Shown piece by piece: positions 1-64,000 of a DNA stretch of 64,000 bases (position 1 is its first letter; each line of letters opens with the position of its first letter). Origin of the DNA: Flavobacteriales bacterium (GTDB taxonomy: Bacteria > Bacteroidota > Bacteroidia > Flavobacteriales > Schleiferiaceae). Under the pieces are notes generated by a model that was not told where the DNA came from, did no database searches, and was given only the letters and a program-made list of their open reading frames with translations. The DNA is taken from positions 1-64,000 of the forward strand of contig JAAXJR010000012.1 in assembly GCA_012269745.1 (NCBI GenBank), in the 5' to 3' direction. Position numbers and translations under genes: made by a program.

Positions 1-1135
1 ATCGAGCACCCAAGACCAGCAGCGGCTCATCGCGCTCCAAGGACTCTCTCCAAGCAGCTAGTCGCTCGGCCGGGGTGAACCTGCTGTGATTAACTGCCAC
101 CGTAAAATGGACCCGGAGTCTATTGATAAGTTGTGTGGTCAATGCAATCTCGGGCAATAAATAGAGTACGCGTTTGTGAGATTCAAAAGCTTTTTTGATC
201 AGCTCAATGTAAATCTCAGTTTTCCCTGAGGCCGTTACACCGTGTAATAGCGTAGGCTTACCCGCAGCAAACCCCTCCTCTATCTGAGAAATTGCGGTAC
301 TTTGATGACCGCTGAGCGAAATTTCAGAATGAGGAGCAGAAGCAGCCGTGGTACCGTCTACCTCTTCAATTTCTTCGATAAGACTCTTCTTCTTTAACGC
401 AAGAATTTGGGCACTCTCTATGTTGTGCTTTTTACGAAATGCTCGACTGTCAACGAAATTGTTCTCACTACCACAGGCGGCTACGACGCTTAGTAAGGCT
501 TGGGTCTGCTTCTCGCTTCGCGAAGTAGCTTGAAACGCATCGTCCAAACGAGTAAGGTACTCTGGTGAAATACGAATGAGCTTTCGCCTTTTGGCGCGTG
601 CCACTTTTTTCAGTTCCTCCTCTAGAACTGCCCAGCCTTGCTCCAAAGCTTGTTGCACAAGTGGCATAGGATTCTTGACGTTGCAGATGGACCGGATTTC
701 ATCAAGGGTGAGTTTCTCGTTGCCAATCAATGCCTCGTACAAGAGGAATAATGAATCGGATAGTTTACTCTCATCCGGCAGCACTTCAGGATCTCGCACC
801 AACACGCTCTGTGAGCTAAGTTTGAGTCCTGGCGGCAATGCTGCATTCATCAGATCACCAAGCGGAGCCATGTAATAACCTGACATCCAATTCCATTGAA
901 GGAGCTGGTGTTCCAACACCACAGGGCGTTCGTCCAAGACATTGATCAGGTACTTCAGAGATAAGTCCTCTTGGGTTTCTAGAACCCGTACCACTAAAGC
1001 GGCGTACTCTTTGCGCTTGCCGAATTGAACCAAGACTCGCATTCCTGAGACCAGCCTACCTGCAAATTCATTGGGCACGGCGTAGTGAAACACCTTGTCC
1101 AATGGCAACGGTAAGATGACCTCAGCTACGAGCAT
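1..1135 (-). CDS. priA: Primosomal replication restart helicase PriA (N-terminal part, cut by window edge)
   Basis: PriA is the 3'-5' superfamily 2 helicase that recognises stalled forks and reloads the replisome. About 378 residues are inside the window; the C-terminal helicase and zinc modules lie beyond position 1. The N-terminus (VAEVILPLPLDKVFHYAVP) is the typical PriA 3'-DNA-binding domain start. A Walker A motif (GVTASGKTE) lies near residues 297-305, followed by YLLPEIALT and the conserved NHSRFTPAER segment. The ATG at 1135 directly abuts the stop of the exported-protein gene at 1136, so the two, and the THUMP methyltransferase upstream, are probably one transcript. Identity is firm from the helicase motifs. 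Confidence 0.95.
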   Translation of the reverse strand, partial: MLVAEVILPLPLDKVFHYAVPNEFAGRLVSGMRVLVQFGKRKEYAALVVRVLETQEDLSLKYLINVLDERPVVLEHQLLQWNWMSGYYMAPLGDLMNAALPPGLKLSSQSVLVRDPEVLPDESKLSDSLFLLYEALIGNEKLTLDEIRSICNVKNPMPLVQQALEQGWAVLEEELKKVARAKRRKLIRISPEYLTRLDDAFQATSRSEKQTQALLSVVAACGSENNFVDSRAFRKKHNIESAQILALKKKSLIEEIEEVDGTTAASAPHSEISLSGHQSTAISQIEEGFAAGKPTLLHGVTASGKTEIYIELIKKAFESHKRVLYLLPEIALTTQLINRLRVHFTVAVNHSRFTPAERLAAWRESLERDEPLLVLGAR

Positions 1136-2035
1136 TTATTTCTTTGGCGCTTTAGGAAGGTTCTTTTTTACGAACCGAGCCTCACGCTTGGCCAAAAGCT
1201 TCATTTCATTATCGAAAAAGCTCAGGGTTTTACGGGCGCTTGCTTCGGTCGAAGAGGCAATAGAATTGAACTCAACAAGATCGTATTTCATCTTAGTTAA
1301 ATCGGCCAATAAATCTGCGGAGGCCAGTTCAAGCAACTCTACATAATATTTCTGATAAGCCTCGTAAAGATCTGTTTGACCGTTATAGAATAGCTCATTA
1401 CCATAACCGCGAATGTGCTTGCTCAATGCTTTGATCAAGGTTTTTTGCGCTGCGTATAACTTATCGAGATCAGTGGTGCCAATTTCAGATTGAAGATAAG
1501 CTACTAAACTATCTACCTCCGAAGCTCCAGCCTTCATTTCCTTAGTGTAGGCAACCAATTCCATTTGCGCATTGAATCTTTTTACCACTGCGCTTTCTCG
1601 AACATTAATTTCGTAAAGCGCTGCATACGCATTCATTTCTTCGTTCATCGCATCAAAAAGACCTTTCATTTGGCTCACATAGGTATGTCCGTAGCTAGAG
1701 CGTGGATCTTCATTCAGCCAATCACGGAGATTTGATGAAGTAAGCTCAATTACTTGGCCTAAGTTTTCCTCTACTACTTTGACTAATTGTGCTTCTTCTG
1801 CTTCATCCAAGCGAGCAATAGAGCGCTTTGATTTACGCCAGGTACTGAACTGTTCTTCGATCAATGGCGATACTTTTTTCTCCTTCTCATAGGTCATCAC
1901 CCCATCGATAATATCCGAGGTAATGGACATGGTCTTTTCCACTTCACGTGAGACACGGCGAAGATTACTGCTTGTCCCCTGTGCCAAAAGTGTTGAAAAT
2001 GAGAGGGCAGCGATAAGGGTGAGTAGGTTTTTCAT
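1136..2035 (-). CDS. Hypothetical exported helical protein
   Basis: This 299-residue protein is not recognised. It starts with a clear Sec signal peptide (MKNLLTLIAALSFSTLLAQG; cleavage expected around LAQ-G at residue 19). The rest is rich in Glu, Lys, Ala and Leu with few Pro or Gly, so it should be almost entirely alpha-helical, with probable coiled-coil stretches. The tail is basic (RFVKKNLPKAPKK). There is no lipobox, transmembrane helix after the signal, or T9SS domain, so a soluble periplasmic protein is expected. It sits between a THUMP methyltransferase gene (11 nt upstream) and priA (0 nt downstream), which fits one operon but says nothing certain about function. Confidence 0.8.
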   Translation of the reverse strand: MKNLLTLIAALSFSTLLAQGTSSNLRRVSREVEKTMSITSDIIDGVMTYEKEKKVSPLIEEQFSTWRKSKRSIARLDEAEEAQLVKVVEENLGQVIELTSSNLRDWLNEDPRSSYGHTYVSQMKGLFDAMNEEMNAYAALYEINVRESAVVKRFNAQMELVAYTKEMKAGASEVDSLVAYLQSEIGTTDLDKLYAAQKTLIKALSKHIRGYGNELFYNGQTDLYEAYQKYYVELLELASADLLADLTKMKYDLVEFNSIASSTEASARKTLSFFDNEMKLLAKREARFVKKNLPKAPKK

Positions 2036-2046
2036 TTGGAATGTAT

Positions 2047-3207
2047 TTATCTCAATTTATGGATCTTCTTGGTTCCTTCGTACATGTCGAATTGAAGCAA
2101 TTTACATTCCAATTCTCCATTGAACAGGTTCCATCTTCTTGACGGGCGTAATCCTATACTTTTGATCGCCTCTAGATCTGAGGTGATCCACATTACGGTC
2201 CAACCGGCATATTCCCTTTTAAGCATATCTCCCATCTCGCGATAGAATTTGTGGGTGTTTGCTGCGATACGCACATTATACGGTGGATTCACCAGCATCA
2301 AACCTTTGGAGCTAGGTGGCTCAGTCTCGAAGAAATCGGCGCGTTTTAAACGGATAACATCGTCAAACATCGAACGTTCAATATTATCTGCAGCGGCATC
2401 CAACGCGTAATCATCCATGTCTCGTCCGAAGATTTTCCCGTTGTATTCCTTCGCTCGTCCAAGCAACCCGTCTTTGATCTTTTCATAAAGGTCCTCATCA
2501 AAGCCCTTCCAAAAATGGAAACCGAAGTATTGACGATAGATATTTGGCGGCATGTTGTGGGCGATGAGCGCTGCTTCTACCAAAAATGTCCCTGACCCAC
2601 ACATAGGATCTAAAACAGGCATTCCACCATTCCATTTGCTGTGCATGATGATACCAGCTGCCAAGACTTCATTTAAAGGTGCATGTGCCGCAGCGAGGCG
2701 GTAGCCGCGTTTGTGCAAGGAATCTCCAGAAGCATCAAGGTATACTCGGACAGTATTTTGATAGATATGTATGTGTATAGGCACTTCAGGAGTGCCACGT
2801 TCTACGGTTGGGCGGTCGCCAACTTTGTCGCGGAATCGGTCCACGATGGCATCTTTAGCCTTTAAACCTGCGAAACTACTGTGGTTCAACAGCTCGTTAC
2901 GACCTACTACATCTACGGCAAAGGTGGTATTTACGTCAAAATGCTCCTCCCAAGGGATGGCTAAAAGCTCCTCGTAGTAATGCTCCACATCTTCCATCTC
3001 AAATTCTGCCAATGGAAGAAGCACGCGCAATCCAGTGCGCAAGGCTAAGTTGATTTTGTATACATACCCAAGGTCACCAACCACGGATACGGCTCTGTTG
3101 AGTTTTTTTATTTCACGACCTCCTAATGAAAGCAATTCCTTGCTCAAGATCTCCTCTAACCCATAGAGGGTTTTTACCACCAATCGGTAATCTTTGTTTT
3201 CCGGCAC
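2047..3207 (-). CDS. THUMP-domain class I SAM-dependent RNA methyltransferase (RlmL N-domain/YpsC family)
   Basis: Predicted 386-residue RNA guanine-N2 methyltransferase, probably acting on 23S rRNA like the N-terminal half of E. coli RlmL. After the N-terminus (VVKTLYGLEEILSKEL) comes a THUMP RNA-binding region, then a Rossmann methyltransferase domain with motif I (LDPMCGSGTFLVEAAL) and the catalytic NPPYNVR motif. I chose the GTG at 3207. A -7 promoter box (TACATTTG, minus strand) lies at 3227-3234, so an upstream ATG at 3252 would precede the transcript, and family members normally begin just before the VVKTLYG segment. The exact rRNA target is inference. It heads an apparent operon with the exported protein and priA. 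Confidence 0.88.
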   Translation of the reverse strand: MPENKDYRLVVKTLYGLEEILSKELLSLGGREIKKLNRAVSVVGDLGYVYKINLALRTGLRVLLPLAEFEMEDVEHYYEELLAIPWEEHFDVNTTFAVDVVGRNELLNHSSFAGLKAKDAIVDRFRDKVGDRPTVERGTPEVPIHIHIYQNTVRVYLDASGDSLHKRGYRLAAAHAPLNEVLAAGIIMHSKWNGGMPVLDPMCGSGTFLVEAALIAHNMPPNIYRQYFGFHFWKGFDEDLYEKIKDGLLGRAKEYNGKIFGRDMDDYALDAAADNIERSMFDDVIRLKRADFFETEPPSSKGLMLVNPPYNVRIAANTHKFYREMGDMLKREYAGWTVMWITSDLEAIKSIGLRPSRRWNLFNGELECKLLQFDMYEGTKKIHKLR

Positions 3208-3226
3208 CCTTTTGCGTTTTATCCTA

Positions 3227-3234
3227 CAAATGTA
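3227..3234 (-). promoter_or_regulatory. Bacteroidota -7 box of the THUMP methyltransferase operon
   Basis: CAAATGTA on the plus strand reads TACATTTG on the minus strand, a full match to TAnnTTTG. It lies 19 nt before the GTG at 3207. No clear -33 TTG is visible upstream. It decides the start codon of the methyltransferase. Confidence 0.5.
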
Positions 3235-3237
3235 AGC

Positions 3238-3245
3238 TAACTTTG
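3238..3245 (+). promoter_or_regulatory. -7 box of the TauE/SafE-methyltransferase-ZIP operon, probably leaderless
   Basis: TAACTTTG matches TAnnTTTG exactly, with TTTG at 3211-3214 as a possible -33 element (23 nt spacer). Only 5 nt separate the box from the ATG at 3251, so transcription should begin at or next to the start codon. Confidence 0.55.
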
Positions 3246-3250
3246 GACGC

Positions 3251-4033
3251 ATGATCGATTGGTTCGAATTAATTGCCTTAGTGGTCGGCGGCTTCTGCGC
3301 CGGTCTTATCAATGTCATTGCGGGCAACGGTTCTGCCATTACCCTACCCTTATTGATGTGGGTAGGACTGGATGCCAATGCAGCGAATGCCACCAACCGC
3401 GTGGGAGCGCTATTTCAGACGACAAGTGCCATCTCATCCCTGCCGAAAACGATGCGAGTCAAATACATGATCAGGCAGAGCTACTTTATCATCCCTCCTA
3501 TCATTATCGGGGCGATTATTGGGGCCAATTTAGCCATCGACATTCCTGAGACATTAATGCGTGCCAGCATAGGCACCATCATGATTGGTTTGCTCATCAC
3601 TATGTTATCCAACCCGAAGAAATGGCTCATTCCAACGGACGGCATGGTTAAAAAGAAAACGCCTAAAATCTGGCTTGCCTATTTCGGGCTAGGGCTCTAT
3701 GGCGGTTTCATTCAAATGGGCTTTGGCATATTCTTCCTATCCATAAGTGTCCTCATGGCCAAATACGCTCTGAAAGACGGCAACATCATGAAGCTCTTCA
3801 CTGCTTTTTTGATGACCATTCCTTCCTTTATCATCTTCGCCTTGAGCGGAAGTATTGATTGGATCTACGGATTGACGCTTGCTGCCGGCACTGCTACTGG
3901 CGCGCGCTTTGGCGCTAAAAAAGTAGTACAGCACCCAAAGGCCAATGCCATTACTCGCAAAGTATTAATTGCCGTAATTTTGGTTGCGATAGTAAAAATG
4001 TTTCAACCGCTCGTAATTGAATATTTAGCCTAA
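3251..4033 (+). CDS. TauE/SafE family (DUF81) membrane permease
   Basis: A 260-residue inner-membrane protein of the TauE/SafE family, whose members are thought to export sulfite, sulfoacetate or related small anions. The N-terminal segment shows the family pattern: a hydrophobic helix, GFCAGLINVIAGNGSAITLP, then a second helix and ATNRVGALFQ. The second half repeats the fold (GLYGGFIQMGFGIFFLS), as expected for this internally duplicated family, with seven to eight hydrophobic helices overall. Its stop codon overlaps the start of the next gene (TAATG), so it is translationally coupled to the methyltransferase. The substrate cannot be read from sequence. Confidence 0.88.
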   Translation: MIDWFELIALVVGGFCAGLINVIAGNGSAITLPLLMWVGLDANAANATNRVGALFQTTSAISSLPKTMRVKYMIRQSYFIIPPIIIGAIIGANLAIDIPETLMRASIGTIMIGLLITMLSNPKKWLIPTDGMVKKKTPKIWLAYFGLGLYGGFIQMGFGIFFLSISVLMAKYALKDGNIMKLFTAFLMTIPSFIIFALSGSIDWIYGLTLAAGTATGARFGAKKVVQHPKANAITRKVLIAVILVAIVKMFQPLVIEYLA

Positions 4034-4770
4034 TGTCCACACCCTGGTATGCCACTTGGTTCAACACCACCTTTTATCACGATCTCTATCAGCATCGCGA
4101 CGAGCACGAGGCACGAAGCTTTATCGTGGAATTGTGCAAGAAATTGGGGGTTCAAGATGGAGAAAGCGCCATGGATATGGCCTGCGGAAGGGGTCGCCAC
4201 GCCAAAGTACTGTCTGAGCAAGGCCTAGATACTTTGGGTGTAGACCTTAGCCAAGAAAGTATTTCATATGCCAGCCAATTCTCACACGACTCCTTGAGAT
4301 TCGAGGTGGGCAACATGCTCGAAAGATTGCCTTTCGGACCTTTTGACTGGGTGATGAACCTCTTTACAAGCTTCGGTTATTTTGAAGACGACAACCTACA
4401 CCAATTGGCGCTTAACCACATGGCAGAGTGCATAAAGCCTGGCGGCAAGTTGGTATTGGACTTTATGAATAGTGCAAAAATTGCAGCCAATCTAGTGCCT
4501 GAAAACACAGTACACACAGAAATGGCCACCTACAGCATTAACCGAAAGATTGAGGATGGGGTCATTGTAAAAAGCATCAAAGTGAGCCACGATTGCACCC
4601 TTGAGTTTTTTGAAGAGCGTGTGCGCGCTTTCAGTGTTGAAGAGCTCAAGGTCATGCTCGAAAATGCAGGACTAAAGGACGTTGAAATCAAAGGTGGTTA
4701 CGATCTTTGCGATTACGATGAGCTCGATAGCGATCGAATGATATTTATAGCGCATAAACCCACAGCATGA
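4033..4770 (+). CDS. Class I SAM-dependent methyltransferase
   Basis: A 245-residue cytosolic methyltransferase of the methyltransf_11/25 type. The SAM-binding motif I is MDMACGRGRHA (about residues 48-58), followed by an acidic strand (LGVDLSQESI) and a post-I region (DWVMNLFTSFGYF). The first 40 residues (WFNTTFYHDLYQHRDEHEA) resemble the lead-in seen in many Bacteroidota small-molecule methyltransferases. The substrate is unknown. The gene overlaps the TauE/SafE gene by 1 nt and the ZIP transporter gene by 4 nt (ATGA), so all three are probably one transcript; a shared function is not evident. Confidence 0.85.
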   Translation: MSTPWYATWFNTTFYHDLYQHRDEHEARSFIVELCKKLGVQDGESAMDMACGRGRHAKVLSEQGLDTLGVDLSQESISYASQFSHDSLRFEVGNMLERLPFGPFDWVMNLFTSFGYFEDDNLHQLALNHMAECIKPGGKLVLDFMNSAKIAANLVPENTVHTEMATYSINRKIEDGVIVKSIKVSHDCTLEFFEERVRAFSVEELKVMLENAGLKDVEIKGGYDLCDYDELDSDRMIFIAHKPTA

Positions 4771-5459
4771 TCTCAGTAATTCTCTTCTTGGCAGTTACAG
4801 TTGGTGGCTTAGCATCCTATGTCATCAATACGAACAGTGCGTTTTTTAAACTGACATTGGCATTCTCTGGTGCCTTTTTGTTCGGAACCCTGATGACTCA
4901 TTTGTTGCCGGAAGTATTCGTAAATAAAAACGGAGGCCTTTGGGTTTTGCTCGGATTTGGGATCCAATTATTACTTGACTTCATTAGCAAAGGATTAGAA
5001 CATGGTCACCTTCACACCCACGAGAGTAAAATACCCGTCCTCCCTCTAGTTGGCCTTTTTGTTCACGCGTTTATTGAGGGTATGCCTTTGGGCTTAGACA
5101 ATATCATGCACGACCACGGTCACGATCACGGCGCGAATGGATTATTGTGGTCTGTTGCTTTGCACAAGGTACCCATTGCCTTACTCGTTGCCACAGCACT
5201 GCGTTCGGCAGGACTCAAAGCCTGGCAGGTTATACTCGGAATTGTACTCTTTGCGTTGAGTTCACCCTTAGGAAACATAGTTGGCGTTGGATTGGAATTG
5301 GACCCCGCTACTTTCTCCTCCATCTTAGGAATAGCCACTGGTCTATTACTCCATGTAAGTACGACCATCTTATTCGAAAGTGCCGCAAACCATCAATTCA
5401 ACGCCATGAAGATGCTTGTGGTTGCTGTAGGTATTGTGTTCAGCCTACTCCTCTTCTAA
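4767..5459 (+). CDS. ZIP family metal transporter
   Basis: A 230-residue ZIP-type divalent metal (Zn/Fe/Mn) permease of the inner membrane with about seven or eight hydrophobic helices. The family's metal-binding helices are present: HAFIEGMPLG (residues 100-109) and ALHKVPIA (131-138). Two His-rich stretches (HGHLHTH at 79-85 and HDHGHDH at 115-121) lie around the first of these and probably gather metal. The start overlaps the methyltransferase stop (ATGA). Direction of transport and metal preference cannot be read from sequence; ZIP proteins normally move metal into the cytosol. Confidence 0.9.
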   Translation: MISVILFLAVTVGGLASYVINTNSAFFKLTLAFSGAFLFGTLMTHLLPEVFVNKNGGLWVLLGFGIQLLLDFISKGLEHGHLHTHESKIPVLPLVGLFVHAFIEGMPLGLDNIMHDHGHDHGANGLLWSVALHKVPIALLVATALRSAGLKAWQVILGIVLFALSSPLGNIVGVGLELDPATFSSILGIATGLLLHVSTTILFESAANHQFNAMKMLVVAVGIVFSLLLF

Positions 5460-5541
5460 AGAGCGCTGAGATATAGGTTTTCCCATCGCTGTTATAGATA
5501 AAACCTAACCAATTCTTTATGAGATTAGGTCATGTCTATCG

Positions 5542-5549
5542 TACTTTTG
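5542..5549 (+). promoter_or_regulatory. -7 box of the peroxiredoxin gene
   Basis: TACTTTTG matches TAnnTTTG. It lies downstream of a possible upstream ATG (5532) and 27 nt before the ATG at 5577, so it rules out the upstream start. The leader before the ATG is A-rich rather than carrying a Shine-Dalgarno sequence. Confidence 0.55.
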
Positions 5550-5576
5550 AATCTCAAACAAAAAATAACTACACAA

Positions 5577-6206
5577 ATGGCTGTATTAGTTGGCAAAAAA
5601 GCACCAGATTTTACTGCAGCAGCAGTAATCAACGGTGAAGAAATCGTTGAAGATTTCAAATTATCAGATTACGCTGGTAAATACGTAATCTTATTCTTCT
5701 ACCCTAAAGACTTCACTTTCGTATGTCCTACAGAATTGCACGCTTTCCAAGCGCGTAAGGCTGAATTCGAAGCGAAAGGTGTTGAGCTAATCGCTGTAAG
5801 TACTGATACTGAGCAGAGCCACTGGGGTTGGTTGCAAATGACCAAAGACCAAGGCGGTATCCAAGGTATTACTTACCCTATCGTAGCAGATACGAACAAG
5901 ACTATTTCTCACAACTACGACGTACTAGACGGTGAGTGGACGTACGACGAAGAAGGTAACTTGAACGCTACTGGCGAAATGATCGCTTACCGTGGTCTTT
6001 TCTTGATTGACAAGGAAGGTACAGTAATGCACCAATTGGTGAACTTCTTCCCATTAGGTCGTTCAGTAGATGAGGCAATGCGTATGGTAGATGCACTACA
6101 ATACTTCGAAGAAAAAGGCGAGGTATGTCCTGCAAACTGGACGCCAGGCCAAGAAGGTATGAACGCAACTCACGACGGTGTTGCAGATTACTTGAGCAAG
6201 AACTAA
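5577..6206 (+). CDS. 2-Cys peroxiredoxin (AhpC/Prx1 type)
   Basis: A 209-residue typical 2-Cys peroxiredoxin that reduces hydrogen peroxide and organic hydroperoxides. The peroxidatic Cys50 sits in DFTFVCPTEL and the resolving Cys184 in GEVCPANW. The GG(I)G-like loop and C-terminal extension are present. The start at 5577 (MAVLVGKKAPDF) is chosen because the promoter box overlaps the in-frame ATG at 5532 and because family members begin with this sequence. It is a single-gene unit between its own promoter and a strong terminator at 6228-6262. Thioredoxin, encoded nearby on the other strand, is a plausible electron donor (inference). Confidence 0.95.
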   Translation: MAVLVGKKAPDFTAAAVINGEEIVEDFKLSDYAGKYVILFFYPKDFTFVCPTELHAFQARKAEFEAKGVELIAVSTDTEQSHWGWLQMTKDQGGIQGITYPIVADTNKTISHNYDVLDGEWTYDEEGNLNATGEMIAYRGLFLIDKEGTVMHQLVNFFPLGRSVDEAMRMVDALQYFEEKGEVCPANWTPGQEGMNATHDGVADYLSKN

Positions 6207-6227
6207 GAACAATTTAGGTTCATAAAC

Positions 6228-6262
6228 AAACCCGTTTGCCCTCTGGTGCAAACGGGTTTTTT
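6228..6262 (+). terminator. Rho-independent terminator of the peroxiredoxin gene
   Basis: A perfect 12-bp stem (6228-6239 with 6248-6259), an 8-nt loop (CCTCTGGT) and a T-run through 6262, 22 nt after the stop codon. Confidence 0.93.
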
Positions 6263-6394
6263 ATGGCCTTGATTATCACTTCCAGTGCGCTCATAGAAGA
6301 AATCTATATATCATAAAGCGAGTCTTAACCCCTGTAAACACTAGCCTGCGGACGATAGGGTATTTTCGCGCAAAAAAAGAATACTTTTTTTCAC

Positions 6395-6512
6395 CTCAGC
6401 TGTGAACCTAGTAGAACCGACTAGGTTATAGGATATATGGAACATTCTGCGAAAGCAGATTTTCATGGCGGTTTAGGTAGAAAGGGGTCTTGGCGGGCCC
6501 CTTTCGTTTTTT
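6395..6512 (+). ncRNA. Candidate structured small RNA with its own terminator
   Basis: Hairpin 1 has an 8-bp perfect stem (6405-6412 with 6420-6427) and loop AGAACCG. It is followed by ATAGGATATATGGAA, then hairpin 2 (6446-6459; TCTGC stem with a GAAA tetraloop). The loop of hairpin 1 (AACCG, 6415-6419) is exactly complementary to CGGTT at 6469-6473, so a pseudoknot can form. It ends in a rho-independent terminator (6480-6512). No perfect promoter box is visible; TATTTTCG at 6361-6368 is one mismatch from TAnnTTTG. It does not show the conserved SRP, tmRNA or RNase P signatures. The 5' end is uncertain. Confidence 0.55.
6480..6512 (+). terminator. Terminator of the candidate small RNA
   Basis: GAAAGGGG (6480-6487) pairs perfectly with CCCCTTTC (6498-6505) around a 10-nt loop, followed by G and TTTTTT. 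Confidence 0.88.
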
Positions 6513-6539
6513 ATAAACTTCTCGATTTATCTGGCCAAT

Positions 6540-6566
6540 AAAAAAGCCCCCAGCTACGCTGGAGGC
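6540..6566 (-). terminator. Terminator of the thioredoxin gene
   Basis: Read on the minus strand, a 9-position stem with one mismatch (6546-6554 with 6558-6566) and a 3-nt loop, followed by a U-run (A-run at 6540-6545 on the plus strand), 26 nt after the thioredoxin stop. Confidence 0.85.
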
Positions 6567-6592
6567 CTCATGCTTTGATTGCTATGCCTTGA

Positions 6593-6910
6593 TTATGCCG
6601 TAAGGTCGATCAGTTTGCGCAAGTAATCTTCTTTGCTTGCTGCAGAACCTTCTGCTAACGCGCCGCCTTTAAATGACGCTAAGAAAGGTAGGTTATCTAC
6701 ACCAGCAGCCTTGCGAGCCTCTGGGCTGTGTTCGGCATTTACTTCCAAGAATACCACGTCGCTGTAGCCTTCTTCATTACTTACTCTCTTGTATTTAGGG
6801 GCAAACATCTTACATGCGCCACACCAATCTGCAAAGTACTTCACCACAACTCTATCGTTGTCTTTCAAAATCTGAGCGAAGTCCGCGTCTGTTGCTAATT
6901 GTACTGCCAT
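6593..6910 (-). CDS. Thioredoxin family protein
   Basis: A 105-residue cytosolic thioredoxin-fold protein. The active site is WCGAC (Cys30 and Cys33) rather than the classic WCGPC, and the cis-Pro loop is NLPFLASF. Loss of the Pro between the cysteines should shift its redox potential (known for CxxC variants; the size of effect here is inference). It has no signal peptide. A -7 box (TATTTTTG on the minus strand, 6930-6937) lies 19 nt before the ATG and a terminator follows, so it is a single-gene unit. It could reduce the nearby peroxiredoxin or serve in the bacillithiol network. Confidence 0.9.
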   Translation of the reverse strand: MAVQLATDADFAQILKDNDRVVVKYFADWCGACKMFAPKYKRVSNEEGYSDVVFLEVNAEHSPEARKAAGVDNLPFLASFKGGALAEGSAASKEDYLRKLIDLTA

Positions 6911-6929
6911 GTTGTTAAATTTTATACGT

Positions 6930-6937
6930 CAAAAATA
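6930..6937 (-). promoter_or_regulatory. -7 box of the thioredoxin gene
   Basis: CAAAAATA on the plus strand reads TATTTTTG on the minus strand, a full TAnnTTTG match 19 nt upstream of the ATG. No good -33 element is visible. Confidence 0.45.
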
Positions 6938-7000
6938 GATAGACAATCCTTACTGAAAAAATTTTCTTGATTGACCTTTTCTATTAACTCATCACCAATT

Positions 7001-7906
7001 CTATTGTTCAATCTTCTCTCTGAATTCCTTGTGGTACAAATCACGTATCAATCCATCACTAACTCCAATCTTAGGTACATAGATACGCTCACAACCCGAC
7101 CACTTCATTGCTTTTAGGTAAATATCCAAACCAAAGGTGATGACATCGGCACGATCAAAGTTCAGGCCCATCTCAGTAATTCTGCTTTCCACATCAAGAC
7201 CTTCGATAAACTTGCGCTGACCGTCTACATAATTGTAGCTCAACGCTTCTGTGACTTGCTTTTGGCTGAGCTTGTGGAGCTTGTTGATGTTACCACCGGC
7301 GCCAATAGCCGCTTTTTCTGGGATAGGCGCTGCATGCTTTTCCAACCACCTTTGCATCTTATCCCATTCACTCTGCTCGACCAATTCATTCATCAATCGA
7401 ACCCCACCGACCTTAAAGCTTTTGGAGTTCAAGACTTTCTTATCCTGAATAATAGAAATTTCTGTGGATCCACCACCTACATCAATGTAAACGAAGTTGC
7501 TCACATCGGCATTGATCGTATCGTACAGCTTGCTCGAAAACACAAGCCTCGCTTCCTCTTTACCACTGATGGTTTCAATCTCAATGCCTGTTTTGCGCAA
7601 GACTCGACTTACGATCTGTCGCCCGTTCTTCGCCTCACGCATTGCAGAAGTCGCCACCGCTCTGAAATCTTGTACACCGTGCACAGACAACAAATGCTCA
7701 TATGCTTTCATCCCGTCCAAGAATCGGTCTCTAGTCACCTTCCTAATCTTACCGTATTTGAACACATCCTGCCCCAAACGTACCGGCAAGCGGATCATGC
7801 TCACCTTTTTGTAGTGAGTATAGCCGTCCTTGTAGACCACATTCACGATCAAACAGCGGACTGAATTTGAGCCAATATCTATGGCCCCCAACTTTGTTAC
7901 AATCAT
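7001..7906 (-). CDS. Exopolyphosphatase/guanosine pentaphosphatase (Ppx/GppA family)
   Basis: A 301-residue member of the Ppx/GppA phosphatases in the ASKHA superfamily, which release phosphate from polyphosphate or convert pppGpp to ppGpp. The phosphate-1 loop is IDIGSNS (residues 9-15), the conserved ISGKEEARL segment with the catalytic Glu is near 113-121, and the phosphate-2 loop is DVGGGSTE (142-149). At about 300 residues it lacks the C-terminal HD-like domain of longer Ppx proteins. It lies 3 nt downstream of ppk1, so synthesis and breakdown of polyphosphate are encoded together. Sequence alone does not separate Ppx from GppA activity; the ppk1 context favours polyphosphate. Confidence 0.9.
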   Translation of the reverse strand: MIVTKLGAIDIGSNSVRCLIVNVVYKDGYTHYKKVSMIRLPVRLGQDVFKYGKIRKVTRDRFLDGMKAYEHLLSVHGVQDFRAVATSAMREAKNGRQIVSRVLRKTGIEIETISGKEEARLVFSSKLYDTINADVSNFVYIDVGGGSTEISIIQDKKVLNSKSFKVGGVRLMNELVEQSEWDKMQRWLEKHAAPIPEKAAIGAGGNINKLHKLSQKQVTEALSYNYVDGQRKFIEGLDVESRITEMGLNFDRADVITFGLDIYLKAMKWSGCERIYVPKIGVSDGLIRDLYHKEFREKIEQ

Positions 7907-7909
7907 CTC

Positions 7910-9961
7910 TTAGCCTTTGAGCAGCAATTGTTTAACATATTTATGCAATTCCTCTTGTGCCGTAATCTTTGGCCCGTGAAGCATGCGGTATTTATTGCGT
8001 TGCTGCGCATCGAAATTTCGAGATTTAGAATTGTCTTTCCAAAGAATATCGAAGTGATCGCGCAATTGGCGCTGGATAACCTCATCATAAATAGGCACTG
8101 TCACCTCTACCCTACGGTTCAAATTCCTGCCCATCCAATCGGCCGATGAAATGAAATACTCTGGTTGACCGTCGTTGAAAAAACAAAAGGCACGCGTGTG
8201 CTCTAAGAATCTACCAACGACACTCACCGCTTGAATATTCTTCGCCTTCGGATGTGCTAAATCCAAACAGAAGATGCCACGAACCACCATACGAATCTGC
8301 ACACCGGCATCGCTGGCCTCATACAGTTTGTTGATCATCCTGTGATCCGAAATGGAATTAATCTTCACCCAAAACTCAGCCTTCTTTCCGGCCTGAGCAT
8401 TGGCAATCTCTCTATCTATCAGCGCCTCCAGACCGGTCCGCGTGGTATTCGGACTAACTAGCAAATGCTTGAACGCGTATTGCTTGTAGGGGCTTTCGAT
8501 GAACTGGAAGACCTTACGCGCCTCTTTGGCAATGCGCTTGTCGTTGGTCATTAAGTGATAATCCGTGTAGACCTTTGCAGTTCCCTCGTGGTAATTCCCA
8601 GTACCAATAACACAGTAATCAACGAGCTTTTCCTTGCCTTCATCCCTGCGAATCAAAGTCAATTTTGAATGCACTTTCAGCCCCTGTACACCACTGACTA
8701 CCTTAATGCCTTCCGAGCGTAACCTATTGGTCCACTTTATGTTATTCGCCTCATCAAATCTGGCTTGAAGCTCAATGAACACCGTTACTTTCTTCCCGTT
8801 TTTCGCAGCATTAATCAGTGCAGAAATAATTTGACTATCGTCGGCAAGGCGGTATAAAGTGACCTTAATCTCACGCACCTTTTCATCAATAGCTGCCTCT
8901 CGAAGTAAGCGTATGACATGACCGAAATCATGATACGGCGTGAATAGCATGATGTCCTGCTTCTTAATCGCCTTGAATATGCTTCTGTCTATATCTAGAG
9001 CAGGATGTGCAATCTGAGGTAGTTTCTCGTACTCTAGTTCTCGGATACCCATGTTCGGGAACCGCATTAAGTCCTTCTTATTGTGGTAGCGCCCCCCTGG
9101 AATCAAGGTATCTAGAGCACTTACTTCCAAACCTTCAACTAAGGTTTTCAATGTAGAATTCCCTATCTCTTTATCGTACACAAAGCGAACGAGATCCCCT
9201 TCCCTGCGGTTTCTCAAACCGCGCTGAATTTGCTCCATGAAAGATTTGCTTACATCGTCATCAAGCGACAGTTCGGCATCACGAGTGATCTTTACCGTGT
9301 GCGCTTCAATGGTATCGTACTTGACCGTATGGAAAATGCTATCAAGGTTGTGCCTTAAGACATCGTCCATGTACATCACGAATTGTTTGCCGTATTTAGG
9401 CAGTTGCACGAATCGACCAGAAATAGAATACGGAACCTCTATGATGGAAAACTGCTCTTTGTCCTTTCTAGTTAATCGGACTGCAAGGTAGATGCTCTTA
9501 TCACGTAAATATGGAAAGTCCTTGGTCTGATTAATCATCAGATTGGTCAATGCCGGACTGACTTTATCACGGTACAATTGCTTTACAAAGGCCTCCTGCT
9601 TTGCGGTCAATTGAGTCTCATCTACAATCTCGACGTTGTACTTCTTTAAGTCTGCCTTAATGGCATCGTAAATCTTTTGCGAACGCAACTGTTGATCGGC
9701 TACAATCTCACTAAGTTTTGAAAGCAATTGTCCCGGAGTATATCCTTCTAAATTCTCATCAAGACCTTGCTCCTCGCTCAGGCGAAGCCTTCGAATGAAG
9801 GAGTAACGTACTCGGAAAAACTCATCCATGTTGTTGGAGTGAATGCCTAAAAAACGCAATCGTTCTATCAGTGGATTTGCTAAGTCTTCAGCCTCTTGAA
9901 GTACGCGTTCGTTGAACCTCAGCCAACTGACATCTCTATTGAAGTACGTATACTCCATCAT
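7910..9961 (-). CDS. ppk1: Polyphosphate kinase 1
   Basis: A 683-residue Ppk1, which transfers the gamma phosphate of ATP onto a growing inorganic polyphosphate chain through a phosphohistidine. The N-domain starts with YFNRDVSWLRFNERVLQEA. The autophosphorylated histidine is His431 in LKVHSKL, and the conserved IGTGNYHEGTAKVYTDYHL segment follows at 452-470. Length matches the family. Two ATGs in a row (9961 and 9958) make the exact start uncertain by one residue. It begins immediately after the sixA stop and is followed by the Ppx/GppA gene, so sixA-ppk1-gppA is probably one operon. Confidence 0.97.
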   Translation of the reverse strand: MMEYTYFNRDVSWLRFNERVLQEAEDLANPLIERLRFLGIHSNNMDEFFRVRYSFIRRLRLSEEQGLDENLEGYTPGQLLSKLSEIVADQQLRSQKIYDAIKADLKKYNVEIVDETQLTAKQEAFVKQLYRDKVSPALTNLMINQTKDFPYLRDKSIYLAVRLTRKDKEQFSIIEVPYSISGRFVQLPKYGKQFVMYMDDVLRHNLDSIFHTVKYDTIEAHTVKITRDAELSLDDDVSKSFMEQIQRGLRNRREGDLVRFVYDKEIGNSTLKTLVEGLEVSALDTLIPGGRYHNKKDLMRFPNMGIRELEYEKLPQIAHPALDIDRSIFKAIKKQDIMLFTPYHDFGHVIRLLREAAIDEKVREIKVTLYRLADDSQIISALINAAKNGKKVTVFIELQARFDEANNIKWTNRLRSEGIKVVSGVQGLKVHSKLTLIRRDEGKEKLVDYCVIGTGNYHEGTAKVYTDYHLMTNDKRIAKEARKVFQFIESPYKQYAFKHLLVSPNTTRTGLEALIDREIANAQAGKKAEFWVKINSISDHRMINKLYEASDAGVQIRMVVRGIFCLDLAHPKAKNIQAVSVVGRFLEHTRAFCFFNDGQPEYFISSADWMGRNLNRRVEVTVPIYDEVIQRQLRDHFDILWKDNSKSRNFDAQQRNKYRMLHGPKITAQEELHKYVKQLLLKG

Positions 9962-10462
9962 TTATTCTTTTATCCTTTTAGGGTATTCAAACTGAATTAA
10001 TTCTGCGCCTGGACTAACCTCGCTCCAATGCTCGCAATCAAAACGAACGCAGATCACACCAGTTGTTGGCACATTGCGAACACTGGCGTTGGTCATTTCA
10101 TTAACAAAATCTGTAATTCCAGGATTGTGAACGAAGTACATTGCCGCATCACAGATATCAGAGGTCTTCTTAACCACTTCTAAAATCTCATGCGCACTGC
10201 TGTGGTAGAGGTCGTCGTCAATAGCCACCTTGCTTGCAGGTACACCTAGATTTTTAGCAAATATTAGCGCCGTGTGGAGGGCCCTGGTGGCCGGTGAACT
10301 ATAAATGCTGAAGTAATCTGCACTTATGGTTTCATCTCGAAGGTACTGGCTTACTAAGTGTGCATCACGAATACCGCGTCCTTTGAGCGGACGATCGCGA
10401 TCTTCAATGCCGTCAATGGCCCACGAACTTTTCGCGTGTCGAATTAGGTAGAGTGTTTTCAT
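9962..10462 (-). CDS. sixA: SixA-type phosphohistidine phosphatase (histidine phosphatase superfamily)
   Basis: A 166-residue branch-1 histidine phosphatase. The phosphate-accepting RHA motif is near the N-terminus (TLYLIRHAKSSW), followed by the second conserved Arg (YSSPATRALHTA) and the late His (FVHNPGITDF). SixA proteins remove phosphate from phosphohistidine on signalling or phosphotransfer proteins. The start at 10462 (MKTLYLIRHAK) is chosen because the catalytic motif normally begins within ten residues of the N-terminus; an in-frame ATG at 10504 would add 14 atypical residues. A weak box (TACTTTAC) ends 4 nt before this ATG. It is the first gene of the polyphosphate operon. Confidence 0.9.
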   Translation of the reverse strand: MKTLYLIRHAKSSWAIDGIEDRDRPLKGRGIRDAHLVSQYLRDETISADYFSIYSSPATRALHTALIFAKNLGVPASKVAIDDDLYHSSAHEILEVVKKTSDICDAAMYFVHNPGITDFVNEMTNASVRNVPTTGVICVRFDCEHWSEVSPGAELIQFEYPKRIKE

Positions 10463-10530
10463 ACTTGTAAAGTACACTATTTCAGTGTATTCACTAAAGC
10501 ACACACAACACTTAACCTAAGATTTAACTA

Positions 10531-10548
10531 TAAATTCAATTGAATTTA
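10531..10548. repeat. 18-nt perfect palindrome between mazG and sixA
   Basis: TAAATTCAAT followed by TGAATTTA is self-complementary over 18 nt. It overlaps the last codon of mazG and lies about 70 bp upstream of the sixA start. It could be a dimeric regulator site for the polyphosphate operon or a weak AT-rich hairpin at the end of mazG. Confidence 0.5.
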
Positions 10549-11331
10549 ATGTCGAGATAATTGCTTCGCTTCATTCCAAAGCACTTCCATTTCGCCTAAC
10601 GACATGGAAGACAGCTCTTTGCCTTGCTCAGCAGCCTTTTGCTCCATGTAAGTGAAGCGGAAAATGAACTTTTTATTCGTGCGCTCTAATGCCAATTCCG
10701 GATCAATATCACTCAATCGAGCAAAGTTGATCAACGAAAATATTAAATCACCAAACTCACCTTCAGTATCTTCTTGATTTCCAGATTTTTGACTTTCCTC
10801 GAACTCGCCTAACTCTTCTTTGATCTTAACCCAAACATCCTCTGGCTTGTCCCAATCAAAGCCTGCACCGCGTGCCTTATCACCAATACGAATGGCTTTT
10901 ACCAAGGCTGGCAAACCTCTCGGCACGCCCTGAAGAACGCTTTTTGTACCTTTTTCCTTGAGTTTGATCGCCTCCCAATTCGCCTTGACTTCTTCTTCTG
11001 TCTTGGCCTCAACATCACCATAAATGTGAGGGTGTCGGTGAATGAGTTTGTCGCAGACGCTATTCAATACATCTGCGACATCAAAAGCTCCTTTCTCGCT
11101 ACCAATCTTTGAGTAGAACACCATGTGAAGCATAAGATCACCCAATTCCTTCTTGATCTCATTTAGGTCGTTCTCTTCAATGGCATCAGCCAATTCATAA
11201 GTCTCCTCAATGGTCAGGTGGCGCAGGCTCTCCAATGTTTGCTTCTTATCCCATGGGCACTCTGCACGAAGTGTATCCATGATATCCAGCAACCTGCCGA
11301 AAGCTTCTAGTTTGGCCTCTCGAGTATTCAT
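10546..11331 (-). CDS. mazG: Nucleoside triphosphate pyrophosphohydrolase MazG
   Basis: A 261-residue tandem-domain MazG that hydrolyses (d)NTPs to NMP and pyrophosphate and cleans the nucleotide pool. The first domain holds CPWDKKQTLESLRHLTIEE and the metal-binding EExxEL-type motif (EETYELADAIE), then KELGDLMLHMVFYSKI. The second domain has VWVKIKEELGEFEES and EFGDLIFSLINFARL. Length matches E. coli MazG. It starts 2 nt after the DUF5606 gene stop and is the last gene of the def operon. No terminator-like hairpin with a U-run was found after it, only the AT palindrome. Confidence 0.95.
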   Translation of the reverse strand: MNTREAKLEAFGRLLDIMDTLRAECPWDKKQTLESLRHLTIEETYELADAIEENDLNEIKKELGDLMLHMVFYSKIGSEKGAFDVADVLNSVCDKLIHRHPHIYGDVEAKTEEEVKANWEAIKLKEKGTKSVLQGVPRGLPALVKAIRIGDKARGAGFDWDKPEDVWVKIKEELGEFEESQKSGNQEDTEGEFGDLIFSLINFARLSDIDPELALERTNKKFIFRFTYMEQKAAEQGKELSSMSLGEMEVLWNEAKQLSRH

Positions 11332-11333
11332 CC

Positions 11334-11747
11334 TTATTCAGCGTCTTCGCTTGCTTCTTCCTCAAGGATACTCAACAGATCGTTCTTTACCAAGATATTG
11401 AACCACTGTACCACTTTCTTAATGTCCGAAGCGTATACGCGCTCCTGGTCAAATTTTGGCAATACCTCACCGAAGAAATCTTCTAGATCATCCTTAGAAC
11501 TCTTGTGGCTTAATGCCTCTTTGCCTTCAGTAACCTCAGCCATGGCTTTGAACACATCGCGAAGCGGCACCTCTTCTTCGTAGGTGTAGATGGCGATATC
11601 ACCCAACGAGCTCACGTTTGCGTTGGCTGAAATTGCCGTGCGCTTACCGTCAAGCAAACTCTCTACTACTACACCACTTTTTTGGTGCGCGATCAACTTA
11701 AAAAGACCAGGTTTACCTGAAACCGATAGAACAGTTCTTAAATCCAT
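11334..11747 (-). CDS. DUF5606 family protein
   Basis: A 137-residue cytosolic protein with the pattern of the Bacteroidota-specific DUF5606 family: an N-terminal MDLRTVLSVSGKPGLFKLIAHQ segment (given here in parts: LSVSGKPGLFKL), a small beta-rich domain with VVESLLDGKRTAI, then a helical domain and an acidic tail (EEEASEDAE). The biochemical role is not known to me. It is encoded between the TPR-like lipoprotein and mazG with gaps of only 2-3 nt, so it is co-expressed with peptide deformylase and MazG. Confidence 0.85.
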   Translation of the reverse strand: MDLRTVLSVSGKPGLFKLIAHQKSGVVVESLLDGKRTAISANANVSSLGDIAIYTYEEEVPLRDVFKAMAEVTEGKEALSHKSSKDDLEDFFGEVLPKFDQERVYASDIKKVVQWFNILVKNDLLSILEEEASEDAE

Positions 11748-11750
11748 TTA

Positions 11751-12257
11751 TTATTTATTTAACCAGTTTTGTATTGTATTCAATTCTTCGTCCGAGCTCA
11801 ATAGCAGCAAAGCTTCTGCCTGCGCCGCGAGCTCGTGTTTTGGATATCTATCCATCAGCGCTCTCAAATAATTCCTCGAGCGCTGTTTATCGTTAAATCT
11901 ATTCTCAAAAAACAACGCTAATTGCATGAGCGCTTCTGGCGCATACGCATGTTGCGGATATTTTTTCGTTAGCGTAATGAGGTAATTGACGCCGTATAGA
12001 TAATCCTCTCCTCCGCTCATCAATACTAACCCAGCCTGCATCAACCTTTTTGGATCACTCAACACTATGCTGTCTTCACTGATGAAATGCTTCTTAGCCA
12101 GTTCCAATTCTTCACTTGTAGCAACACCGCTATCTATTCTCTCGAAATAGTATAGGGCAGAATCGGACACAGGCACTTCAACTGAGGCAGTCTGCTCTTT
12201 TGCCCGGGGCGATGAACAAGAAAGGAAACCTACAAACGCAAAGAGGACAATTCTCAT
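11751..12257 (-). CDS. Lipoprotein with TPR-like repeats
   Basis: A 168-residue lipoprotein. The signal peptide ends in a lipobox (GFLSC, Cys at about residue 14), so the mature protein is lipid-anchored to the inner or outer membrane. The C-terminal two thirds is helical with tetratricopeptide-like pairs (YLITLTKKYPQHAYAPEALMQ, read in parts; LRALMDRYPKHELAAQAEAL), similar to BamD/YbgF-type scaffold repeats. No enzyme motif is seen. The ATG overlaps the def stop by 4 nt, so translation is coupled to peptide deformylase. Confidence 0.82.
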   Translation of the reverse strand: MRIVLFAFVGFLSCSSPRAKEQTASVEVPVSDSALYYFERIDSGVATSEELELAKKHFISEDSIVLSDPKRLMQAGLVLMSGGEDYLYGVNYLITLTKKYPQHAYAPEALMQLALFFENRFNDKQRSRNYLRALMDRYPKHELAAQAEALLLLSSDEELNTIQNWLNK

Positions 12258-12826
12258 CGACGCTTCGGAAATTTCATTGGGTAATCGATCGAAATATCAC
12301 CACGCTCAATGGAGCCCAGTTTGCCCTTAATCAAACGCTTGCGAAGCGGCTTGAGGTAATCCGTAAACAGTACGCCTTCAATGTGATCGTATTCGTGTTG
12401 AATGACGCGTGCAGCCAAACCTGTGTAGGTTTCTTCTACAAGCTTCCAATCCTCGGTGTAATATTCAATGACCAATTTCTCCTTGCGGTACACCGTTTCA
12501 CGAACATCGGGGATACTCAAACAGCCTTCTTCCATACCCCACTCTTCACCTTCTTCCTCAATGATAATTGGGTTGATAAAGGTCTTCTTGAAGTTTTTGA
12601 GTGTTTCGTAGTCCTCTTCACCTTCTTGAGCAAATGGACTCGCATCAATAACGAACAAGCGGATGCTTCTGCCAATCTGAGGAGCTGCTAAACCAACACC
12701 CTGCGCATTATACATCGTCTCGTACATATTAGCAATGAGCGGCTCTAAACCCGGGTAATCCTGGTCAATTTCTTCCGCCATCTTGCTTAAAACGGGATCG
12801 CCATAGGCTACTACCGGTAAAATCAT
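12254..12826 (-). CDS. def: Peptide deformylase
   Basis: A 190-residue metalloenzyme that removes the formyl group from the N-terminal Met of new proteins. All three motifs are present: GVGLAAPQ (residues 43-50), EGCLS (100-104, metal ligand Cys102) and HEYDH (144-148, ligands His144 and His148 with Glu145 catalytic). The acidic insertion PFAQEGEEDYETLKNF between motifs 1 and 2 is typical of Bacteroidota enzymes. The start at 12826 (MILPVVAYGDPVL) is set by the promoter box at 12848-12855, which rules out the in-frame ATG at 12850. First gene of the def-lipoprotein-DUF5606-mazG operon. Confidence 0.97.
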   Translation of the reverse strand: MILPVVAYGDPVLSKMAEEIDQDYPGLEPLIANMYETMYNAQGVGLAAPQIGRSIRLFVIDASPFAQEGEEDYETLKNFKKTFINPIIIEEEGEEWGMEEGCLSIPDVRETVYRKEKLVIEYYTEDWKLVEETYTGLAARVIQHEYDHIEGVLFTDYLKPLRKRLIKGKLGSIERGDISIDYPMKFPKRR

Positions 12827-12847
12827 AATTGGTCGTTTATTAGGGTG

Positions 12848-12855
12848 CAAAGATA
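12848..12855 (-). promoter_or_regulatory. -7 box of the def operon
   Basis: CAAAGATA on the plus strand reads TATCTTTG on the minus strand. It lies 21 nt before the def ATG and ends just after the ruvX stop codon, so def has a promoter separate from ruvX. Confidence 0.55.
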
Positions 12856-12856
12856 G

Positions 12857-13255
12857 TTAGTGCATGGCTAAATAGCGCTCTAAAATGAGCGAGGCTGCGA
12901 CTTTATCCAGAGCACCTTTTTCTCTGCGCTTCGATTTCTTCATCCCACCCATAATAAGCAATTGAGAAGCCTCTTGAGAGGTGAAATCTTCATCCACAAA
13001 AACGATCTCCATAAGCGGCCAGCGCTTGTGAATCTTCGCTCCCCATAGATCAATCAACTCAGTACTATCAGTAGCCATAGCGGGCTTACCAATGACTATG
13101 GTCTTGGTCCCTTCTGCAGCAACGTAGGTCTCCAAGGTTGACATGAGCTCTCCAGTTTCCACCGTTTTCAGTGGAAAAGCCATCATTCCCAAAGGATCCG
13201 TTTCTGCCATTCCAGTGCGTCTTCCGCCAATATCTAAAGCCAATATTTTCGCCAT
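12857..13255 (-). CDS. ruvX: Putative pre-16S rRNA nuclease / Holliday junction resolvase-like RuvX (YqgF)
   Basis: A 132-residue YqgF-family RNase H-fold nuclease. It begins with LALDIGGRRTGMAETD (first catalytic Asp), has TIVIGKPAMATDST in the middle, and VFVDEDFTSQEAS followed by KGALDKVAASLILERYL at the end, giving the remaining acidic residues. In E. coli the protein matures the 5' end of 16S rRNA; a junction-resolvase role was proposed earlier. The family usually reads LGxDxGxxRxG here, and G for K/x changes are minor. A TACCTTTG box ends 4 nt before the ATG, which predicts a leaderless transcript. It is divergent from dapD. Confidence 0.92.
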   Translation of the reverse strand: MAKILALDIGGRRTGMAETDPLGMMAFPLKTVETGELMSTLETYVAAEGTKTIVIGKPAMATDSTELIDLWGAKIHKRWPLMEIVFVDEDFTSQEASQLLIMGGMKKSKRREKGALDKVAASLILERYLAMH

Positions 13256-13259
13256 GGCT

Positions 13260-13267
13260 CAAAGGTA
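13260..13267 (-). promoter_or_regulatory. -7 box of ruvX, probably leaderless
   Basis: CAAAGGTA on the plus strand is TACCTTTG on the minus strand. It ends 4 nt (13256-13259) before the ruvX ATG at 13255. Confidence 0.5.
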
Positions 13268-13286
13268 GTCTTTCCCTCGGAAGCAT

Positions 13287-13294
13287 TAAATTTG
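13287..13294 (+). promoter_or_regulatory. -7 box of the dapD operon
   Basis: TAAATTTG matches TAnnTTTG and lies 14 nt before the ATG at 13309. It shows that longer in-frame starts upstream are not used. No clear -33 TTG is visible. Confidence 0.5.
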
Positions 13295-13308
13295 GCGTTC
13301 AATTAAGA

Positions 13309-14133
13309 ATGAACAAGATGCAGGAATTAAGAGCAGTCATTGAACAAGCTTGGGAGAATAGAGAATTACTTCAAAAGGAAGAAACGCAAAATGCTGTTCG
13401 CGCGGTAGTGGATGCACTAGATAGCGGAACTCTTCGCGTTGCCGAACCAACAGAAAATGGCTGGCAGGTCAACGAATGGGTTAAGAAAGCAGTCGTGTTG
13501 TATTTCCCCATTCAAACGATGGAAACCATTGAAGTAGGCCCGTTCGAATTCCACGATAAAATCCCACTAAAGCGCAATTACGCTGAGAAAGGCGTCCGCG
13601 TAGTTCCTCACGCAGTGGCACGTCATGGCTCCTTTATCGAAGCAGGCGTAGTCATGATGCCTTCTTACGTGAACATCGGTGCGCATGTCGAAAGCGGCAC
13701 CATGGTAGATACTTGGGCAACGGTAGGATCGTGCGCTCAGATAGGTAAGAACGTTCACCTTAGTGGTGGTGTAGGAATTGGTGGTGTATTGGAACCGTTG
13801 CAAGCAGCACCTGTAATCATCGAAGACGATTGTTTCATCGGCTCACGTTGTATTGTCGTGGAAGGTGTACATGTAGAAAAAGAAGCTGTATTGGGCGCGA
13901 ATGTTGTCCTCACTGCTTCGACTAAAATTATCGACGTTAGCGGCGATGAGCCCAAGGAATACCGCGGTCGCGTTCCAGCACGTAGCGTAGTTATTCCTGG
14001 CACCATGCCGAAGGAATTCCCTGCGGGTACCTTCAACGTGCCTTGTGCATTGATTATCGGTCAGCGCAAAGAAAGTACGGACAAAAAGACTTCTTTGAAC
14101 GACGCATTGCGCACACACAACGTCGCAGTGTAA
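13309..14133 (+). CDS. dapD: 2,3,4,5-tetrahydropyridine-2,6-dicarboxylate N-succinyltransferase
   Basis: A 274-residue DapD that succinylates tetrahydrodipicolinate in the lysine/diaminopimelate pathway, feeding peptidoglycan and lysine. The N-terminal helical domain (VIEQAWENRELL) is followed by hexapeptide repeats of a left-handed beta-helix (VVMMPSYVNIGAHVESGTMV, then TWATVGSCAQIGKNVHLSGG) and the conserved GGVLEPLQAAPVIIEDDCF. Length equals the family norm when started at 13309. An ATG at 13318 is possible. The stop overlaps the next ATG (TAATG), coupling it to a glycosyltransferase. Confidence 0.97.
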   Translation: MNKMQELRAVIEQAWENRELLQKEETQNAVRAVVDALDSGTLRVAEPTENGWQVNEWVKKAVVLYFPIQTMETIEVGPFEFHDKIPLKRNYAEKGVRVVPHAVARHGSFIEAGVVMMPSYVNIGAHVESGTMVDTWATVGSCAQIGKNVHLSGGVGIGGVLEPLQAAPVIIEDDCFIGSRCIVVEGVHVEKEAVLGANVVLTASTKIIDVSGDEPKEYRGRVPARSVVIPGTMPKEFPAGTFNVPCALIIGQRKESTDKKTSLNDALRTHNVAV

Positions 14134-14879
14134 TGAGTACTGCCCTGAGCATACTTTACCTCAGCTACAATGAGGAAGATGTCTTTGGGCAATCGCTCGA
14201 GAGTGTAGGGTCTATTGCTGATGAGATCATCGTGGTAGATTCCGGTTCAACCGATGCTACCGTACAAATCGCAGAGCGCGCGGGCGCTACCGTTTATAAG
14301 CGTCCTCTGGGCAATTGGGGAGAACAGCGAAATTGGGGATTAGAAAAATGCCAGCACCCTTGGACTTTAGTGGTCGATTGTGACGAAGTGTTCACCAAGG
14401 AGCTTATTGCATCGCTCCAAGAATGGAAAAAACGCGAGCACAAGGAGCAACAGCCTTATTCGTTCAAACGTGTACATTTTTTCAAAGGCAAAAGAATGCG
14501 CTTCAGCGGACTACAAAACGATTACGTGGTTCGACTTCTGCCCAAAGGCATGAAGTTCGAAGAGCTCAATGTCCATGAAAAGGTGCGTTCCTCTTCAAAG
14601 CGATTAAAAGGAGAATTGTTTCATTACACCTACAAGAATGCACTACACTGGGAGCAGAAATTCAGAACCTACGCCAAACGCCAAGCATTGGACTATGAGA
14701 AAAGGGTTGGAAGAATTGGACCGTATTATTTGAATGTGAAACCTTCGTGGCGATTTTTCAAGCACTTCATCATAAAAGGCGGTATTTTTGACGGCTCAAA
14801 AGGTCTAGAATATGCCTTGTGGATGTACCGATCCGTGAAATGGCGCTACATCGAAGTAAATAAATTGCGAATCAAATGA
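14133..14879 (+). CDS. Family 2 glycosyltransferase (WaaE/KdtX-like)
   Basis: A 248-residue GT-A fold glycosyltransferase. Motifs: LSYNEED near the N-terminus, VVDSGSTD (residues 34-41) for nucleotide-sugar binding, and VVDCDEV (about 83-89) as the DxD-like metal site. The C-terminal part is basic and carries amphipathic segments (KHFIIKGGIF), as in enzymes acting at the membrane face on lipopolysaccharide core. The nearest described type is the lipopolysaccharide core glucosyltransferase WaaE/KdtX; donor and acceptor are inferred only. The start overlaps the dapD stop by 1 nt, and the next gene overlaps its stop by 4 nt. Confidence 0.88.
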   Translation: MSTALSILYLSYNEEDVFGQSLESVGSIADEIIVVDSGSTDATVQIAERAGATVYKRPLGNWGEQRNWGLEKCQHPWTLVVDCDEVFTKELIASLQEWKKREHKEQQPYSFKRVHFFKGKRMRFSGLQNDYVVRLLPKGMKFEELNVHEKVRSSSKRLKGELFHYTYKNALHWEQKFRTYAKRQALDYEKRVGRIGPYYLNVKPSWRFFKHFIIKGGIFDGSKGLEYALWMYRSVKWRYIEVNKLRIK

Positions 14880-15226
14880 CATTTGGTCAAAGCTTACAAT
14901 TCATTCTAACTGCCCTGTTTCTTTTGGGAGTCTATAGCTACAAATGGGCGCTGCACTTTCAATACCTCAGGGTAAAGAACAAGAAGAAACCTGGCAGCTG
15001 GAAAGATTTCTACACGCGCAATTTTTCAAATAAGAAGGATCTTGCGTGGTGGAAAGAGAGCTTTATGATTTTCCCACTGCTCTACCCTACAGTAATGACC
15101 GGAAAAGAAAACGAGGACTTTTGGCTTGCGAAAATTAAACGAACCAACCTCGCCTTGTATTTTCTCTTGATGATCTTATTGCTCACAGGGATCTACTTCT
15201 CGAAACTTTCAGAGCGTCCTTTTTAA
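14876..15226 (+). CDS. Small membrane protein of unknown function
   Basis: A 116-residue protein that I do not recognise. Two hydrophobic helices are visible, one near the N-terminus (FILTALFLLGVYSY) and one near the C-terminus (LALYFLLMILLLTGIYF), separated by about 70 basic, aromatic residues (KNKKKPGSWKDFYTRNF; DLAWWKESFMIFPLLYP). This gives a hairpin in the inner membrane with a sizeable soluble loop. The start overlaps the glycosyltransferase stop (ATGA) and the stop overlaps the cca start (TAATG), so it is a real, translationally coupled gene. A role beside the glycosyltransferase is possible but not shown. Confidence 0.75.
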   Translation: MTFGQSLQFILTALFLLGVYSYKWALHFQYLRVKNKKKPGSWKDFYTRNFSNKKDLAWWKESFMIFPLLYPTVMTGKENEDFWLAKIKRTNLALYFLLMILLLTGIYFSKLSERPF

Positions 15227-16641
15227 TGTCGAATTACAGTCACTTTTTGGACCGACCAATTTTTAAAGAAATTGGACAGGCAGCCGACCGCCTCGGTTTG
15301 GAGTGCTATGTCGTGGGTGGCTATGTCAGGGACCGACTTATCGAGCGCCCTACCAAGATGGACCTCGATTTTGTCACGGTGGGCTCGGGCATAGCGCTGG
15401 CAAAAGAAGTACGAAAAGGCTTCGAGAAAAAGCCGAAACTAAGCGTTTTCAAAAGCTTCGGCACCGCTCACATGAATTATCAGGGAGTTGACCTTGAATT
15501 CGTAGGCGCTCGCAAAGAAAGCTACAAAAGAAACAGCCGTAACCCTATCGTTGAGGACGGCACCTTAGAAGACGACCAAAATCGACGTGACTTCACCATC
15601 AACGCCATGGCGATTTGTTTGAACGAAAGTCGTTGGGGTGAATTGATTGATCCATTTAATGGGGTCGCTGATCTTGAACGAAAGCTCATCAAGACTCCTT
15701 TGAGTCCAGATAAGACCTTTGACGACGACCCACTTCGTATGATGCGCGCTGTTCGATTCGCCGCACAACTAGGCTATCGCATCGATTCTGGCACCTTAAA
15801 ATCCATTCGTGAACATGCTTCAAGACTGAAAATTGTTGCGCCGGAACGCATTAGCGTCGAACTCAATAAAATTATGGAAGTCGACAAACCGTCTTACGGT
15901 CTGGGTCTACTCTTCACTTCTGGCTTGATGAAAGAAATCATGCCCGAAATCTGTGCACTTCAAGGTGTTGAAGAAGTGGAAGGTCATTTACACAAGGACA
16001 ATTTCTACCACACCCTTGAGGTCGTAGATAATCTTGCTCGCACTTCAGAGAATTTATGGCTCAGATGGGCTGCGCTATTGCACGATATCGGCAAGCCAAG
16101 GACTAAAAAATTTATCAAGCCCGCAGGTTGGACCTTTAGAGGCCACGAGTTTGTAGGTAGTAAAATGATCCCAAAGATCTTCAAGCGTTTGCACTTACCA
16201 ACGGATTCACGCATGAAGTACGTACAAAAGATGGTGATGATGAGTTCACGCCCTGCATCTCTAGTAGACGACACCGTGACAGATTCGGCAGTACGCCGTC
16301 TGCTCTTCGATGCCGGCGAGGATGTAGAAGATCTCATGCTGCTTTGCGAAGCCGATTTAACCACCAAAAACGAACGTAAAAAGCGTCGCTATTTGAACAA
16401 TTTCAAGGAGGTACGCTTAAAATTCAAAGAGGTAGAGGAGCGCGATCAAATAAGAAATTTCCAGCCTCCAGTGACCGGCCAGGAAATCATGGAGCACTTC
16501 GGAATTGGCCCATCAAAAATTATCGGAGATATCAAGGAAGCATTAAAAGAAGCCATCCTTGAAGGACATATACCAAATGAAAAAGAAGCTGCCCTAGCGA
16601 AGATGCAGGAGGTGGCAAAAGAACTAGGATTGACGAAATAA
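15226..16641 (+). CDS. cca: CCA tRNA nucleotidyltransferase with HD domain
   Basis: A 471-residue class II nucleotidyltransferase that adds or repairs the 3' CCA end of tRNA. The pol-beta-type head has VVGGYVRD (29-36) and the catalytic DLDF (46-49), followed by RRDFTINAMA (120-129) and the DDPLRMMRAVRFAAQLGY neck. A C-terminal HD domain follows (ALLHDIGKPRTKK, His286-Asp287), as in many bacterial CCA enzymes, where it gives phosphohydrolase activity. Because the window shows no second nucleotidyltransferase of this type, a full CCA-adding role is likely, though split CC- and A-adding enzymes cannot be excluded. Confidence 0.94.
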   Translation: MSNYSHFLDRPIFKEIGQAADRLGLECYVVGGYVRDRLIERPTKMDLDFVTVGSGIALAKEVRKGFEKKPKLSVFKSFGTAHMNYQGVDLEFVGARKESYKRNSRNPIVEDGTLEDDQNRRDFTINAMAICLNESRWGELIDPFNGVADLERKLIKTPLSPDKTFDDDPLRMMRAVRFAAQLGYRIDSGTLKSIREHASRLKIVAPERISVELNKIMEVDKPSYGLGLLFTSGLMKEIMPEICALQGVEEVEGHLHKDNFYHTLEVVDNLARTSENLWLRWAALLHDIGKPRTKKFIKPAGWTFRGHEFVGSKMIPKIFKRLHLPTDSRMKYVQKMVMMSSRPASLVDDTVTDSAVRRLLFDAGEDVEDLMLLCEADLTTKNERKKRRYLNNFKEVRLKFKEVEERDQIRNFQPPVTGQEIMEHFGIGPSKIIGDIKEALKEAILEGHIPNEKEAALAKMQEVAKELGLTK

Positions 16642-16642
16642 T

Positions 16643-17182
16643 ATGGAGTTTTTCTTACGCGTTATCGCGGACACAAACGACACAGTTTTAAAAGAAGTGC
16701 GCATCAGAGGCGGTGCTTCTATGATGAAATTGCACGAGCATATCTTCACTGAATTTGGACTAAACCCAGGCGAGATGGCCAGCTTTTACTACAGCAATGC
16801 CAATTGGGACCAGGGAGATGAGCTTCCTATGTTCGCCATGGACGACAATATGCCATCAATGGACGGCACCTCGGTAGAGCAGTTTTTCTCTGATACTAAA
16901 AACGGCCTCTACGTCTACAATTTCTTAGACATGAACATCTTTTATTTAGAGGTAGTAAAAACTGAAGAGGAAGAAGGCTTCGAAGATTTTGTTGTACTGT
17001 CGAGTGTTGGCGAACTTCCAGAGACTGCGCAAGACACACCTTCCGCGACATCTTCAAAAGACCCAGGCGAAATGACTGAGGCCGAACTCAACGCGCTTTA
17101 TGGTCTAGACGATCTTGATAGTGGCGCACTTCCAAAAGAAGACGACGAGCAAGAGGACGATCCTTACGGATACGATTACTAA
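16643..17182 (+). CDS. Plasmid pRiA4b ORF-3-like (IS1096 passenger-like) family protein
   Basis: A 179-residue cytosolic protein with the pattern of the pRiA4b ORF-3 family: FFLRVIADTNDTVLKEVRIR, then LHEHIFTEFGL, SFYYSNANWDQGDE and a YVYNFLDMNIFYLEV strand. A strongly acidic, low-complexity tail follows (about residues 125-179, ending DDEQEDDPYGYDY). Family members were first seen in mobile elements, but many Bacteroidota carry chromosomal copies. It starts 1 nt after the cca stop, with no terminal repeats nearby, so it looks like a resident gene rather than an element. Function is unknown. Confidence 0.8.
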   Translation: MEFFLRVIADTNDTVLKEVRIRGGASMMKLHEHIFTEFGLNPGEMASFYYSNANWDQGDELPMFAMDDNMPSMDGTSVEQFFSDTKNGLYVYNFLDMNIFYLEVVKTEEEEGFEDFVVLSSVGELPETAQDTPSATSSKDPGEMTEAELNALYGLDDLDSGALPKEDDEQEDDPYGYDY

Positions 17183-17463
17183 AAGTGAATGGCGAGGATG
17201 CGCTCAACAGGCACGCGAATCTTTCCTTTTAGATAAATCTCGTTATTGTAGTGTAACCATATGGTGGTATGGACCTGATACACTTCCACTCCTGTGTTGA
17301 ACTGAATAAGGACCTTTTGGTGCTTTAGATTCCCCAAATAGGTCGCTTTGTGAATGGCCTCAGCGCGCTTATGAATATCACGTTCTGAGGTAAGAACTTC
17401 ACCCAACTCATAGTTCAGCTGGGCGGTCTCTATTCTCGAAATGTCTACTGGACTGCGGTGCAT
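17179..17463 (-). CDS. Conserved-looking small hypothetical protein
   Basis: A 94-residue protein I do not recognise. The first half is helical (AQLNYELGEVLTSERDIHKRAEAIHKA in outline), the second half is beta-rich (KVLIQFNTGVEVYQVHTTIWLHY in outline, then IYLKGKIRVPVERILAIHF). No signal peptide or membrane helix. Its 3' end overlaps the end of the pRiA4b-like gene by 4 nt in convergent orientation, and its start faces miaA, 60 nt away. Codon use is like the neighbours, and no other long frame competes for this stretch, so I take it as real. Confidence 0.7.
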   Translation of the reverse strand: MHRSPVDISRIETAQLNYELGEVLTSERDIHKRAEAIHKATYLGNLKHQKVLIQFNTGVEVYQVHTTIWLHYNNEIYLKGKIRVPVERILAIHF

Positions 17464-17523
17464 GGTTATTCAAAGTGGTTCTATCAAATTACGTATTTTC
17501 AACCAAAATTCCAAAAGCGCTCA

Positions 17524-18429
17524 ATGTCTAAGAAGTACCTCATCAACATATGTGGACCTACCGCGGTAGGAAAAACAGGGGTAGCCTTGTATTGGGCAGA
17601 AAAGTTGGGATGTCCAATTCTCTCCACGGATAGCCGCCAGTGCTATAGGGAATTGGCCATCGGAAGCGCACCTCCTTCCGCAGAGGAAATGCAGCGCGCC
17701 GATCATCATTTCATCGCCGACCGAAGCATTCATGATCCGATTACTGCGGGCGAATACGAACGATTTGCACTGGATAGATTGCAGACTCTCTTCAATAAGA
17801 ATAAAGTCGTAATTGCTGTGGGTGGCTCCGGGATGTATATCGATGCCCTTCTCAATGGCTTAGACCCCCTACCCACCGATACCGACGTTAAGGCAGGTTT
17901 AGACAAACAATTTGCTGCGGACGGTCTCGCACCATTGGTAGCTAAACTCCAAGAACTTGACCCAGCATACGCCGACAAAGTCGATCTAAGTAACCCGAGG
18001 AGGGTGATCAGAGCACTAGAGGTCATTATGGCTTCAGGCATAAAGTATTCTGAGCAACTCAGCAATACTCCCAAGCAGCGGCCGTTTGAAATAGTGAATT
18101 GGGTATTGAATATGGACAGGGATCAATTGTACGACCGAATAAATAGACGTGTCCACCTCATGATTGCAGACGGTCTTGAGGCTGAAGCCAGATCGCTAGA
18201 ATCTCATGCACACCTTCTCAGCCTCCAAACCGTTGGGTACCGAGAATGGTGGCCCTATTTTAAGGGAGAATACGACCTAGACCGCACCATTGAGCTCATC
18301 CAACAATACAGTCGTCGCTATGCCAAAAGACAATTGACGTATTTCAAGCGCTTCGAAAGTGCTTTATGGCTCGATCCAAACGACATTAACAGCCAAGAGG
18401 AATCTTTGCGCAAAGCAGGGGTGTTGTGA
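17524..18429 (+). CDS. miaA: tRNA dimethylallyltransferase
   Basis: A 301-residue MiaA that adds a dimethylallyl group to A37 of tRNAs reading UNN codons. The P-loop is GPTAVGKT (residues 11-18), followed by the substrate motif STDSRQCYRELAIGSAPPS and GGSGMYIDALLNGLDPLP. The conserved region YSRRYAKRQLTYFKR near the C-terminus is present. The start at 17524 is chosen because the P-loop normally lies about 10 residues in; an in-frame ATG at 17458 would add 22 residues with no family match. LpxK starts within the last codons. Downstream in the same cell MtaB modifies a different A37 derivative. Confidence 0.96.
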   Translation: MSKKYLINICGPTAVGKTGVALYWAEKLGCPILSTDSRQCYRELAIGSAPPSAEEMQRADHHFIADRSIHDPITAGEYERFALDRLQTLFNKNKVVIAVGGSGMYIDALLNGLDPLPTDTDVKAGLDKQFAADGLAPLVAKLQELDPAYADKVDLSNPRRVIRALEVIMASGIKYSEQLSNTPKQRPFEIVNWVLNMDRDQLYDRINRRVHLMIADGLEAEARSLESHAHLLSLQTVGYREWWPYFKGEYDLDRTIELIQQYSRRYAKRQLTYFKRFESALWLDPNDINSQEESLRKAGVL

Positions 18430-19418
18430 GCATGTATGTAAATCCCTTAAATCCACTCGGGTTCGTTCTCGGAGCATGCTATTTAGTCGGGCAGAAAATT
18501 GATCGTGCGAGGCGTTCAACTCATGCTAAACATGCCACATATCCGACCATTTGTGTAGGGAACTTTCAAGCGGGAGGAACAGGTAAAACTCCGGCAACTA
18601 TTTGGGTTGCTAAGCAATTGGAGTCGCTCGGCTATTCCCCTATAATCCTCATTCGAGGCTACAAAGGTTCGGTTAAAAAAAGCGTCGTTGTTGACCGCAA
18701 TGATGCCTATACTTACGGGGACGAGGCTATATTACATGCACAGCAATTCCCTACTATAGTGGGTAAGAATCGTGTTGAAAGTGCCTTGCTTGCTCTGGCC
18801 ATTGCGGGCGATAAGAAAGTTTTGGTGATGGACGACGGATTGCAACACTACGAGCTGCTCAAAGACTTTAGTATCGTTTGTCAAAAGAGCCAACGATTTG
18901 AACTAGACCACATGTTGCCCATGGGTCGTTTGCGTGAAATTCCACATACCAATTTCAATGCAATCCTGTCACAAATAGATGAAGCAGGATACCAACCCGT
19001 AGAATCTTGGAAAGGGATACCCGAATACACCTTTGAACGGAAAACCGCTTTTGTATCTGGAAGTAAGGAGCAAGGATTGGTAGTTTGCGGTGTAGCGAAC
19101 CCGGATGATTGCCTGTACCAAATTCAGAAAGCAGGCGGATTCGTTGGAGATGAAATGAAATTTCGGGACCATCATCGATACAATACGGTAGACCTCGCTC
19201 GTATTGAAAAGGCTTCTAAGAAATACGACTACCGCGTGCATTGTACCGCAAAAGATGCTGTGAAGTTGGCACCCCTAATTCAGGCAGAAAAAAGCCCTAT
19301 TAGGCTTAGTGTTTGGGATGTTGAGATTCAGCCTGTTAGCGATGTTCAACCGCTCCTTGATGCCATGGTGGCAAAGATTGAGGAAGTGTATGAAAATCGG
19401 TCACAAAAACAGGCCTAA
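18426..19418 (+). CDS. lpxK: Tetraacyldisaccharide 4'-kinase
   Basis: A 330-residue inner-membrane-associated kinase that phosphorylates the 4' position of the lipid A precursor. After a hydrophobic N-terminal stretch (LGFVLGACYLV), the P-loop reads GGTGKTP (residues 50-56) and the family motif ILIRGYKGSVKKS follows; VLVMDDGLQHY is the second characteristic motif. The GTG at 18426 overlaps the miaA stop by 4 nt; an ATG two codons later (18432) is an alternative. It shows that the organism makes lipid A, consistent with the other envelope genes here. Confidence 0.95.
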   Translation: MSMYVNPLNPLGFVLGACYLVGQKIDRARRSTHAKHATYPTICVGNFQAGGTGKTPATIWVAKQLESLGYSPIILIRGYKGSVKKSVVVDRNDAYTYGDEAILHAQQFPTIVGKNRVESALLALAIAGDKKVLVMDDGLQHYELLKDFSIVCQKSQRFELDHMLPMGRLREIPHTNFNAILSQIDEAGYQPVESWKGIPEYTFERKTAFVSGSKEQGLVVCGVANPDDCLYQIQKAGGFVGDEMKFRDHHRYNTVDLARIEKASKKYDYRVHCTAKDAVKLAPLIQAEKSPIRLSVWDVEIQPVSDVQPLLDAMVAKIEEVYENRSQKQA

Positions 19419-19437
19419 AAAGCGTAAATTAGCGCTC

Positions 19438-19445
19438 TAAATTTC
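19438..19445 (+). promoter_or_regulatory. Likely -7 box of gatB
   Basis: TAAATTTC is one mismatch from TAnnTTTG and ends 6 nt before the gatB ATG at 19452, the same close spacing as at several other genes here. Confidence 0.3.
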
Positions 19446-19451
19446 CCTTGG

Positions 19452-20906
19452 ATGTCTAGTATTTACGATACATACGAACCGGTTATTGGTATTGAAGTTC
19501 ACGTGCAGCTCAGCACGCAGAGTAAGGCATACTGTGGTGATGCTACCGCCTATGGTGCCTCCCCTAATACTCAGGTAAGCCCGATCAGCTTGGGCCATCC
19601 AGGTACTCTTCCTGTGTTCAATAAAGCAGTGATGAACTATGCCGTGAAGTTGGGTATTGCCTGTGACTGTACCATTCGTGAGCGCAATGAATTTGCGCGT
19701 AAGAACTACTTCTATGCAGATTTGCCGAAGGGGTATCAGATTACGCAGGACACCACACCTATCTGTACCGAAGGATTTGTGCGCATCAAAGATGCCGAGG
19801 GCAATGACAAGAAAATCAACCTGACCCGTATCCACATGGAAGAGGATTCAGGCAAGAGTGTGCACGACATCGACCCGTTCAACACACTGGTGGATCTAAA
19901 CCGTGCAGGCATTCCTCTTTTAGAGATTGTATCGGAGCCAGAGATTAAGAATGGCGAAGAAGCTTATAGCTACTTGAGTGAGATCAGAAAATTGGTCCGT
20001 TACCTAGATATTTCTGATGGAAACATGGAGGAAGGTTCGCTTCGTGCGGATTTGAACATCTCCGTTCGCAAGAAAGGCGCGACCAAATTTGGAACGAAAG
20101 TCGAGGTGAAAAACATGAATTCGTTCCGCAACGTACAGAAAGCGATTGACTTTGAGATCATTCGTCAGATTGATTTGATTGAATCGGGGGAAGAAATTCA
20201 TCAGGAAACGCGTACCTACGATGCTGCAAAGAACATCACTATTGGACTTCGTTCAAAAGAAGATGCGCACGACTACCGCTACTTCCCAGAGCCAGATTTA
20301 GTACCTGTTATTGTACCACAAAGCTATGTGGACAGCGTGCGCGAGAACATGCCACCCCTGCCCTACGAGCTGTTTGTGAAGTACACGAGAGAATTGGGCC
20401 TAAGTGAATACGACGCCTATGTCTTAACCGACAGCAAGGCCTTTGCACTGTACTTTGAAGAGGTGATCAAGCATACGACCAACTACAAAGGAGCAACCAA
20501 CCTGCTTATTGGCCCTGTGAAATCGTGGCTGAATGAACAGAGCGTCGAGATTGAAGAATTCCCAATCGCAGCTGTGGCACTCGCGAGCATTCAAACGTTG
20601 GTAGACGAAGAAAAAATTTCGATCTCTACGGCTACTCAGAAATTATTCCCTGCATTATTAGAAGACCCCACGGCCGATGCTGCTGCACTTTGTGAGCAAA
20701 ACGGATGGATCCAACAAGGCGATAGCGACCAGCTGCAAGCGTGGGTAGATCAAGCTTTGGCCGCATATCCAGAAAAGATTGAGGAATACCGCTCCGGTAA
20801 GAAAGGACTTATCGGGCTTTTCATGGGTGAGGTGATGAAGTACAGCCGAGGCAGTGCAGATCCTAAAAAAGCAAGCGCCCTGTTGCGCAGAAAATTGGAT
20901 GCGTAA
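19452..20906 (+). CDS. gatB: Aspartyl/glutamyl-tRNA amidotransferase subunit B
   Basis: A 484-residue GatB, the tRNA-binding and kinase subunit of the GatCAB complex that turns Glu-tRNA(Gln) or Asp-tRNA(Asn) into the amide form. It begins with the typical YEPVIGIEVHVQLSTQSKAYC, has LGHPGTLPVFNKAVMNYAVKLG in outline, CDCTIRERNEFARKNYFYADLPKGYQ in outline, and the C-terminal YqeY-like tail (TATQKLFPALLEDP; ...YSRGSADPKKASALLRRKL in outline). Length is normal. gatA and gatC are not in the window. The next gene's ATG lies inside its last codons. Confidence 0.97.
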   Translation: MSSIYDTYEPVIGIEVHVQLSTQSKAYCGDATAYGASPNTQVSPISLGHPGTLPVFNKAVMNYAVKLGIACDCTIRERNEFARKNYFYADLPKGYQITQDTTPICTEGFVRIKDAEGNDKKINLTRIHMEEDSGKSVHDIDPFNTLVDLNRAGIPLLEIVSEPEIKNGEEAYSYLSEIRKLVRYLDISDGNMEEGSLRADLNISVRKKGATKFGTKVEVKNMNSFRNVQKAIDFEIIRQIDLIESGEEIHQETRTYDAAKNITIGLRSKEDAHDYRYFPEPDLVPVIVPQSYVDSVRENMPPLPYELFVKYTRELGLSEYDAYVLTDSKAFALYFEEVIKHTTNYKGATNLLIGPVKSWLNEQSVEIEEFPIAAVALASIQTLVDEEKISISTATQKLFPALLEDPTADAAALCEQNGWIQQGDSDQLQAWVDQALAAYPEKIEEYRSGKKGLIGLFMGEVMKYSRGSADPKKASALLRRKLDA

Positions 20907-22008
20907 GCTCTGGGGATTACTTGCTGGTCTTGTTTTAGCTTCTTGTACTCAAGAAGAAGGTTCGCTTATTCGCTTTGAGTTAGAAGAAACCGGCAGCTAT
21001 GCGGTTCAGTACCGTGAAGCCGACGGGACGTTCACTGTGATGGACAGCCTCGAGATTATGGGCAGTGACGTTTTTGAAGTTACCTTCGACACACTTCAGA
21101 TGATCAGCTTTCTTCCTCTAGACGGAGAATTACCGGTGGTACATGCTGTAGTTGGACCGAATACCCAAGAACTGACTATTTCAAAAGACGGCTTTATCTC
21201 TGGCGATGCAGAGAACAATTGGCTGGGGACACAGCGTAAAATGCAATTAGACCTCATTGCTTTGATAGACAGTCTTGATGCCATCAAATCTACCTACAAG
21301 GACAGCACCACTTTTAAGGGATTACGTACTATCGACAGTGTGTTCTTCGCTTATGCGGACGGATACAGACAACGCATTCTAGACAGTCTCGTTGCTGCAC
21401 CAGGAAGGTTATCCAACCTAATGACCGTCTACCACAGGATTGGTCAAAATCCAGTGCTTGAATATGGCGTGGACCGAGAGGTACTGCGTGGAGTGAATGA
21501 TGCTTTAACTGAACTGGCACCCGCATCAAATGATGTACTTGCATTTAATATGTGGGTAGAAGAGTTCGAAGAAACCTATGTTTTCACCGCTAAGGTGGCG
21601 GAGAATGCGCAGAAGTTTAGTGTTGGTAGCCCGTTCCCAGAGTTTGCCTTAGAGACGCCGCAAGGTGAGCTCGTTTCGCTCGAGCGCATGTCCCTAGAAA
21701 ATCATGTTGTTGCTATATGGGCCTCGTGGTGCGTTGAGTGCCGCAATGAGCTTAGATCTGTTGCCAAGGAGCACCCTATGGACAACTGGATACTGCTTTC
21801 TATTGACGGTCTTCCGCAACAGCGCAGCCCACTGGGCGAATGGTACGAAGCTATCGTTACCGATGATCTTGGTGGTCAACACCTGAGTGATCTTGGAGGC
21901 AGCCGTAGCGTTATCATAGAAACACTTGGCGTTCAAGAAATGCCGTTGTACTTCAAGGTGGAAAACGGTATCATCACCAAGCGCGTTTCGCGTGTTGACG
22001 ACCTGTAA
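20899..22008 (+). CDS. Thioredoxin-fold lipoprotein (TlpA/DUF4369-like)
   Basis: A 369-residue lipoprotein with a signal peptide ending in lipobox LASC (Cys near residue 16). The first 200 residues are beta-rich then helical, like the DUF4369 domains that precede thioredoxin modules in Bacteroidota. The C-terminal thioredoxin fold has VAIWASWCVECRNEL with Cys278 and Cys281, and a cis-Pro region at EMPLYFKV. It probably acts as a disulfide reductase on the periplasmic side or outer membrane. The ATG at 20899 lies 8 nt inside the gatB coding end, so the two are coupled in translation. Confidence 0.86.
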   Translation: MRKLWGLLAGLVLASCTQEEGSLIRFELEETGSYAVQYREADGTFTVMDSLEIMGSDVFEVTFDTLQMISFLPLDGELPVVHAVVGPNTQELTISKDGFISGDAENNWLGTQRKMQLDLIALIDSLDAIKSTYKDSTTFKGLRTIDSVFFAYADGYRQRILDSLVAAPGRLSNLMTVYHRIGQNPVLEYGVDREVLRGVNDALTELAPASNDVLAFNMWVEEFEETYVFTAKVAENAQKFSVGSPFPEFALETPQGELVSLERMSLENHVVAIWASWCVECRNELRSVAKEHPMDNWILLSIDGLPQQRSPLGEWYEAIVTDDLGGQHLSDLGGSRSVIIETLGVQEMPLYFKVENGIITKRVSRVDDL

Positions 22009-22053
22009 TTCCGGAAATTTCCCGTTATTTGTGTCAGTAAATCACAATAGATC

Positions 22054-24243
22054 GTGAGAGGAATTTACCTACCCCTTTTCTTAGTGTTTTCGCTGTCTTT
22101 AGCAGGACAAGCGGGGCCGCATGTTCATGCTAACAAAATTGATGAGAAGGTTACTGTCGATGGTTTACTCGATGAAGCCTTTTGGCAGAACGCAGGAACC
22201 GCCTCAGACTTTATTCAATACTTCCCGAACGATAGCGTTAATGCCGCACTAGAAACTGAGGTGAAACTCGCCTATGACGATGATTTCCTATATGTAGGAA
22301 TCATTGCGCAATCTGCAGGTCCGAACTACGTCATTAGCTCGCTTCAACGCGATTTCCGCGGAACGCAGAACGATAACGTCACATTGATGTTCGACACGTT
22401 TAAGGATGGAAATATCGCCTTTGCCTTTGGGGTCACACCCTATGGGGTTCAGCGCGAGGTATTGATTTCTGGAGGTGGCGCGCAGATTTCCGGATTCAAT
22501 ACCTCTTGGGATGTAAAATGGACCGCTGAAGCCAAGCGTTACGACGACCACTACGTGGTAGAAATGGCCATACCTTTCTATTCCTTGAAATTCATCGAGG
22601 GAGACAATACCTGGAGATTTAGAGCGTACCGATTCGACATTCAAAGCAACGAGCGTTCGACTTGGGTACGTGTTCCACAGAACCAGTTGCTATCTAATCT
22701 CGCTTATATGGGTACGCTCGAATTTGAAGAGCCGCTGGGCAAACCTGCATTCCCGTTCTCCTTTATCCCCTATGCTGCCTATGCTGGAGTGCGCGACGAA
22801 GGGGCTACAAGTCTGACAGGCGTTCGCAACATTGGATTGGATGCTAAAGTTCCCATTGGCGATGCACTAAATATGGACCTAACCATCAACCCGGATTTTA
22901 GTAGTGCCGAAGCAGATGACCTACAAACAAATTTGACCAGATTCGAATTAAGACTTCCTGAAAAACGTCAATTCTTTATTGATAACAGCGACCTGTTCGG
23001 ATCCTTCGGTAATTACTTTAGAGAGGCGCGTCCTTTCTTCTCAAGAAGAATAGGTCTAGCGACGGATACCGCTGGAAATTTGGTCCAGAATAGAATTCTA
23101 GGTGGCGCAAGACTTAGCGGAAAATTGGACGAGAATTGGCGCTTGGGCATTTTAGATATTCAAACCGCTTCATCGCCTGAACAAGGTATCGCTGGATATA
23201 ACAACAGCATGGTTGCTATTCAGCGAAAACTGTTTGCCAGGGACAACATTGGCGCTTTCATTGTGAACCGTCAGCTCACTTCAGGAGACACCTCAGTTAC
23301 ACCATACAACCGTGTGATTGGCGCAGATTACAACCTTGCCTCTGCAGACAATACCTGGGCAGGTAAGTTTTATTGGCATAAGAGCTTTGTTGAAGACAAT
23401 CCAGATGCTACTTCTAGTGCCGAAGCCGTTATCACTCGTAACTCACGCAACTGGGTATTCGTGACCGATTTTGTGAAAGTCGACCAAGATTTCCAAGCTG
23501 ACCTGGGCTTTGTACCCCGTACCGATTTCTTTAAAATGGGCCTAGCAGCGACTCGTCACTTCTATCCGGATAACAAATACATCAGCCGTCACAGCCTGAT
23601 GCTACTGAATATCAACTATTGGAAGCCAACACTCGATTGGAGGTACACGGATCACACCAATTGGTTAGAACATCAGATTTACTTTAAAGACCAAAGTCGT
23701 CTTCGCAGCAGGGCGCTGGACAATTACATTTATTTATTCGGCGATTTTGATCCTACCCGAACTGAAGGTGCCACACCGCTGCCAGCGGATGTAGGCTACC
23801 GCTTCTACCAATATAATGGAGAGTACACTTCAAATACTGCCAACCTACTGACCTACCAGGTAAATACCACCCTGGGCCAATTCTTCAATGGACAACGCTA
23901 CAGCATTGGTGGTCGCATAGGTTACCGCTGGCAACCTTGGGTGAGTACCTCTATCAATGTGAACTATGACGGTATCCGATTACCGGAGCCCTACGCTTCT
24001 GCAAACCTTTGGCTGATCACACCGAGAATCAATGTTACCTTCTCTAAGTCAGTATTCTGGAGCACGCTCATACAATACAGCAATCAGCAAGATAACTTCG
24101 GCATAAATTCTCGCCTACAATGGCGATTTGCGCCGCTCTCTGATCTCTTCATCGTCTACAATGACAACTATTACTCCAGCGACTTCACCCCGCGTTTAAG
24201 GACCATTAACCTTAAATTGAGTTATTGGTTGAATACCAAATAG
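22054..24243 (+). CDS. DUF5916 outer-membrane protein with CBM9-like domain
   Basis: A 729-residue exported protein. A signal peptide (LPLFLVFSLSLAGQA) is followed by a carbohydrate-binding family 9-like sandwich (about 25-190; IDEKVTVDGLLDEAFWQNA, FLYVGIIAQ, WDVKWTAEAKRYDDHYVVE in outline), then a DUF5916 region of alternating aromatic beta-strands to the C-terminus (ending LKLSYWLNTK), which fits an outer-membrane barrel. Role unknown; linked to envelope or glycan handling by the CBM9-like part only. The start is a GTG at 22054. A strong bidirectional terminator follows. Confidence 0.85.
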   Translation: MRGIYLPLFLVFSLSLAGQAGPHVHANKIDEKVTVDGLLDEAFWQNAGTASDFIQYFPNDSVNAALETEVKLAYDDDFLYVGIIAQSAGPNYVISSLQRDFRGTQNDNVTLMFDTFKDGNIAFAFGVTPYGVQREVLISGGGAQISGFNTSWDVKWTAEAKRYDDHYVVEMAIPFYSLKFIEGDNTWRFRAYRFDIQSNERSTWVRVPQNQLLSNLAYMGTLEFEEPLGKPAFPFSFIPYAAYAGVRDEGATSLTGVRNIGLDAKVPIGDALNMDLTINPDFSSAEADDLQTNLTRFELRLPEKRQFFIDNSDLFGSFGNYFREARPFFSRRIGLATDTAGNLVQNRILGGARLSGKLDENWRLGILDIQTASSPEQGIAGYNNSMVAIQRKLFARDNIGAFIVNRQLTSGDTSVTPYNRVIGADYNLASADNTWAGKFYWHKSFVEDNPDATSSAEAVITRNSRNWVFVTDFVKVDQDFQADLGFVPRTDFFKMGLAATRHFYPDNKYISRHSLMLLNINYWKPTLDWRYTDHTNWLEHQIYFKDQSRLRSRALDNYIYLFGDFDPTRTEGATPLPADVGYRFYQYNGEYTSNTANLLTYQVNTTLGQFFNGQRYSIGGRIGYRWQPWVSTSINVNYDGIRLPEPYASANLWLITPRINVTFSKSVFWSTLIQYSNQQDNFGINSRLQWRFAPLSDLFIVYNDNYYSSDFTPRLRTINLKLSYWLNTK

Positions 24244-24294
24244 GAAGATTCGAGGACCGATTCATCTCGCTACTTATGTGGGAATTTCACCTAT

Positions 24295-24327
24295 AAAAAA
24301 GCCGCTCCCTGTGGGAGCGGCTTTTTT
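24295..24327. terminator. Bidirectional rho-independent terminator
   Basis: A perfect 15-bp inverted repeat (24295-24309 with 24313-24327), 3-nt loop, A-run on one side and T-run on the other. It serves the DUF5916 gene (plus) and the YfiT-like gene (minus). Confidence 0.95.
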
Positions 24328-24337
24328 AGTTCTATAA

Positions 24338-24862
24338 CTACTTATCGAGCACCAATCTAATATGCGCTAAATGATGCTGACAATGCCAAGCATACATCTG
24401 AACACTTTCTTTCATGGTGTACTCCTTCTCTTCTTCCATGTGGAAGTATGCTTTATCCCAGCCAGCCTCTGTAATGCCATTTAGGAAACTCACCCACTTC
24501 TCGTGCAAGCTTGCCAACAAAATGACGCTTAGGAAAGGGTCTGTGGTATAATCTGGTAAAGCAGCAAAAAGCGTTTGAGGGTAACCAGGCACCTTTGGGG
24601 TCTCACCAGAAGTCACGGCTAAACGCTGACGATTAAAACCGTTCATGTGAGAATCGGCCAAATGATGGACCACCTGGCGTACGGTCCAACCGCCTTCTCT
24701 ATAAGGCGTATCCCATTGCTCCTCGGTCAAAACCTTGGCAAACTCCATCAACTGCTTTGGCATGCGTCCAATAACTGCAATACAGCCTTCTATGCGTTCC
24801 TCTCCCGGTTCTGATTCTATCGACGGTTTGCCGATAGGGTATTTTAAAAACTCTACATCCAT
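24338..24862 (-). CDS. YfiT/BstA-like DinB-family metal-dependent protein
   Basis: A 174-residue DinB-fold four-helix protein. Metal-ligand histidines are in VVHHLADSHMN (His67) and AWHCQHHLAHI (His160, His164). The N-terminal YPIGKPS and the segment VPGYPQTLFAALPDY match the YfiT type, of which B. subtilis and S. aureus BstA are bacillithiol S-transferases. Given YtxJ nearby at 28921-29319, a bacillithiol-dependent detoxifying transferase is a reasonable inference; other DinB proteins use mycothiol or glutathione. A TATTTTTG box ends 4 nt before the ATG. Confidence 0.88.
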   Translation of the reverse strand: MDVEFLKYPIGKPSIESEPGEERIEGCIAVIGRMPKQLMEFAKVLTEEQWDTPYREGGWTVRQVVHHLADSHMNGFNRQRLAVTSGETPKVPGYPQTLFAALPDYTTDPFLSVILLASLHEKWVSFLNGITEAGWDKAYFHMEEEKEYTMKESVQMYAWHCQHHLAHIRLVLDK

Positions 24863-24866
24863 GGCG

Positions 24867-24874
24867 CAAAAATA
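24867..24874 (-). promoter_or_regulatory. -7 box of the YfiT-like gene, probably leaderless
   Basis: CAAAAATA on the plus strand is TATTTTTG on the minus strand. Four nt (24863-24866) separate it from the ATG at 24862. Confidence 0.5.
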
Positions 24875-24886
24875 ACCCTTAAGGGC

Positions 24887-24916
24887 AAAAAAAAGGCCCC
24901 GCCGAGGCGAGGCCTT
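24887..24916 (-). terminator. Terminator of the BNR-repeat T9SS gene
   Basis: On the minus strand, an 11-position GC-rich stem with one mismatch (AAGGCC...GGCCTT at the base) followed by an eight-U run (A-run 24887-24894), about 20 nt after the stop. Confidence 0.85.
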
Positions 24917-24935
24917 AATACTTTATTTGAAAGTC

Positions 24936-27900
24936 TTAGTGAGCAATCATCAAACGAGTGTAAGTATCCGCCTTGCCTTGAAGACCGATCACATACATAC
25001 CGTTACCAAGACCACTAACGTTCACCTTGAATTGGTTCAAACCACCTACCAAAGCCTCAACTTCTTGAGTCATCACAGTTCTACCATTCAAATCAATGAT
25101 CTCAACAGTGTAGGCACCTTCAGCAAGAGTAGCTTCTAATGTAGTAGCATCAGCTGCCGGGTTCGGGAACAACTCAATTGAAGCCTGATTCTCTATCTCT
25201 GTTTCTTCATTAATTCCGATTGGACGAGTAGTCATTAGCGTAGTAGTTTGGAACGTACCACGACCGAATGTGCCGGCAAAAATATCGCCTTCCATGACGT
25301 CCATATCGTCAGAGCTACTCTTGTTCGTTCTGTATTGTTTCAATGTAAATACAGGCACGCGAGCCAAACCAGAGTTATCAGCACCCCAAGTTGGGTTAAG
25401 CACGTTGATATTCGTTGTAGTAAACACACCGTATTCCGTACCGATAATCGCATAATTTGAATTGCCCTTATCAAAGGTAGCAGAGTATACAGGGAAGTTA
25501 CCCAAGTTACCATCCTTAACTACAAACGTTGGGTTTGCAGATGTAGCATTAGAGCTGTAGTATACGAAGTTTGAGTTGCCGTAGTTACCCAAAGTCACCA
25601 AAACGCGATCGTTGTCGTTAGGATCAACCGCGATGCTTGTAACATTACGACCGATTACTGAGTGTACTAGGTCTACAGTTACTGCCGTTGCACCTGAATC
25701 TAAATCTGCTGTAGCGTAGCTACGAGCATCTTGAAGACCACTTATGCGGTAAACACGGCCGTTCTCAGTACCAACCCAAGCGTGGTTACCGTCAGCACTT
25801 ACTTCTACCGCCTGAGCAGTTCCAGTAATGTTGGCCAATTTGTACCAAGTAGGAGTTTCCATGAAATCCAAGGCACCACGAGTCATCCACACAGAACCAC
25901 TAAAGCCAACAATGAACATGCTGCTTACAGGATCTTGGACCACAATACTATCTCCCATACTTAAAGAGGTAGGAAGCGTGTAATTGAATGGCAAACCATT
26001 TGTATTCGAACCTAGACTTACTTTAGAACCAGCTGCATAGCTCACATCCACTGTAGCAATGATTTCTGCTGCAGGTGTACCGTTGAATACTACAGAGAAT
26101 TCTCCCGTTGAAGCATCAAAAGTTCCTGAACCGTCACCAGTCATATTTCCGTTCGCATCAGAAGAAATTACCAATGTTCCACTTGTAACCTTGAAAGATG
26201 CCGCATCCATAATAGCACTTTCTTGAAGAGGCTTAATATTCGAAGAGAAGGTATCCTGACCCGCATTAGCAAAACCTAGAGAGCGAATAGCTTCGGTTAC
26301 TTTGAACTCAACACTATCAGTACTCATTGGATCTGCACTATTCTCGTACAAGTAAAATGGTGTCATCCAAGAACCTATTCCTTGAGAAGAGCGAGCATCC
26401 CAGAAAGAGCTAAAACTCTGACCTGTATTCTCACTACGACCGATACGACCTTGCTGGTATTCTGTAAAGTAGATTTTAGGAACTAACCAAGAAACTGCAG
26501 AGTAACCGCCGTCACCTGAGAAGCCATCTACAGCACCTAGTCGACGACCTGTATTCGGCGTGTTTCCAGATCCGTCCATTACGAAACTGCCGTTATCTTG
26601 AGTACCACCAACAACGTAACGGTCAGCAGAAATTCCAATGTTGTAAAACTGCGTAGTAACGTAGTTTTTATTCAATGTTTGCCAAGTAACACCAGCTGTA
26701 TTCGAGAAGTAGATACCACCGTCGTTCACGATGTATACTTTAGAACTATCTGTTGGGTGCCAAACTACATCGTGGTTATCTGCATGAATGTTGTAAGGAC
26801 CGAAACCGTTAACCTGGTTCCAGCCTTGACCTTGCTCCCATCCCCAAACAGTAATACCACCAACGATGATTCTGTTTTTATTTGCTGGATCTACACCAAT
26901 TGACAAGTCATATTCACCTTGACATTGAGAAGAACAGAACGGATCGAAGTAGGTAGATTTTTGACCAATTTTCGACCAAGTCGTTCCACCGTCAGTTGTG
27001 CGGTATACACCAGAAAGGGCATTACCTGAAGTAATGTGCACAGTGTACACATAATCGGCATCATTTCTAGCAGAAGCAAACATGATACGTCCACCACTTC
27101 TTGGCAATCCAGTAGCGCCCGGATTAGACTTACTAACCTCAGTCCAGTTAGAACCGCCGTCAGTAGAACGCATTGTTCTACCACCTAAAGTTGCCCAAAC
27201 ATTTCCACCTGCGTCCATGTGAATGTCCCAACAAGTACCTTGAGAACCAATACCCGTAATTGGATTCGTCCAAGTGCTACCTCCGTTAGAAGAAACACGT
27301 ACGCCAGCATTGGTTGCCATGTATACCTTATCGTTGTTTTCAGGATCACAAATGATAGCACCGATTGAAGAGAAGTTGGCTGTAGCGCTTAATTGAGTGA
27401 ACTCAGTTTCACTCGCTCCCTTTTTGAAAACACCAGCTCCCGGAAAACCTGAAGAAGTAGAAGCACCGTAACCTGTAGTCCAAGTATTGTACAAGCCTTC
27501 ACCTGTACCGTAATACACATCGCCATTCTTAGAGTATGCGATGGTCATTACTGCCAAATTCTCTTGCTCTGGATTTACTTCCTGCCAGCTCAAACCAGCG
27601 TTATTGCTGAAATACAATCCACCACTAACACCACCAGTGTACATTTCCGATGGATTCTGCGGATTAATTGCTAAACCTCTCGTACGTCCACCTCGGTTGT
27701 CTGGACCGCGCTCTGCCCAAGTCAAACCAATAGCACTCTCAGGCATGTCCTTCAAGCTTTCGATACTCGAAATGATGTCCTCTTGATTGATCTCACCAGT
27801 TACTTGGTTCGCACGTAGCGCATGTAAATACGCAGCTGCACCAGCAGCACCTTGTTCATTCTGTACTCGCGGAACATATTCCTGCGAAGAAGGCAAAGTT

Positions 27901-27965
27901 GCTAGTGAAGCGATGGCGGCGGTTAAGACTGTGCCCGCAAAGGCGAATCGTAATCCTTTTTTCAT
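24936..27965 (-). CDS. Large secreted BNR/sortilin-like repeat protein with T9SS sorting domain
   Basis: A 1009-residue secreted protein. After a signal peptide (MKKGLRFAFAGTVLTAAIASL), a region up to about residue 860 has repeated BNR/Asp-box motifs of a beta-propeller: STDGGSNWTEV, TTDGGTTWSKI, SNNAGLSWQEV, SNTAGVTWQTL, SSNGGSTWTNP. This is the VPS10/sortilin or exo-alpha-sialidase-like fold, without a visible sialidase active site. The last 75 residues form a type A T9SS domain (ELFPNPAADATTLEA ... GMYVIGLQGK), so it is exported and probably attached to the cell surface. The start at 27965 gives the signal peptide; a TATTTTTA box lies 25 nt upstream inside the lipA end region. Confidence 0.9.
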   Translation of the reverse strand: MKKGLRFAFAGTVLTAAIASLATLPSSQEYVPRVQNEQGAAGAAAYLHALRANQVTGEINQEDIISSIESLKDMPESAIGLTWAERGPDNRGGRTRGLAINPQNPSEMYTGGVSGGLYFSNNAGLSWQEVNPEQENLAVMTIAYSKNGDVYYGTGEGLYNTWTTGYGASTSSGFPGAGVFKKGASETEFTQLSATANFSSIGAIICDPENNDKVYMATNAGVRVSSNGGSTWTNPITGIGSQGTCWDIHMDAGGNVWATLGGRTMRSTDGGSNWTEVSKSNPGATGLPRSGGRIMFASARNDADYVYTVHITSGNALSGVYRTTDGGTTWSKIGQKSTYFDPFCSSQCQGEYDLSIGVDPANKNRIIVGGITVWGWEQGQGWNQVNGFGPYNIHADNHDVVWHPTDSSKVYIVNDGGIYFSNTAGVTWQTLNKNYVTTQFYNIGISADRYVVGGTQDNGSFVMDGSGNTPNTGRRLGAVDGFSGDGGYSAVSWLVPKIYFTEYQQGRIGRSENTGQSFSSFWDARSSQGIGSWMTPFYLYENSADPMSTDSVEFKVTEAIRSLGFANAGQDTFSSNIKPLQESAIMDAASFKVTSGTLVISSDANGNMTGDGSGTFDASTGEFSVVFNGTPAAEIIATVDVSYAAGSKVSLGSNTNGLPFNYTLPTSLSMGDSIVVQDPVSSMFIVGFSGSVWMTRGALDFMETPTWYKLANITGTAQAVEVSADGNHAWVGTENGRVYRISGLQDARSYATADLDSGATAVTVDLVHSVIGRNVTSIAVDPNDNDRVLVTLGNYGNSNFVYYSSNATSANPTFVVKDGNLGNFPVYSATFDKGNSNYAIIGTEYGVFTTTNINVLNPTWGADNSGLARVPVFTLKQYRTNKSSSDDMDVMEGDIFAGTFGRGTFQTTTLMTTRPIGINEETEIENQASIELFPNPAADATTLEATLAEGAYTVEIIDLNGRTVMTQEVEALVGGLNQFKVNVSGLGNGMYVIGLQGKADTYTRLMIAH

Positions 27966-28011
27966 GTAAAAACTCTGTTTTCTAAATGTTAAAAATAAGG
28001 CGTGAACCCCA

Positions 28012-28899
28012 TTATACCAAGTGCTTTTCAGCATGATATGAACTGCGAACTAACGGTCCACTTTCTACATATCTAAAGCCCATTTCTAGGCCAATTTCTT
28101 TTAATTCGTCAAAAACCTCCGGCGTAATGAACTCAACCACAGGCAAATGCTTTGGAGTTGGCTGCAAGTACTGACCTAGGGTCAAAATATCAACATCAGC
28201 CTCACGCAAATCTCTCATAGCATCTATGACCTCTTCTTTAGTTTCGCCAAGGCCCAGCATAATGCCACTTTTAGTTCTATGAATGCCGTTATCCTTCAAG
28301 TATTTCAGCACCTCTAGTGAACGGTCAAATTGGGCTTGAATACGAACCTTTCTAGTCAAACGACGTACCGTTTCCATGTTATGGCTCACAATCTCAGGAT
28401 TTGCTTCGATGATTCTATCCACATTGTGTAGTTCCCCCTTGAAATCTGGGATTAGCGTTTCCATAGTGGTGTTCGGACTAATACGGCGAATGGCCTTAAC
28501 AGTCTCTGCCCAGATTATAGAACCTCCGTCTGCAAGATCATCTCTGTCCACAGAAGTGAGTACTGCATGCTTCACTTTCATGAGTTTCACACTGCGCGCA
28601 ACCTTTTCAGGCTCTTCCCAATCTACTGTATCCGGACGACCGGTAGCTACATTACAGAAACCACAAGAGCGGGTACATATATTACCTAAAATCATAAACG
28701 TTGCCGTACCTGCTCCCCAGCATTCCCCCATATTTGGGCAATGACCAGATTCGCAGATGGTGTGCAACTTGTACTTATCTACAAGTCCGCGAACGTTTTT
28801 GTAATTCTCGCCAGTAGGAAGCTTTACACGAAGCCACTTCGGCTTCTTCGTGCGCTGCTTTACTTCCTTTTTAATTTCAATTGTTGGTTGATCTACCAT
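28012..28899 (-). CDS. lipA: Lipoyl synthase
   Basis: A 295-residue radical SAM enzyme that inserts two sulfurs into protein-bound octanoate to make lipoate. Both 4Fe-4S clusters can be located: the auxiliary cluster motif [12 protein letters not shown] and the radical SAM motif CTRSCGFC, followed by the conserved TGRP and [14 protein letters not shown]. The C-terminal [11 protein letters not shown] contains the conserved Ser-Ser ligand region (LVRSSYHAE). It is 21 nt downstream of ytxJ on the same strand, so they may share a transcript. Lipoate serves the 2-oxoacid dehydrogenases, which are not in the window. Confidence 0.97.
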
Positions 28900-28920
28900 A
28901 TCTCAATAAACCGCTAAAAA

Positions 28921-29319
28921 CTATACTTGTTCAGCAAGACCATGCTCTTTTCGCCACTCTTCTACAGTGTCTTCAGTCACTCTACTATGTGAGGAGTGAG
29001 CAGCTACTTTTCCGTCATTCCAAAGAATCAATTGTGGACTCTCGTGACGAACACCAACCTCCTCTGCCAGAGCTAAGCTTAAATTTCTTTGCATTACAAC
29101 ATCAATGTACACCCACGTTTCGCCCGGCTGTACCTCCACCATGTTTAATCTGCGCATTGCAAAAAGACTCACGCTACATCTCGTACTGTGCTTGTAAAAG
29201 AACACGGGGGTTTTTAAAGCAAGAAGACCCGCAACATCTTCTAATGATTGCGGGTGCTCGAACTGAATTTTATTCGTTGTTGAAGGGCTCTTAGCCTTGT
29301 TGTGCAGGAACTTCAACAT
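28921..29319 (-). CDS. ytxJ: YtxJ-type bacillithiol system redox-active protein
   Basis: A 132-residue thioredoxin-like protein. The mark of the family is a single-cysteine motif in FYKHSTRCSVS (Cys48) in place of CxxC, followed by a monothiol bacilliredoxin-like body and SPQLILWNDGKVAAHSSHSRVTE. YtxJ is predicted to work with bacillithiol, removing it from proteins. I chose the ATG at 29319 (MLKFLHNKAKS); this start lies inside the end of a small lipoprotein gene in another frame. A longer in-frame start at 29367 has no support. Together with the YfiT-like protein it suggests a bacillithiol-using organism. Confidence 0.87.
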   Translation of the reverse strand: MLKFLHNKAKSPSTTNKIQFEHPQSLEDVAGLLALKTPVFFYKHSTRCSVSLFAMRRLNMVEVQPGETWVYIDVVMQRNLSLALAEEVGVRHESPQLILWNDGKVAAHSSHSRVTEDTVEEWRKEHGLAEQV

Positions 29320-29410
29320 ACGAATATGAAGGGCATTTTTCTGCTGTTCCACATGATGATAATGCAAAAAGTGCGGTAACTACCAACACTGCGCCAAGTA
29401 CTTTTTTCAT
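29291..29410 (-). CDS. Very small lipoprotein (39 residues)
   Basis: A 39-codon gene starting at ATG 29410. The signal peptide is MKKVLGAVLVVTALFALSSC, with lipobox LSSC, leaving a mature peptide of about 20 residues from Cys20 with a second cysteine in AEKCPSYSY. Small lipoproteins with a CPxY-like segment are common in Flavobacteriia, but I do not know a function. It overlaps the start of ytxJ by 29 nt in a different frame and is probably its upstream transcript partner. The clean signal peptide and lipobox in an otherwise empty gap support it. Confidence 0.7.
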   Translation of the reverse strand: MKKVLGAVLVVTALFALSSCGTAEKCPSYSYVEVPAQQG

Positions 29411-29481
29411 CTTTTTAACTTCTAGATTTCGCTACATTGCGAGTTGTAAAAATAACGCACAAAAGGCAATTTTCTTACTCT

Positions 29482-30201
29482 ATGAGCAACCTTCTTTCAA
29501 CATTGATTCCTGTCGAGTGGAAGGCTTTCTGGGATGAGGAAGTGAACGAAGATTATTTGATCAAACTCGACCAATTTGTCGAGGAGGAATATGCTACCTA
29601 CACTTGCTACCCTCCCAAGGAACAACTGTTAAATGCCGTGCAAGAAATAGCACCACAAGGGATAAGGTGTATCATCATAGGGCAGGACCCTTATCATGGT
29701 CCAGGTCAAGCGAATGGCTTGGCATTCTCCGTTACCCCTTCGACTAAAATCCCGCCATCACTTAAAAACATTTTTAAGGAATACTGCGCTGATCTCAATG
29801 TAGTCCAGCCGAATAATGGAGATCTTACCGAATGGAAAAACAGTGGCGTACTCTTACTGAACACCGCGCTATCCGTACGACAAGGCGAGGCGGGGTCGCA
29901 TGCGAAAAAAGGCTGGGAGCAATTCACTTTTGCCTTAATGAAACATGTCATCACTCAATCAAAGAATGCTGGGTTCATATGCTTTGGAGCACCGGCATCG
30001 AAATTGGCGCATAAAGTCTTGGCCGATTTCCCAAATGAGGACCGTACCATTATTGAGACGCCCCACCCTTCTCCTTTGAGTGCGTATAGAGGCTTTTTTG
30101 GATCTAAACCGTTCACAAGATTTAATAATGAACAACGCAATAAAGGGCTAGAAATCGTACATTGGGAACTGCCCTCAAGCACGCAACAAACCCTGTTCTA
30201 A
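29482..30201 (+). CDS. ung: Uracil-DNA glycosylase (family 1)
   Basis: A 239-residue Ung that removes uracil from DNA. The water-activating loop is GQDPYHGPGQANGLAFSV (residues 67-84, catalytic Asp69), the uracil-binding strand reads GVLLLNTALSV, and the DNA-intercalation loop is HPSPLSAYRGFFG. The start at 29482 (MSNLLSTLIPVEWKAF) is chosen from family length; upstream in-frame codons add an unlikely 15 residues. It is followed at 24 nt by rmuC. Function in base excision repair is certain from the motifs. Confidence 0.97.
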   Translation: MSNLLSTLIPVEWKAFWDEEVNEDYLIKLDQFVEEEYATYTCYPPKEQLLNAVQEIAPQGIRCIIIGQDPYHGPGQANGLAFSVTPSTKIPPSLKNIFKEYCADLNVVQPNNGDLTEWKNSGVLLLNTALSVRQGEAGSHAKKGWEQFTFALMKHVITQSKNAGFICFGAPASKLAHKVLADFPNEDRTIIETPHPSPLSAYRGFFGSKPFTRFNNEQRNKGLEIVHWELPSSTQQTLF

Positions 30202-30225
30202 AAACTCTAAAACCATCATATTCAA

Positions 30226-31608
30226 ATGAATAACATGGGTGTCATTTTCGCAATAGTCAACCTATTGGCCGTTGTCCTTCTCTTTTTAAAGTATCGCAAT
30301 ACCAGCACTGCTTCTTCTACACCATCGAATGAAGTGCCTGATTGGGCAAAGAATCAAATCGAGGAATTAAAGGCAACATTGTCTGATAAAGATTCTCAAC
30401 TAGACGAAGTCAAAACTTCATTGAGCCAAGCAAACATTCAATCTGCACAGCAGATTAGTCAACTACAAGCAAACCTGCAGGCAGCCGAAGAAAAATTGGC
30501 CGATCAAGCCAAAAACTTCGAAGAACAAAAGGCACAAGCCAAGGCAGATAAAGAGGTCATGGCCAATGAATTTAAGGTATTGGCCGAAAAAGTATTGGAG
30601 GAGAAATCAAAACAGTTTAAGAGCACGAATAGCGAGGAACTGGACAAACTACTCGCTCCTTTCAAACAGAAGCTGGTAGATTTTGAAGCCACGGTTAAGG
30701 AAAATCACAAGGAAGAGCTAAAAAATACGAGTGCGTTGATGGAAAACATCAAAGCGCTTAAAAACATGAACGATCAGCTTAGCGCAGAAGCGAGTGGCCT
30801 GGCAAAAGCACTGCGAGGCGATACTAAAAAACAGGGGAATTGGGGTGAATTCGTCTTGGAACGAGCGTTGGAGATGAGCGGTCTCACAAAAGATAAAGAG
30901 TTCTTCGTTCAAAACAGCGAAACCACTGAGGACGGCCGTCGCTTGCAGCCTGATGTAGTCATTCAGTTACCGGAAGAAAAGAAAATCATCGTCGATTCTA
31001 AGGTATCACTGGTTGCTTGGGAAGCCTATGTCAATTCAGACAACGAGGAAGAGGCCCTTAAACACATGAAGGCCCTTAATTTGAGCATTCAAACGCACAT
31101 CAAGCAACTAAGCGAGAAAGATTATCCGCAGCTTTATGATGGTGCGACTCCGGAGTTTGTGCTGTTGTTTATCCCAATTGAAGCCGCATTTATGGAGGCT
31201 ACAAAGTTTGACGGCGGGTTGTATGAATTGGCCTTCTCGAAAAAAATCATTTTGGTATCTACCTCTACCCTTCTAGCCACACTGAAAACCATTGCGATGG
31301 CCTGGAGGCAAGAAAAGCAAACAAGAAATGTTATTGAAATTGCTGAGGCTGGCGGTAAGCTATATGATAAATTTGTCGGCCTAAGTGAAGACCTGACAAA
31401 ACTGGGTCAGCAGTTTAACACGGCACAGAAAACCTACCAAGATTCCATGAATAAAATGGTTGAGGGTCGTGGTAATTTGATCAGTCAGGTGGAGCGCTTG
31501 AAAAAACTTGGAAGCAAGACTAAAAAAGAATTGGACAGCAGGATTGTAGATCGTGCTAATCTTGGAGAGTTCTCCGACGAAACGTCCCCTAAATCACTAG
31601 AGAAATAA
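30226..31608 (+). CDS. rmuC: DNA recombination protein RmuC
   Basis: A 460-residue RmuC. An N-terminal transmembrane helix (VIFAIVNLLAVVLLFL) anchors it in the membrane, a coiled coil follows (about residues 40-190, dense in Gln, Glu and Lys), then the conserved RmuC domain with KKQGNWGEFVLERALEMSGL (in outline), RRLQPDVVIQLPEEKKIIVDSKV (in outline) and FVLLFIPIEAAFMEA. The PD-(D/E)xK nuclease-like core is visible as the PDVVI...DSKV strand pair. RmuC limits inversion at inverted repeats in E. coli. The stop overlaps the rlmB start by 1 nt. Confidence 0.95.
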   Translation: MNNMGVIFAIVNLLAVVLLFLKYRNTSTASSTPSNEVPDWAKNQIEELKATLSDKDSQLDEVKTSLSQANIQSAQQISQLQANLQAAEEKLADQAKNFEEQKAQAKADKEVMANEFKVLAEKVLEEKSKQFKSTNSEELDKLLAPFKQKLVDFEATVKENHKEELKNTSALMENIKALKNMNDQLSAEASGLAKALRGDTKKQGNWGEFVLERALEMSGLTKDKEFFVQNSETTEDGRRLQPDVVIQLPEEKKIIVDSKVSLVAWEAYVNSDNEEEALKHMKALNLSIQTHIKQLSEKDYPQLYDGATPEFVLLFIPIEAAFMEATKFDGGLYELAFSKKIILVSTSTLLATLKTIAMAWRQEKQTRNVIEIAEAGGKLYDKFVGLSEDLTKLGQQFNTAQKTYQDSMNKMVEGRGNLISQVERLKKLGSKTKKELDSRIVDRANLGEFSDETSPKSLEK

Positions 31609-32342
31609 TGGCTAACGACCAACTTATTTATGGCCTAAGGCCCATTTTACAGGCAGTTCAAGACGGGCAAACACTTGATAAAGTCTTTTTGCAAAAAGGA
31701 ATTGGTGGCCAATTATATACCCAATTGGAAGGGACACTTCGAGATAAAGGGGTGGAACCTAAATACGTTCCGGTAGAAAAATTAAATCGACTGACCAGGG
31801 GTAATCACCAAGGTGCGGTGGCTTTTTTAAGTCCAATCGACTTTTATGATCTTGAAGAAGTGATTGTTAGAGTCATGGATGAAGGTAGAAAACCTTTAGT
31901 ACTGGCATTAGACCGTATCACTGATGTGCGCAACTTCGGAGCCATTGCTCGTTCTGCCGACTGTACGGGAGTTGATGCTATTGTTTTACCGAAAAACGAT
32001 AGCGCGCCTGTAAGTGCGGACGCTGTACGAACATCAACAGGAGCTTTGTTAGAGATCCCCGTATGTAAGGTGAATCACATGAAGGATGCTGTTTTCGTTG
32101 CTCAAAGCCTCGGACTAAAAATTATCGCCGGTACTGAAAAATCTGAAACACCTATGTATGATGCCCCATTCTCTGAGCCATGTATGCTTATTATGGGTAA
32201 TGAGGAAACCGGTGTTCACAAGAGCCTATTGCAGATGGCCGATGCCAAGGCGTTAATTCCAATGAAAGGTCAAATTAATTCACTAAATGTGAGCGTTGCT
32301 ACTGGAGTTTTGCTCTACGAAGCCGTTCGTCAAAGAAACTAA
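31608..32342 (+). CDS. rlmB: 23S rRNA 2'-O-ribose methyltransferase RlmB/TrmH family
   Basis: A 244-residue SPOUT methyltransferase. An N-terminal L30e-like RNA-binding domain (YGLRPILQAVQDGQTLDKVFLQKG in outline) precedes the knotted SpoU domain with LDRITDVRNFGAIARSADCTG (in outline), LIMGNEETGV and IPMKGQINSLNVSVATGVLLYE (in outline), the three family motifs. RlmB methylates G2251 of 23S rRNA in E. coli; the site is inferred by domain layout. It is coupled to rmuC (TAATG) and 1 nt before the peptidase gene. Confidence 0.92.
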   Translation: MANDQLIYGLRPILQAVQDGQTLDKVFLQKGIGGQLYTQLEGTLRDKGVEPKYVPVEKLNRLTRGNHQGAVAFLSPIDFYDLEEVIVRVMDEGRKPLVLALDRITDVRNFGAIARSADCTGVDAIVLPKNDSAPVSADAVRTSTGALLEIPVCKVNHMKDAVFVAQSLGLKIIAGTEKSETPMYDAPFSEPCMLIMGNEETGVHKSLLQMADAKALIPMKGQINSLNVSVATGVLLYEAVRQRN

Positions 32343-32343
32343 T

Positions 32344-34767
32344 ATGAAGAAGGCATTGCTCCTATTGTTGAGCGCATTCAGCATAGCCGTTTACGGTCAA
32401 TTCAATTGCCAAAGCACCAAACTGAATCCGCTTCCCTTACAAAGCAACGCCCCAATCAATTTCAACTCCCGGTCAGATACAGCCGACCTTGTACAGCTAA
32501 AGTTGACTATTGACTCTCGAGATTTTACCAATGGTCAACTCACTGGTATCGCAGCCTATCAGTTAGGTGCAAAGCTCCCCTTTTCTTCTTTGCGATTTGA
32601 TCTTCTAGGCTTCACTGTTGATAGTGTAGTAGATCTAAGTGGTCCATTGAATTTTAGCCAACATGGCGAACAGGTTACTGTAAATGCTTCTGCTGTGGCG
32701 GGTCAAACCCTGCAATGGACATTTTATTACCACGGTTCGACCACCAAGGACGCTAGTGGTTGGGGAGGAATTCATCACGACGGTGCTTACCACTACAACC
32801 TAGGCGTTGGTTTTGCGGCTAATCCACATGTCTACGGGCGGAGTTTATTTCCATGTTTTGACAATTTTGTAGAGAAGAGTACCCTCGATGAGATGAACAT
32901 CATAACGTCCCAAGGCAAAGTTGGCGTCAGTAATGGCATTTACGTTGGTACAGATACTCTTTCTGGTGGCGATCTCATTTGGCATTGGGAAGGACAGGCG
33001 CCCATCCCCTCTTATTTAGTGAGCATGGCAGTTTCCGATTATTTCAAGCAGAGCTGGACCCATGATGGACGTCCATTTGAAATTTACGGTAGAGCTCAAG
33101 ACACAGCCAATATGACTGCGGGTTTTGTCAACCTTAATGATATATATGATGCTTTTGTTGAAGAATTTGGCCCTTACCGCTTCGAGAAAGTCGGTTATGC
33201 CTTGACCATAACAGGTGCTATGGAACACGCTGGCATGGTGCACTTGCCAAGAACATTGGCCAATGCGAATCTCAACGGTGAAGATATCATTGCGCATGAG
33301 TTAGCACATATGTGGTTTGGTAATGCGATTACAACAAAAACTGCAGAGGACATGTGGATCAATGAAGGATTCGCGGAATTTGGTTCGCATCTCTATGAAG
33401 AGAAGGTTTACAGCCGATCGAAGTATGTTCAGACCGTGCAAAACAACCAAGCACTCGTTTTAAAACAAGCTCGCCAAAACGACGGTGGCCATTTGGCGTT
33501 AAGCGGTGTCAATCAAAATCAAACCTACGGCACACATACCTATCAAAAAGGCGCAATGGTTGCCCATAATCTAAGGGAATACCTAGGTGACAGCCTGTTC
33601 AGCTACGCCGCTAAAGAACTCATAGCTGGAAATACTTTTGGCAATTATGACGCTGAAAGTTTCAAGGCCTCTTTTGAAAATTCAACCGGACTAGATTTAG
33701 ATGATTTCTGGGATGACTGGATTTATAATCCAGGTTATCACGGCGCCTTAGTAGAGTTGAATTATCCAGAAAATGCGAATTGGGCCAATACGAGTAAGCA
33801 GGTAAATATTCACCACTTAAGTGCGCATACAGGCAATCATATCGCCACCCAAAAGACCACCCCGATAACGGTCTACAAGCACAGCTACAACTATGGCTAT
33901 GGCGGTAAGGTGGATTTAGGAAACGCAGCGTTCTTTACTTCTTCTAGTCAGGATTTTACATTTACCTCTCAATCTATTCAACTCGGAGCTGGAGGGGATT
34001 ATTGGCTCAGCACCAACGATAGTGCTGAGTCTTTGGGAACCTCTGTCTACGATACATTCAAATGGTCGGAGCTCAACGGAGCAATAACCTTACCTCGGAC
34101 AGGATTGAAAATCACTCCCAAACCTAATACCGCTGGTCTCAATGGAACATTCTACGTTTGGCACCATTACACCGAAGGCAATTACCCTATCGACGGTAAA
34201 ACCAGTCGCGATCATTTTTACTTCATCGGCTACGAAGGCAGCCATGATCCACCAATAAATTATGAGACAGAATTACCTTTTGAGGTTACCGTCTCTTTTA
34301 ACACCAATCCAAATAATGGAGGATTAGATAGTGACCTAAACGGCTTACCTGGTAATCTAATGACCATAGGAGAAAGCCCTACCCTTAAATGGAAATCAGG
34401 CGTCCCAGTACCCAATGCCTCCAACCAGGCTTTAGGCAATACTGGCGTTGGCAATATCACATTCACACCTCAGCACGTGGCGAGGTATTACTTCGTAATG
34501 AACACAGCAAACCTTAGTCTAGGGGAGTCGGTTGACAAGAAGTTCAAACTATTTCCTAATCCCACAAAAGGAGCTCTAAAAGTCCAAGCTGTTGATGGAG
34601 TTGTAGAAGGAAAGTATGAAATCATCGATCTAAAAGGAGCTCTTGTCCAGACTGACGAATTATACTTTATCAATGGACAAGCCTCTATCCTCCTTCCCGA
34701 AGAATTGGCCCGTGGCACATATGTTTTTAAATGCGAAGCCGGAACCGAAAAATTCTCGGTTAGATAA
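32344..34767 (+). CDS. Secreted M1 family metallopeptidase with T9SS sorting domain
   Basis: An 807-residue aminopeptidase-type M1 protease. A signal peptide (MKKALLLLLSAFSIAVYGQ) precedes a beta-sandwich domain and the catalytic domain with HELAH (His318, Glu319, His322) and the third zinc ligand in WINEGFAEFG (Glu341), the HExxH-x18-E pattern. The usual GAMEN exopeptidase motif reads GAMEH here. The last 70 residues form a T9SS type A domain (FKLFPNPTKGALKVQ ... ARGTYVFKCEAG), so the enzyme is secreted. The ATG 1 nt after rlmB is preferred because it gives the signal peptide. Confidence 0.93.
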   Translation: MKKALLLLLSAFSIAVYGQFNCQSTKLNPLPLQSNAPINFNSRSDTADLVQLKLTIDSRDFTNGQLTGIAAYQLGAKLPFSSLRFDLLGFTVDSVVDLSGPLNFSQHGEQVTVNASAVAGQTLQWTFYYHGSTTKDASGWGGIHHDGAYHYNLGVGFAANPHVYGRSLFPCFDNFVEKSTLDEMNIITSQGKVGVSNGIYVGTDTLSGGDLIWHWEGQAPIPSYLVSMAVSDYFKQSWTHDGRPFEIYGRAQDTANMTAGFVNLNDIYDAFVEEFGPYRFEKVGYALTITGAMEHAGMVHLPRTLANANLNGEDIIAHELAHMWFGNAITTKTAEDMWINEGFAEFGSHLYEEKVYSRSKYVQTVQNNQALVLKQARQNDGGHLALSGVNQNQTYGTHTYQKGAMVAHNLREYLGDSLFSYAAKELIAGNTFGNYDAESFKASFENSTGLDLDDFWDDWIYNPGYHGALVELNYPENANWANTSKQVNIHHLSAHTGNHIATQKTTPITVYKHSYNYGYGGKVDLGNAAFFTSSSQDFTFTSQSIQLGAGGDYWLSTNDSAESLGTSVYDTFKWSELNGAITLPRTGLKITPKPNTAGLNGTFYVWHHYTEGNYPIDGKTSRDHFYFIGYEGSHDPPINYETELPFEVTVSFNTNPNNGGLDSDLNGLPGNLMTIGESPTLKWKSGVPVPNASNQALGNTGVGNITFTPQHVARYYFVMNTANLSLGESVDKKFKLFPNPTKGALKVQAVDGVVEGKYEIIDLKGALVQTDELYFINGQASILLPEELARGTYVFKCEAGTEKFSVR

Positions 34768-34858
34768 AGCAATTCTTAAGTTGAGAACTATGCTTATTTA
34801 AACGCTCATTCTTTCGAACGTAGCCACAAATACCGCGGGTATTTCTTACTTTCAAATC

Positions 34859-35086
34859 ATGGATTACAACGAATACAGAAAATTCGCGCACGACGTTAAG
34901 AATCACCTTACCGGTGCTACACTTCAAGTACAGGTTTTGTCTATGCTCCTAGGCGAGGAACACAAAGACCGAATGGCCATGGTTTCGGATGAACTGCAAA
35001 AAGCCGGTGATATGATTACCGATTTTCAACAGAAAGTTAAAGCTGCTCAGGCCGCGCAGATTGCCGAGAATTCTACTGAAGAGTAA
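34859..35086 (+). CDS. Stand-alone histidine-kinase DHp-like helix pair
   Basis: A 75-residue cytosolic protein. It looks like the dimerisation and histidine phosphotransfer (DHp/HisKA) helix pair of a sensor kinase without any ATP-binding domain: KFAHDVKNHLTGATLQVQVL carries an H-box (His10 followed by Asp), a turn after LLGEEHKD, then a second helix MVSDELQKAGDMITDFQQKV. Spo0B-type phosphotransferases use a comparable H-D motif. It could be a phosphorelay intermediate, a kinase-inhibiting decoy, or an unrelated helical hairpin. A weak box (TACTTTCA) ends 4 nt before the ATG. Its 3' end overlaps xth (convergent) by 14 nt. Confidence 0.65.
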   Translation: MDYNEYRKFAHDVKNHLTGATLQVQVLSMLLGEEHKDRMAMVSDELQKAGDMITDFQQKVKAAQAAQIAENSTEE

Positions 35087-35837
35087 GCATCACCGGGCAG
35101 TGATCACTACCTAATACATCATTTAAGATTTCACTGTCTTTGACCTGGTTCATGAAGCCTTCGCTTACCATGAAATAATCCAAGCGCCACCCCACATTTT
35201 TAGCTCGAGCTCCTCCTCTATAGCTCCACCAGCTGTACTTCACAGTATCGGGATACAAACTGCGGAATGTATCTACGAATCCCGCTTCAATCATTCTTGT
35301 CATCCCATCAATCTCAGCCTGAGTATAGCCTGGAGTTTTATTGTAGTTCGATTTAGGATTCTTCAAATCGATTTCCTGATGAGCTACATTTAAGTCACCA
35401 CAAACCACTACCGGCTTCTTCTCTTCAAGCTTCTTTAGATATGCTAAAAAGGCAACATCCCATTCCTTCGTGCGGTAATCGATACGCTTAAGACCGCTGC
35501 TTGAATTAGGTACATAGGTAGTCACATAAAAGAATTCCTCATATTCTGCAGTTATGGCACGCCCTTCATTATCGTGCTCTGGAATTCCAATTCCCATAGT
35601 CACAGAAAGCGGTTCAGTCTTAGAGAGTATGGCAGTCCCGCTGTAGCCTTTCTTTTCAGCACTAAAAGCATAAATGTAATAGCCTTGAAGATCTTTTAAT
35701 GCTTCCTTGACTTGTTCTGGAGTGGCTTTAGTTTCCTGAAGACCTACCACATCACAATCTAAGCGATGTAAATCTTCAACAAGGGTTTTACCTGCTGCGG
35801 CACGAACGCCATTAACATTAAAAGAGAGTAATTTCAT
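35073..35837 (-). CDS. xth: Exodeoxyribonuclease III (AP endonuclease family)
   Basis: A 254-residue ExoIII/APE1-type enzyme that cuts at abasic sites and trims 3' ends. Motifs run in order: LLSFNVNGVRA at the start, CDVVGLQETKA (catalytic Glu), GYSGTAILSK, VVCGDLNVAHQEIDLKNPK (in outline), SWWSYRGGARAKNVGWRLDYFMVS (in outline) and LGSDHCPVMLTL with the catalytic Asp-His. It directly follows icmF on the minus strand with no gap between the coding regions, and it complements ung in base excision repair. Confidence 0.96.
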   Translation of the reverse strand: MKLLSFNVNGVRAAAGKTLVEDLHRLDCDVVGLQETKATPEQVKEALKDLQGYYIYAFSAEKKGYSGTAILSKTEPLSVTMGIGIPEHDNEGRAITAEYEEFFYVTTYVPNSSSGLKRIDYRTKEWDVAFLAYLKKLEEKKPVVVCGDLNVAHQEIDLKNPKSNYNKTPGYTQAEIDGMTRMIEAGFVDTFRSLYPDTVKYSWWSYRGGARAKNVGWRLDYFMVSEGFMNQVKDSEILNDVLGSDHCPVMLTLQ

Positions 35838-38800
35838 TTACATGTTTCTTCTATACTGCCCACCTACTTCGAACAGTGCATTTGTAATTTGACCCAACGA
35901 ACAGTGCTTCGCTGCATCCATGAGAACGTCAAATATATTGTCATTTTGGATGGCTGCTTCTTGAATGCGAGAAATAGTTTCTTGGGCCAACTCCTCTTTG
36001 CTCTGATGTAAAGCATTCAACATTGAAATCTGATATTCCTTCTCATCTATTGTTGCACGGATAACCTCAGCAGGAACAATGGTTGGTGATCCCTTCTTGT
36101 TTAGAAAAGTATTCACCCCGATAATTGGGAATTCGCCCGTATGCTTCAACGTTTCATAGTAGAGACTTTCCTCTTGAATCTTACCGCGCTGGTACATGGT
36201 CTCCATGGCACCTAAAACGCCACCTCTTTCGGTTATGCGATCAAACTCCTGCAGTACAGCTTCCTCAACCAAATCAGTGAGTTCTTCTATGATGAACGCG
36301 CCTTGAATTGGGTTCTCATTTTTCGCCAAGCCAAGCTCTTTATTTATAATTAGCTGAATAGCCATTGCACGACGTACACTTTCTTCAGTCGGAGTCGTTA
36401 TGGCCTCATCATAGGCATTGGTGTGGAGCGAATTACAGTTGTCGTAGATAGCATACAACGCCTGAAGCGTGGTACGTATATCGTTGAAATCTATCTCTTG
36501 GGCGTGCAAACTGCGGCCCGAAGTCTGAATGTGGTACTTCAACATTTGTGAACGCGCATCGGCCCCATATTTGTTCTTCATGGCATTTGCCCAGATTCGT
36601 CGTGCCACACGACCAATAACCGCATATTCCGGATCGATACCATTCGAGAAGAAGAAACTCAAGTTTGGTGCAAACTTATTTATGTCCATACCTCGACTGA
36701 GGTAGTACTCTACATAAGTGAACCCATTAGCAAGGGTAAATGCGAGCTGAGTAATGGGATTAGCCCCGGCTTCTGCAATATGGTATCCCGAGATACTCAC
36801 GCTATAGAAGTTGCGAACTTGCCAATCAATAAAGTAACTCTGTACATCGCCCATCAATCGAAGGGCAAATTCTGTGGAGAAAATACACGTATTCTGTGCT
36901 TGATCTTCCTTCAAAATATCCGCCTGGACAGTACCGCGTACGGTGTTCAAAGTCTTGGCCTTTATTTCAGCGTAGGTCTTCGCATTTAACACCTCATCAC
37001 CTGTCACACCCAACAATAACAATCCAAGGCCGTCATTGCCCTCAGGTAAATCGCCTTGGTATGCTGGACGTGCAATTCCGCGATCGTCGTACTTCGCTTT
37101 CTTTACCGCCTCCACTTTGGACTCTAGTCCGTGCTCCTTGATGTAAATCTCACATTCTTGGTCTACGGCTGCATTCATGAAGTATGCCAAAAGCATAGGT
37201 GCTGGGCCGTTGATGGTCATGGAAACCGAAGTGGTTGGATTCGTTAATCGGAAACCGGAATACAATTTCTTCGCGTCGTCTAAACAACAAATGCTCACTC
37301 CGGAATTGCCTATTTTACCGTAAATATCCGGACGTCTATCTGGGTCATTTCCATAGAGGGTTACACTATCGAATGCAGTAGAAAGACGTTTTGCAGGCAT
37401 ACCTAAACTCACGTAATGGAAACGCTTATTGGTACGCTCTGGACCACCTTCCCCAGCGAACATACGCGTAGGATCTTCTCCTTCACGCTTGAATGGATAA
37501 ATTCCTGCTGTGTACGGAAATTCGCCGGGCACATTCTCAAGAAGAATCCAGCGTAGAATATCACCCCAGCTGCGGTACTTCGGCAATGCCACCTTTGGAA
37601 TTTGTGTGTGAGACAAACTCTCTGAATGTGTTTTGATATTGATGTTTTTACCGCGAACTTGGAAAGTATAAACAGGGTCTTTGTAGCGTTTAACTGTGCT
37701 TTCCCACTTTTGAAGTTTTTCCCAGTTGTGCGGATCTAGATCCATTTTGATACGATCGAAGCTCGCCTGAAGTTGAGCAATCAATTCCTCATCCTCTAAG
37801 GTCTCCATGCTCTTATGCAACGCGTAAAGCTTGTCCGCAACCTCAATTTGCTCACTAATCTTATCTCTATGAATACGGTGGCTCTCAGAGATTTCGCTCA
37901 GGTACCTCGTGCGCTTCGGAGGAATGATGAAAATTTTCTCACTCATCTCACCAGTAATCTCATAGCCGCTCTCAAAACCAGCATTGGCTTTGTTATTAAG
38001 CATTTCAATGATCGCCTTGTAGAGACTGTTTGTACCAGGATCGTTGAATTGGCTGGCGATGGTACCATAAACCGGCATGGTTTCCATATCCTCGTGCCAA
38101 AGATTGTGGTTACGTTGATACTGCTTCTTGACATCACGTAGCGCATCCAACGCTCCGCGCTTATCAAATTTGTTCAGGGCGATTAGATCCGCAAAATCGA
38201 GCATATCAATTTTTTCGAGCTGCGTTGCTGCGCCATATTCCGGCGTCATCACGTACAGACTCGCATCACTGTGATCTAGTATCTCAGTATCACTTTGACC
38301 AATTCCCGAGGTTTCTAAGATGATCAAATCGAACCCCGCAACTTTCAGGATATCTAGAGCATTCTGAACATGTGCGCTCAAGGCAAGATTCGCTTGTCGC
38401 GTAGCAAGTGAGCGCATGAACACGTTTCCGTGCTTAATGGCATTCATTCGAATACGGTCCCCCAACAAGGCTCCACCCGTTTTTCTTTTAGATGGATCCA
38501 CAGATACAACGGCAAGCTTTTTATGCGGAAAATCCATGGTAAATCTGCGAACCAATTCATCAACCATCGAACTCTTTCCAGCACCACCGGTACCAGTAAT
38601 TCCAAGGATAGGCGTCTTGATATCTTGCGCCTTATCCGTTACGGCCTGAATGGCATCGCTGTGCTTGTCACCACAATTCTCAGCAGCACTAATCCAACGA
38701 GAAATAATTGGTGTTGCAGCATTTTTAAGGGATGCTAAATCCGAAGGAAGCTCCTCACCAACTAGATAATCGGATTGCTCCACCAAATCATTAATCATCC

Positions 38801-39200
38801 CTTGCAGTCCCATCTTACGACCGTCATCAGGATGGTAAAGGCGAGTAATTCCGTAAGCGTGCAATTCCTCTATCTCTTCTGGCAAAATAGTTCCTCCACC
38901 GCCACCGAAGATTTTAATGTGTCCTGCACCTTTTTCTTGAAGCAGGTCATACATGTATTTGAAGTATTCTAAATGGCCTCCTTGGTACGAGGTCATTGCT
39001 ATGGCGTTGGCATCCTCCTGGATAGCAGTATTCACTACCTCTTCCACCGATCGGTCATGGCCGAGGTGGATGACCTCACATCCAGTGCTCTGGATGATTC
39101 TACGCATAATATTAATGGCTGCATCGTGTCCATCGAAAAGAGACGCAGCAGTGACTATTCGCACCTTGTTTTTCGGCACGTATGGAGTTGGGGTTTCCAT
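35838..39200 (-). CDS. icmF: Fused isobutyryl-CoA mutase / G-protein chaperone IcmF
   Basis: An 1120-residue fusion of three parts. Residues 10-145: B12-binding domain with DGHDAA (23-28) and IHLGHDRS. Residues about 195-420: MeaB-like GTPase with P-loop GTGGAGKSS (203-211), [20 protein letters not shown] (in outline) and the NKFD specificity motif. C-terminal: acyl-CoA mutase barrel with [29 protein letters not shown] (in outline) and [13 protein letters not shown]. This order defines IcmF, which interconverts isobutyryl- and butyryl-CoA with adenosylcobalamin, rather than methylmalonyl-CoA mutase. It implies use of branched-chain or short acyl-CoA and a need for B12. Confidence 0.95.
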
Positions 39201-39283
39201 AGTTCTGTGATGTATTTGGGTCCTCTAAGATACATCAGAAGGGCCAATGATTCTTTTGCTATCTTCACGGCAAACCGAAATAT

Positions 39284-41122
39284 ATGCAGGTGTTTAAGTC
39301 TCCATTTTTCTACCTACCCATTGTAGTCCTTCTAGCGATTAACAATAGCACGCAAGACATTGGTCTTTGGCAGCGCATGGCTTTAGGCGGCGTTGTAGGT
39401 CTAATTGCCTTGGGCTTAGGAATTAAGAACTTTAAAAGCCGATTCACCCTTCTCGAACTTCTGGCCTTTGGCTTGATCTTATGGCCCCTTGTAAAGCTCG
39501 GCGGAGTAGCTGCAGAAAGCGAGCTTTTCGCCCACATTGCACGCATGTCCATGCTCTTCGGTTTAATGGTGATTTCAGCTGAAGCTTTTCGCAACAACGA
39601 AAAAGAAACACTTACGGCCTTCGGAGTGGGCGCTCAAGTAACTCTGATCATAGCAGGGCTTAGTATTCTTCCGGCCTTGGGAGAAGCCTACAAAGAAGGC
39701 GACATGTATCTAGCTAATGGTAAACTCTTCGCCCACAAAAACTACGCTGCTGCAACACTTTTGATGCTCTTACCTGCTGCACTTTCCTCTAGATTGAATG
39801 ATAATTTAGGGCTTTGGCTACAGCGCATTGCTGTGGGCCTAGCAGTTTTCGAAATACTATTCTTGAGAACTCGAGGGGTCTGGCTCGCTTCAGTCCTTAT
39901 GGCGATTACCGCCGTAGCCGTATTTACCCTACAGAAAGACCATAAGTACAGAAATCAAAGTCTTATAGCTCTGGGCGTTTTGGTCATTGGTGTCGGTCTA
40001 GCTGTTGTATTTGGAGGCGCAGAGAAGATATTTGACAGCAGCACCATTCAAAGCAGGATGCATTATTGGAAGGCATCGAAAGAAATGTTTCTGGACAACC
40101 CTATATCGGGTGTAGGTGGTGGACAATGGAAAATTGAATACCCGGCCACGGGCTTGAAAGGAACGAATGAAAGTGTCATGAACGGGACGACTTCTATCTT
40201 GCGTCCGCACAATGATATTTTGTGGCTTTTGAGCGAAACGGGAATTGGCGCAATCTTCTATTTAGCCATCTTATTACTCTCGGTTATAAGTCTTTTTAAA
40301 AACAAGGACCAATTCATCTTTGGACTAACCGTCATCGCATTTGGTGCCTATGGCCTGGGGGAATTCCCATTAGAAAGAGCAACTCTTCTTGTTCCTATGG
40401 CCGTTGCCTTGGGCTATCTCGCCAGCCGTGCAAAACCTATATACGCTAGCGGCAAAGTCCCGGCCGCATCACTAGCTGTAGTTTCCTTAATCTTCACTAC
40501 CGCTATAAGTACTTCACGCGTTGGGGGAGAAAAAGAAGCCGCTCAGGCACTTGACGGCTACATGAAACGCAATACGCGAGCAATGATTCAAAACAGCTCA
40601 GCGGCGACTAGTACATTCTTTGAGATGGACATCTACAACAACCCTATGCCTTACTTTGAAGGTTTGGGAATTTTAATTTCAGGAGGACAACAACCAAGTC
40701 CTGCGGTATTGAAGAAATCTGCAGCCGCATTTGAAGATGCCCTGTCCATTCACCCCAACCATCTATTGAGCTTGAACCAATTGGCTCAGATCAGAAGGTT
40801 GCAAAGCAATTTCAACGAAGCTGCCGAACTTTATGGAAGGGTACTAGAAATGAGTCCTAGAAACACCTCAGCAGCCTTGCGACTGGCTGAAGTTGAAAGA
40901 ATTCGTGGGGATGTATATGCTTCTATGGATGCATTGAAGAAATTGGACAAGAAGTATACCCCTCAAAACTTAAAAGGATTGGGACGTGAGGCTACTCAGA
41001 CACTACAAATGTTTGCAGCATTACCCAATCCGAGACCAGCCTCTAAAGAGCTACACAGGCAATTACAGGGACAAAAACCAGGAAAAATGTGGCAGATCTG
41101 GTCCAATTCAAGAAAAAATTGA
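39284..41122 (+). CDS. O-antigen ligase-like polytopic protein with C-terminal TPRs
   Basis: A 612-residue inner-membrane protein with roughly ten hydrophobic helices in the first 420 residues. The large periplasmic loop carries Wzy_C/O-antigen ligase features: LFLRTRGVWLA, then SRMHYWKASKEMFLDNPISGVGGGQW (in outline), and RPHNDILWLLSETGIGA. The C-terminal 170 residues hold tetratricopeptide-like repeats (LLSLNQLAQIRRLQSNFNEAAELYGRVL in outline). Such proteins join or polymerise surface glycans. Whether it is a ligase, a polymerase or a protein glycan transferase cannot be decided. rfbC is elsewhere in the window. Confidence 0.85.
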   Translation: MQVFKSPFFYLPIVVLLAINNSTQDIGLWQRMALGGVVGLIALGLGIKNFKSRFTLLELLAFGLILWPLVKLGGVAAESELFAHIARMSMLFGLMVISAEAFRNNEKETLTAFGVGAQVTLIIAGLSILPALGEAYKEGDMYLANGKLFAHKNYAAATLLMLLPAALSSRLNDNLGLWLQRIAVGLAVFEILFLRTRGVWLASVLMAITAVAVFTLQKDHKYRNQSLIALGVLVIGVGLAVVFGGAEKIFDSSTIQSRMHYWKASKEMFLDNPISGVGGGQWKIEYPATGLKGTNESVMNGTTSILRPHNDILWLLSETGIGAIFYLAILLLSVISLFKNKDQFIFGLTVIAFGAYGLGEFPLERATLLVPMAVALGYLASRAKPIYASGKVPAASLAVVSLIFTTAISTSRVGGEKEAAQALDGYMKRNTRAMIQNSSAATSTFFEMDIYNNPMPYFEGLGILISGGQQPSPAVLKKSAAAFEDALSIHPNHLLSLNQLAQIRRLQSNFNEAAELYGRVLEMSPRNTSAALRLAEVERIRGDVYASMDALKKLDKKYTPQNLKGLGREATQTLQMFAALPNPRPASKELHRQLQGQKPGKMWQIWSNSRKN

Positions 41123-41147
41123 CCATTTTGAAATAAATGGCACCGCT

Positions 41148-41180
41148 TTTGCGTTTTAGAAAACAGAAATAGTACATTTA
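41148..41180 (+). promoter_or_regulatory. Promoter of the structured leader upstream of the hotdog-like gene
   Basis: TTTG (41148-41151), 21-nt spacer, then TACATTTA (41173-41180), one mismatch from TAnnTTTG. A 28-codon open frame starts 4 nt after the box at 41185. Confidence 0.5.
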
Positions 41181-41184
41181 CATC

Positions 41185-41271
41185 ATGCAACAACGATTTA
41201 ATCATATGACAGCTCTAATTAACCGCATTTATGTGTGGAAGGGTTGTATGTATGATATTGTGAAGGCATAG
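41185..41271 (+). CDS. Possible 28-residue leader peptide
   Basis: A short frame inside the leader RNA starting right after the -7 box, so it would be translated without a 5' leader. It holds no run of one amino acid that would suggest a classic amino-acid attenuator (two Gln, single Trp and Cys). A ribosome ending at its stop would cover the GTGAAGGC arm of the antiterminator. It may be chance; no homolog is known to me. Confidence 0.3.
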   Translation: MQQRFNHMTALINRIYVWKGCMYDIVKA

Positions 41272-41300
41272 ATTTAAGAAATTACAACCCAGGATATAGG

Positions 41301-41333
41301 AAGCGCCTTCACTACAGTGAGGGCGCTTTTTTT
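41301..41333 (+). terminator. Terminator of the leader RNA
   Basis: A 12-bp stem with one G-U pair (41301-41312 with 41317-41328), TACA loop and seven T (41327-41333), 20 nt before the next gene's ATG. Confidence 0.9.
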
Positions 41334-41353
41334 ATACCCGCAAATTGAATGAA

Positions 41354-41728
41354 ATGAAGAATTTCTTCACGACCGTAAGAAAAGCAGGTCCATTAAAGAC
41401 TAGAAAACAACTGAGCATCCAAAACGACATGGTGGATACTCAAGGTATGTTGACTGTTTGGAATCTTATGGACACCATGAATGCGATCAAGAGGGAGCGT
41501 CTCGACGCGCTATTAATTGACGATCGCTATCATGATACCGTGAAGAACATTGACCTCAAATTATACAGCAATGCAGCTTTAGGAGAGGATCTTCTTGTTG
41601 AAAGCAACTTCGCCCCTAGCGGCAAGCGTCAAGTGGACCTCAAGGTATATGTCAGCAAAAGAGCGAAAGGTGAACCTGCTAGAAGAGTTTGTAAAGCCGT
41701 CTACACCCTGGCCATTGAGCCAAAATAA
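41354..41728 (+). CDS. Small protein, possibly hotdog-fold thioesterase-like
   Basis: A 124-residue cytosolic protein. The alternation of one long helix (TVWNLMDTMNAIKRERLDAL) and beta strands (VKNIDLKLYSNAALGEDLLVES in outline, VDLKVYVSKRA, RRVCKAVYTLAIEPK) resembles a hotdog-fold acyl-CoA thioesterase, but no catalytic motif is certain. Start ATG 41354 is preferred over a TTG at 41345. It lies directly after a terminator at 41301-41333 with no promoter box between, which suggests control by read-through, and is followed by another structured segment and terminator. Confidence 0.68.
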   Translation: MKNFFTTVRKAGPLKTRKQLSIQNDMVDTQGMLTVWNLMDTMNAIKRERLDALLIDDRYHDTVKNIDLKLYSNAALGEDLLVESNFAPSGKRQVDLKVYVSKRAKGEPARRVCKAVYTLAIEPK

Positions 41729-41736
41729 TATTTAAG

Positions 41737-41812
41737 AATGGGCTCGTGATGTGAGTGTTTGTGGTTATTTGTTCTAAAGAGCCCATTCCATGCAGGATGT
41801 AGTACCCCTGCA
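41737..41812 (+). ncRNA. Structured 3' untranslated segment of the hotdog-like gene
   Basis: AATGGGCTC (41737-41745) pairs perfectly with GAGCCCATT (41779-41787) around a 33-nt loop, followed by a second hairpin TGCAGG/CCTGCA (41791-41796 with 41807-41812) that contains AGGATGTAG. The layout resembles the upstream leader (9-bp stem with 33-nt loop versus 8-bp stem with 34-nt loop). Function unknown. Confidence 0.45.
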
Positions 41813-41815
41813 ATT

Positions 41816-41845
41816 AAAAAGCCCGGCGCTGCGCGCCGGGCTTTT
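41816..41845. terminator. Bidirectional terminator between the hotdog-like gene and the DUF4287 gene
   Basis: A perfect 9-bp GC stem (41821-41829 with 41833-41841), TGC loop, A-run 41816-41820 and T-run 41842-41845. Confidence 0.92.
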
Positions 41846-41848
41846 GTG

Positions 41849-42409
41849 TTATAAAGTTCGTTGGATTGCCCTTTCAAGCCACATAATCGCCTCAGAAATT
41901 TCCGCATCTTCCTCATTGAGATAAATGGCATGTGAACACATACTACCGGGCTTCATCAACTGCAAATTCCCTTCTGGCTCTTGCCCTTTCACATTGATCC
42001 AGACTTCGAATCGACCTTTGGTCGCGGGAACTAGGCATCCCACCTGCTTTGAGGTACGAATACTGTAATACTTCTTCTTCCCGCTGAGTTCGAACTCATG
42101 TCCGGTTTCCTTTAAAGCAGCAACTAGTCGCTCATGCAAAGGCTTCCAATGCTCCTTACCCTTGAAAACACTATCCTCAACTTGGTCTTCATCCATGTGT
42201 AAAGAAGTATTCTCTTTGGTGAGGTGAACCACCATATTCGCGTGTCCGTGACCAATACCGAATTCCTCTTTCAAGCGCTTGACATTGGCCATATGCTTTG
42301 GCTCGTTCCAAGAACGGACCATATCCACCCAGTACGAAATGGGCTGGCCTGTTTTCTTTTCAAGTCCTGCAATGTGGCTCTGAATTCCGGCGTTTAGGTC
42401 TTTGCTCAT
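41849..42409 (-). CDS. DUF4287 and DUF5655 domain-containing protein
   Basis: A 186-residue cytosolic protein with two parts. The N-terminal DUF4287-like helical part reads LEKKTGQPISYWVDMVRSW (in outline) and FGIGHGHANMVVHL. The C-terminal DUF5655-like part reads GKEHWKPLHERLVAAL, FELSGKKKYYSIRTSKQVGCLVPATKGRFEVWINVKG (in outline) and ends with EISEAIMWLERAIQRTL. Both families are widespread and of unknown function; the fold of DUF5655 is nuclease- or YdhG-like in description only. It is 2 nt downstream of valS on the same strand. Confidence 0.83.
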   Translation of the reverse strand: MSKDLNAGIQSHIAGLEKKTGQPISYWVDMVRSWNEPKHMANVKRLKEEFGIGHGHANMVVHLTKENTSLHMDEDQVEDSVFKGKEHWKPLHERLVAALKETGHEFELSGKKKYYSIRTSKQVGCLVPATKGRFEVWINVKGQEPEGNLQLMKPGSMCSHAIYLNEEDAEISEAIMWLERAIQRTL

Positions 42410-42411
42410 CG

Positions 42412-44997
42412 TTATCCTTTTAAGGCCTCTAAGCGTTGAGTGATTAAGGCTATTTTACCTTCCGCATCCGCTTGCTTTTTACGTTCCGAAGCAACAACAG
42501 CTTCAGGTGCATTAGATACGAATCGCTCGTTACTGAGTTTTTTCTCGACGCTTTTCAAGAATCCTTGGGTGTAGGCCAATTCCTCTTCTAGCTTGGCAAT
42601 CTCGTCATCTACATTGACAAACGCATCAGCTGGAATAGTATAGTTGATACCTCCCACCACGAAGCTAAAGGCAGATTTCTTCACCTCGTCTACTTCAACA
42701 ATGGCCTCAACATTAGCAAGCTTCATGATGAGCGCATCAAAGGCTGCGTCGTGCGCAGTACCTTTCACAATCTCAACGGTCAACACCTCTTTTGGAGCGA
42801 TGCCGTTTTCATTTCGAACCGTACGAATACCACTTACGACCTCAGCGAAGTGAGTGTAAGCTTTAAGAATAGCTTCGTTCTCCACTTTGAGGCTAGGCCA
42901 AGCAGCAAAATTGATAGTCTCTCCTTTTTGACGATCAGCTAGGTTCTGCCATAATTCTTCTGTAATAAACGGCATGAACGGATGCATGATTTCCAACAAG
43001 GTGTTGAAGATAGATTTGGTTGCTTCCAATGCTTCTCCTGAGATTTGTTCACCTTTAGCAGGCTTTACCATCTCCAAATACCACGAACAGAAATCGTCCC
43101 AAACCAGCTTGTAAGTAGTCATCAGAGCCTCTGATAATCTATATTTCTCAAAGCTGCTTTCTAACTCCACAAGCGCTTCACCAATGCGGTTGCGCATCCA
43201 TTCAACGGACAATTTTTCTGATGCGCTCATTCCTTGCGAACCTGCTTCCCACATGCCTACCAAACGGAACGCATTCCAAACTTTATTCGCGAAGAACGAA
43301 CCTTGTGAACAAAGATCTTCATCGAAGAGTAAGTCATTACCAGCAGGTGCGGTCATGAGCATACCTACACGAACACCATCGGCACCGTATTTATCGATAA
43401 GATCTAGTGGGTCTGGACTATTACCCAGCGATTTAGACATCTTACGACGCTTCTTATCGCGTACCATACCCGTGAAATATACATCCTTGAACGGGCGCTT
43501 ACCTTTGAATTCGTACCCTGCCATGATCATGCGGGCTACCCAGAAGAAAATAATATCCTGTCCGGTAACGAGTGTATTGGTTGGGTAGAAATAATCTTCC
43601 TCTTCTTGATTCCCAGAGAATACACTGTAAGGCCACAACCAAGAGCTGAACCATGTATCCATGACATCTTCATCCTGCTTTACATCATCAGTACCTAATG
43701 CTGCTACAGCTTCCTCTTGAGTCTTACATACGGCTACATTGCCCTCTGCATCGTACCAAGCTGGAATACGGTGTCCCCACCAAAGCTGACGTGATACACA
43801 CCAATCCTTGATGTTTTCCATCCAGTAGAGGTAGGTCTTCTCAGCATGTGGAGGATGTAAGGTAATATCTTTACTAACCACACCTTCGATGGCCGGCTTG
43901 GCCAAATCTGCCATCTTCAAGAACCACTGCATACTCAAGCGCGGCTCAATCACTGCATCGGTACGCTCACTGCGTCCGACTTTATTTCTAAGATCTTTGG
44001 TTTCTACAAGGAGTCCAGCTTCTTCAAGGGCTTTGGCTACTTTTTTACGAGCATCAAATCTATCCAAACCGGCAAATTCACCACCGTGCTCGTTCAACGC
44101 TGCGTGTTGATCGAAGACATCTATAACTTCCAAGTTGTGCTTCTCGCCCAACATTTGGTCATTCGTATCGTGAGCTGGAGTCACTTTTAGCGCTCCCGTA
44201 CCAAATTCTATATCCACGTACTCGTCGAAAATAATCGGTACTGCGCGTCCTACTAAAGGAACAATGGCCTTCTTGCCTTTCAAATGCTGGTAGCGCTCAT
44301 CTTCAGGATTTACACAAACCGCTGTATCACCAAAAATGGTTTCAGGACGCGTCGTTGCCACTTGCAGAGCCTCGTCGGATCCTTCAATCTTGTAAGTCAT
44401 GTAGTACAGACGGCTATTCTCTTCTTTGTGAATGACTTCCTCATCAGAAACTGCCGTAAGTGCCACTGGATCCCAATTGACCATGCGAAGACCTCTGTAA
44501 ATAAGACCTTTCTTGTGAAGATCAATGAATACATCAATCACTTGCTCACTACGAGGTTCGTCCAGAGTAAATGCGGTACGATCCCAATCACAAGATGCTC
44601 CAAGACGGCGCAGCTGCTTTAGGATGATACCTCCATATTCGTCGGTCCAATCCCATGCGTGCTTTAAGAAATCTTCGCGGCTGAGATCAGACTTTTTAAT
44701 GCCTTGCTCGCGAAGACGTTTGACTACTTTAGCCTCGGTAGCGATTGAAGCATGATCCGTACCTGGCACCCAACAAGCATTCAAGCCCAACATGCGCGCT
44801 CGACGAATAAGAACGTCCTGAACCGTGTTGTTCAGCATATGTCCCATGTGAAGTACACCCGTTACGTTTGGCGGAGGTATAACAATAGTATACGGCTCTT
44901 TTTCAGACACTTCCGCATGGAAGTATTTCTTCTCCAACCAATGGTTGTACCATTTTGATTCAATCTCTCCAGGAGTGTATTTTCCAATTTCGCGCAT
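42412..44997 (-). CDS. valS: Valyl-tRNA synthetase
   Basis: An 861-residue class I aminoacyl-tRNA synthetase that charges tRNA(Val). The HIGH motif is HMGH (residues 50-53) in [17 protein letters not shown], the KMSKS motif is near 517-521 ([10 protein letters not shown]), the editing (CP1) domain is present ([30 protein letters not shown]), and a C-terminal coiled-coil arm follows ([23 protein letters not shown] in outline). Length matches. A TATTTTTG box lies 24 nt before the ATG, with TTG at 45046-45048 as a possible -33 element. Confidence 0.98.
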
Positions 44998-45021
44998 GGA
45001 ACTTTATCTTGTTATAAGCTG

Positions 45022-45048
45022 CAAAAATAAGCGCCTTCACTCATCCAA
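45022..45048 (-). promoter_or_regulatory. Promoter of valS
   Basis: On the minus strand TTG (45048-45046), 16-nt spacer, TATTTTTG (45029-45022). The spacer is one short of the usual range. Confidence 0.5.
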
Positions 45049-45080
45049 TGAACCCATAGGCTAAGAGATTGTTAATTTCC

Positions 45081-45111
45081 TTTGAAAGACTTGGCTTTCG
45101 AATTACATTTG
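45081..45111 (+). promoter_or_regulatory. Promoter of the DUF1573 gene
   Basis: TTTG (45081-45084), 19-nt spacer, TACATTTG (45104-45111): a full match to the Bacteroidota consensus and the best promoter in the window. It rules out the in-frame start at 45082. Confidence 0.7.
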
Positions 45112-45135
45112 AAACTCTCAAACAACGAAATTGAC

Positions 45136-45573
45136 ATGAAAAAATTCATCCTAACACTAGCTGTAGCACTATTTGGATTCGCAGCACAAGCTCAGGAACA
45201 ACCAACAGAAGGTGCTAAGATTCAGTTCGCTGAAAAAGTCATCAACTACGGTAAGATTGAAAAAGGCGCAAACGGAACGCGTGTATTCAAATTCAAAAAT
45301 GAAGGTACTGAGCCGTTAGTATTGAATTCGGTGCGCGCTTCTTGTGGTTGTACAACTCCAAAATGGACTCGTCAACCTATCGCTCCTGGAGCAGAAGGTG
45401 AGATTACTGTGAAGTACGACACCAATCGTATGGGTAATTTCCACAAAACGGTGACTGTAAATTCAAATGCTGCCAATAAAACTGTGGTTTTGACCATTAA
45501 GGGACAAGTAATGAACCCTGCAGCACAGAAAACAACACCTACGAAACAAGGTGGTAGCGTTATTGCCAAATAA
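45136..45573 (+). CDS. DUF1573 domain exported protein
   Basis: A 145-residue exported protein. A signal peptide (MKKFILTLAVALFGFAAQAQ) precedes a single DUF1573 Ig-like domain: KVINYGKIEKGANGTRVFKFKNEG (in outline), VRASCGCTTPKW with the typical paired Cys, EGEITVKYDTNRMGNF and the strand VTVNSNAANKTVVLTIKG. This is an ASPM/MSP-like beta sandwich; function in Bacteroidota is unknown, probably periplasmic. Single-gene unit between its own promoter and a terminator. Confidence 0.92.
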   Translation: MKKFILTLAVALFGFAAQAQEQPTEGAKIQFAEKVINYGKIEKGANGTRVFKFKNEGTEPLVLNSVRASCGCTTPKWTRQPIAPGAEGEITVKYDTNRMGNFHKTVTVNSNAANKTVVLTIKGQVMNPAAQKTTPTKQGGSVIAK

Positions 45574-45601
45574 GGCATTAATACCTCCTCATATTTTCTA
45601 G

Positions 45602-45629
45602 AAGCCCCGTATTTTTGCGGGGCTTTTTT
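45602..45629 (+). terminator. Terminator of the DUF1573 gene
   Basis: AAGCCCCG (45602-45609) pairs with CGGGGCTT (45618-45625), 8-nt loop, six T. It lies 29 nt after the stop. Confidence 0.92.
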
Positions 45630-45648
45630 AGTACCAAAACAAACAGCA

Positions 45649-46848
45649 ATGCCATCTATTTCGACCAAAGGCACTAACATGCCATCGAGCCCTATCCGCA
45701 AGCTAGTACCGTTCGCAGAACAAGCAGAACGCAACGGGAACAAGGTATATTACCTTAACATAGGCCAACCTGATATTCAGACTCCGATGGAGGCACAGCA
45801 GGCCATCAAGGAAGCTGATGTACCTGTCTTAGCCTACAGTCACAGCGCTGGTTTCGCTTCTTTACGAGAGGGATTATCGAATTATTATCACGGCAAAAAT
45901 CTTCCTGTAAATACGGATGAAATTATCGTAACCACCGGTGGTTCAGAGGCATTACTGTTCACTTTCGGCTCGGCAATGGATGAAGGCGACGAACTTATTA
46001 TTCCAGAACCTTTTTACGCAAATTATAATGGATTCGCAACGGCGAGCGGCGTAAAAGTAGTTCCTGTTGAAGCCAGCATTGAAAACGGGTTTGCACTACC
46101 ACCAGTTGAGTTGTTTGAGCAAGCTATCACTGAGAAAACTAAGGGGATCCTCATCTGTAATCCTGGGAACCCTACAGGGTACTTGTACAGCAAGGAAGAG
46201 CTTGAGAAACTGAAGGAAATTGTTTTAAAACATGACCTCTTCTTAATTGCAGACGAGGTTTACCGTGAATTCACCTACGATGGTGAGGCACACTACAGCA
46301 TTCTCGGTATGGAAGGCCTTGAAAACAATGCCATTGTTGTGGACAGCTTTTCAAAGCGCTACAGCATGTGTGGAGCACGAATTGGTTGTTTGGTGAGTAA
46401 AAACAAAGAATTCATGGCAACTGCCATGAAGTTTGCTCAAGCACGTCTCTCCCCTCCTACCTATGCTCAGATTGCAAGCGAAGCCGCTCTAAAAACTCCC
46501 CAAAGCTATTTTGATGAAGTAAATGCTGAGTATGTGGAGCGTCGTAACGTTTTGGTAGATGGCCTTAACAGCATTGAGGGTGTATTCTGTCCTAAACCTA
46601 AAGGAGCTTTCTACGCAGTTGCTTCGTTCCCTGTAGAAAGTGCGGAGCATTTTGCTCAGTGGCTGCTCAGCGAATTCAACTACGAAGGAAAGACCTTAAT
46701 GATGGCGCCAGCTGCAGGGTTTTATGCAAAACCTGAATTAGGAGCGAATCAAGCGCGATTGGCTTATGTCCTCAACACGGATGCATTGAAAGATTGTATT
46801 GCTATCTTAAAGGCAGCCTTAGAAGTATACCCGCATACCACTAGATAA
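45649..46848 (+). CDS. Class I/II aminotransferase (aspartate aminotransferase-like)
   Basis: A 399-residue PLP-dependent fold type I aminotransferase. The N-terminal region is IRKLVPFAEQAERNG, then YLNIGQPDIQTP; the PLP-binding segments are TTGGSEALLF, ICNPGNPTGYLYS, LIADEVYREF, and the Schiff-base lysine Lys236 in VVDSFSKRYSMCGARIG; RLAYVLN near the end carries the substrate-carboxylate Arg. It resembles aspartate/aromatic aminotransferases. The exact substrate is not decided. It is followed at 9 nt by murB, probably in one operon. Confidence 0.9.
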   Translation: MPSISTKGTNMPSSPIRKLVPFAEQAERNGNKVYYLNIGQPDIQTPMEAQQAIKEADVPVLAYSHSAGFASLREGLSNYYHGKNLPVNTDEIIVTTGGSEALLFTFGSAMDEGDELIIPEPFYANYNGFATASGVKVVPVEASIENGFALPPVELFEQAITEKTKGILICNPGNPTGYLYSKEELEKLKEIVLKHDLFLIADEVYREFTYDGEAHYSILGMEGLENNAIVVDSFSKRYSMCGARIGCLVSKNKEFMATAMKFAQARLSPPTYAQIASEAALKTPQSYFDEVNAEYVERRNVLVDGLNSIEGVFCPKPKGAFYAVASFPVESAEHFAQWLLSEFNYEGKTLMMAPAAGFYAKPELGANQARLAYVLNTDALKDCIAILKAALEVYPHTTR

Positions 46849-46857
46849 ACTAAGCCT

Positions 46858-47865
46858 GTGATTGTACAGATAAATCAAAGTCTCGCAAAACTCAACACCT
46901 TTGGTATCGATCAGAAGGCGAGTCGCCTAATTTGGGCACATAGTGCAGATGAGATTTCAAATTATGTGAAACACCACGGTGCACCTGCCCTTGTTCTTGG
47001 TGGAGGATCGAACATGCTGCTCACTAAAGACGTGGAGGGCGATGTGCTCAAAGTAGATATTCATGGTCGTCGCGTGGTATTCGAAGATGATGATAAAGTA
47101 CACATCCGATTCGGAGCTGGTGAAAATTGGCATGAAGTAGTCCAATGGACCTTGATGCAGGGTCTTGGAGGAATTGAAAATCTCAGCTTAATCCCAGGAA
47201 ATTGCGGTACCGCACCCGTCCAAAATATTGGCGCGTATGGCGTTGAGTTAAAAGATGTCTTTGTGAACTGTGAAGGTGTATTAGTAGAAGATGGTTCTTT
47301 CTTCAACATCAACAAAGAGGACGCGAACTTTGGTTATCGCAACAGCATCTTTAAGAATGAATTAAAAGGAAAGGCTATCATTACGCGTGTTACCCTTGAG
47401 CTAACCAAAAGAAATCATCGAATCCGAACAGATTACGGCGCAATAGCATCTGAATTGGAAAAAATGGGTATTACTGAGCCAACGCCTAAGCAAATTAGCG
47501 ACGTTGTTGTAGCTATACGCCAGAGTAAACTACCTGATCCAAAAGAGATTGGGAACAGCGGTTCCTTCTTCAAAAACCCCGTCGTTTCCGAAGAAAAAGC
47601 TACGGAGTTGACTGAAAGATTCCCTAATATGCCTTCGTACCCTGCTTCAGGTGGGGTTAAACTCGCGGCAGGTTGGATTATCGATCAATGTGGCTGGAAA
47701 GGTTATCGCAAGGACGATGCGGGCGTTCACAAAAACCAGGCACTCGTATTAGTAAATTATGGGCAGGCAAAAGGCGATGAGATATTTTCGCTCGCAAAAG
47801 CTATCATGGACGATGTCTACAATCGATTCAGTATTCAATTAGAACCAGAAGTTAATCTCATCTGA
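46858..47865 (+). CDS. murB: UDP-N-acetylenolpyruvoylglucosamine reductase
   Basis: A 335-residue FAD enzyme that reduces UDP-GlcNAc-enolpyruvate to UDP-MurNAc in peptidoglycan synthesis. The N-terminal LAKLNTFGID is the family start, followed by ALVLGGGSNMLLTKD (FAD-binding), IPGNCGTAPVQNIGAYGVELKD (in outline), FGYRNSIFK and the C-terminal GSFFKNPVVS with the catalytic Ser, AAGWIIDQCGWKG. This is the type I (E. coli-like) form by length. GTG is used as start. mtaB overlaps the stop by 1 nt (TGATG). Confidence 0.97.
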   Translation: MIVQINQSLAKLNTFGIDQKASRLIWAHSADEISNYVKHHGAPALVLGGGSNMLLTKDVEGDVLKVDIHGRRVVFEDDDKVHIRFGAGENWHEVVQWTLMQGLGGIENLSLIPGNCGTAPVQNIGAYGVELKDVFVNCEGVLVEDGSFFNINKEDANFGYRNSIFKNELKGKAIITRVTLELTKRNHRIRTDYGAIASELEKMGITEPTPKQISDVVVAIRQSKLPDPKEIGNSGSFFKNPVVSEEKATELTERFPNMPSYPASGGVKLAAGWIIDQCGWKGYRKDDAGVHKNQALVLVNYGQAKGDEIFSLAKAIMDDVYNRFSIQLEPEVNLI

Positions 47866-49211
47866 TGCCAACTGTTGCTTTTCATACCCTTGGCTGTAAG
47901 CTCAACTTTGCAGAAACTTCAACCATAGCCAAAGACTTTAAGAGTAATGGCTTCACTGAAGTTAAATTCAAAGAAGCAGCAGATGTTTATGTGATAAATA
48001 CCTGCTCTGTGACCGAGAACGCGGATCGAGAATGTAGAAACATTGTTGGTCGCGCATTGCGTGCAAATCCGGATGGGTTTGTAGTAATCGTTGGATGCTA
48101 CGCGCAGCTCAAGCCTGAGCAAATCATGGAAATGCCCGGTGTGGATCTCGTATTGGGTGCAACAGAAAAATTCAACGTGACCCAATTCTTGGGTGCTCTA
48201 GAAAAAACTACTGGCCCCGCACAGATGCACAGTTGTGAGATTGGTGAGGCAAATACATTTGTGAGCTCCTACAGCGCAGGTGATAGAACGCGCGCCTTTT
48301 TGAAAGTTCAAGACGGTTGTGACTACAAGTGCACCTACTGCACCATTCCATTGGCTCGTGGTATTTCTCGAAGTGACACCTTAGAAAATGTGGTCGCACG
48401 TGCTCAAGAAATAGCTGAGAAGGGGATTCCGGAGATTGTTCTTACCGGTGTAAATGTCGGGGATTACGGCAAGGGCGAATTTGGTAATAAACGACATGAA
48501 AACACCTTTATGGAACTTGTCGCTGCATTGGATGAACGTGTAAATGTTGATCGCATGCGAATTTCAAGTATAGAGCCTAACCTGCTGCGCAACGAGATTA
48601 TCGAATTCACTCACAGAAGTAAGAAGTTCGTACCGCACTTTCATATTCCTCTTCAGAGCGGAAGTGATACTATCTTGAAGAAAATGAAACGTCGCTACAT
48701 GAGCGAACTTTACAAGCAACGTGTAGAGACCATTAAGGCTGCAAATCCCGATACTTGTATCGGTGTAGATGTCATTGTAGGTTTCCCCGGGGAGACCGAA
48801 GAGTTGTTTTTAGAAACCTACAACTTCTTGAACAAGCTCGATATCAGTTATCTTCATGTATTCACATACTCTGAAAGAGCAAATACCTTAGCTGCTGATA
48901 TGGAAGGAGTTGTGCCAATTTCCGAGCGAAAAAGACGTAATAAAATGCTTCGTATTCTCAGTGAGAAGAAGAAAAGAGCTTTTTATGAAAGTCAGCTAAA
49001 TAAGAGTAGACCAATTCTCTTTGAAGGAGAAAATAGAGAGGGCTATATGTACGGGTACTCAGACAATTACGTTCGAGTACGAACTTTCTGGAACCCTGAA
49101 TTAGCAAATAAGACCAAAACTTTTTGTCTTTCAGGCATTTGCGACGACGGATTTGTTACCTTAGAGGTAGAAAGCCGCACCGCCAATGTCACTGATTTTT
49201 CTAGAATATAA
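47865..49211 (+). CDS. mtaB: tRNA t6A37 methylthiotransferase MtaB
   Basis: A 448-residue radical SAM enzyme that adds a methylthio group to t6A37 of tRNAs reading ANN codons. The N-terminal cluster domain starts HTLGCKLNFAETS and contains NTCSVTENADREC and VGCYAQ. The radical SAM cluster is CDYKCTYC (Cys152, Cys156, Cys159), and ISSIEPNLL plus PHFHIPLQSGSD follow, then a short TRAM-like tail. The segment HTLGCKLN rather than the MiaB pattern supports MtaB. A small unknown gene begins inside its last 26 nt. Confidence 0.94.
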   Translation: MPTVAFHTLGCKLNFAETSTIAKDFKSNGFTEVKFKEAADVYVINTCSVTENADRECRNIVGRALRANPDGFVVIVGCYAQLKPEQIMEMPGVDLVLGATEKFNVTQFLGALEKTTGPAQMHSCEIGEANTFVSSYSAGDRTRAFLKVQDGCDYKCTYCTIPLARGISRSDTLENVVARAQEIAEKGIPEIVLTGVNVGDYGKGEFGNKRHENTFMELVAALDERVNVDRMRISSIEPNLLRNEIIEFTHRSKKFVPHFHIPLQSGSDTILKKMKRRYMSELYKQRVETIKAANPDTCIGVDVIVGFPGETEELFLETYNFLNKLDISYLHVFTYSERANTLAADMEGVVPISERKRRNKMLRILSEKKKRAFYESQLNKSRPILFEGENREGYMYGYSDNYVRVRTFWNPELANKTKTFCLSGICDDGFVTLEVESRTANVTDFSRI

Positions 49212-49464
49212 ACCGCTTTGTAGCGAACGGGAGTTTTCTAACTTCTGGCAATTTGTCTCTGAAGGACAGATCAATGACGGTATGGTCACTGAGGCGAGGC
49301 TATTTAAAATTAGAGAAGGATTGTTCATTGGCATGGTTGGATTTGAACCTGAAAACAGGTCTGCGGTCATGGAAATCTATGGCGATACAAATACCGACGG
49401 CAGCAATCTTAAATCGCTTTGTAAAACCATTCGACTAAAACATACGGCGAAAGAACTACTATGA
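49186..49464 (+). CDS. Small hypothetical protein between mtaB and the IMPase gene
   Basis: A 92-residue protein I do not recognise. It has a mixed alpha/beta pattern (FLEYKPLCSEREFSNFWQFV in outline, LFKIREGLFIGMVGFEPE, AVMEIYGDTNTDGSNLKSLCKT in outline) and no signal or membrane segment. The ATG lies 26 nt inside the mtaB end and the stop overlaps the next ATG by 4 nt (ATGA), so it sits tightly in the operon. Codon use and the tight coupling make a real gene likely. Confidence 0.65.
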   Translation: MSLIFLEYKPLCSEREFSNFWQFVSEGQINDGMVTEARLFKIREGLFIGMVGFEPENRSAVMEIYGDTNTDGSNLKSLCKTIRLKHTAKELL

Positions 49465-50258
49465 TAGACCTCAGCGTCCTCACTGAAAAAGCGTCCTTAG
49501 TTGCAAAGGAAGCTGGTGCATACCTTCGACAACAACAACTAACATTTGACCGCTCTGTTGTAGAGCTTAAAAGCATGAATGCTCTGGTCAGCGATGTCGA
49601 CCGATCCACGGAAGAACTCATAGTTAAACGGTTGACAGAAATTTTCCCTGAAGCAGGATTTCTGACTGAAGAAGAGACCACCACTCAGGCGACCGATTCT
49701 CAATATACTTGGGTCATAGACCCCTTAGACGGCACAACTAACTTTGTACATGGCCTTCCTATTTTCAGCGTTAGTATTGCGCTATTAAAAGAGGAATGGC
49801 CCGTAATGGGCATCGTGTATGAAGTAGGAATGGATGAATGCTTTACGGCCTATGAAGGCGGGGGCGCCTACTTGAACGGTAAGCGAATTAACGTGACCTC
49901 AAGCGAACGCTTGGAGGATACATTGCTAGCTACGGGTTTTCCATACTATAATTTCTCTAAGCTGCAGGGTTTCCAGAACACCTTGGCACACATGTATCAG
50001 CACACGCGAGGGGTCCGTCGCATAGGAACAGCGGCAGTCGATCTTGCGTACACGGCTTGTGGCCGTTTTGACGGTTATTTTGAATATGGATTAAGTCCTT
50101 GGGACGTTGCCGCTGGTGTGGTTCTCGTTCGAGAAGCAGGAGGTATCGTTACCAATTTTGCAGATAAAAACGTTCCTGTAGCTGCAGAAAGCATAATTGC
50201 CGCGAACAAATCCATTCACCCGCTTGTATATACTATTATAGAGCAAAACATAGGTTAA
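49461..50258 (+). CDS. Inositol monophosphatase family protein
   Basis: A 265-residue metal-dependent phosphatase of the IMPase/SuhB/CysQ superfamily. The metal-site motifs are FLTEEET, WVIDPLDGTTNFVHG (about residues 83-97) and, near the C-terminus, LSPWDVAAGVVLVREAGG. Substrates in this family include inositol-1-phosphate, 3'-phosphoadenosine 5'-phosphate and histidinol phosphate; sequence alone favours the SuhB-like group but does not settle it. It is coupled upstream (ATGA) and downstream (TAATG) to neighbours. Confidence 0.92.
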   Translation: MIDLSVLTEKASLVAKEAGAYLRQQQLTFDRSVVELKSMNALVSDVDRSTEELIVKRLTEIFPEAGFLTEEETTTQATDSQYTWVIDPLDGTTNFVHGLPIFSVSIALLKEEWPVMGIVYEVGMDECFTAYEGGGAYLNGKRINVTSSERLEDTLLATGFPYYNFSKLQGFQNTLAHMYQHTRGVRRIGTAAVDLAYTACGRFDGYFEYGLSPWDVAAGVVLVREAGGIVTNFADKNVPVAAESIIAANKSIHPLVYTIIEQNIG

Positions 50259-50920
50259 TGTCGGATTGTAGAGTTTGGGTTCTTCCTGGTATGGGTGCAG
50301 ATTCAAGGATTTTTAGATCGTTTAAATTTCCTTGGAATGCCACTTATTTGGAATGGATCGAACCACAAGACGGAGAAACACTCTCAACCTATGCTGATCG
50401 TCTTCTAGACCGTTATCCTATTAAAGAAAACGACTTGCTTTTTGGATACAGTTTTGGAGGTATCATTGCCCAGGATTGGGCATCGAGAAACAAAGTTCAG
50501 CGTGTCGTTCTCTTGAATTCACTGCACCACGAAGCCACCTTACGACCATTGTATAGAAACTTAGCGTCTACAGGTGTATTGAACTGGGCTCCAAAGGGAA
50601 GCATTTTCAAACTAATTAAATTGATCGCTCGTCTCAACAGTAAACCATCTCGACAGCTCGACCTCTTGTTAGAGACGATGGAGCAGTTCGAATGCCAGTA
50701 CTACCGTTGGGTTTTGCGATCAGTGCTTGATTGGGAGCGCCCTACCCCACTGGCACCAGTAGATGTTATCCTGGGGGAACTAGATCCTGTTTTCACCATT
50801 CAAAAACCTTCTAAGGACCGTTTTTGGGTGCTTAAAGGTGCCACACATTTGAGTTTCACCTCACACAGCAATGAAATATCAAATTTGCTGAAAGAAAAGG
50901 TGGACCCTGTCCTTGCATAG
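50258..50920 (+). CDS. Alpha/beta hydrolase
   Basis: A 220-residue alpha/beta hydrolase. The oxyanion region is VWVLPGMGADSRIF, the nucleophile elbow is GYSFGG (Ser in the middle), the acid lies near ILGELDPVF, and the catalytic His is in KGATHLSFT. The size and absence of signal peptide point to a cytosolic esterase- or thioesterase-like enzyme; substrate unknown. It is the last gene before the rfbC promoter. Confidence 0.87.
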   Translation: MSDCRVWVLPGMGADSRIFRSFKFPWNATYLEWIEPQDGETLSTYADRLLDRYPIKENDLLFGYSFGGIIAQDWASRNKVQRVVLLNSLHHEATLRPLYRNLASTGVLNWAPKGSIFKLIKLIARLNSKPSRQLDLLLETMEQFECQYYRWVLRSVLDWERPTPLAPVDVILGELDPVFTIQKPSKDRFWVLKGATHLSFTSHSNEISNLLKEKVDPVLA

Positions 50921-50940
50921 CACTTAACCGCTTATTTTTG
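50913..50940 (+). promoter_or_regulatory. Promoter of rfbC, probably leaderless
   Basis: TTG (50913-50915), 17-nt spacer, TATTTTTG (50933-50940). Only 5 nt separate the box from the ATG at 50946, so the mRNA should start at or beside the start codon. Confidence 0.6.
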
Positions 50941-50945
50941 GGTTT

Positions 50946-51500
50946 ATGAAATTTGTTCCTACACCCATTCCAGATCTCTTTGTGATTGAACCACGTGTCT
51001 TTGGAGACCATAGAGGTTACTTTTTTGAATCGTACAGTGCTGAACATTTTAAAAATGCCGGTATTGATGCAGATTTCGTCCAAGACAATGAAAGTTTTTC
51101 AGGAAAAGGTGTGGTTCGCGGACTTCACTTTCAAGCACCGCCAAAAGCGCAAGGCAAGCTCGTTCGCGTTCAAAAAGGACGTGTACTGGACGTAGCTGTT
51201 GATATTCGCAAGGGTTCGCCAACCTACGGAAAACACTTTAGCATCGAGCTCAGTGGAGAAAACAAGAAAATGCTGTGGATACCACCTGGTTTTGCACACG
51301 GCTTCGCGACTTTGGAAGACGATACCGTTTTTCTTTACAAATGCACCGATACTTATAGTCCAGAGCATGAAGGCAGTGTTTTATGGAACGATCCTTCCCT
51401 TGGTATTGAATGGGGCGTTTCAGCCCCAAAATTGAGCGCTAAAGATGAAGTAGGACCGTTATTAGAAGAATTTAGTTCCCCTTTTACTTATGAAAAATAA
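50946..51500 (+). CDS. rfbC: dTDP-4-dehydrorhamnose 3,5-epimerase
   Basis: A 184-residue cupin-fold epimerase that acts on dTDP-4-keto-6-deoxyglucose in rhamnose synthesis. Motifs: VFGDHRGYFFESY, DFVQDNESFSGKGVVRGLHFQ (in outline, with catalytic His in RGLHFQ), RVLDVAVDIRKGSPTYG, WIPPGFAHGF and YKCTDTYSPEHEGSVLWND (in outline). The other rhamnose genes (rfbA, rfbB, rfbD) are not next to it, so it may serve a distant cluster. It has its own promoter; the transglycosylase gene begins 11 nt before its end. Confidence 0.95.
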   Translation: MKFVPTPIPDLFVIEPRVFGDHRGYFFESYSAEHFKNAGIDADFVQDNESFSGKGVVRGLHFQAPPKAQGKLVRVQKGRVLDVAVDIRKGSPTYGKHFSIELSGENKKMLWIPPGFAHGFATLEDDTVFLYKCTDTYSPEHEGSVLWNDPSLGIEWGVSAPKLSAKDEVGPLLEEFSSPFTYEK

Positions 51501-52383
51501 CTGGATTGCTGGTTTAATAGGCGCTGGACTAGCTCTTGCTACAGTCGCACTTGTTTCATCTTCAACGGATGATGTTCATCCAGTCGAGGCTAGACCGAGC
51601 ACTGTAAAGCCTTTTGAATTACCTAAAGAGATTTCAATTGCTGGTGAAGCACTGCCTTTGGAGCGATTGGACGTACAAGAAAGTTTAGATCGCGAGATTT
51701 TGGTCAATTCATATTGGCAGAGCAACAACCTGCTCATGCTTAAAAGAAGCGACAAGTGGTTTCCTGTTATTGAGCCTATTCTCAGAGAACAAGGCATTCC
51801 AGAGGATTTCAAATACCTAGCGCTCATTGAGAGCGGATTGCAGGATATTGTTAGCCCAGCAGGTGCCGCAGGACCTTGGCAAATCATGAAGACCACTGGG
51901 CGTGAGGCTGGACTCATTGTCAATAGTGAAGTAGACGAGCGTTACCACATGGAAAAAGCCACACTTACAGCATGTAAGTATTTGAAGGAGGCTTACGAAC
52001 GATTTGGCAATTGGACGCTAGCCGCTGCTTCTTACAATATGGGCATGGCAGGAACACAGCGCCGATTAGAGGAACAAAAAGTAGATAACTACTATGATTT
52101 ACGCTTAAATAGCGAGACGGCGCGCTATGTATTTAGAATAGCTGCTGTAAAGCACATTCATGAGCATTTAAGTAGCTATGGTTATGTGTACCACCGCAAT
52201 GAAGGTTATCAGCTTCCCGAATTCGACACCGTGGACGTAAACGGTCCAGTGAACAGCTGGATCGAGTGGTCGTTACAACACAACATCACCTATAAGGAGT
52301 TGAGGATGTACAATCCTTGGATTCGTTCGTCGAAATTGACCAACAGCTCAAACAATACCTACTCTATTCTCGTTGCCAAATAA
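51490..52383 (+). CDS. Lytic murein transglycosylase (SLT domain, MltD-like)
   Basis: A 297-residue membrane-anchored peptidoglycan lytic transglycosylase. An N-terminal helix (WIAGLIGAGLALATVALVSS) anchors or exports it. The SLT domain runs from about residue 75 to 220: REQGIPEDFKYLALIESGLQ with the catalytic Glu in ALIESG, AAGPWQIMKTTG, AAASYNMGMAGTQRRL and RYVFRIAAVKHI. The C-terminal region (NITYKELRMYNPWIRSS) looks like a degenerate LysM-type binding module. The gene overlaps rfbC by 11 nt and ends 2 nt before uvrA. Confidence 0.9.
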   Translation: MKNNWIAGLIGAGLALATVALVSSSTDDVHPVEARPSTVKPFELPKEISIAGEALPLERLDVQESLDREILVNSYWQSNNLLMLKRSDKWFPVIEPILREQGIPEDFKYLALIESGLQDIVSPAGAAGPWQIMKTTGREAGLIVNSEVDERYHMEKATLTACKYLKEAYERFGNWTLAAASYNMGMAGTQRRLEEQKVDNYYDLRLNSETARYVFRIAAVKHIHEHLSSYGYVYHRNEGYQLPEFDTVDVNGPVNSWIEWSLQHNITYKELRMYNPWIRSSKLTNSSNNTYSILVAK

Positions 52384-52385
52384 GC

Positions 52386-55199
52386 ATGAGCGAACAAATT
52401 GAAGTATACGGTGCCAAGGCACATAACTTGCGGAATCTTGACGTTAAGATCCCTCGTAACTCCTTAGTAGTAATTACAGGCCTTAGTGGCTCTGGCAAGA
52501 GTTCACTTGCATTCAACACGATCTATGCAGAGGGACAACGTAGGTACATGGAAACCTTCTCTTCCTACGCCCGCCAATTCCTTGGTACCATGGAGCGACC
52601 TGAGGTGGATAAAATCGAGGGACTTTCACCAGTAATTTCCATTGAGCAAAAGACTACTTCAAGGAATCCTCGCTCAACCGTAGGAACAGTTACTGAATTG
52701 AGTGATTTCCTGCGCTTACTTTTCGCACGAGCCTCCACAGCCTTTAGCTACGAGACGGGAGAAAAGATGATCAGCTACACCGATGCCCAAATAGTGGAAT
52801 TGATCGGGGAGCGTTTTGTAGGAAAGCGAATTGCAGTTCTCGCCCCGGTAGTTCGAGCGCGTAAAGGACATTACCGAGAGCTTTTCGAACAGATTGTTCG
52901 TATGGGCTTCGTTCGAGCCCGAGTAGATGGAGTAATAGTGGAAGTCAGCAGTGGATTTAGACTGGACAGATACAAAACCCACGACATAGAAATTGTAGTC
53001 GACCGTATTCGTGTCGCTGCAACTGCCGAAAATAGAATTGCACAAAGCGTTGAAACTGCTATGGCGCACGGTAAAGGAACCATTGCCGTAATAGATTTGG
53101 ACAGCCAAGAATTGGCTTATTTCTCTCGACAGCTTATGTGTCCTACCTCAGGGATAGCCTATCAAGAACCAGAACCAAATACCTTCTCATTCAACAGTCC
53201 AAAGGGGGCATGTGTGAAATGTGACGGTTTAGGAACAGTAAAAGAGGTTAACCTCGATAAAGTCATTCCCGATCCAAAGATGACCATTCGCAAGGGCGGG
53301 TTTGCGCCGGTAGGTGAATACAAGAAGAATTGGATTTTCAACCAACTAGAAATCATTGCGCTTAAACACGGCTTCGATCTTGATACAGCTATTGAGGATA
53401 TCCCGAAGGAAGCTTTGGATATTATTCTCTATGGAACTAATGAGGTCATGACCATCGACCACAAAGCCATTGGGGTCACCAAAGAATACAAGGTGAATTT
53501 TGAGGGAGTCATCAACTTCATAGGAACACAATCGCGCGATGCTAAGAGCCGCTCCATTCAGCGCTGGGCGGACGACTTCATGGACAACGTAGCATGCTCT
53601 AGCTGTAAAGGCGCAAGACTCAAACGAGAAAGTTTACACTTTAAAATAGCCGGGCAGAGCATTAGCGATGTCAGTACAATGAGCCTCGTAGATTTCTCTA
53701 ATTGGGTGCAAAGCCTTGAGGAGAAATTAGGCCGTAAAGAATGGATTATCGCAGAGGAGATTGTCAAGGAACTCAAAGCTAGAACAACCTTCTTGTTGGA
53801 TGTAGGCTTAGGCTATCTTAATTTGAATCGCAGTGCCCGCAGCCTTAGTGGTGGCGAGGCACAACGCATTCGACTGGCGACTCAGATTGGCTCTCAGCTG
53901 GTAAATGTACTATACATCTTAGACGAGCCATCTATTGGGTTGCACCAAAGAGACAATGCTCGATTAATTGACAGCTTAAAGCAACTTCGTGATATAGGAA
54001 ATAGTGTCCTCGTAGTGGAACACGACAAGGATATGATTGAAACTGCCGATTTCATCTTGGACATCGGTCCCAAAGCTGGAATTCACGGTGGAAACATTGT
54101 CGCTCAAGGCGGGATTGAGGAAATTAGGAATGCAGGAAGCATAACGGCCGATTACTTAAAAGGAATTCGCGAAGTACCCGTACCTGCCTCAAGAAGAAAG
54201 GAAACTGGCTTCATTTCATTAAAAGGAGCTACAGGGAATAACCTCCAAAACGTAAGTGTAGATATTCCTCTTGGTGTACTCACCTGCGTTACTGGGGTAA
54301 GTGGTAGCGGAAAAAGTACCTTGATCAACGGCACGCTTTACCCTATCCTAAATCATCTGATTTTCCGTGCGGTAGCAAAACCTCAACCCTACAAGAGCAT
54401 TGAAGGAACCGAGCAGATTGACAAAATCATCGATATTGATCAAAGTCCGATCGGGCGAACTCCAAGATCGAATCCTGCTACCTATACCGGTGTATGGTCA
54501 GAGATTCGCCAACTATTCGCAAATCTACCAGAGAGTAAAATTCGCGGCTATAAGCCAGGAAGATTTTCATTTAATGTGAAAGGCGGTCGTTGCGAAACCT
54601 GTGAAGGTGGAGGTCTGCGGGTCATTGAAATGAACTTCCTACCTGATGTTTACGTACACTGTGAAACATGTCAAGGCAAGCGATTCAACCGCGAAACTTT
54701 GGAAGTTCGCTACAAAGGAAAGAGCATCAGCGATGTATTAGACATGAGCATTGAAGATGCACTAGAATTCTTCGAGCATGTACCAAAAATCAAGCAGAAA
54801 CTTAGCACCCTTGTCAATGTCGGCCTTGGCTACATTCGCTTAGGACAGCCGTCAACGACCTTGAGCGGCGGCGAAGCTCAGCGCGTGAAATTGGCCACAG
54901 AATTAAGTAAGAAGGATACTGGGAATACCATGTACATTCTGGATGAGCCTACTACGGGTCTGCACTTTGAAGATGTACGCGTTCTGATGGAAGTGATTCA
55001 ACAGTTGGTGGAGCAAGGAAATACGGTACTCATCATCGAACACAATATGGACGTTATTAAGCAAGCCGACCATGTGATTGACTTAGGACCAGAAGGTGGT
55101 TCAGGAGGTGGAACGATCGTAGCTACCGGTACCCCTGAGGAGGTAGCCAAATGCGAGAGTAGCATTACCGGTCAGTTTCTTGCCCAGGAATTAAAGTAA
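52386..55199 (+). CDS. uvrA: Excinuclease ABC subunit A
   Basis: A 937-residue UvrA, the damage sensor of nucleotide excision repair. Two ABC ATPase modules: Walker A sites GLSGSGKSS (residues 32-40) and GVSGSGKST, signature motifs [17 protein letters not shown] and [16 protein letters not shown]. Zinc module 2 is complete (CETCEGGG ... CETCQGKRF), but module 1 has Cys252-Pro-Thr-Ser255 ... Cys276-Val-Lys-Cys279, so one usual Cys is Ser. The start at 52386 gives the typical [15 protein letters not shown]-terminus; the longer frame from 52317 overlaps the transglycosylase gene. Confidence 0.97.
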
Positions 55200-55235
55200 A
55201 GAGGCGGAAGTCGGTACGATTTGTGTACCTTATTG

Positions 55236-55253
55236 GGTAATAAACCTATTACC
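55236..55253 (+). promoter_or_regulatory. Competing hairpins just before the LOG-family gene start
   Basis: GGTAATA (55236-55242) pairs with TATTACC (55247-55253), ending 1 nt before the ATG at 55255. An alternative hairpin TTATT/AATAA (55230-55234 with 55239-55243) uses the same bases. A further hairpin GGTAC/GTACC lies at 55213-55229. The arrangement could control translation initiation. Confidence 0.35.
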
Positions 55254-55254
55254 T

Positions 55255-55941
55255 ATGAACAAACTGAATCGTAAAACGTGGACTGAGATCAAGTCCGACG
55301 ACAGCTGGGCACTATTTAAGATCATGTCCGAATTTGTGGAAGGCTACGAAAGCCTTCGACGCATCGGTCCTTGTGTGAGCATCTTTGGCTCCGCAAGAAC
55401 AAAAGCTACCGAACCTGAATACTTACAAGCTGCAACAGATATCGCGGAAAAACTCACAAGAAAAGGATTCGGCATCATCACCGGAGGTGGTCCTGGAATC
55501 ATGGAGGCAGCCAATAAAGGTGCGCAGCAAGGCGCAGGACCGAGTGTAGGACTGAATATAGACCTGCCATTTGAGCAGAGCAGCAACCCGTACATCGACC
55601 CGGATAAAAACCTGAATTTTGATTATTTCTTCGCTCGTAAGGTGATGTTTGTCAAATACAGTCAGGCTTTCGTGGTAATGCCTGGGGGATTTGGAACATT
55701 AGATGAGCTCTTTGAAGCAGTAACACTTGTCCAGACAGGCAAGATTGACCGCTTCCCTATCATCCTCTACGGTGCAGAGTTCTGGGAAGGCCTGAAAAAC
55801 TGGGTAGATACTACCTTAAAAGGAACAGGAAAAATCAGCCCTAACGACACAGATCTCATACGCATCGCCAACGATGCAGATCAGGTGGTGGAAATTATCG
55901 AAGAATTCTACCTTGAAAAGGGATATACTACCAACTTCTAA
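55255..55941 (+). CDS. LOG family protein (TIGR00730, putative 5'-monophosphate phosphoribohydrolase)
   Basis: A 228-residue Rossmann-fold LOG protein. The marks are VSIFGSARTK, ITGGGPGIMEAANKGA and VMPGGFGTLDELFEAVTLVQTGK (in outline), the last being the PGGxGTxxE motif that binds the nucleotide. Members hydrolyse cytokinin or purine ribonucleotide 5'-monophosphates to the base; the substrate in Bacteroidota is unknown. It ends in a 4-nt convergent overlap with the T9SS gene at 55938. Two hairpins occupy the short gap after uvrA. Confidence 0.92.
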   Translation: MNKLNRKTWTEIKSDDSWALFKIMSEFVEGYESLRRIGPCVSIFGSARTKATEPEYLQAATDIAEKLTRKGFGIITGGGPGIMEAANKGAQQGAGPSVGLNIDLPFEQSSNPYIDPDKNLNFDYFFARKVMFVKYSQAFVVMPGGFGTLDELFEAVTLVQTGKIDRFPIILYGAEFWEGLKNWVDTTLKGTGKISPNDTDLIRIANDADQVVEIIEEFYLEKGYTTNF

Positions 55942-57530
55942 GGCTTAAGTATCAGCGGAAAGGCGTGTGTTCCTTTATTAGATATCACTTTTAGAAGGTA
56001 TTGTCCAGAAGCATAGTGACCGCTTAACTGCAACACTTCTTCATGGACAGTGCCTCTTTCTAGTACCCTACCGCTAAGATCAGAAAGCACATAATCTGAA
56101 CGATCTAAACCAGCAAGGTGTATACGTCCGTTAGATGGATTTGGATAGATGGTGATTGCAGGCAAGTGCTCATTAACACCAATGTTGTTGACATTCAAAA
56201 GCGCCACACGGAGGGTATCAAATTGTCCCGGCATCCAAGTGTAAGACATGTTTGCGGATACAAAGCCACTCAAAGAAACGGTAACTGAATCTCCACCACT
56301 CAAAGGTGTGCCTAAATCGATAAGACCATCTATACTGCTAAGACCGTCGATGTCTGCATCATCAAACTCAACGATAGCATTGCTCAATGGTGCTCCAGTA
56401 ATGCTATCTACCACCATAACGTGGACACGAGAAGCACTGACATATTCTGGCTCCAAGACAAATAGTCCCTCCTCGATATCAGAACAAACGATTTTTTCAG
56501 ATTGGAAATACGGGTATGCTCCCCAGTTCCCATTGAAACCGTTTCCAAAGTAATTTGGCGAGGTATCGTAGTAGCCCACCTCTACCAACAACTCAGGATA
56601 TTTAGCGTCTACAATCTGAACTCCGGAGGTGTAATATGAAGTAACTACCCATTGTCCATATACATGTGCATTATGAGGAATGACAGTTGTACCGGGTAAG
56701 GATTGTATGCGATCCAATTCTGTCATATTCGACAAATCGCTTACATCATAGGCCGTTAAATAGGCACCACCAACCTCATCCGTAGTGAACAATGTTTGGT
56801 TGTCGTCGCTGATCCAAGTGTTATGGGTGAAGGCATTCGGAGTACCCTTAGAAGCCAACATATAGGAACTATCCTTCGCCGCAACATCTACCACTACATA
56901 CAGCCCTTCGTACACGGCAGAACCCCAAAGTGTATCGCCTCGAACCATGCCGTCATGCAGGTAATAGGTATCCCACATACCCACATAGGTTGGGTTCCAT
57001 GGATCGTCGTTCAAATCAAAAATAAGGGCACCGCCAGTTCGAATATTTGCTCCAAATAGGTAGCAAAAGCCGTTTTCATCGATGTACAGGTTGTGCGCAG
57101 TTTTGAGCGTGTCGTAGCCTCCTAAGGTATCGGGAATCGGAAAATTAATGGTCTTAAAACGCGGTGACGGCTGATTAACGCTATCCATATCAATAATAAG
57201 CAACCCTTGCGAAGGAATGGTGTTCCAGACGAATGGGTTGTCATGAGTGACGAAGGCATAATGGTCCCAAGTCTTGAGATCGCGCCAGATGCTGTAGGGC
57301 CCCTGAATGAACTGCTTCTTTTGCGGTTGAACACCACTGATATCTACAATACTCACTCCGGCGGTCGTTCCTACTAAGGCGTATTCTGTACCCACAGAGT
57401 CCGTATACCCCCAAATATCATTATTGTCATTCATGTAGGTCGCACGACCTAGTAATGACATGTTTAAGCTTGATTGACCGAATACAAAGCCTCCTAAGGC
57501 TAGGGTGAATAGGAGGAGTATTTTTTTCAT
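55938..57530 (-). CDS. Choice-of-anchor B (LVIVD repeat) protein with T9SS sorting domain
   Basis: A 530-residue secreted protein. A signal peptide (MKKILLLFTLALGGFVFGQ) precedes LVIVD-type propeller repeats of the choice-of-anchor B family (YALVGTTAGVSIVDIS, LLIIDMD, GLYVVVDVAAKDSS, SGVQIVDAKYPE). A 60-residue Ig-like insert (DSITGAPLSNAIVEFDDADI in outline) leads to a C-terminal type A T9SS domain (ITIYPNPSNGRIHL ... SGQYLLKV). Function unknown; a surface-exposed propeller is expected. Starts 1 nt after the parC stop on the minus strand. Confidence 0.92.
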   Translation of the reverse strand: MKKILLLFTLALGGFVFGQSSLNMSLLGRATYMNDNNDIWGYTDSVGTEYALVGTTAGVSIVDISGVQPQKKQFIQGPYSIWRDLKTWDHYAFVTHDNPFVWNTIPSQGLLIIDMDSVNQPSPRFKTINFPIPDTLGGYDTLKTAHNLYIDENGFCYLFGANIRTGGALIFDLNDDPWNPTYVGMWDTYYLHDGMVRGDTLWGSAVYEGLYVVVDVAAKDSSYMLASKGTPNAFTHNTWISDDNQTLFTTDEVGGAYLTAYDVSDLSNMTELDRIQSLPGTTVIPHNAHVYGQWVVTSYYTSGVQIVDAKYPELLVEVGYYDTSPNYFGNGFNGNWGAYPYFQSEKIVCSDIEEGLFVLEPEYVSASRVHVMVVDSITGAPLSNAIVEFDDADIDGLSSIDGLIDLGTPLSGGDSVTVSLSGFVSANMSYTWMPGQFDTLRVALLNVNNIGVNEHLPAITIYPNPSNGRIHLAGLDRSDYVLSDLSGRVLERGTVHEEVLQLSGHYASGQYLLKVISNKGTHAFPLILKP

Positions 57531-57531
57531 C

Positions 57532-60198
57532 TTAAAAATCTAAAGTTATCTGTGGTGGCTCATCTTCCCCTTCAAACGGTTTGGATGGCACTGGAGCTGC
57601 ACTAGAAGTTGTATCCTCAACAATTGGACCATCCAAAACAGGTTCATTTACTTCAACAGGAGTTTCAGGCTCTGGTTCAGGCAATGGATCCAATCCAACA
57701 ATCTTGTTCAAAGTATCGGTTGTTAACTGATTGCCTTTCGCAGAAATACCCTTTACAGAAATAAACTCGCTTAACACAACTTTTTCAGGCTCCTTCGCTT
57801 CTCCACCTTGCTTGCGGTAGACCATCTCTATAACCGGCTGAGAGGCATTCGATAGATAGCTGAGCTCACTCTTAGGATGCGCAGTAATGATATTTGTCTC
57901 CTTATCTCCGCCTTCCCATTCGAAGCGCTTAACAAAGTATCGGGACTTTTCACCGTCAAAGTATACAGCGCTAATTGGACGATGTGCCTCCAACTTTTCC
58001 AGGTAAATCATGTCCGAATCGAAATGTAAAGACAATTCAGGTACCACTACCTTGAGGGTTCCGTTCTTCAAACCAATGAGTAACCTATCCTCACCTTTGA
58101 AGCTCCCTAATAAACGGCCACGTTCGTCACTATTCAGGCGTTGTACGGTTGGGTCAAACCACACTTTACGCGCCTCGAGAGTACTCTCGCCTTTCTCCTT
58201 GAGCTCAATGCGCTTCACCGGGAATTTAGTAACGATATTTCCCTTAGAAGCGCGGCCTTTAATGGCAATGCTTGCGAAATCTAGATCAATTTTCAGTTTC
58301 TTCAGCTTGGCCAATTGGCGCAACAATACCTGAACCTTCTCCGCTTCTCCATTAGGATTCACAGTTAGGTAAGTAATCTTAGAACTAGCAAAGCCTTGGG
58401 TGATGTCGTATTCGCGGTCGCGGGTAATAGATTTCACTGTGAAACGCTTCACATAGCTCACCTTAGACTTACCGTCCAAATAGATGGCATTGTATACGGT
58501 TCGCTCATCACCTTTCTTCCAAACAGCCACGTGAATGATGTCCTTCCCAAAGAAAGCCTTGTCTTTGACCTTGCTTACAGAGTACTTACCGTCGCTACGA
58601 ATGACAATGATATCATCAATGTCTGAACAATCGGCCACATATTCGTCACGTTTCATCGAAGTACCTACAAAGCCTTCTTCTCTATTTACGTAAAGCTTCT
58701 GATTACGGATAACCACTTTTGAAGCTTCTACGCTGTCGAAGGTGGCAATCTCCGTCTTGCGCTCACGCCCCTTGCCAAACTTATCTTTTAAGTCCTTGAA
58801 GTAAGCGATGGCAAAGTCTACCAAATGAGCTAAATCGTGCTTTACAGCATCAATCTTACCTTCAAGATCGAGAATCTTATCGTTCGCCTTATCTGTATCG
58901 AACTTAGAAATACGCTTGATTTTGATCTCAGTCAAACGCACAATATCATCTTGAGTAACCTCACGCATCAAATGGCCGATGTGCGGCTCAAGACCCTTCT
59001 CAATAAACTCGAGCACCTGTTCCCAAGTCTCAGCCTCTTCGATATCTCGGTAGATCTTCTTCTCAATAAAAATGCGCTCCAATGAAGCAAAATGCCATTG
59101 CTCCTGCAGCTCGCTCAATCGAATCTCAAGCTCGGCCTTCAATACCTGCTTCGTCGCCTCGGTAGAACGACGCAGAATATCAGACACCCCCAAAAACAGC
59201 GGGGTATCTTCATGAATACTGCACGAAAGCGGCGCAATACTTACCTCACAGTTAGTGAAGGCATACAAGGCGTCAATAGTCTTGTCTGGGCTAATACCGT
59301 TCGGCAAATGCACCAGGATTTCTACATTCTCCGCAGTATTGTCCTCTATCTTCTTGATTTTGATCTTGCCCTTATCGTTGGCTTTCAAGATGGAATCAAT
59401 CAAACTTTGGGTCGTAGTCGTATATGGAATCTCAGAGATTACCAAAGTGTTTTTGTCCATCTGAGAAATCTTCGCTCGAACGCGAACACGTGAACCTCGT
59501 ACCCCGTCTTGATAGTTCGAGAAATCTGCCTGGCCACCAGTTGGAAAATCCGGGACCAATTTGAACGATTTACCCTGCAACACCTTTACCGACGCATCAA
59601 TAAGCTCGTTAAAGTTGTGCGGTAAAATCTTCGTACTCAAACCAACCGCAATACCTTCCACACCCATCGCAAGAAGCATTGGGAATTTCATCGGCAAGTG
59701 CAAGGGCTCGTTCGCACGGCCGTCGTAAGAAAGCTGCCAGTCGGTCACCTTAGGGCTGTAGGCCACATGCAACGCAAATTTGGTCAGACGCGCCTCGATG
59801 TAACGCGGTGCAGCAGCACCATCACCGGTAAGGATATTACCCCAGTTCCCCTGACAATCAATGAGCAAATCTTTCTGACCCATCTGTACCAATGCATCAC
59901 CAATGGAGGCATCCCCATGCGGGTGAAAGCGCATGGTTTGACCAATGATATTAGCCACCTTGTGGTAACGTCCGTCGTCCATCTCCTTCATGGCATGCAG
60001 CAAACGACGTTGAACCGGCTTTAGACCATCATTCAGCGCAGGAACAGCACGTTCAAGGATTACATACGAAGCGTAATCCAAAAAGTAATCTTCATACATC
60101 CCAGAGACTCGCGTAATACGAGTACCCTCTTCATGCATATTGTCCGATTGCATTTCCGGGTCTAACCCGTCCATTTGTGGATCTAAATCTTCGCTCAT
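57532..60198 (-). CDS. parC: DNA topoisomerase IV subunit A
   Basis: An 888-residue type IIA topoisomerase A subunit. The breakage-reunion domain shows EEGTRITRVSGMYEDYFLDYASYVILERAVPALNDGLKPVQRR (in outline), FHPHGDASIGDALVQMGQ and the catalytic Tyr in AAPRYIEARLTK. The C-terminal pinwheel lacks a clear GyrA box and ends in a Pro/Glu-rich tail (EPEPETPVEVNEPV). This, and the partner of 623 residues, favour ParC over GyrA. The ATG at 60198 overlaps the parE stop by 1 nt (TGATG); a TTG just before it is not needed. Confidence 0.9.
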   Translation of the reverse strand: MSEDLDPQMDGLDPEMQSDNMHEEGTRITRVSGMYEDYFLDYASYVILERAVPALNDGLKPVQRRLLHAMKEMDDGRYHKVANIIGQTMRFHPHGDASIGDALVQMGQKDLLIDCQGNWGNILTGDGAAAPRYIEARLTKFALHVAYSPKVTDWQLSYDGRANEPLHLPMKFPMLLAMGVEGIAVGLSTKILPHNFNELIDASVKVLQGKSFKLVPDFPTGGQADFSNYQDGVRGSRVRVRAKISQMDKNTLVISEIPYTTTTQSLIDSILKANDKGKIKIKKIEDNTAENVEILVHLPNGISPDKTIDALYAFTNCEVSIAPLSCSIHEDTPLFLGVSDILRRSTEATKQVLKAELEIRLSELQEQWHFASLERIFIEKKIYRDIEEAETWEQVLEFIEKGLEPHIGHLMREVTQDDIVRLTEIKIKRISKFDTDKANDKILDLEGKIDAVKHDLAHLVDFAIAYFKDLKDKFGKGRERKTEIATFDSVEASKVVIRNQKLYVNREEGFVGTSMKRDEYVADCSDIDDIIVIRSDGKYSVSKVKDKAFFGKDIIHVAVWKKGDERTVYNAIYLDGKSKVSYVKRFTVKSITRDREYDITQGFASSKITYLTVNPNGEAEKVQVLLRQLAKLKKLKIDLDFASIAIKGRASKGNIVTKFPVKRIELKEKGESTLEARKVWFDPTVQRLNSDERGRLLGSFKGEDRLLIGLKNGTLKVVVPELSLHFDSDMIYLEKLEAHRPISAVYFDGEKSRYFVKRFEWEGGDKETNIITAHPKSELSYLSNASQPVIEMVYRKQGGEAKEPEKVVLSEFISVKGISAKGNQLTTDTLNKIVGLDPLPEPEPETPVEVNEPVLDGPIVEDTTSSAAPVPSKPFEGEDEPPQITLDF

Positions 60199-62069
60199 CA
60201 ATTCAATAATTCTTCTTCAAGGTTCTTTTCAACCCTTAGATTCTCAATGATAAATTCTTGGCGCTTTGGTGTGTTCTTACCCATGTAGAAAGTCAACAAA
60301 TCTTCCGAACGGTAGTCCTTACTAATCATCACAGGTTCCAAACGAATATCTTGACCAATAAAGTGCTTGAATTCGTCCGGGGAAATCTCACCTAATCCCT
60401 TAAATCGAGTTATCTCCGGTTTCGGTCCCAATGCACCAATGGCATCGTTCTTTTCGTCCATCGAATAACAGTATCTCGTCTCCTTCTTGTTGCGGACACG
60501 GAATAGCGGCGTTTGCAAAATGTAGAGATGACCTTCCTTGACCAATTCTGGGAAGAACTGCAAGAAAAAGGTTATCAGCAGCAAACGGATGTGCATCCCA
60601 TCGACATCGGCATCTGTAGCAATAACCACATTGTTATATCTCAAATCGTCCAGGCCTTCCTCAATATTCAAGGCAGCTTGCAACAAGTTAAATTCTTCAT
60701 TCTCATACACCACCTTCTTGGTCAGCCCAAAACTGTTCAATGGCTTCCCCTTCAGTGAGAATACCGCTTGTGTATTTACATCACGACTCTTTGTGATTGA
60801 ACCAGATGCACTATCACCCTCGGTGATAAACAGGGTCGTTTCCAACCTTCTGTCCCCTTTCGGACTCGCTTTCTTATCGTTCAAATGCACGCGGCAATCT
60901 CTCAACTTCTTGTTGTGCAATGAGGCCTTCTTCGCCCGCTCGCGAGCCAATTTTCGTATCCCTTGAAGGTCCTTCCGCTCGCGCTCCGCACGCTGAATCT
61001 TCTTCAAAATAGCCTCAGCAACATCTGCATTTCTATGCAGGAAGTTGTCTAGCTCCTTCTTCATGAAGTTGATCACAAAAGTTCTCACGTGTACCTCACC
61101 AGGTGCCATTTCGAGCGACCCTAATTTGGTTTTGGTCTGCGATTCAAAAACCGGCTCCATAACTTTCAGTGAAATGGCTCCAATGACACAGCTGCGAACG
61201 TCCGAAGCATCGAAGTTCTTTCCGTAAAAATCGCGCATGGTGGTCACAAGCGCCTCACGTAAAGCATTCTGGTGTGTACCTCCTTGTGTGGTGTGCTGAC
61301 CATTAACGAAGCTGTAGAACTGCTCACCCTGCATGCGTTCGCTGTGCGTAAGTGCTACCTCAATGTCCTCACCCTTCAAATGAATGATATCGTGCAGCGT
61401 ATTTCCGTCTAGGTTGTCCTGCAATAAATCTTTAAGACCGTTCTCACTATAGAATTTTTCGCCGTTCAAATACAGCGTCAAACCTGGATTCAAATAGGCG
61501 TAGTTCCACATCATCTTCTCGACATATTCGAGGATGAAGCGGTAGTTGACAAAAATCTCTGGATCAGGGCGGAAAGAAATCTTGGTTCCCTTGCGCTGAC
61601 TGCTATCTGTTATGGCATCGTCTTCAGTAAGCTTGCCATATTCAAATTTCGCTCGTTTGGTTTTGCCATCGCGAAAAGCTTGTACGACAAACTCTGTAGA
61701 AAGTGCATTCACCGCTTTGGCCCCGACTCCGTTCAGACCTACCGATTTCTTAAACGCCTTGCTATCGTATTTCGCACCAGTGTTGATCTTCGAAACAACA
61801 TCTACAACCTTACCTAACGGGATACCACGACCATAGTCGCGTACCACTACCTGACCGTCCGAGATTTTCACCTCGATGGTCTTACCTGCTCCCATGACAA
61901 ATTCGTCAATGGAATTGTCTAAAACTTCTTTCAACAGAATGTAAATACCGTCGTCCGGCGATTTCCCATCACCCAACTTACCGATGTACATTCCAGGACG
62001 CAGACGGATGTGTTCATCCCACTCTAACGAGCGTATATTGTCCTCGGTGTAGTTCGTTTGTTCTGACAT
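60198..62069 (-). CDS. parE: DNA topoisomerase IV subunit B
   Basis: A 623-residue GHKL ATPase/Toprim B subunit that unlinks daughter chromosomes with ParC. ATP site: [10 protein letters not shown] and [24 protein letters not shown]; Toprim: [25 protein letters not shown] (metal-binding DxD). The C-terminal [13 protein letters not shown] matches ParE rather than the longer GyrB insert-bearing proteins. An imperfect -7 box (TATTTTAG, minus) lies 22 nt before the ATG, flanked by a widely spaced 8-nt inverted repeat (62074-62081 and 62115-62122). Confidence 0.92.
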
Positions 62070-62073
62070 ATTT

Positions 62074-62122
62074 CTTGGAATCGTTAGCTCCCTAAAATAA
62101 AGAGATGCCGAACTATTCCAAG
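62074..62122 (-). promoter_or_regulatory. Promoter region of parE with an inverted repeat
   Basis: TATTTTAG (minus strand, 62099-62092) is one mismatch from TAnnTTTG. CTTGGAAT (62074-62081) and ATTCCAAG (62115-62122) are perfect inverted copies on either side of it, 33 nt apart. Confidence 0.35.
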
Positions 62123-62151
62123 CCTTAGAAAGAGGTTTCTATACACACGTT

Positions 62152-63243
62152 TTACACATTGAAACGGAAGTGCATGATGTCGCCGTCTTGGACCACATAC
62201 TCCTTCCCTTCCACGCGCATTTTACCGGCCTCTTTTACAGCATTTTCACTGCCCAAAGCATCGTAATCTGCGTATGAAATGACCTCAGCTCGGATAAAGC
62301 CTTTTTCGAAATCTGTATGGATCACACCGGCCGCTTGAGGTGCTGTAAAGTTGCGCTTAATGGTCCATGCACGAACCTCCTTAACACCTGCAGTAAAGTA
62401 CGTTTGAAGCTCTAGTAAGTCGTATGCCGCACGAATAACTCGGTTAACACCAGCATCCTCTAAACCTAGCTCTTCGAGGAACATTTGTTTCTCATCGTAG
62501 GTCTCCAATTCTGCAATGTCGCTTTCAGTGCTTACTGCAATGTGTAGACAACCGGCATTCTCTTCGATAGCCATTGCACGAACTCTATCGACGTGTGCAT
62601 TGCCTTCTTTCGCTGAACTCTCATCGACATTACACAAATAGAGTACTGGCTTGTCGGTCAACAGTTGCATTTCCTTGAGCAAACCTGCTTCACGATCGTT
62701 GCGATCGAAACCACGAACGTTCTTCCCTTCCATCAAGAAATTCACCAAACGCTCCAAAGTATCTACATTCAATTTTGCCTCTTTTTCGCCACTTTTGGCC
62801 ATTTTTTTGGCTTTTTCGAGGCGTTTTTCGGCAGTTTCGAGGTCTTTTAGCTGCAATTCGATGTCGATGGTCTCCTTGTCTCGGATAGGATCAACACTGC
62901 CATCAACGTGAGTCACATTCTCATTTTCGAAGCATCTTAATACATGAATAATGGCATTAGTCTCGCGGATGTTACCGAGGAATTGGTTACCCAAACCTTC
63001 ACCTTTTGAAGCCCCGCGAACCAAACCAGCGATATCAACAATCTCCACGTTTGCTGCCTGAACTTTCTCAGGATTCACGATCTCTGCCAATCTTTCCAAG
63101 CGGTCATCAGGTACAGTTACCTGGCCTACATTTGGCTCAATGGTACAGAAAGGATAATTCGCTGCCTGTGCCTTAGCACTTGAAAGACAGTTAAAGAGGG
63201 TACTTTTTCCTACGTTCGGCAAGCCGACAATGCCACATTTCAT
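62152..63243 (-). CDS. ychF: Redox-regulated ATPase YchF
   Basis: A 363-residue Obg-family P-loop NTPase that prefers ATP. G1 is [15 protein letters not shown] (residues 7-21), G3 [20 protein letters not shown] (in outline), a coiled-coil insert follows, the base-specificity motif is LYLCNVDES (N-x-x-E type, ATP), and a TGS domain ends the protein ([20 protein letters not shown] in outline; [15 protein letters not shown]). YchF acts near ribosomes and in oxidative-stress responses. A TTG-N17-TATCTTTG promoter lies upstream; transcription is divergent from the transketolase gene. Confidence 0.97.
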
Positions 63244-63262
63244 AGTTGATGCTTTAGGCCGG

Positions 63263-63290
63263 CAAAGATATATTAGAATCTTGTTAGCAA
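63263..63290 (-). promoter_or_regulatory. Promoter of ychF
   Basis: On the minus strand TTG (63290-63288), 17-nt spacer, TATCTTTG (63270-63263), 19 nt before the ATG. Confidence 0.65.
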
Positions 63291-63320
63291 CGTGTGTATA
63301 TATGGGAAGAGTTTAATTCG

Positions 63321-63349
63321 TTGTACCCCCTAGAATTGGACTATTTTTG
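63321..63349 (+). promoter_or_regulatory. Promoter of the transketolase N-terminal subunit gene
   Basis: TTG (63321-63323), 18-nt spacer, TATTTTTG (63342-63349), 25 nt before the ATG at 63375. Confidence 0.65.
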
Positions 63350-63374
63350 TGCTTATAAATAACACGCATTTCTC

Positions 63375-64000
63375 ATGTCACAAGAAAACCTTCAAGCCGT
63401 CGTATCGCAAGTACGTAGAGATATTGTAAGAATGGTTCACGCTGTAAACTCTGGGCACCCTGGTGGTTCTCTAGGTTGTGTGGAGTACCTAGTTTCGTTG
63501 TACTTCAAGCATATGAACCACAATGCTGCAGATTTCAAGATGGACGGTGTAGGTGAAGATGTATTCTTCCTTTCAAACGGTCATATTAGCCCTGTTATGT
63601 ATTCTGTACTTGCTCGTGCAGGCTATTTTGAGGTAAGTGAATTGGCTACATTCAGAAAGCTAAACACTCGTTTGCAAGGCCACCCTACAACACACGAAGG
63701 ATTAGAAGGTATTCGTATTGCTTCTGGATCACTCGGCCAAGGTCTAAGTGTTGCCTTAGGTGCAGCAGCAGCTAAGAAGTTGAATGGAGACGACAGCATC
63801 GTGTTCACCCTTCACGGAGACGGTGAGCTTCAGGAAGGACAGATCTGGGAAGCTGCAATGTATGCTTCTGCTAAAAAGGTGGACAACCTCATCGCCGCAG
63901 TAGATGTTAACGAGAAACAGATTGACGGTTCAACGGACGATGTTTTGGCCATGGGCTCTCTTCGTGCAAAGTTTGAAGCTTTCGGTTGGGACGTTATCGA
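63375..64000 (+). CDS. Transketolase, N-terminal subunit (partial at window edge)
   Basis: The first 208 residues are visible; the gene runs past 64000. Thiamine-diphosphate enzyme of the pentose phosphate pathway that moves two-carbon units. Visible motifs: VNSGHPGGSLGCVEYL, SNGHISPVMYSVLA, QGHPTTHEGLEGI and ASGSLGQGLSVALGAAAA, with the ThDP-binding start HGDGELQEGQIWEA (G-D-G ... E). In Bacteroidota, transketolase is often coded as two subunits; the N-terminal half begins this way, and the C-terminal subunit should follow. A strong promoter precedes it. Confidence 0.9.
   Translation, partial: MSQENLQAVVSQVRRDIVRMVHAVNSGHPGGSLGCVEYLVSLYFKHMNHNAADFKMDGVGEDVFFLSNGHISPVMYSVLARAGYFEVSELATFRKLNTRLQGHPTTHEGLEGIRIASGSLGQGLSVALGAAAAKKLNGDDSIVFTLHGDGELQEGQIWEAAMYASAKKVDNLIAAVDVNEKQIDGSTDDVLAMGSLRAKFEAFGWDVI

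Follow-up and report, generated by a model that had tools for sequence, protein, structure and literature searches.

Leader-peptide attenuators are the textbook cases of regulators that sense one amino acid on behalf of its own pathway. In the his, trp, thr and ilv attenuators of enterobacteria, the position of the ribosome sets the choice between the 2:3 antiterminator and the 3:4 terminator, and the theory of Elf and Ehrenberg states that control codons work best when they are globally rare in the proteome, as sensitivity then rises (PMC1183508). In Flavobacterium psychrophilum, leader-peptide attenuation has been suspected before amino-acid biosynthesis operons, with 5′ elements at pheA, hisG and others (PMC9723704). 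The uORF of TopAI-YjhQ in E. coli senses ribosome-targeting antibiotics and reports translation stress from several causes (PMC12121999).

The leader analysed here lies on a 64,000-nucleotide stretch (the window) of a Flavobacteriales bacterium of the marine family Schleiferiaceae, upstream of a gene for a small hotdog-fold protein. It would share the 2:3 versus 3:4 choice of the enterobacterial systems, but its upstream ORF (uORF) is leaderless, five scarce amino acids are mixed in it, and its target is the hotdog gene. It has in common with the F. psychrophilum leaders the phylum, the promoter type and the suspected mechanism, whereas those leaders precede amino-acid biosynthesis operons and the present gene family, in the genomes of the order that were sampled, was found only in Schleiferiaceae. 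Like the TopAI-YjhQ uORF it might answer to several causes; the latter is not known to be built of scarce-amino-acid codons. Because its codons are not cognate to the product of the operon, the leader is not classed as an amino-acid-biosynthesis attenuator. It is probably a ribosome-mediated transcription attenuator that senses mixed scarce amino acids and controls the hotdog-protein gene; the mechanism class taken by itself, namely ribosome-mediated (leader-peptide) transcription attenuation, is judged from the sequences to be very probable.

All parts of the leader are on the forward (+) strand, and the promoter pair, the 28-codon frame, helix 1, the mimic, the terminator and the gene start each lie where an earlier sequence-only reading had placed them. 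First of all, a flavobacterial-type promoter (41148–41180) is seen in the sequence, with TTTG at 41148–41151, a spacer of 21 nt and the −7 box TACATTTA at 41173–41180. Since the TAnnTTTG box of F. psychrophilum spans −12 to −5 (PMC9723704), +1 is predicted at 41185, which is the ATG of the uORF. The uORF (41185–41271; 28 codons encoding MQQRFNHMTALINRIYVWKGCMYDIVKA, Trp codon at 41236–41238, stop codon at 41269–41271) would thus be leaderless, as only 5.5% of the mRNAs in F. psychrophilum are (PMC9723704). Within it lies a small hairpin, CCGCAU-UUAU-GUGUGG (41223–41238), whose pairs were given by RNAalifold within the genus and whose changes are one-sided only. Helix 1 (41241–41290) is formed by GGGTTGTA at 41241–41248 and TACAACCC at 41283–41290, that is, 8 bp closing a 34-nt loop. 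In this loop is the putative antiterminator segment GTGAAGGC (41260–41267; region 2), which overlaps the last codons of the uORF and is called the mimic as a near-copy of the terminator 3′ arm. The intrinsic terminator (41303–41333) consists of the arms GCGCCTTCAC (41303–41312) and GTGAGGGCGC (41317–41326) and a T-run (41327–41333), and its 5′ arm contains the segment GCCTTCAC (41305–41312), of which the mimic is the exact complement, as had been claimed. The ATG of the gene (41354–41728, 124 aa) follows at 41354, 20 nt past the T-run. Beyond the gene, a strong hairpin was noticed near 41816–41845, between it and a convergent neighbour with DUF4287 and DUF5655 domains (41849–42409, − strand).

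The terminator has a ΔG of about −21 to −23 kcal/mol, and it is mainly responsible for the folding of this segment of the window exceeding dinucleotide shuffles (z −6.2). The 8-bp long-range match, on the window sequence only, is mildly unusual against dinucleotide shuffles (p 0.035); as it is weak in the window alone, its significance has to be drawn from relatives. No Rfam covariance model reached a gathering-level match in the window, and below threshold only terminator-driven matches to sRNAs were obtained. No convincing second case of the leader architecture was found elsewhere in the window, nor in the roughly 0.65 Mb that was sampled from two genomes with a scan whose sensitivity was 34/41.

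When 60 related genomes were searched at the DNA level, the leader was recovered by sequence in about 20 genomes of the same genus and in none of the others. In the genus it always stands directly upstream of the same gene, with 9–20 nt between T-run and gene, a gap that agrees with the earlier description of the gene as promoterless. The constant placement bears on the idea that the region is an independent small RNA and that the gene is transcribed from a separate promoter or through constitutive leak. Such an RNA would agree with the terminated transcript of about 150 nt predicted from the positions of promoter and terminator, but the constant placement ahead of one gene, and a mimic/terminator pairing that would then be without a role, make it very improbable.

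The mimic GTGAAGGCA is invariant in 20/20 aligned same-genus leaders except for one base at its 3′ flank, the terminator 5′ arm is nearly invariant, and three terminator pairs carry double-sided compensatory changes. A TAnnTTTR-type box lies 4–6 nt ahead of the uORF ATG, and the 28-codon uORF is unbroken in 16 of the 18 leaders that are complete; the uORFs of L012 and L014 differ by +1 and −1 nt, with the stop still at most three codons from its usual place. In one same-genus clade the terminator arm is altered and the mimic has stayed as it was, which counts against the attenuator reading. Moreover, the peptide itself is only mildly constrained within the genus (pN/pS 0.66), and a conserved peptide sequence as the signal was rejected for this weak purifying selection.

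The core of helix 1 (GGGTT/AACCC) is retained in most same-genus leaders. Helix 1 beats shuffles in the genus of the window and not in most other lineages, so that the pseudoknot through this hairpin, proposed from the window alone, does not hold as a general feature and is at most a local refinement. As for a 1:2 pause hairpin, helix 1 was the one candidate looked for; it is present mainly in its own genus and no general one was seen. A riboswitch that binds a ligand and forms its pseudoknot through hairpin 1 could account for the conservation of this hairpin and of GTGAAGGC in the genus; it is nevertheless highly improbable, as Rfam gives no match, most of the other lineages were found to lack hairpin 1, and only the uORF with the mimic/terminator layout is common to the lineages. 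The sequence-only reading had left it to either ligand binding or translation to decide read-through: the translation part has gained support, and the ligand part is not supported, with no Rfam match and no conserved aptamer.

The gene family is present in 12 genera of Schleiferiaceae (37 of 394 sampled genomes of the order, none outside the family). Its distant homologues encode proteins that are 20–32% identical, and their upstream regions do not align with the window. Even so, in every other gene-bearing Schleiferiaceae genus examined the members show the same layout in unrelated sequence, that is to say, only the layout is common across genera. The order is promoter box, leaderless or near-leaderless uORF, mimic of the terminator 3′ arm near the end of the uORF, a spacer of 27–59 nt, terminator and gene, and it is kept in all but one or two of 41 tabulated upstream regions, with 4–11 nt from the −7-type box to the uORF start in most lineages outside the genus. 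The conservation of this layout is established directly.

The mimic changes in sequence from genus to genus, and each time it matches the terminator 5′ arm of its own leader. The mimic/arm pairs are GGGAAGCACCTC/GAGGTGTTTCCC in L073, GGGGTGCC/GGCGCCCC in L075 and GGAGAAGCA/TGCTTCTCC in L076; in L074 (GGGAGATGCCTC/GAGGTGTTTCCC) 12/12 pairs are retained through G-U changes. Weaker or imperfect mimics occur in L015, L017, L019, L124, L126, L134 and L135, of which L017 and L019 belong to the genus of the window. Taken together, the complementarity of mimic and arm is established with a combined p of 1.7e-9 over 10 genera (one representative each) and of 1.8e-17 over 16 lineages. This covariation between genera, read from sequence comparison, is the strongest evidence for the proposed antiterminator, and a lack of conservation or covariation of the helices, which had been named in advance as counting against it, was looked for in the relatives and not found. 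The uORF is likewise observed to stay open up to the mimic in 14 lineages, where the product of chances is about 1e-12 with uORF starts that were partly picked by hand using the −7 box.

The arrangement thus holds the parts of an attenuator: a short leader ORF, translatable as judged by sequence, near the 5′ end; an intrinsic terminator between this ORF and the gene; a segment at the uORF end that can pair with the terminator 5′ arm; and regulatory codons placed where a stall would expose that segment. From these parts we infer the co-transcriptional order, the direction of the response and the signal. With transcription starting on the uORF start codon or no more than a few bases from it, a ribosome would load at once and trail the RNA polymerase. 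When the uORF is read fast, the ribosome at its end would cover the mimic (region 2), so that the terminator (3:4) could form and transcription would stop. When charged tRNA is short, the ribosome would stall upstream, and the exposed mimic would pair with the terminator 5′ arm (2:3), giving read-through into the gene. Judging from the size of the ribosome, 41260–41267 should be exposed with the Trp codon (41236–41238) in the A site, and covered with the ribosome at the stop codon (41269–41271). The control codons are a mix of Trp, Met, Asn, His and Cys, and such a switch would therefore respond when any one of several amino acids runs short.

The composition of the leader peptide was compared with two kinds of control. 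In the codons upstream of the last eight in 14 lineages, W is enriched 5.5-fold, M 4.2-fold, N 2.8-fold and H 1.9-fold over base shuffles, while C (1.5-fold) is not significant; Asp is absent from the same region, and Glu, Leu, Ser and Gly are low. With 249 intergenic ORFs from these genomes as the reference, the enrichment is 3.0–3.8-fold for W, M, N and H and 1.7-fold for C; the W/M/N/H signature is not seen in these control ORFs, where C alone is also common. The enrichment falls as the frequency of the amino acid in the proteome rises (Spearman −0.77, against the intergenic control). A queuosine-codon explanation (Asn/His/Tyr/Asp) was tried and rejected, as Asp is nearly absent and Tyr is not above shuffles.

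Of the codons that lie five or more positions ahead of the mimic, 44% specify C, W, M, N or H; the share drops to 21% in the last four ahead of it and to 14% inside the mimic and beyond (p 1.7e-8 for the positional fall). The fall within and after the mimic may partly be due to the G-rich mimic itself; the drop in the four codons ahead of it (p 0.001) is free of that excuse. Composition and position are direct observations, and the placement fits the footprint of a ribosome whose stall would expose the mimic.

Enrichment of C, M, H and W could also point to a nascent peptide that senses metal or redox state, because these four residues either bind Cu(I) or oxidize easily. Asn, the most abundant of the enriched residues, is no Cu(I) ligand of this kind, neither motif nor spacing is fixed, and Cys is common in the control ORFs too; this explanation is considered extremely improbable.

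In two members of the family with hisG (L179 and L180), leaders of the same architecture lie upstream of that gene, with His runs in the uORF. The uORFs encode MITNQQLHHHFHSGHQARRK (L179, 5 nt behind the TAnnTTTG-type box TACATTTG) and MYSIQLHHHHFHTRSQARW (L180, box farther away), each ends with the mimic CAGGCGAGG, and the terminator follows 32–34 nt further on. Since the architecture is shared, canonical leader-peptide attenuation of such geometry, with operon-cognate codons, seems to be in use in the clade. The difference is that the control codons there are a His run cognate to a His-biosynthesis operon, whereas the present leader is mixed and its gene makes no amino acid. Together with the conservation, the inter-genus covariation and the upkeep of the uORF, this hisG control gives good support to the proposal that translation of the 28-codon frame sets the choice between antiterminator and terminator.

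The same leaders bear on what the ribosome would be reporting. Any stall ahead of the mimic would yield read-through, and uORFs with several signals are known, such as that of TopAI in E. coli (PMC12121999); the signal of the same attenuator might accordingly be ribosome stalling in general, as brought about by antibiotics or translation stress, or else an arrest peptide. This is unlikely: no conserved arrest sequence is seen, the peptide being variable with its composition retained in two unrelated uORFs, and in the hisG leaders of this family the same arrangement comes with His codons that are cognate to the operon. Given the attenuation mechanism, a shortage of several scarce charged tRNAs is the somewhat favoured signal.

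The supply of amino acids was considered next to this. The genomes look broadly amino-acid auxotrophic from their gene content, with Trp, His, Arg, Phe and branched-chain markers mostly missing: hisG was counted in 2/8 Schleiferiaceae genomes, PDT (pheA) in 0/8, ilvC in 0/10 and AsnA in 1/10, and trpA and argG above the cut-off in 1/10 each. Among G000 and nine relatives, most are without these markers, although several of the genomes are 99–100% complete. Auxotrophy as the sole explanation of the recipe was rejected: Leu, Val, Ile and Phe codons are not enriched in the uORF, though branched-chain and Phe synthesis looks missing, and the composition is unchanged in G027, a genome equipped with hisG, trpA, argG and asparagine synthetases (asnA). 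As auxotrophy does not explain the recipe, the signal is the least certain step of the attenuation reading.

A second uORF of about 36–38 codons lies between terminator and gene in six genomes of two genera (L073, L074, L077, L079, L123 and L124). Its stop overlaps the gene start (ATGA), most of these uORFs end in PPLL or similar before the stop, and the N/H/M/W/C-rich composition of the leader uORF is repeated in it (Spearman 0.95). This suggests translational coupling as a second layer of control.

The 124-aa product gave no Pfam match. Its AlphaFold model (pLDDT 86.6, pTM 0.79) best matches in the PDB the 4-hydroxybenzoyl-CoA thioesterase 1lo9 (E 4e-8) and YbgC-type acyl-CoA thioesterases, so that a 4HBT/YbgC-like hotdog fold is predicted with good confidence. 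A DxxG stretch, which we take to resemble the active-site stretch of YbgC with its catalytic Asp, is present in the protein of the window (D28..G31) and in L072–L074, L076 and L079; it is missing in L075, L077, L078 and L080, whose products are possibly non-catalytic hotdog proteins.

In its fullest form, the leader would be a multi-amino-acid scarcity sensor, with a peptide selected for composition and not for sequence, any of about five shortages switching on a lipid/CoA-type enzyme, and the second uORF adding a translational layer in some lineages; the chances of this fuller account are judged to be evenly divided. The mechanism is familiar; what seems to be new is the mixture of amino acids in the peptide and the gene under its control. 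No leader built of mixed scarce amino acids was found in the open-access literature searched. The finding opens an unannotated family of hotdog proteins to experiment, and it makes testable the quantitative prediction of attenuation theory that rare codons give the most sensitive control. In summary, that composition and not sequence is kept across the genera, and repeated in the second uORF, points to a leader by which these bacteria would sense overall amino-acid scarcity on behalf of an enzyme of another pathway.
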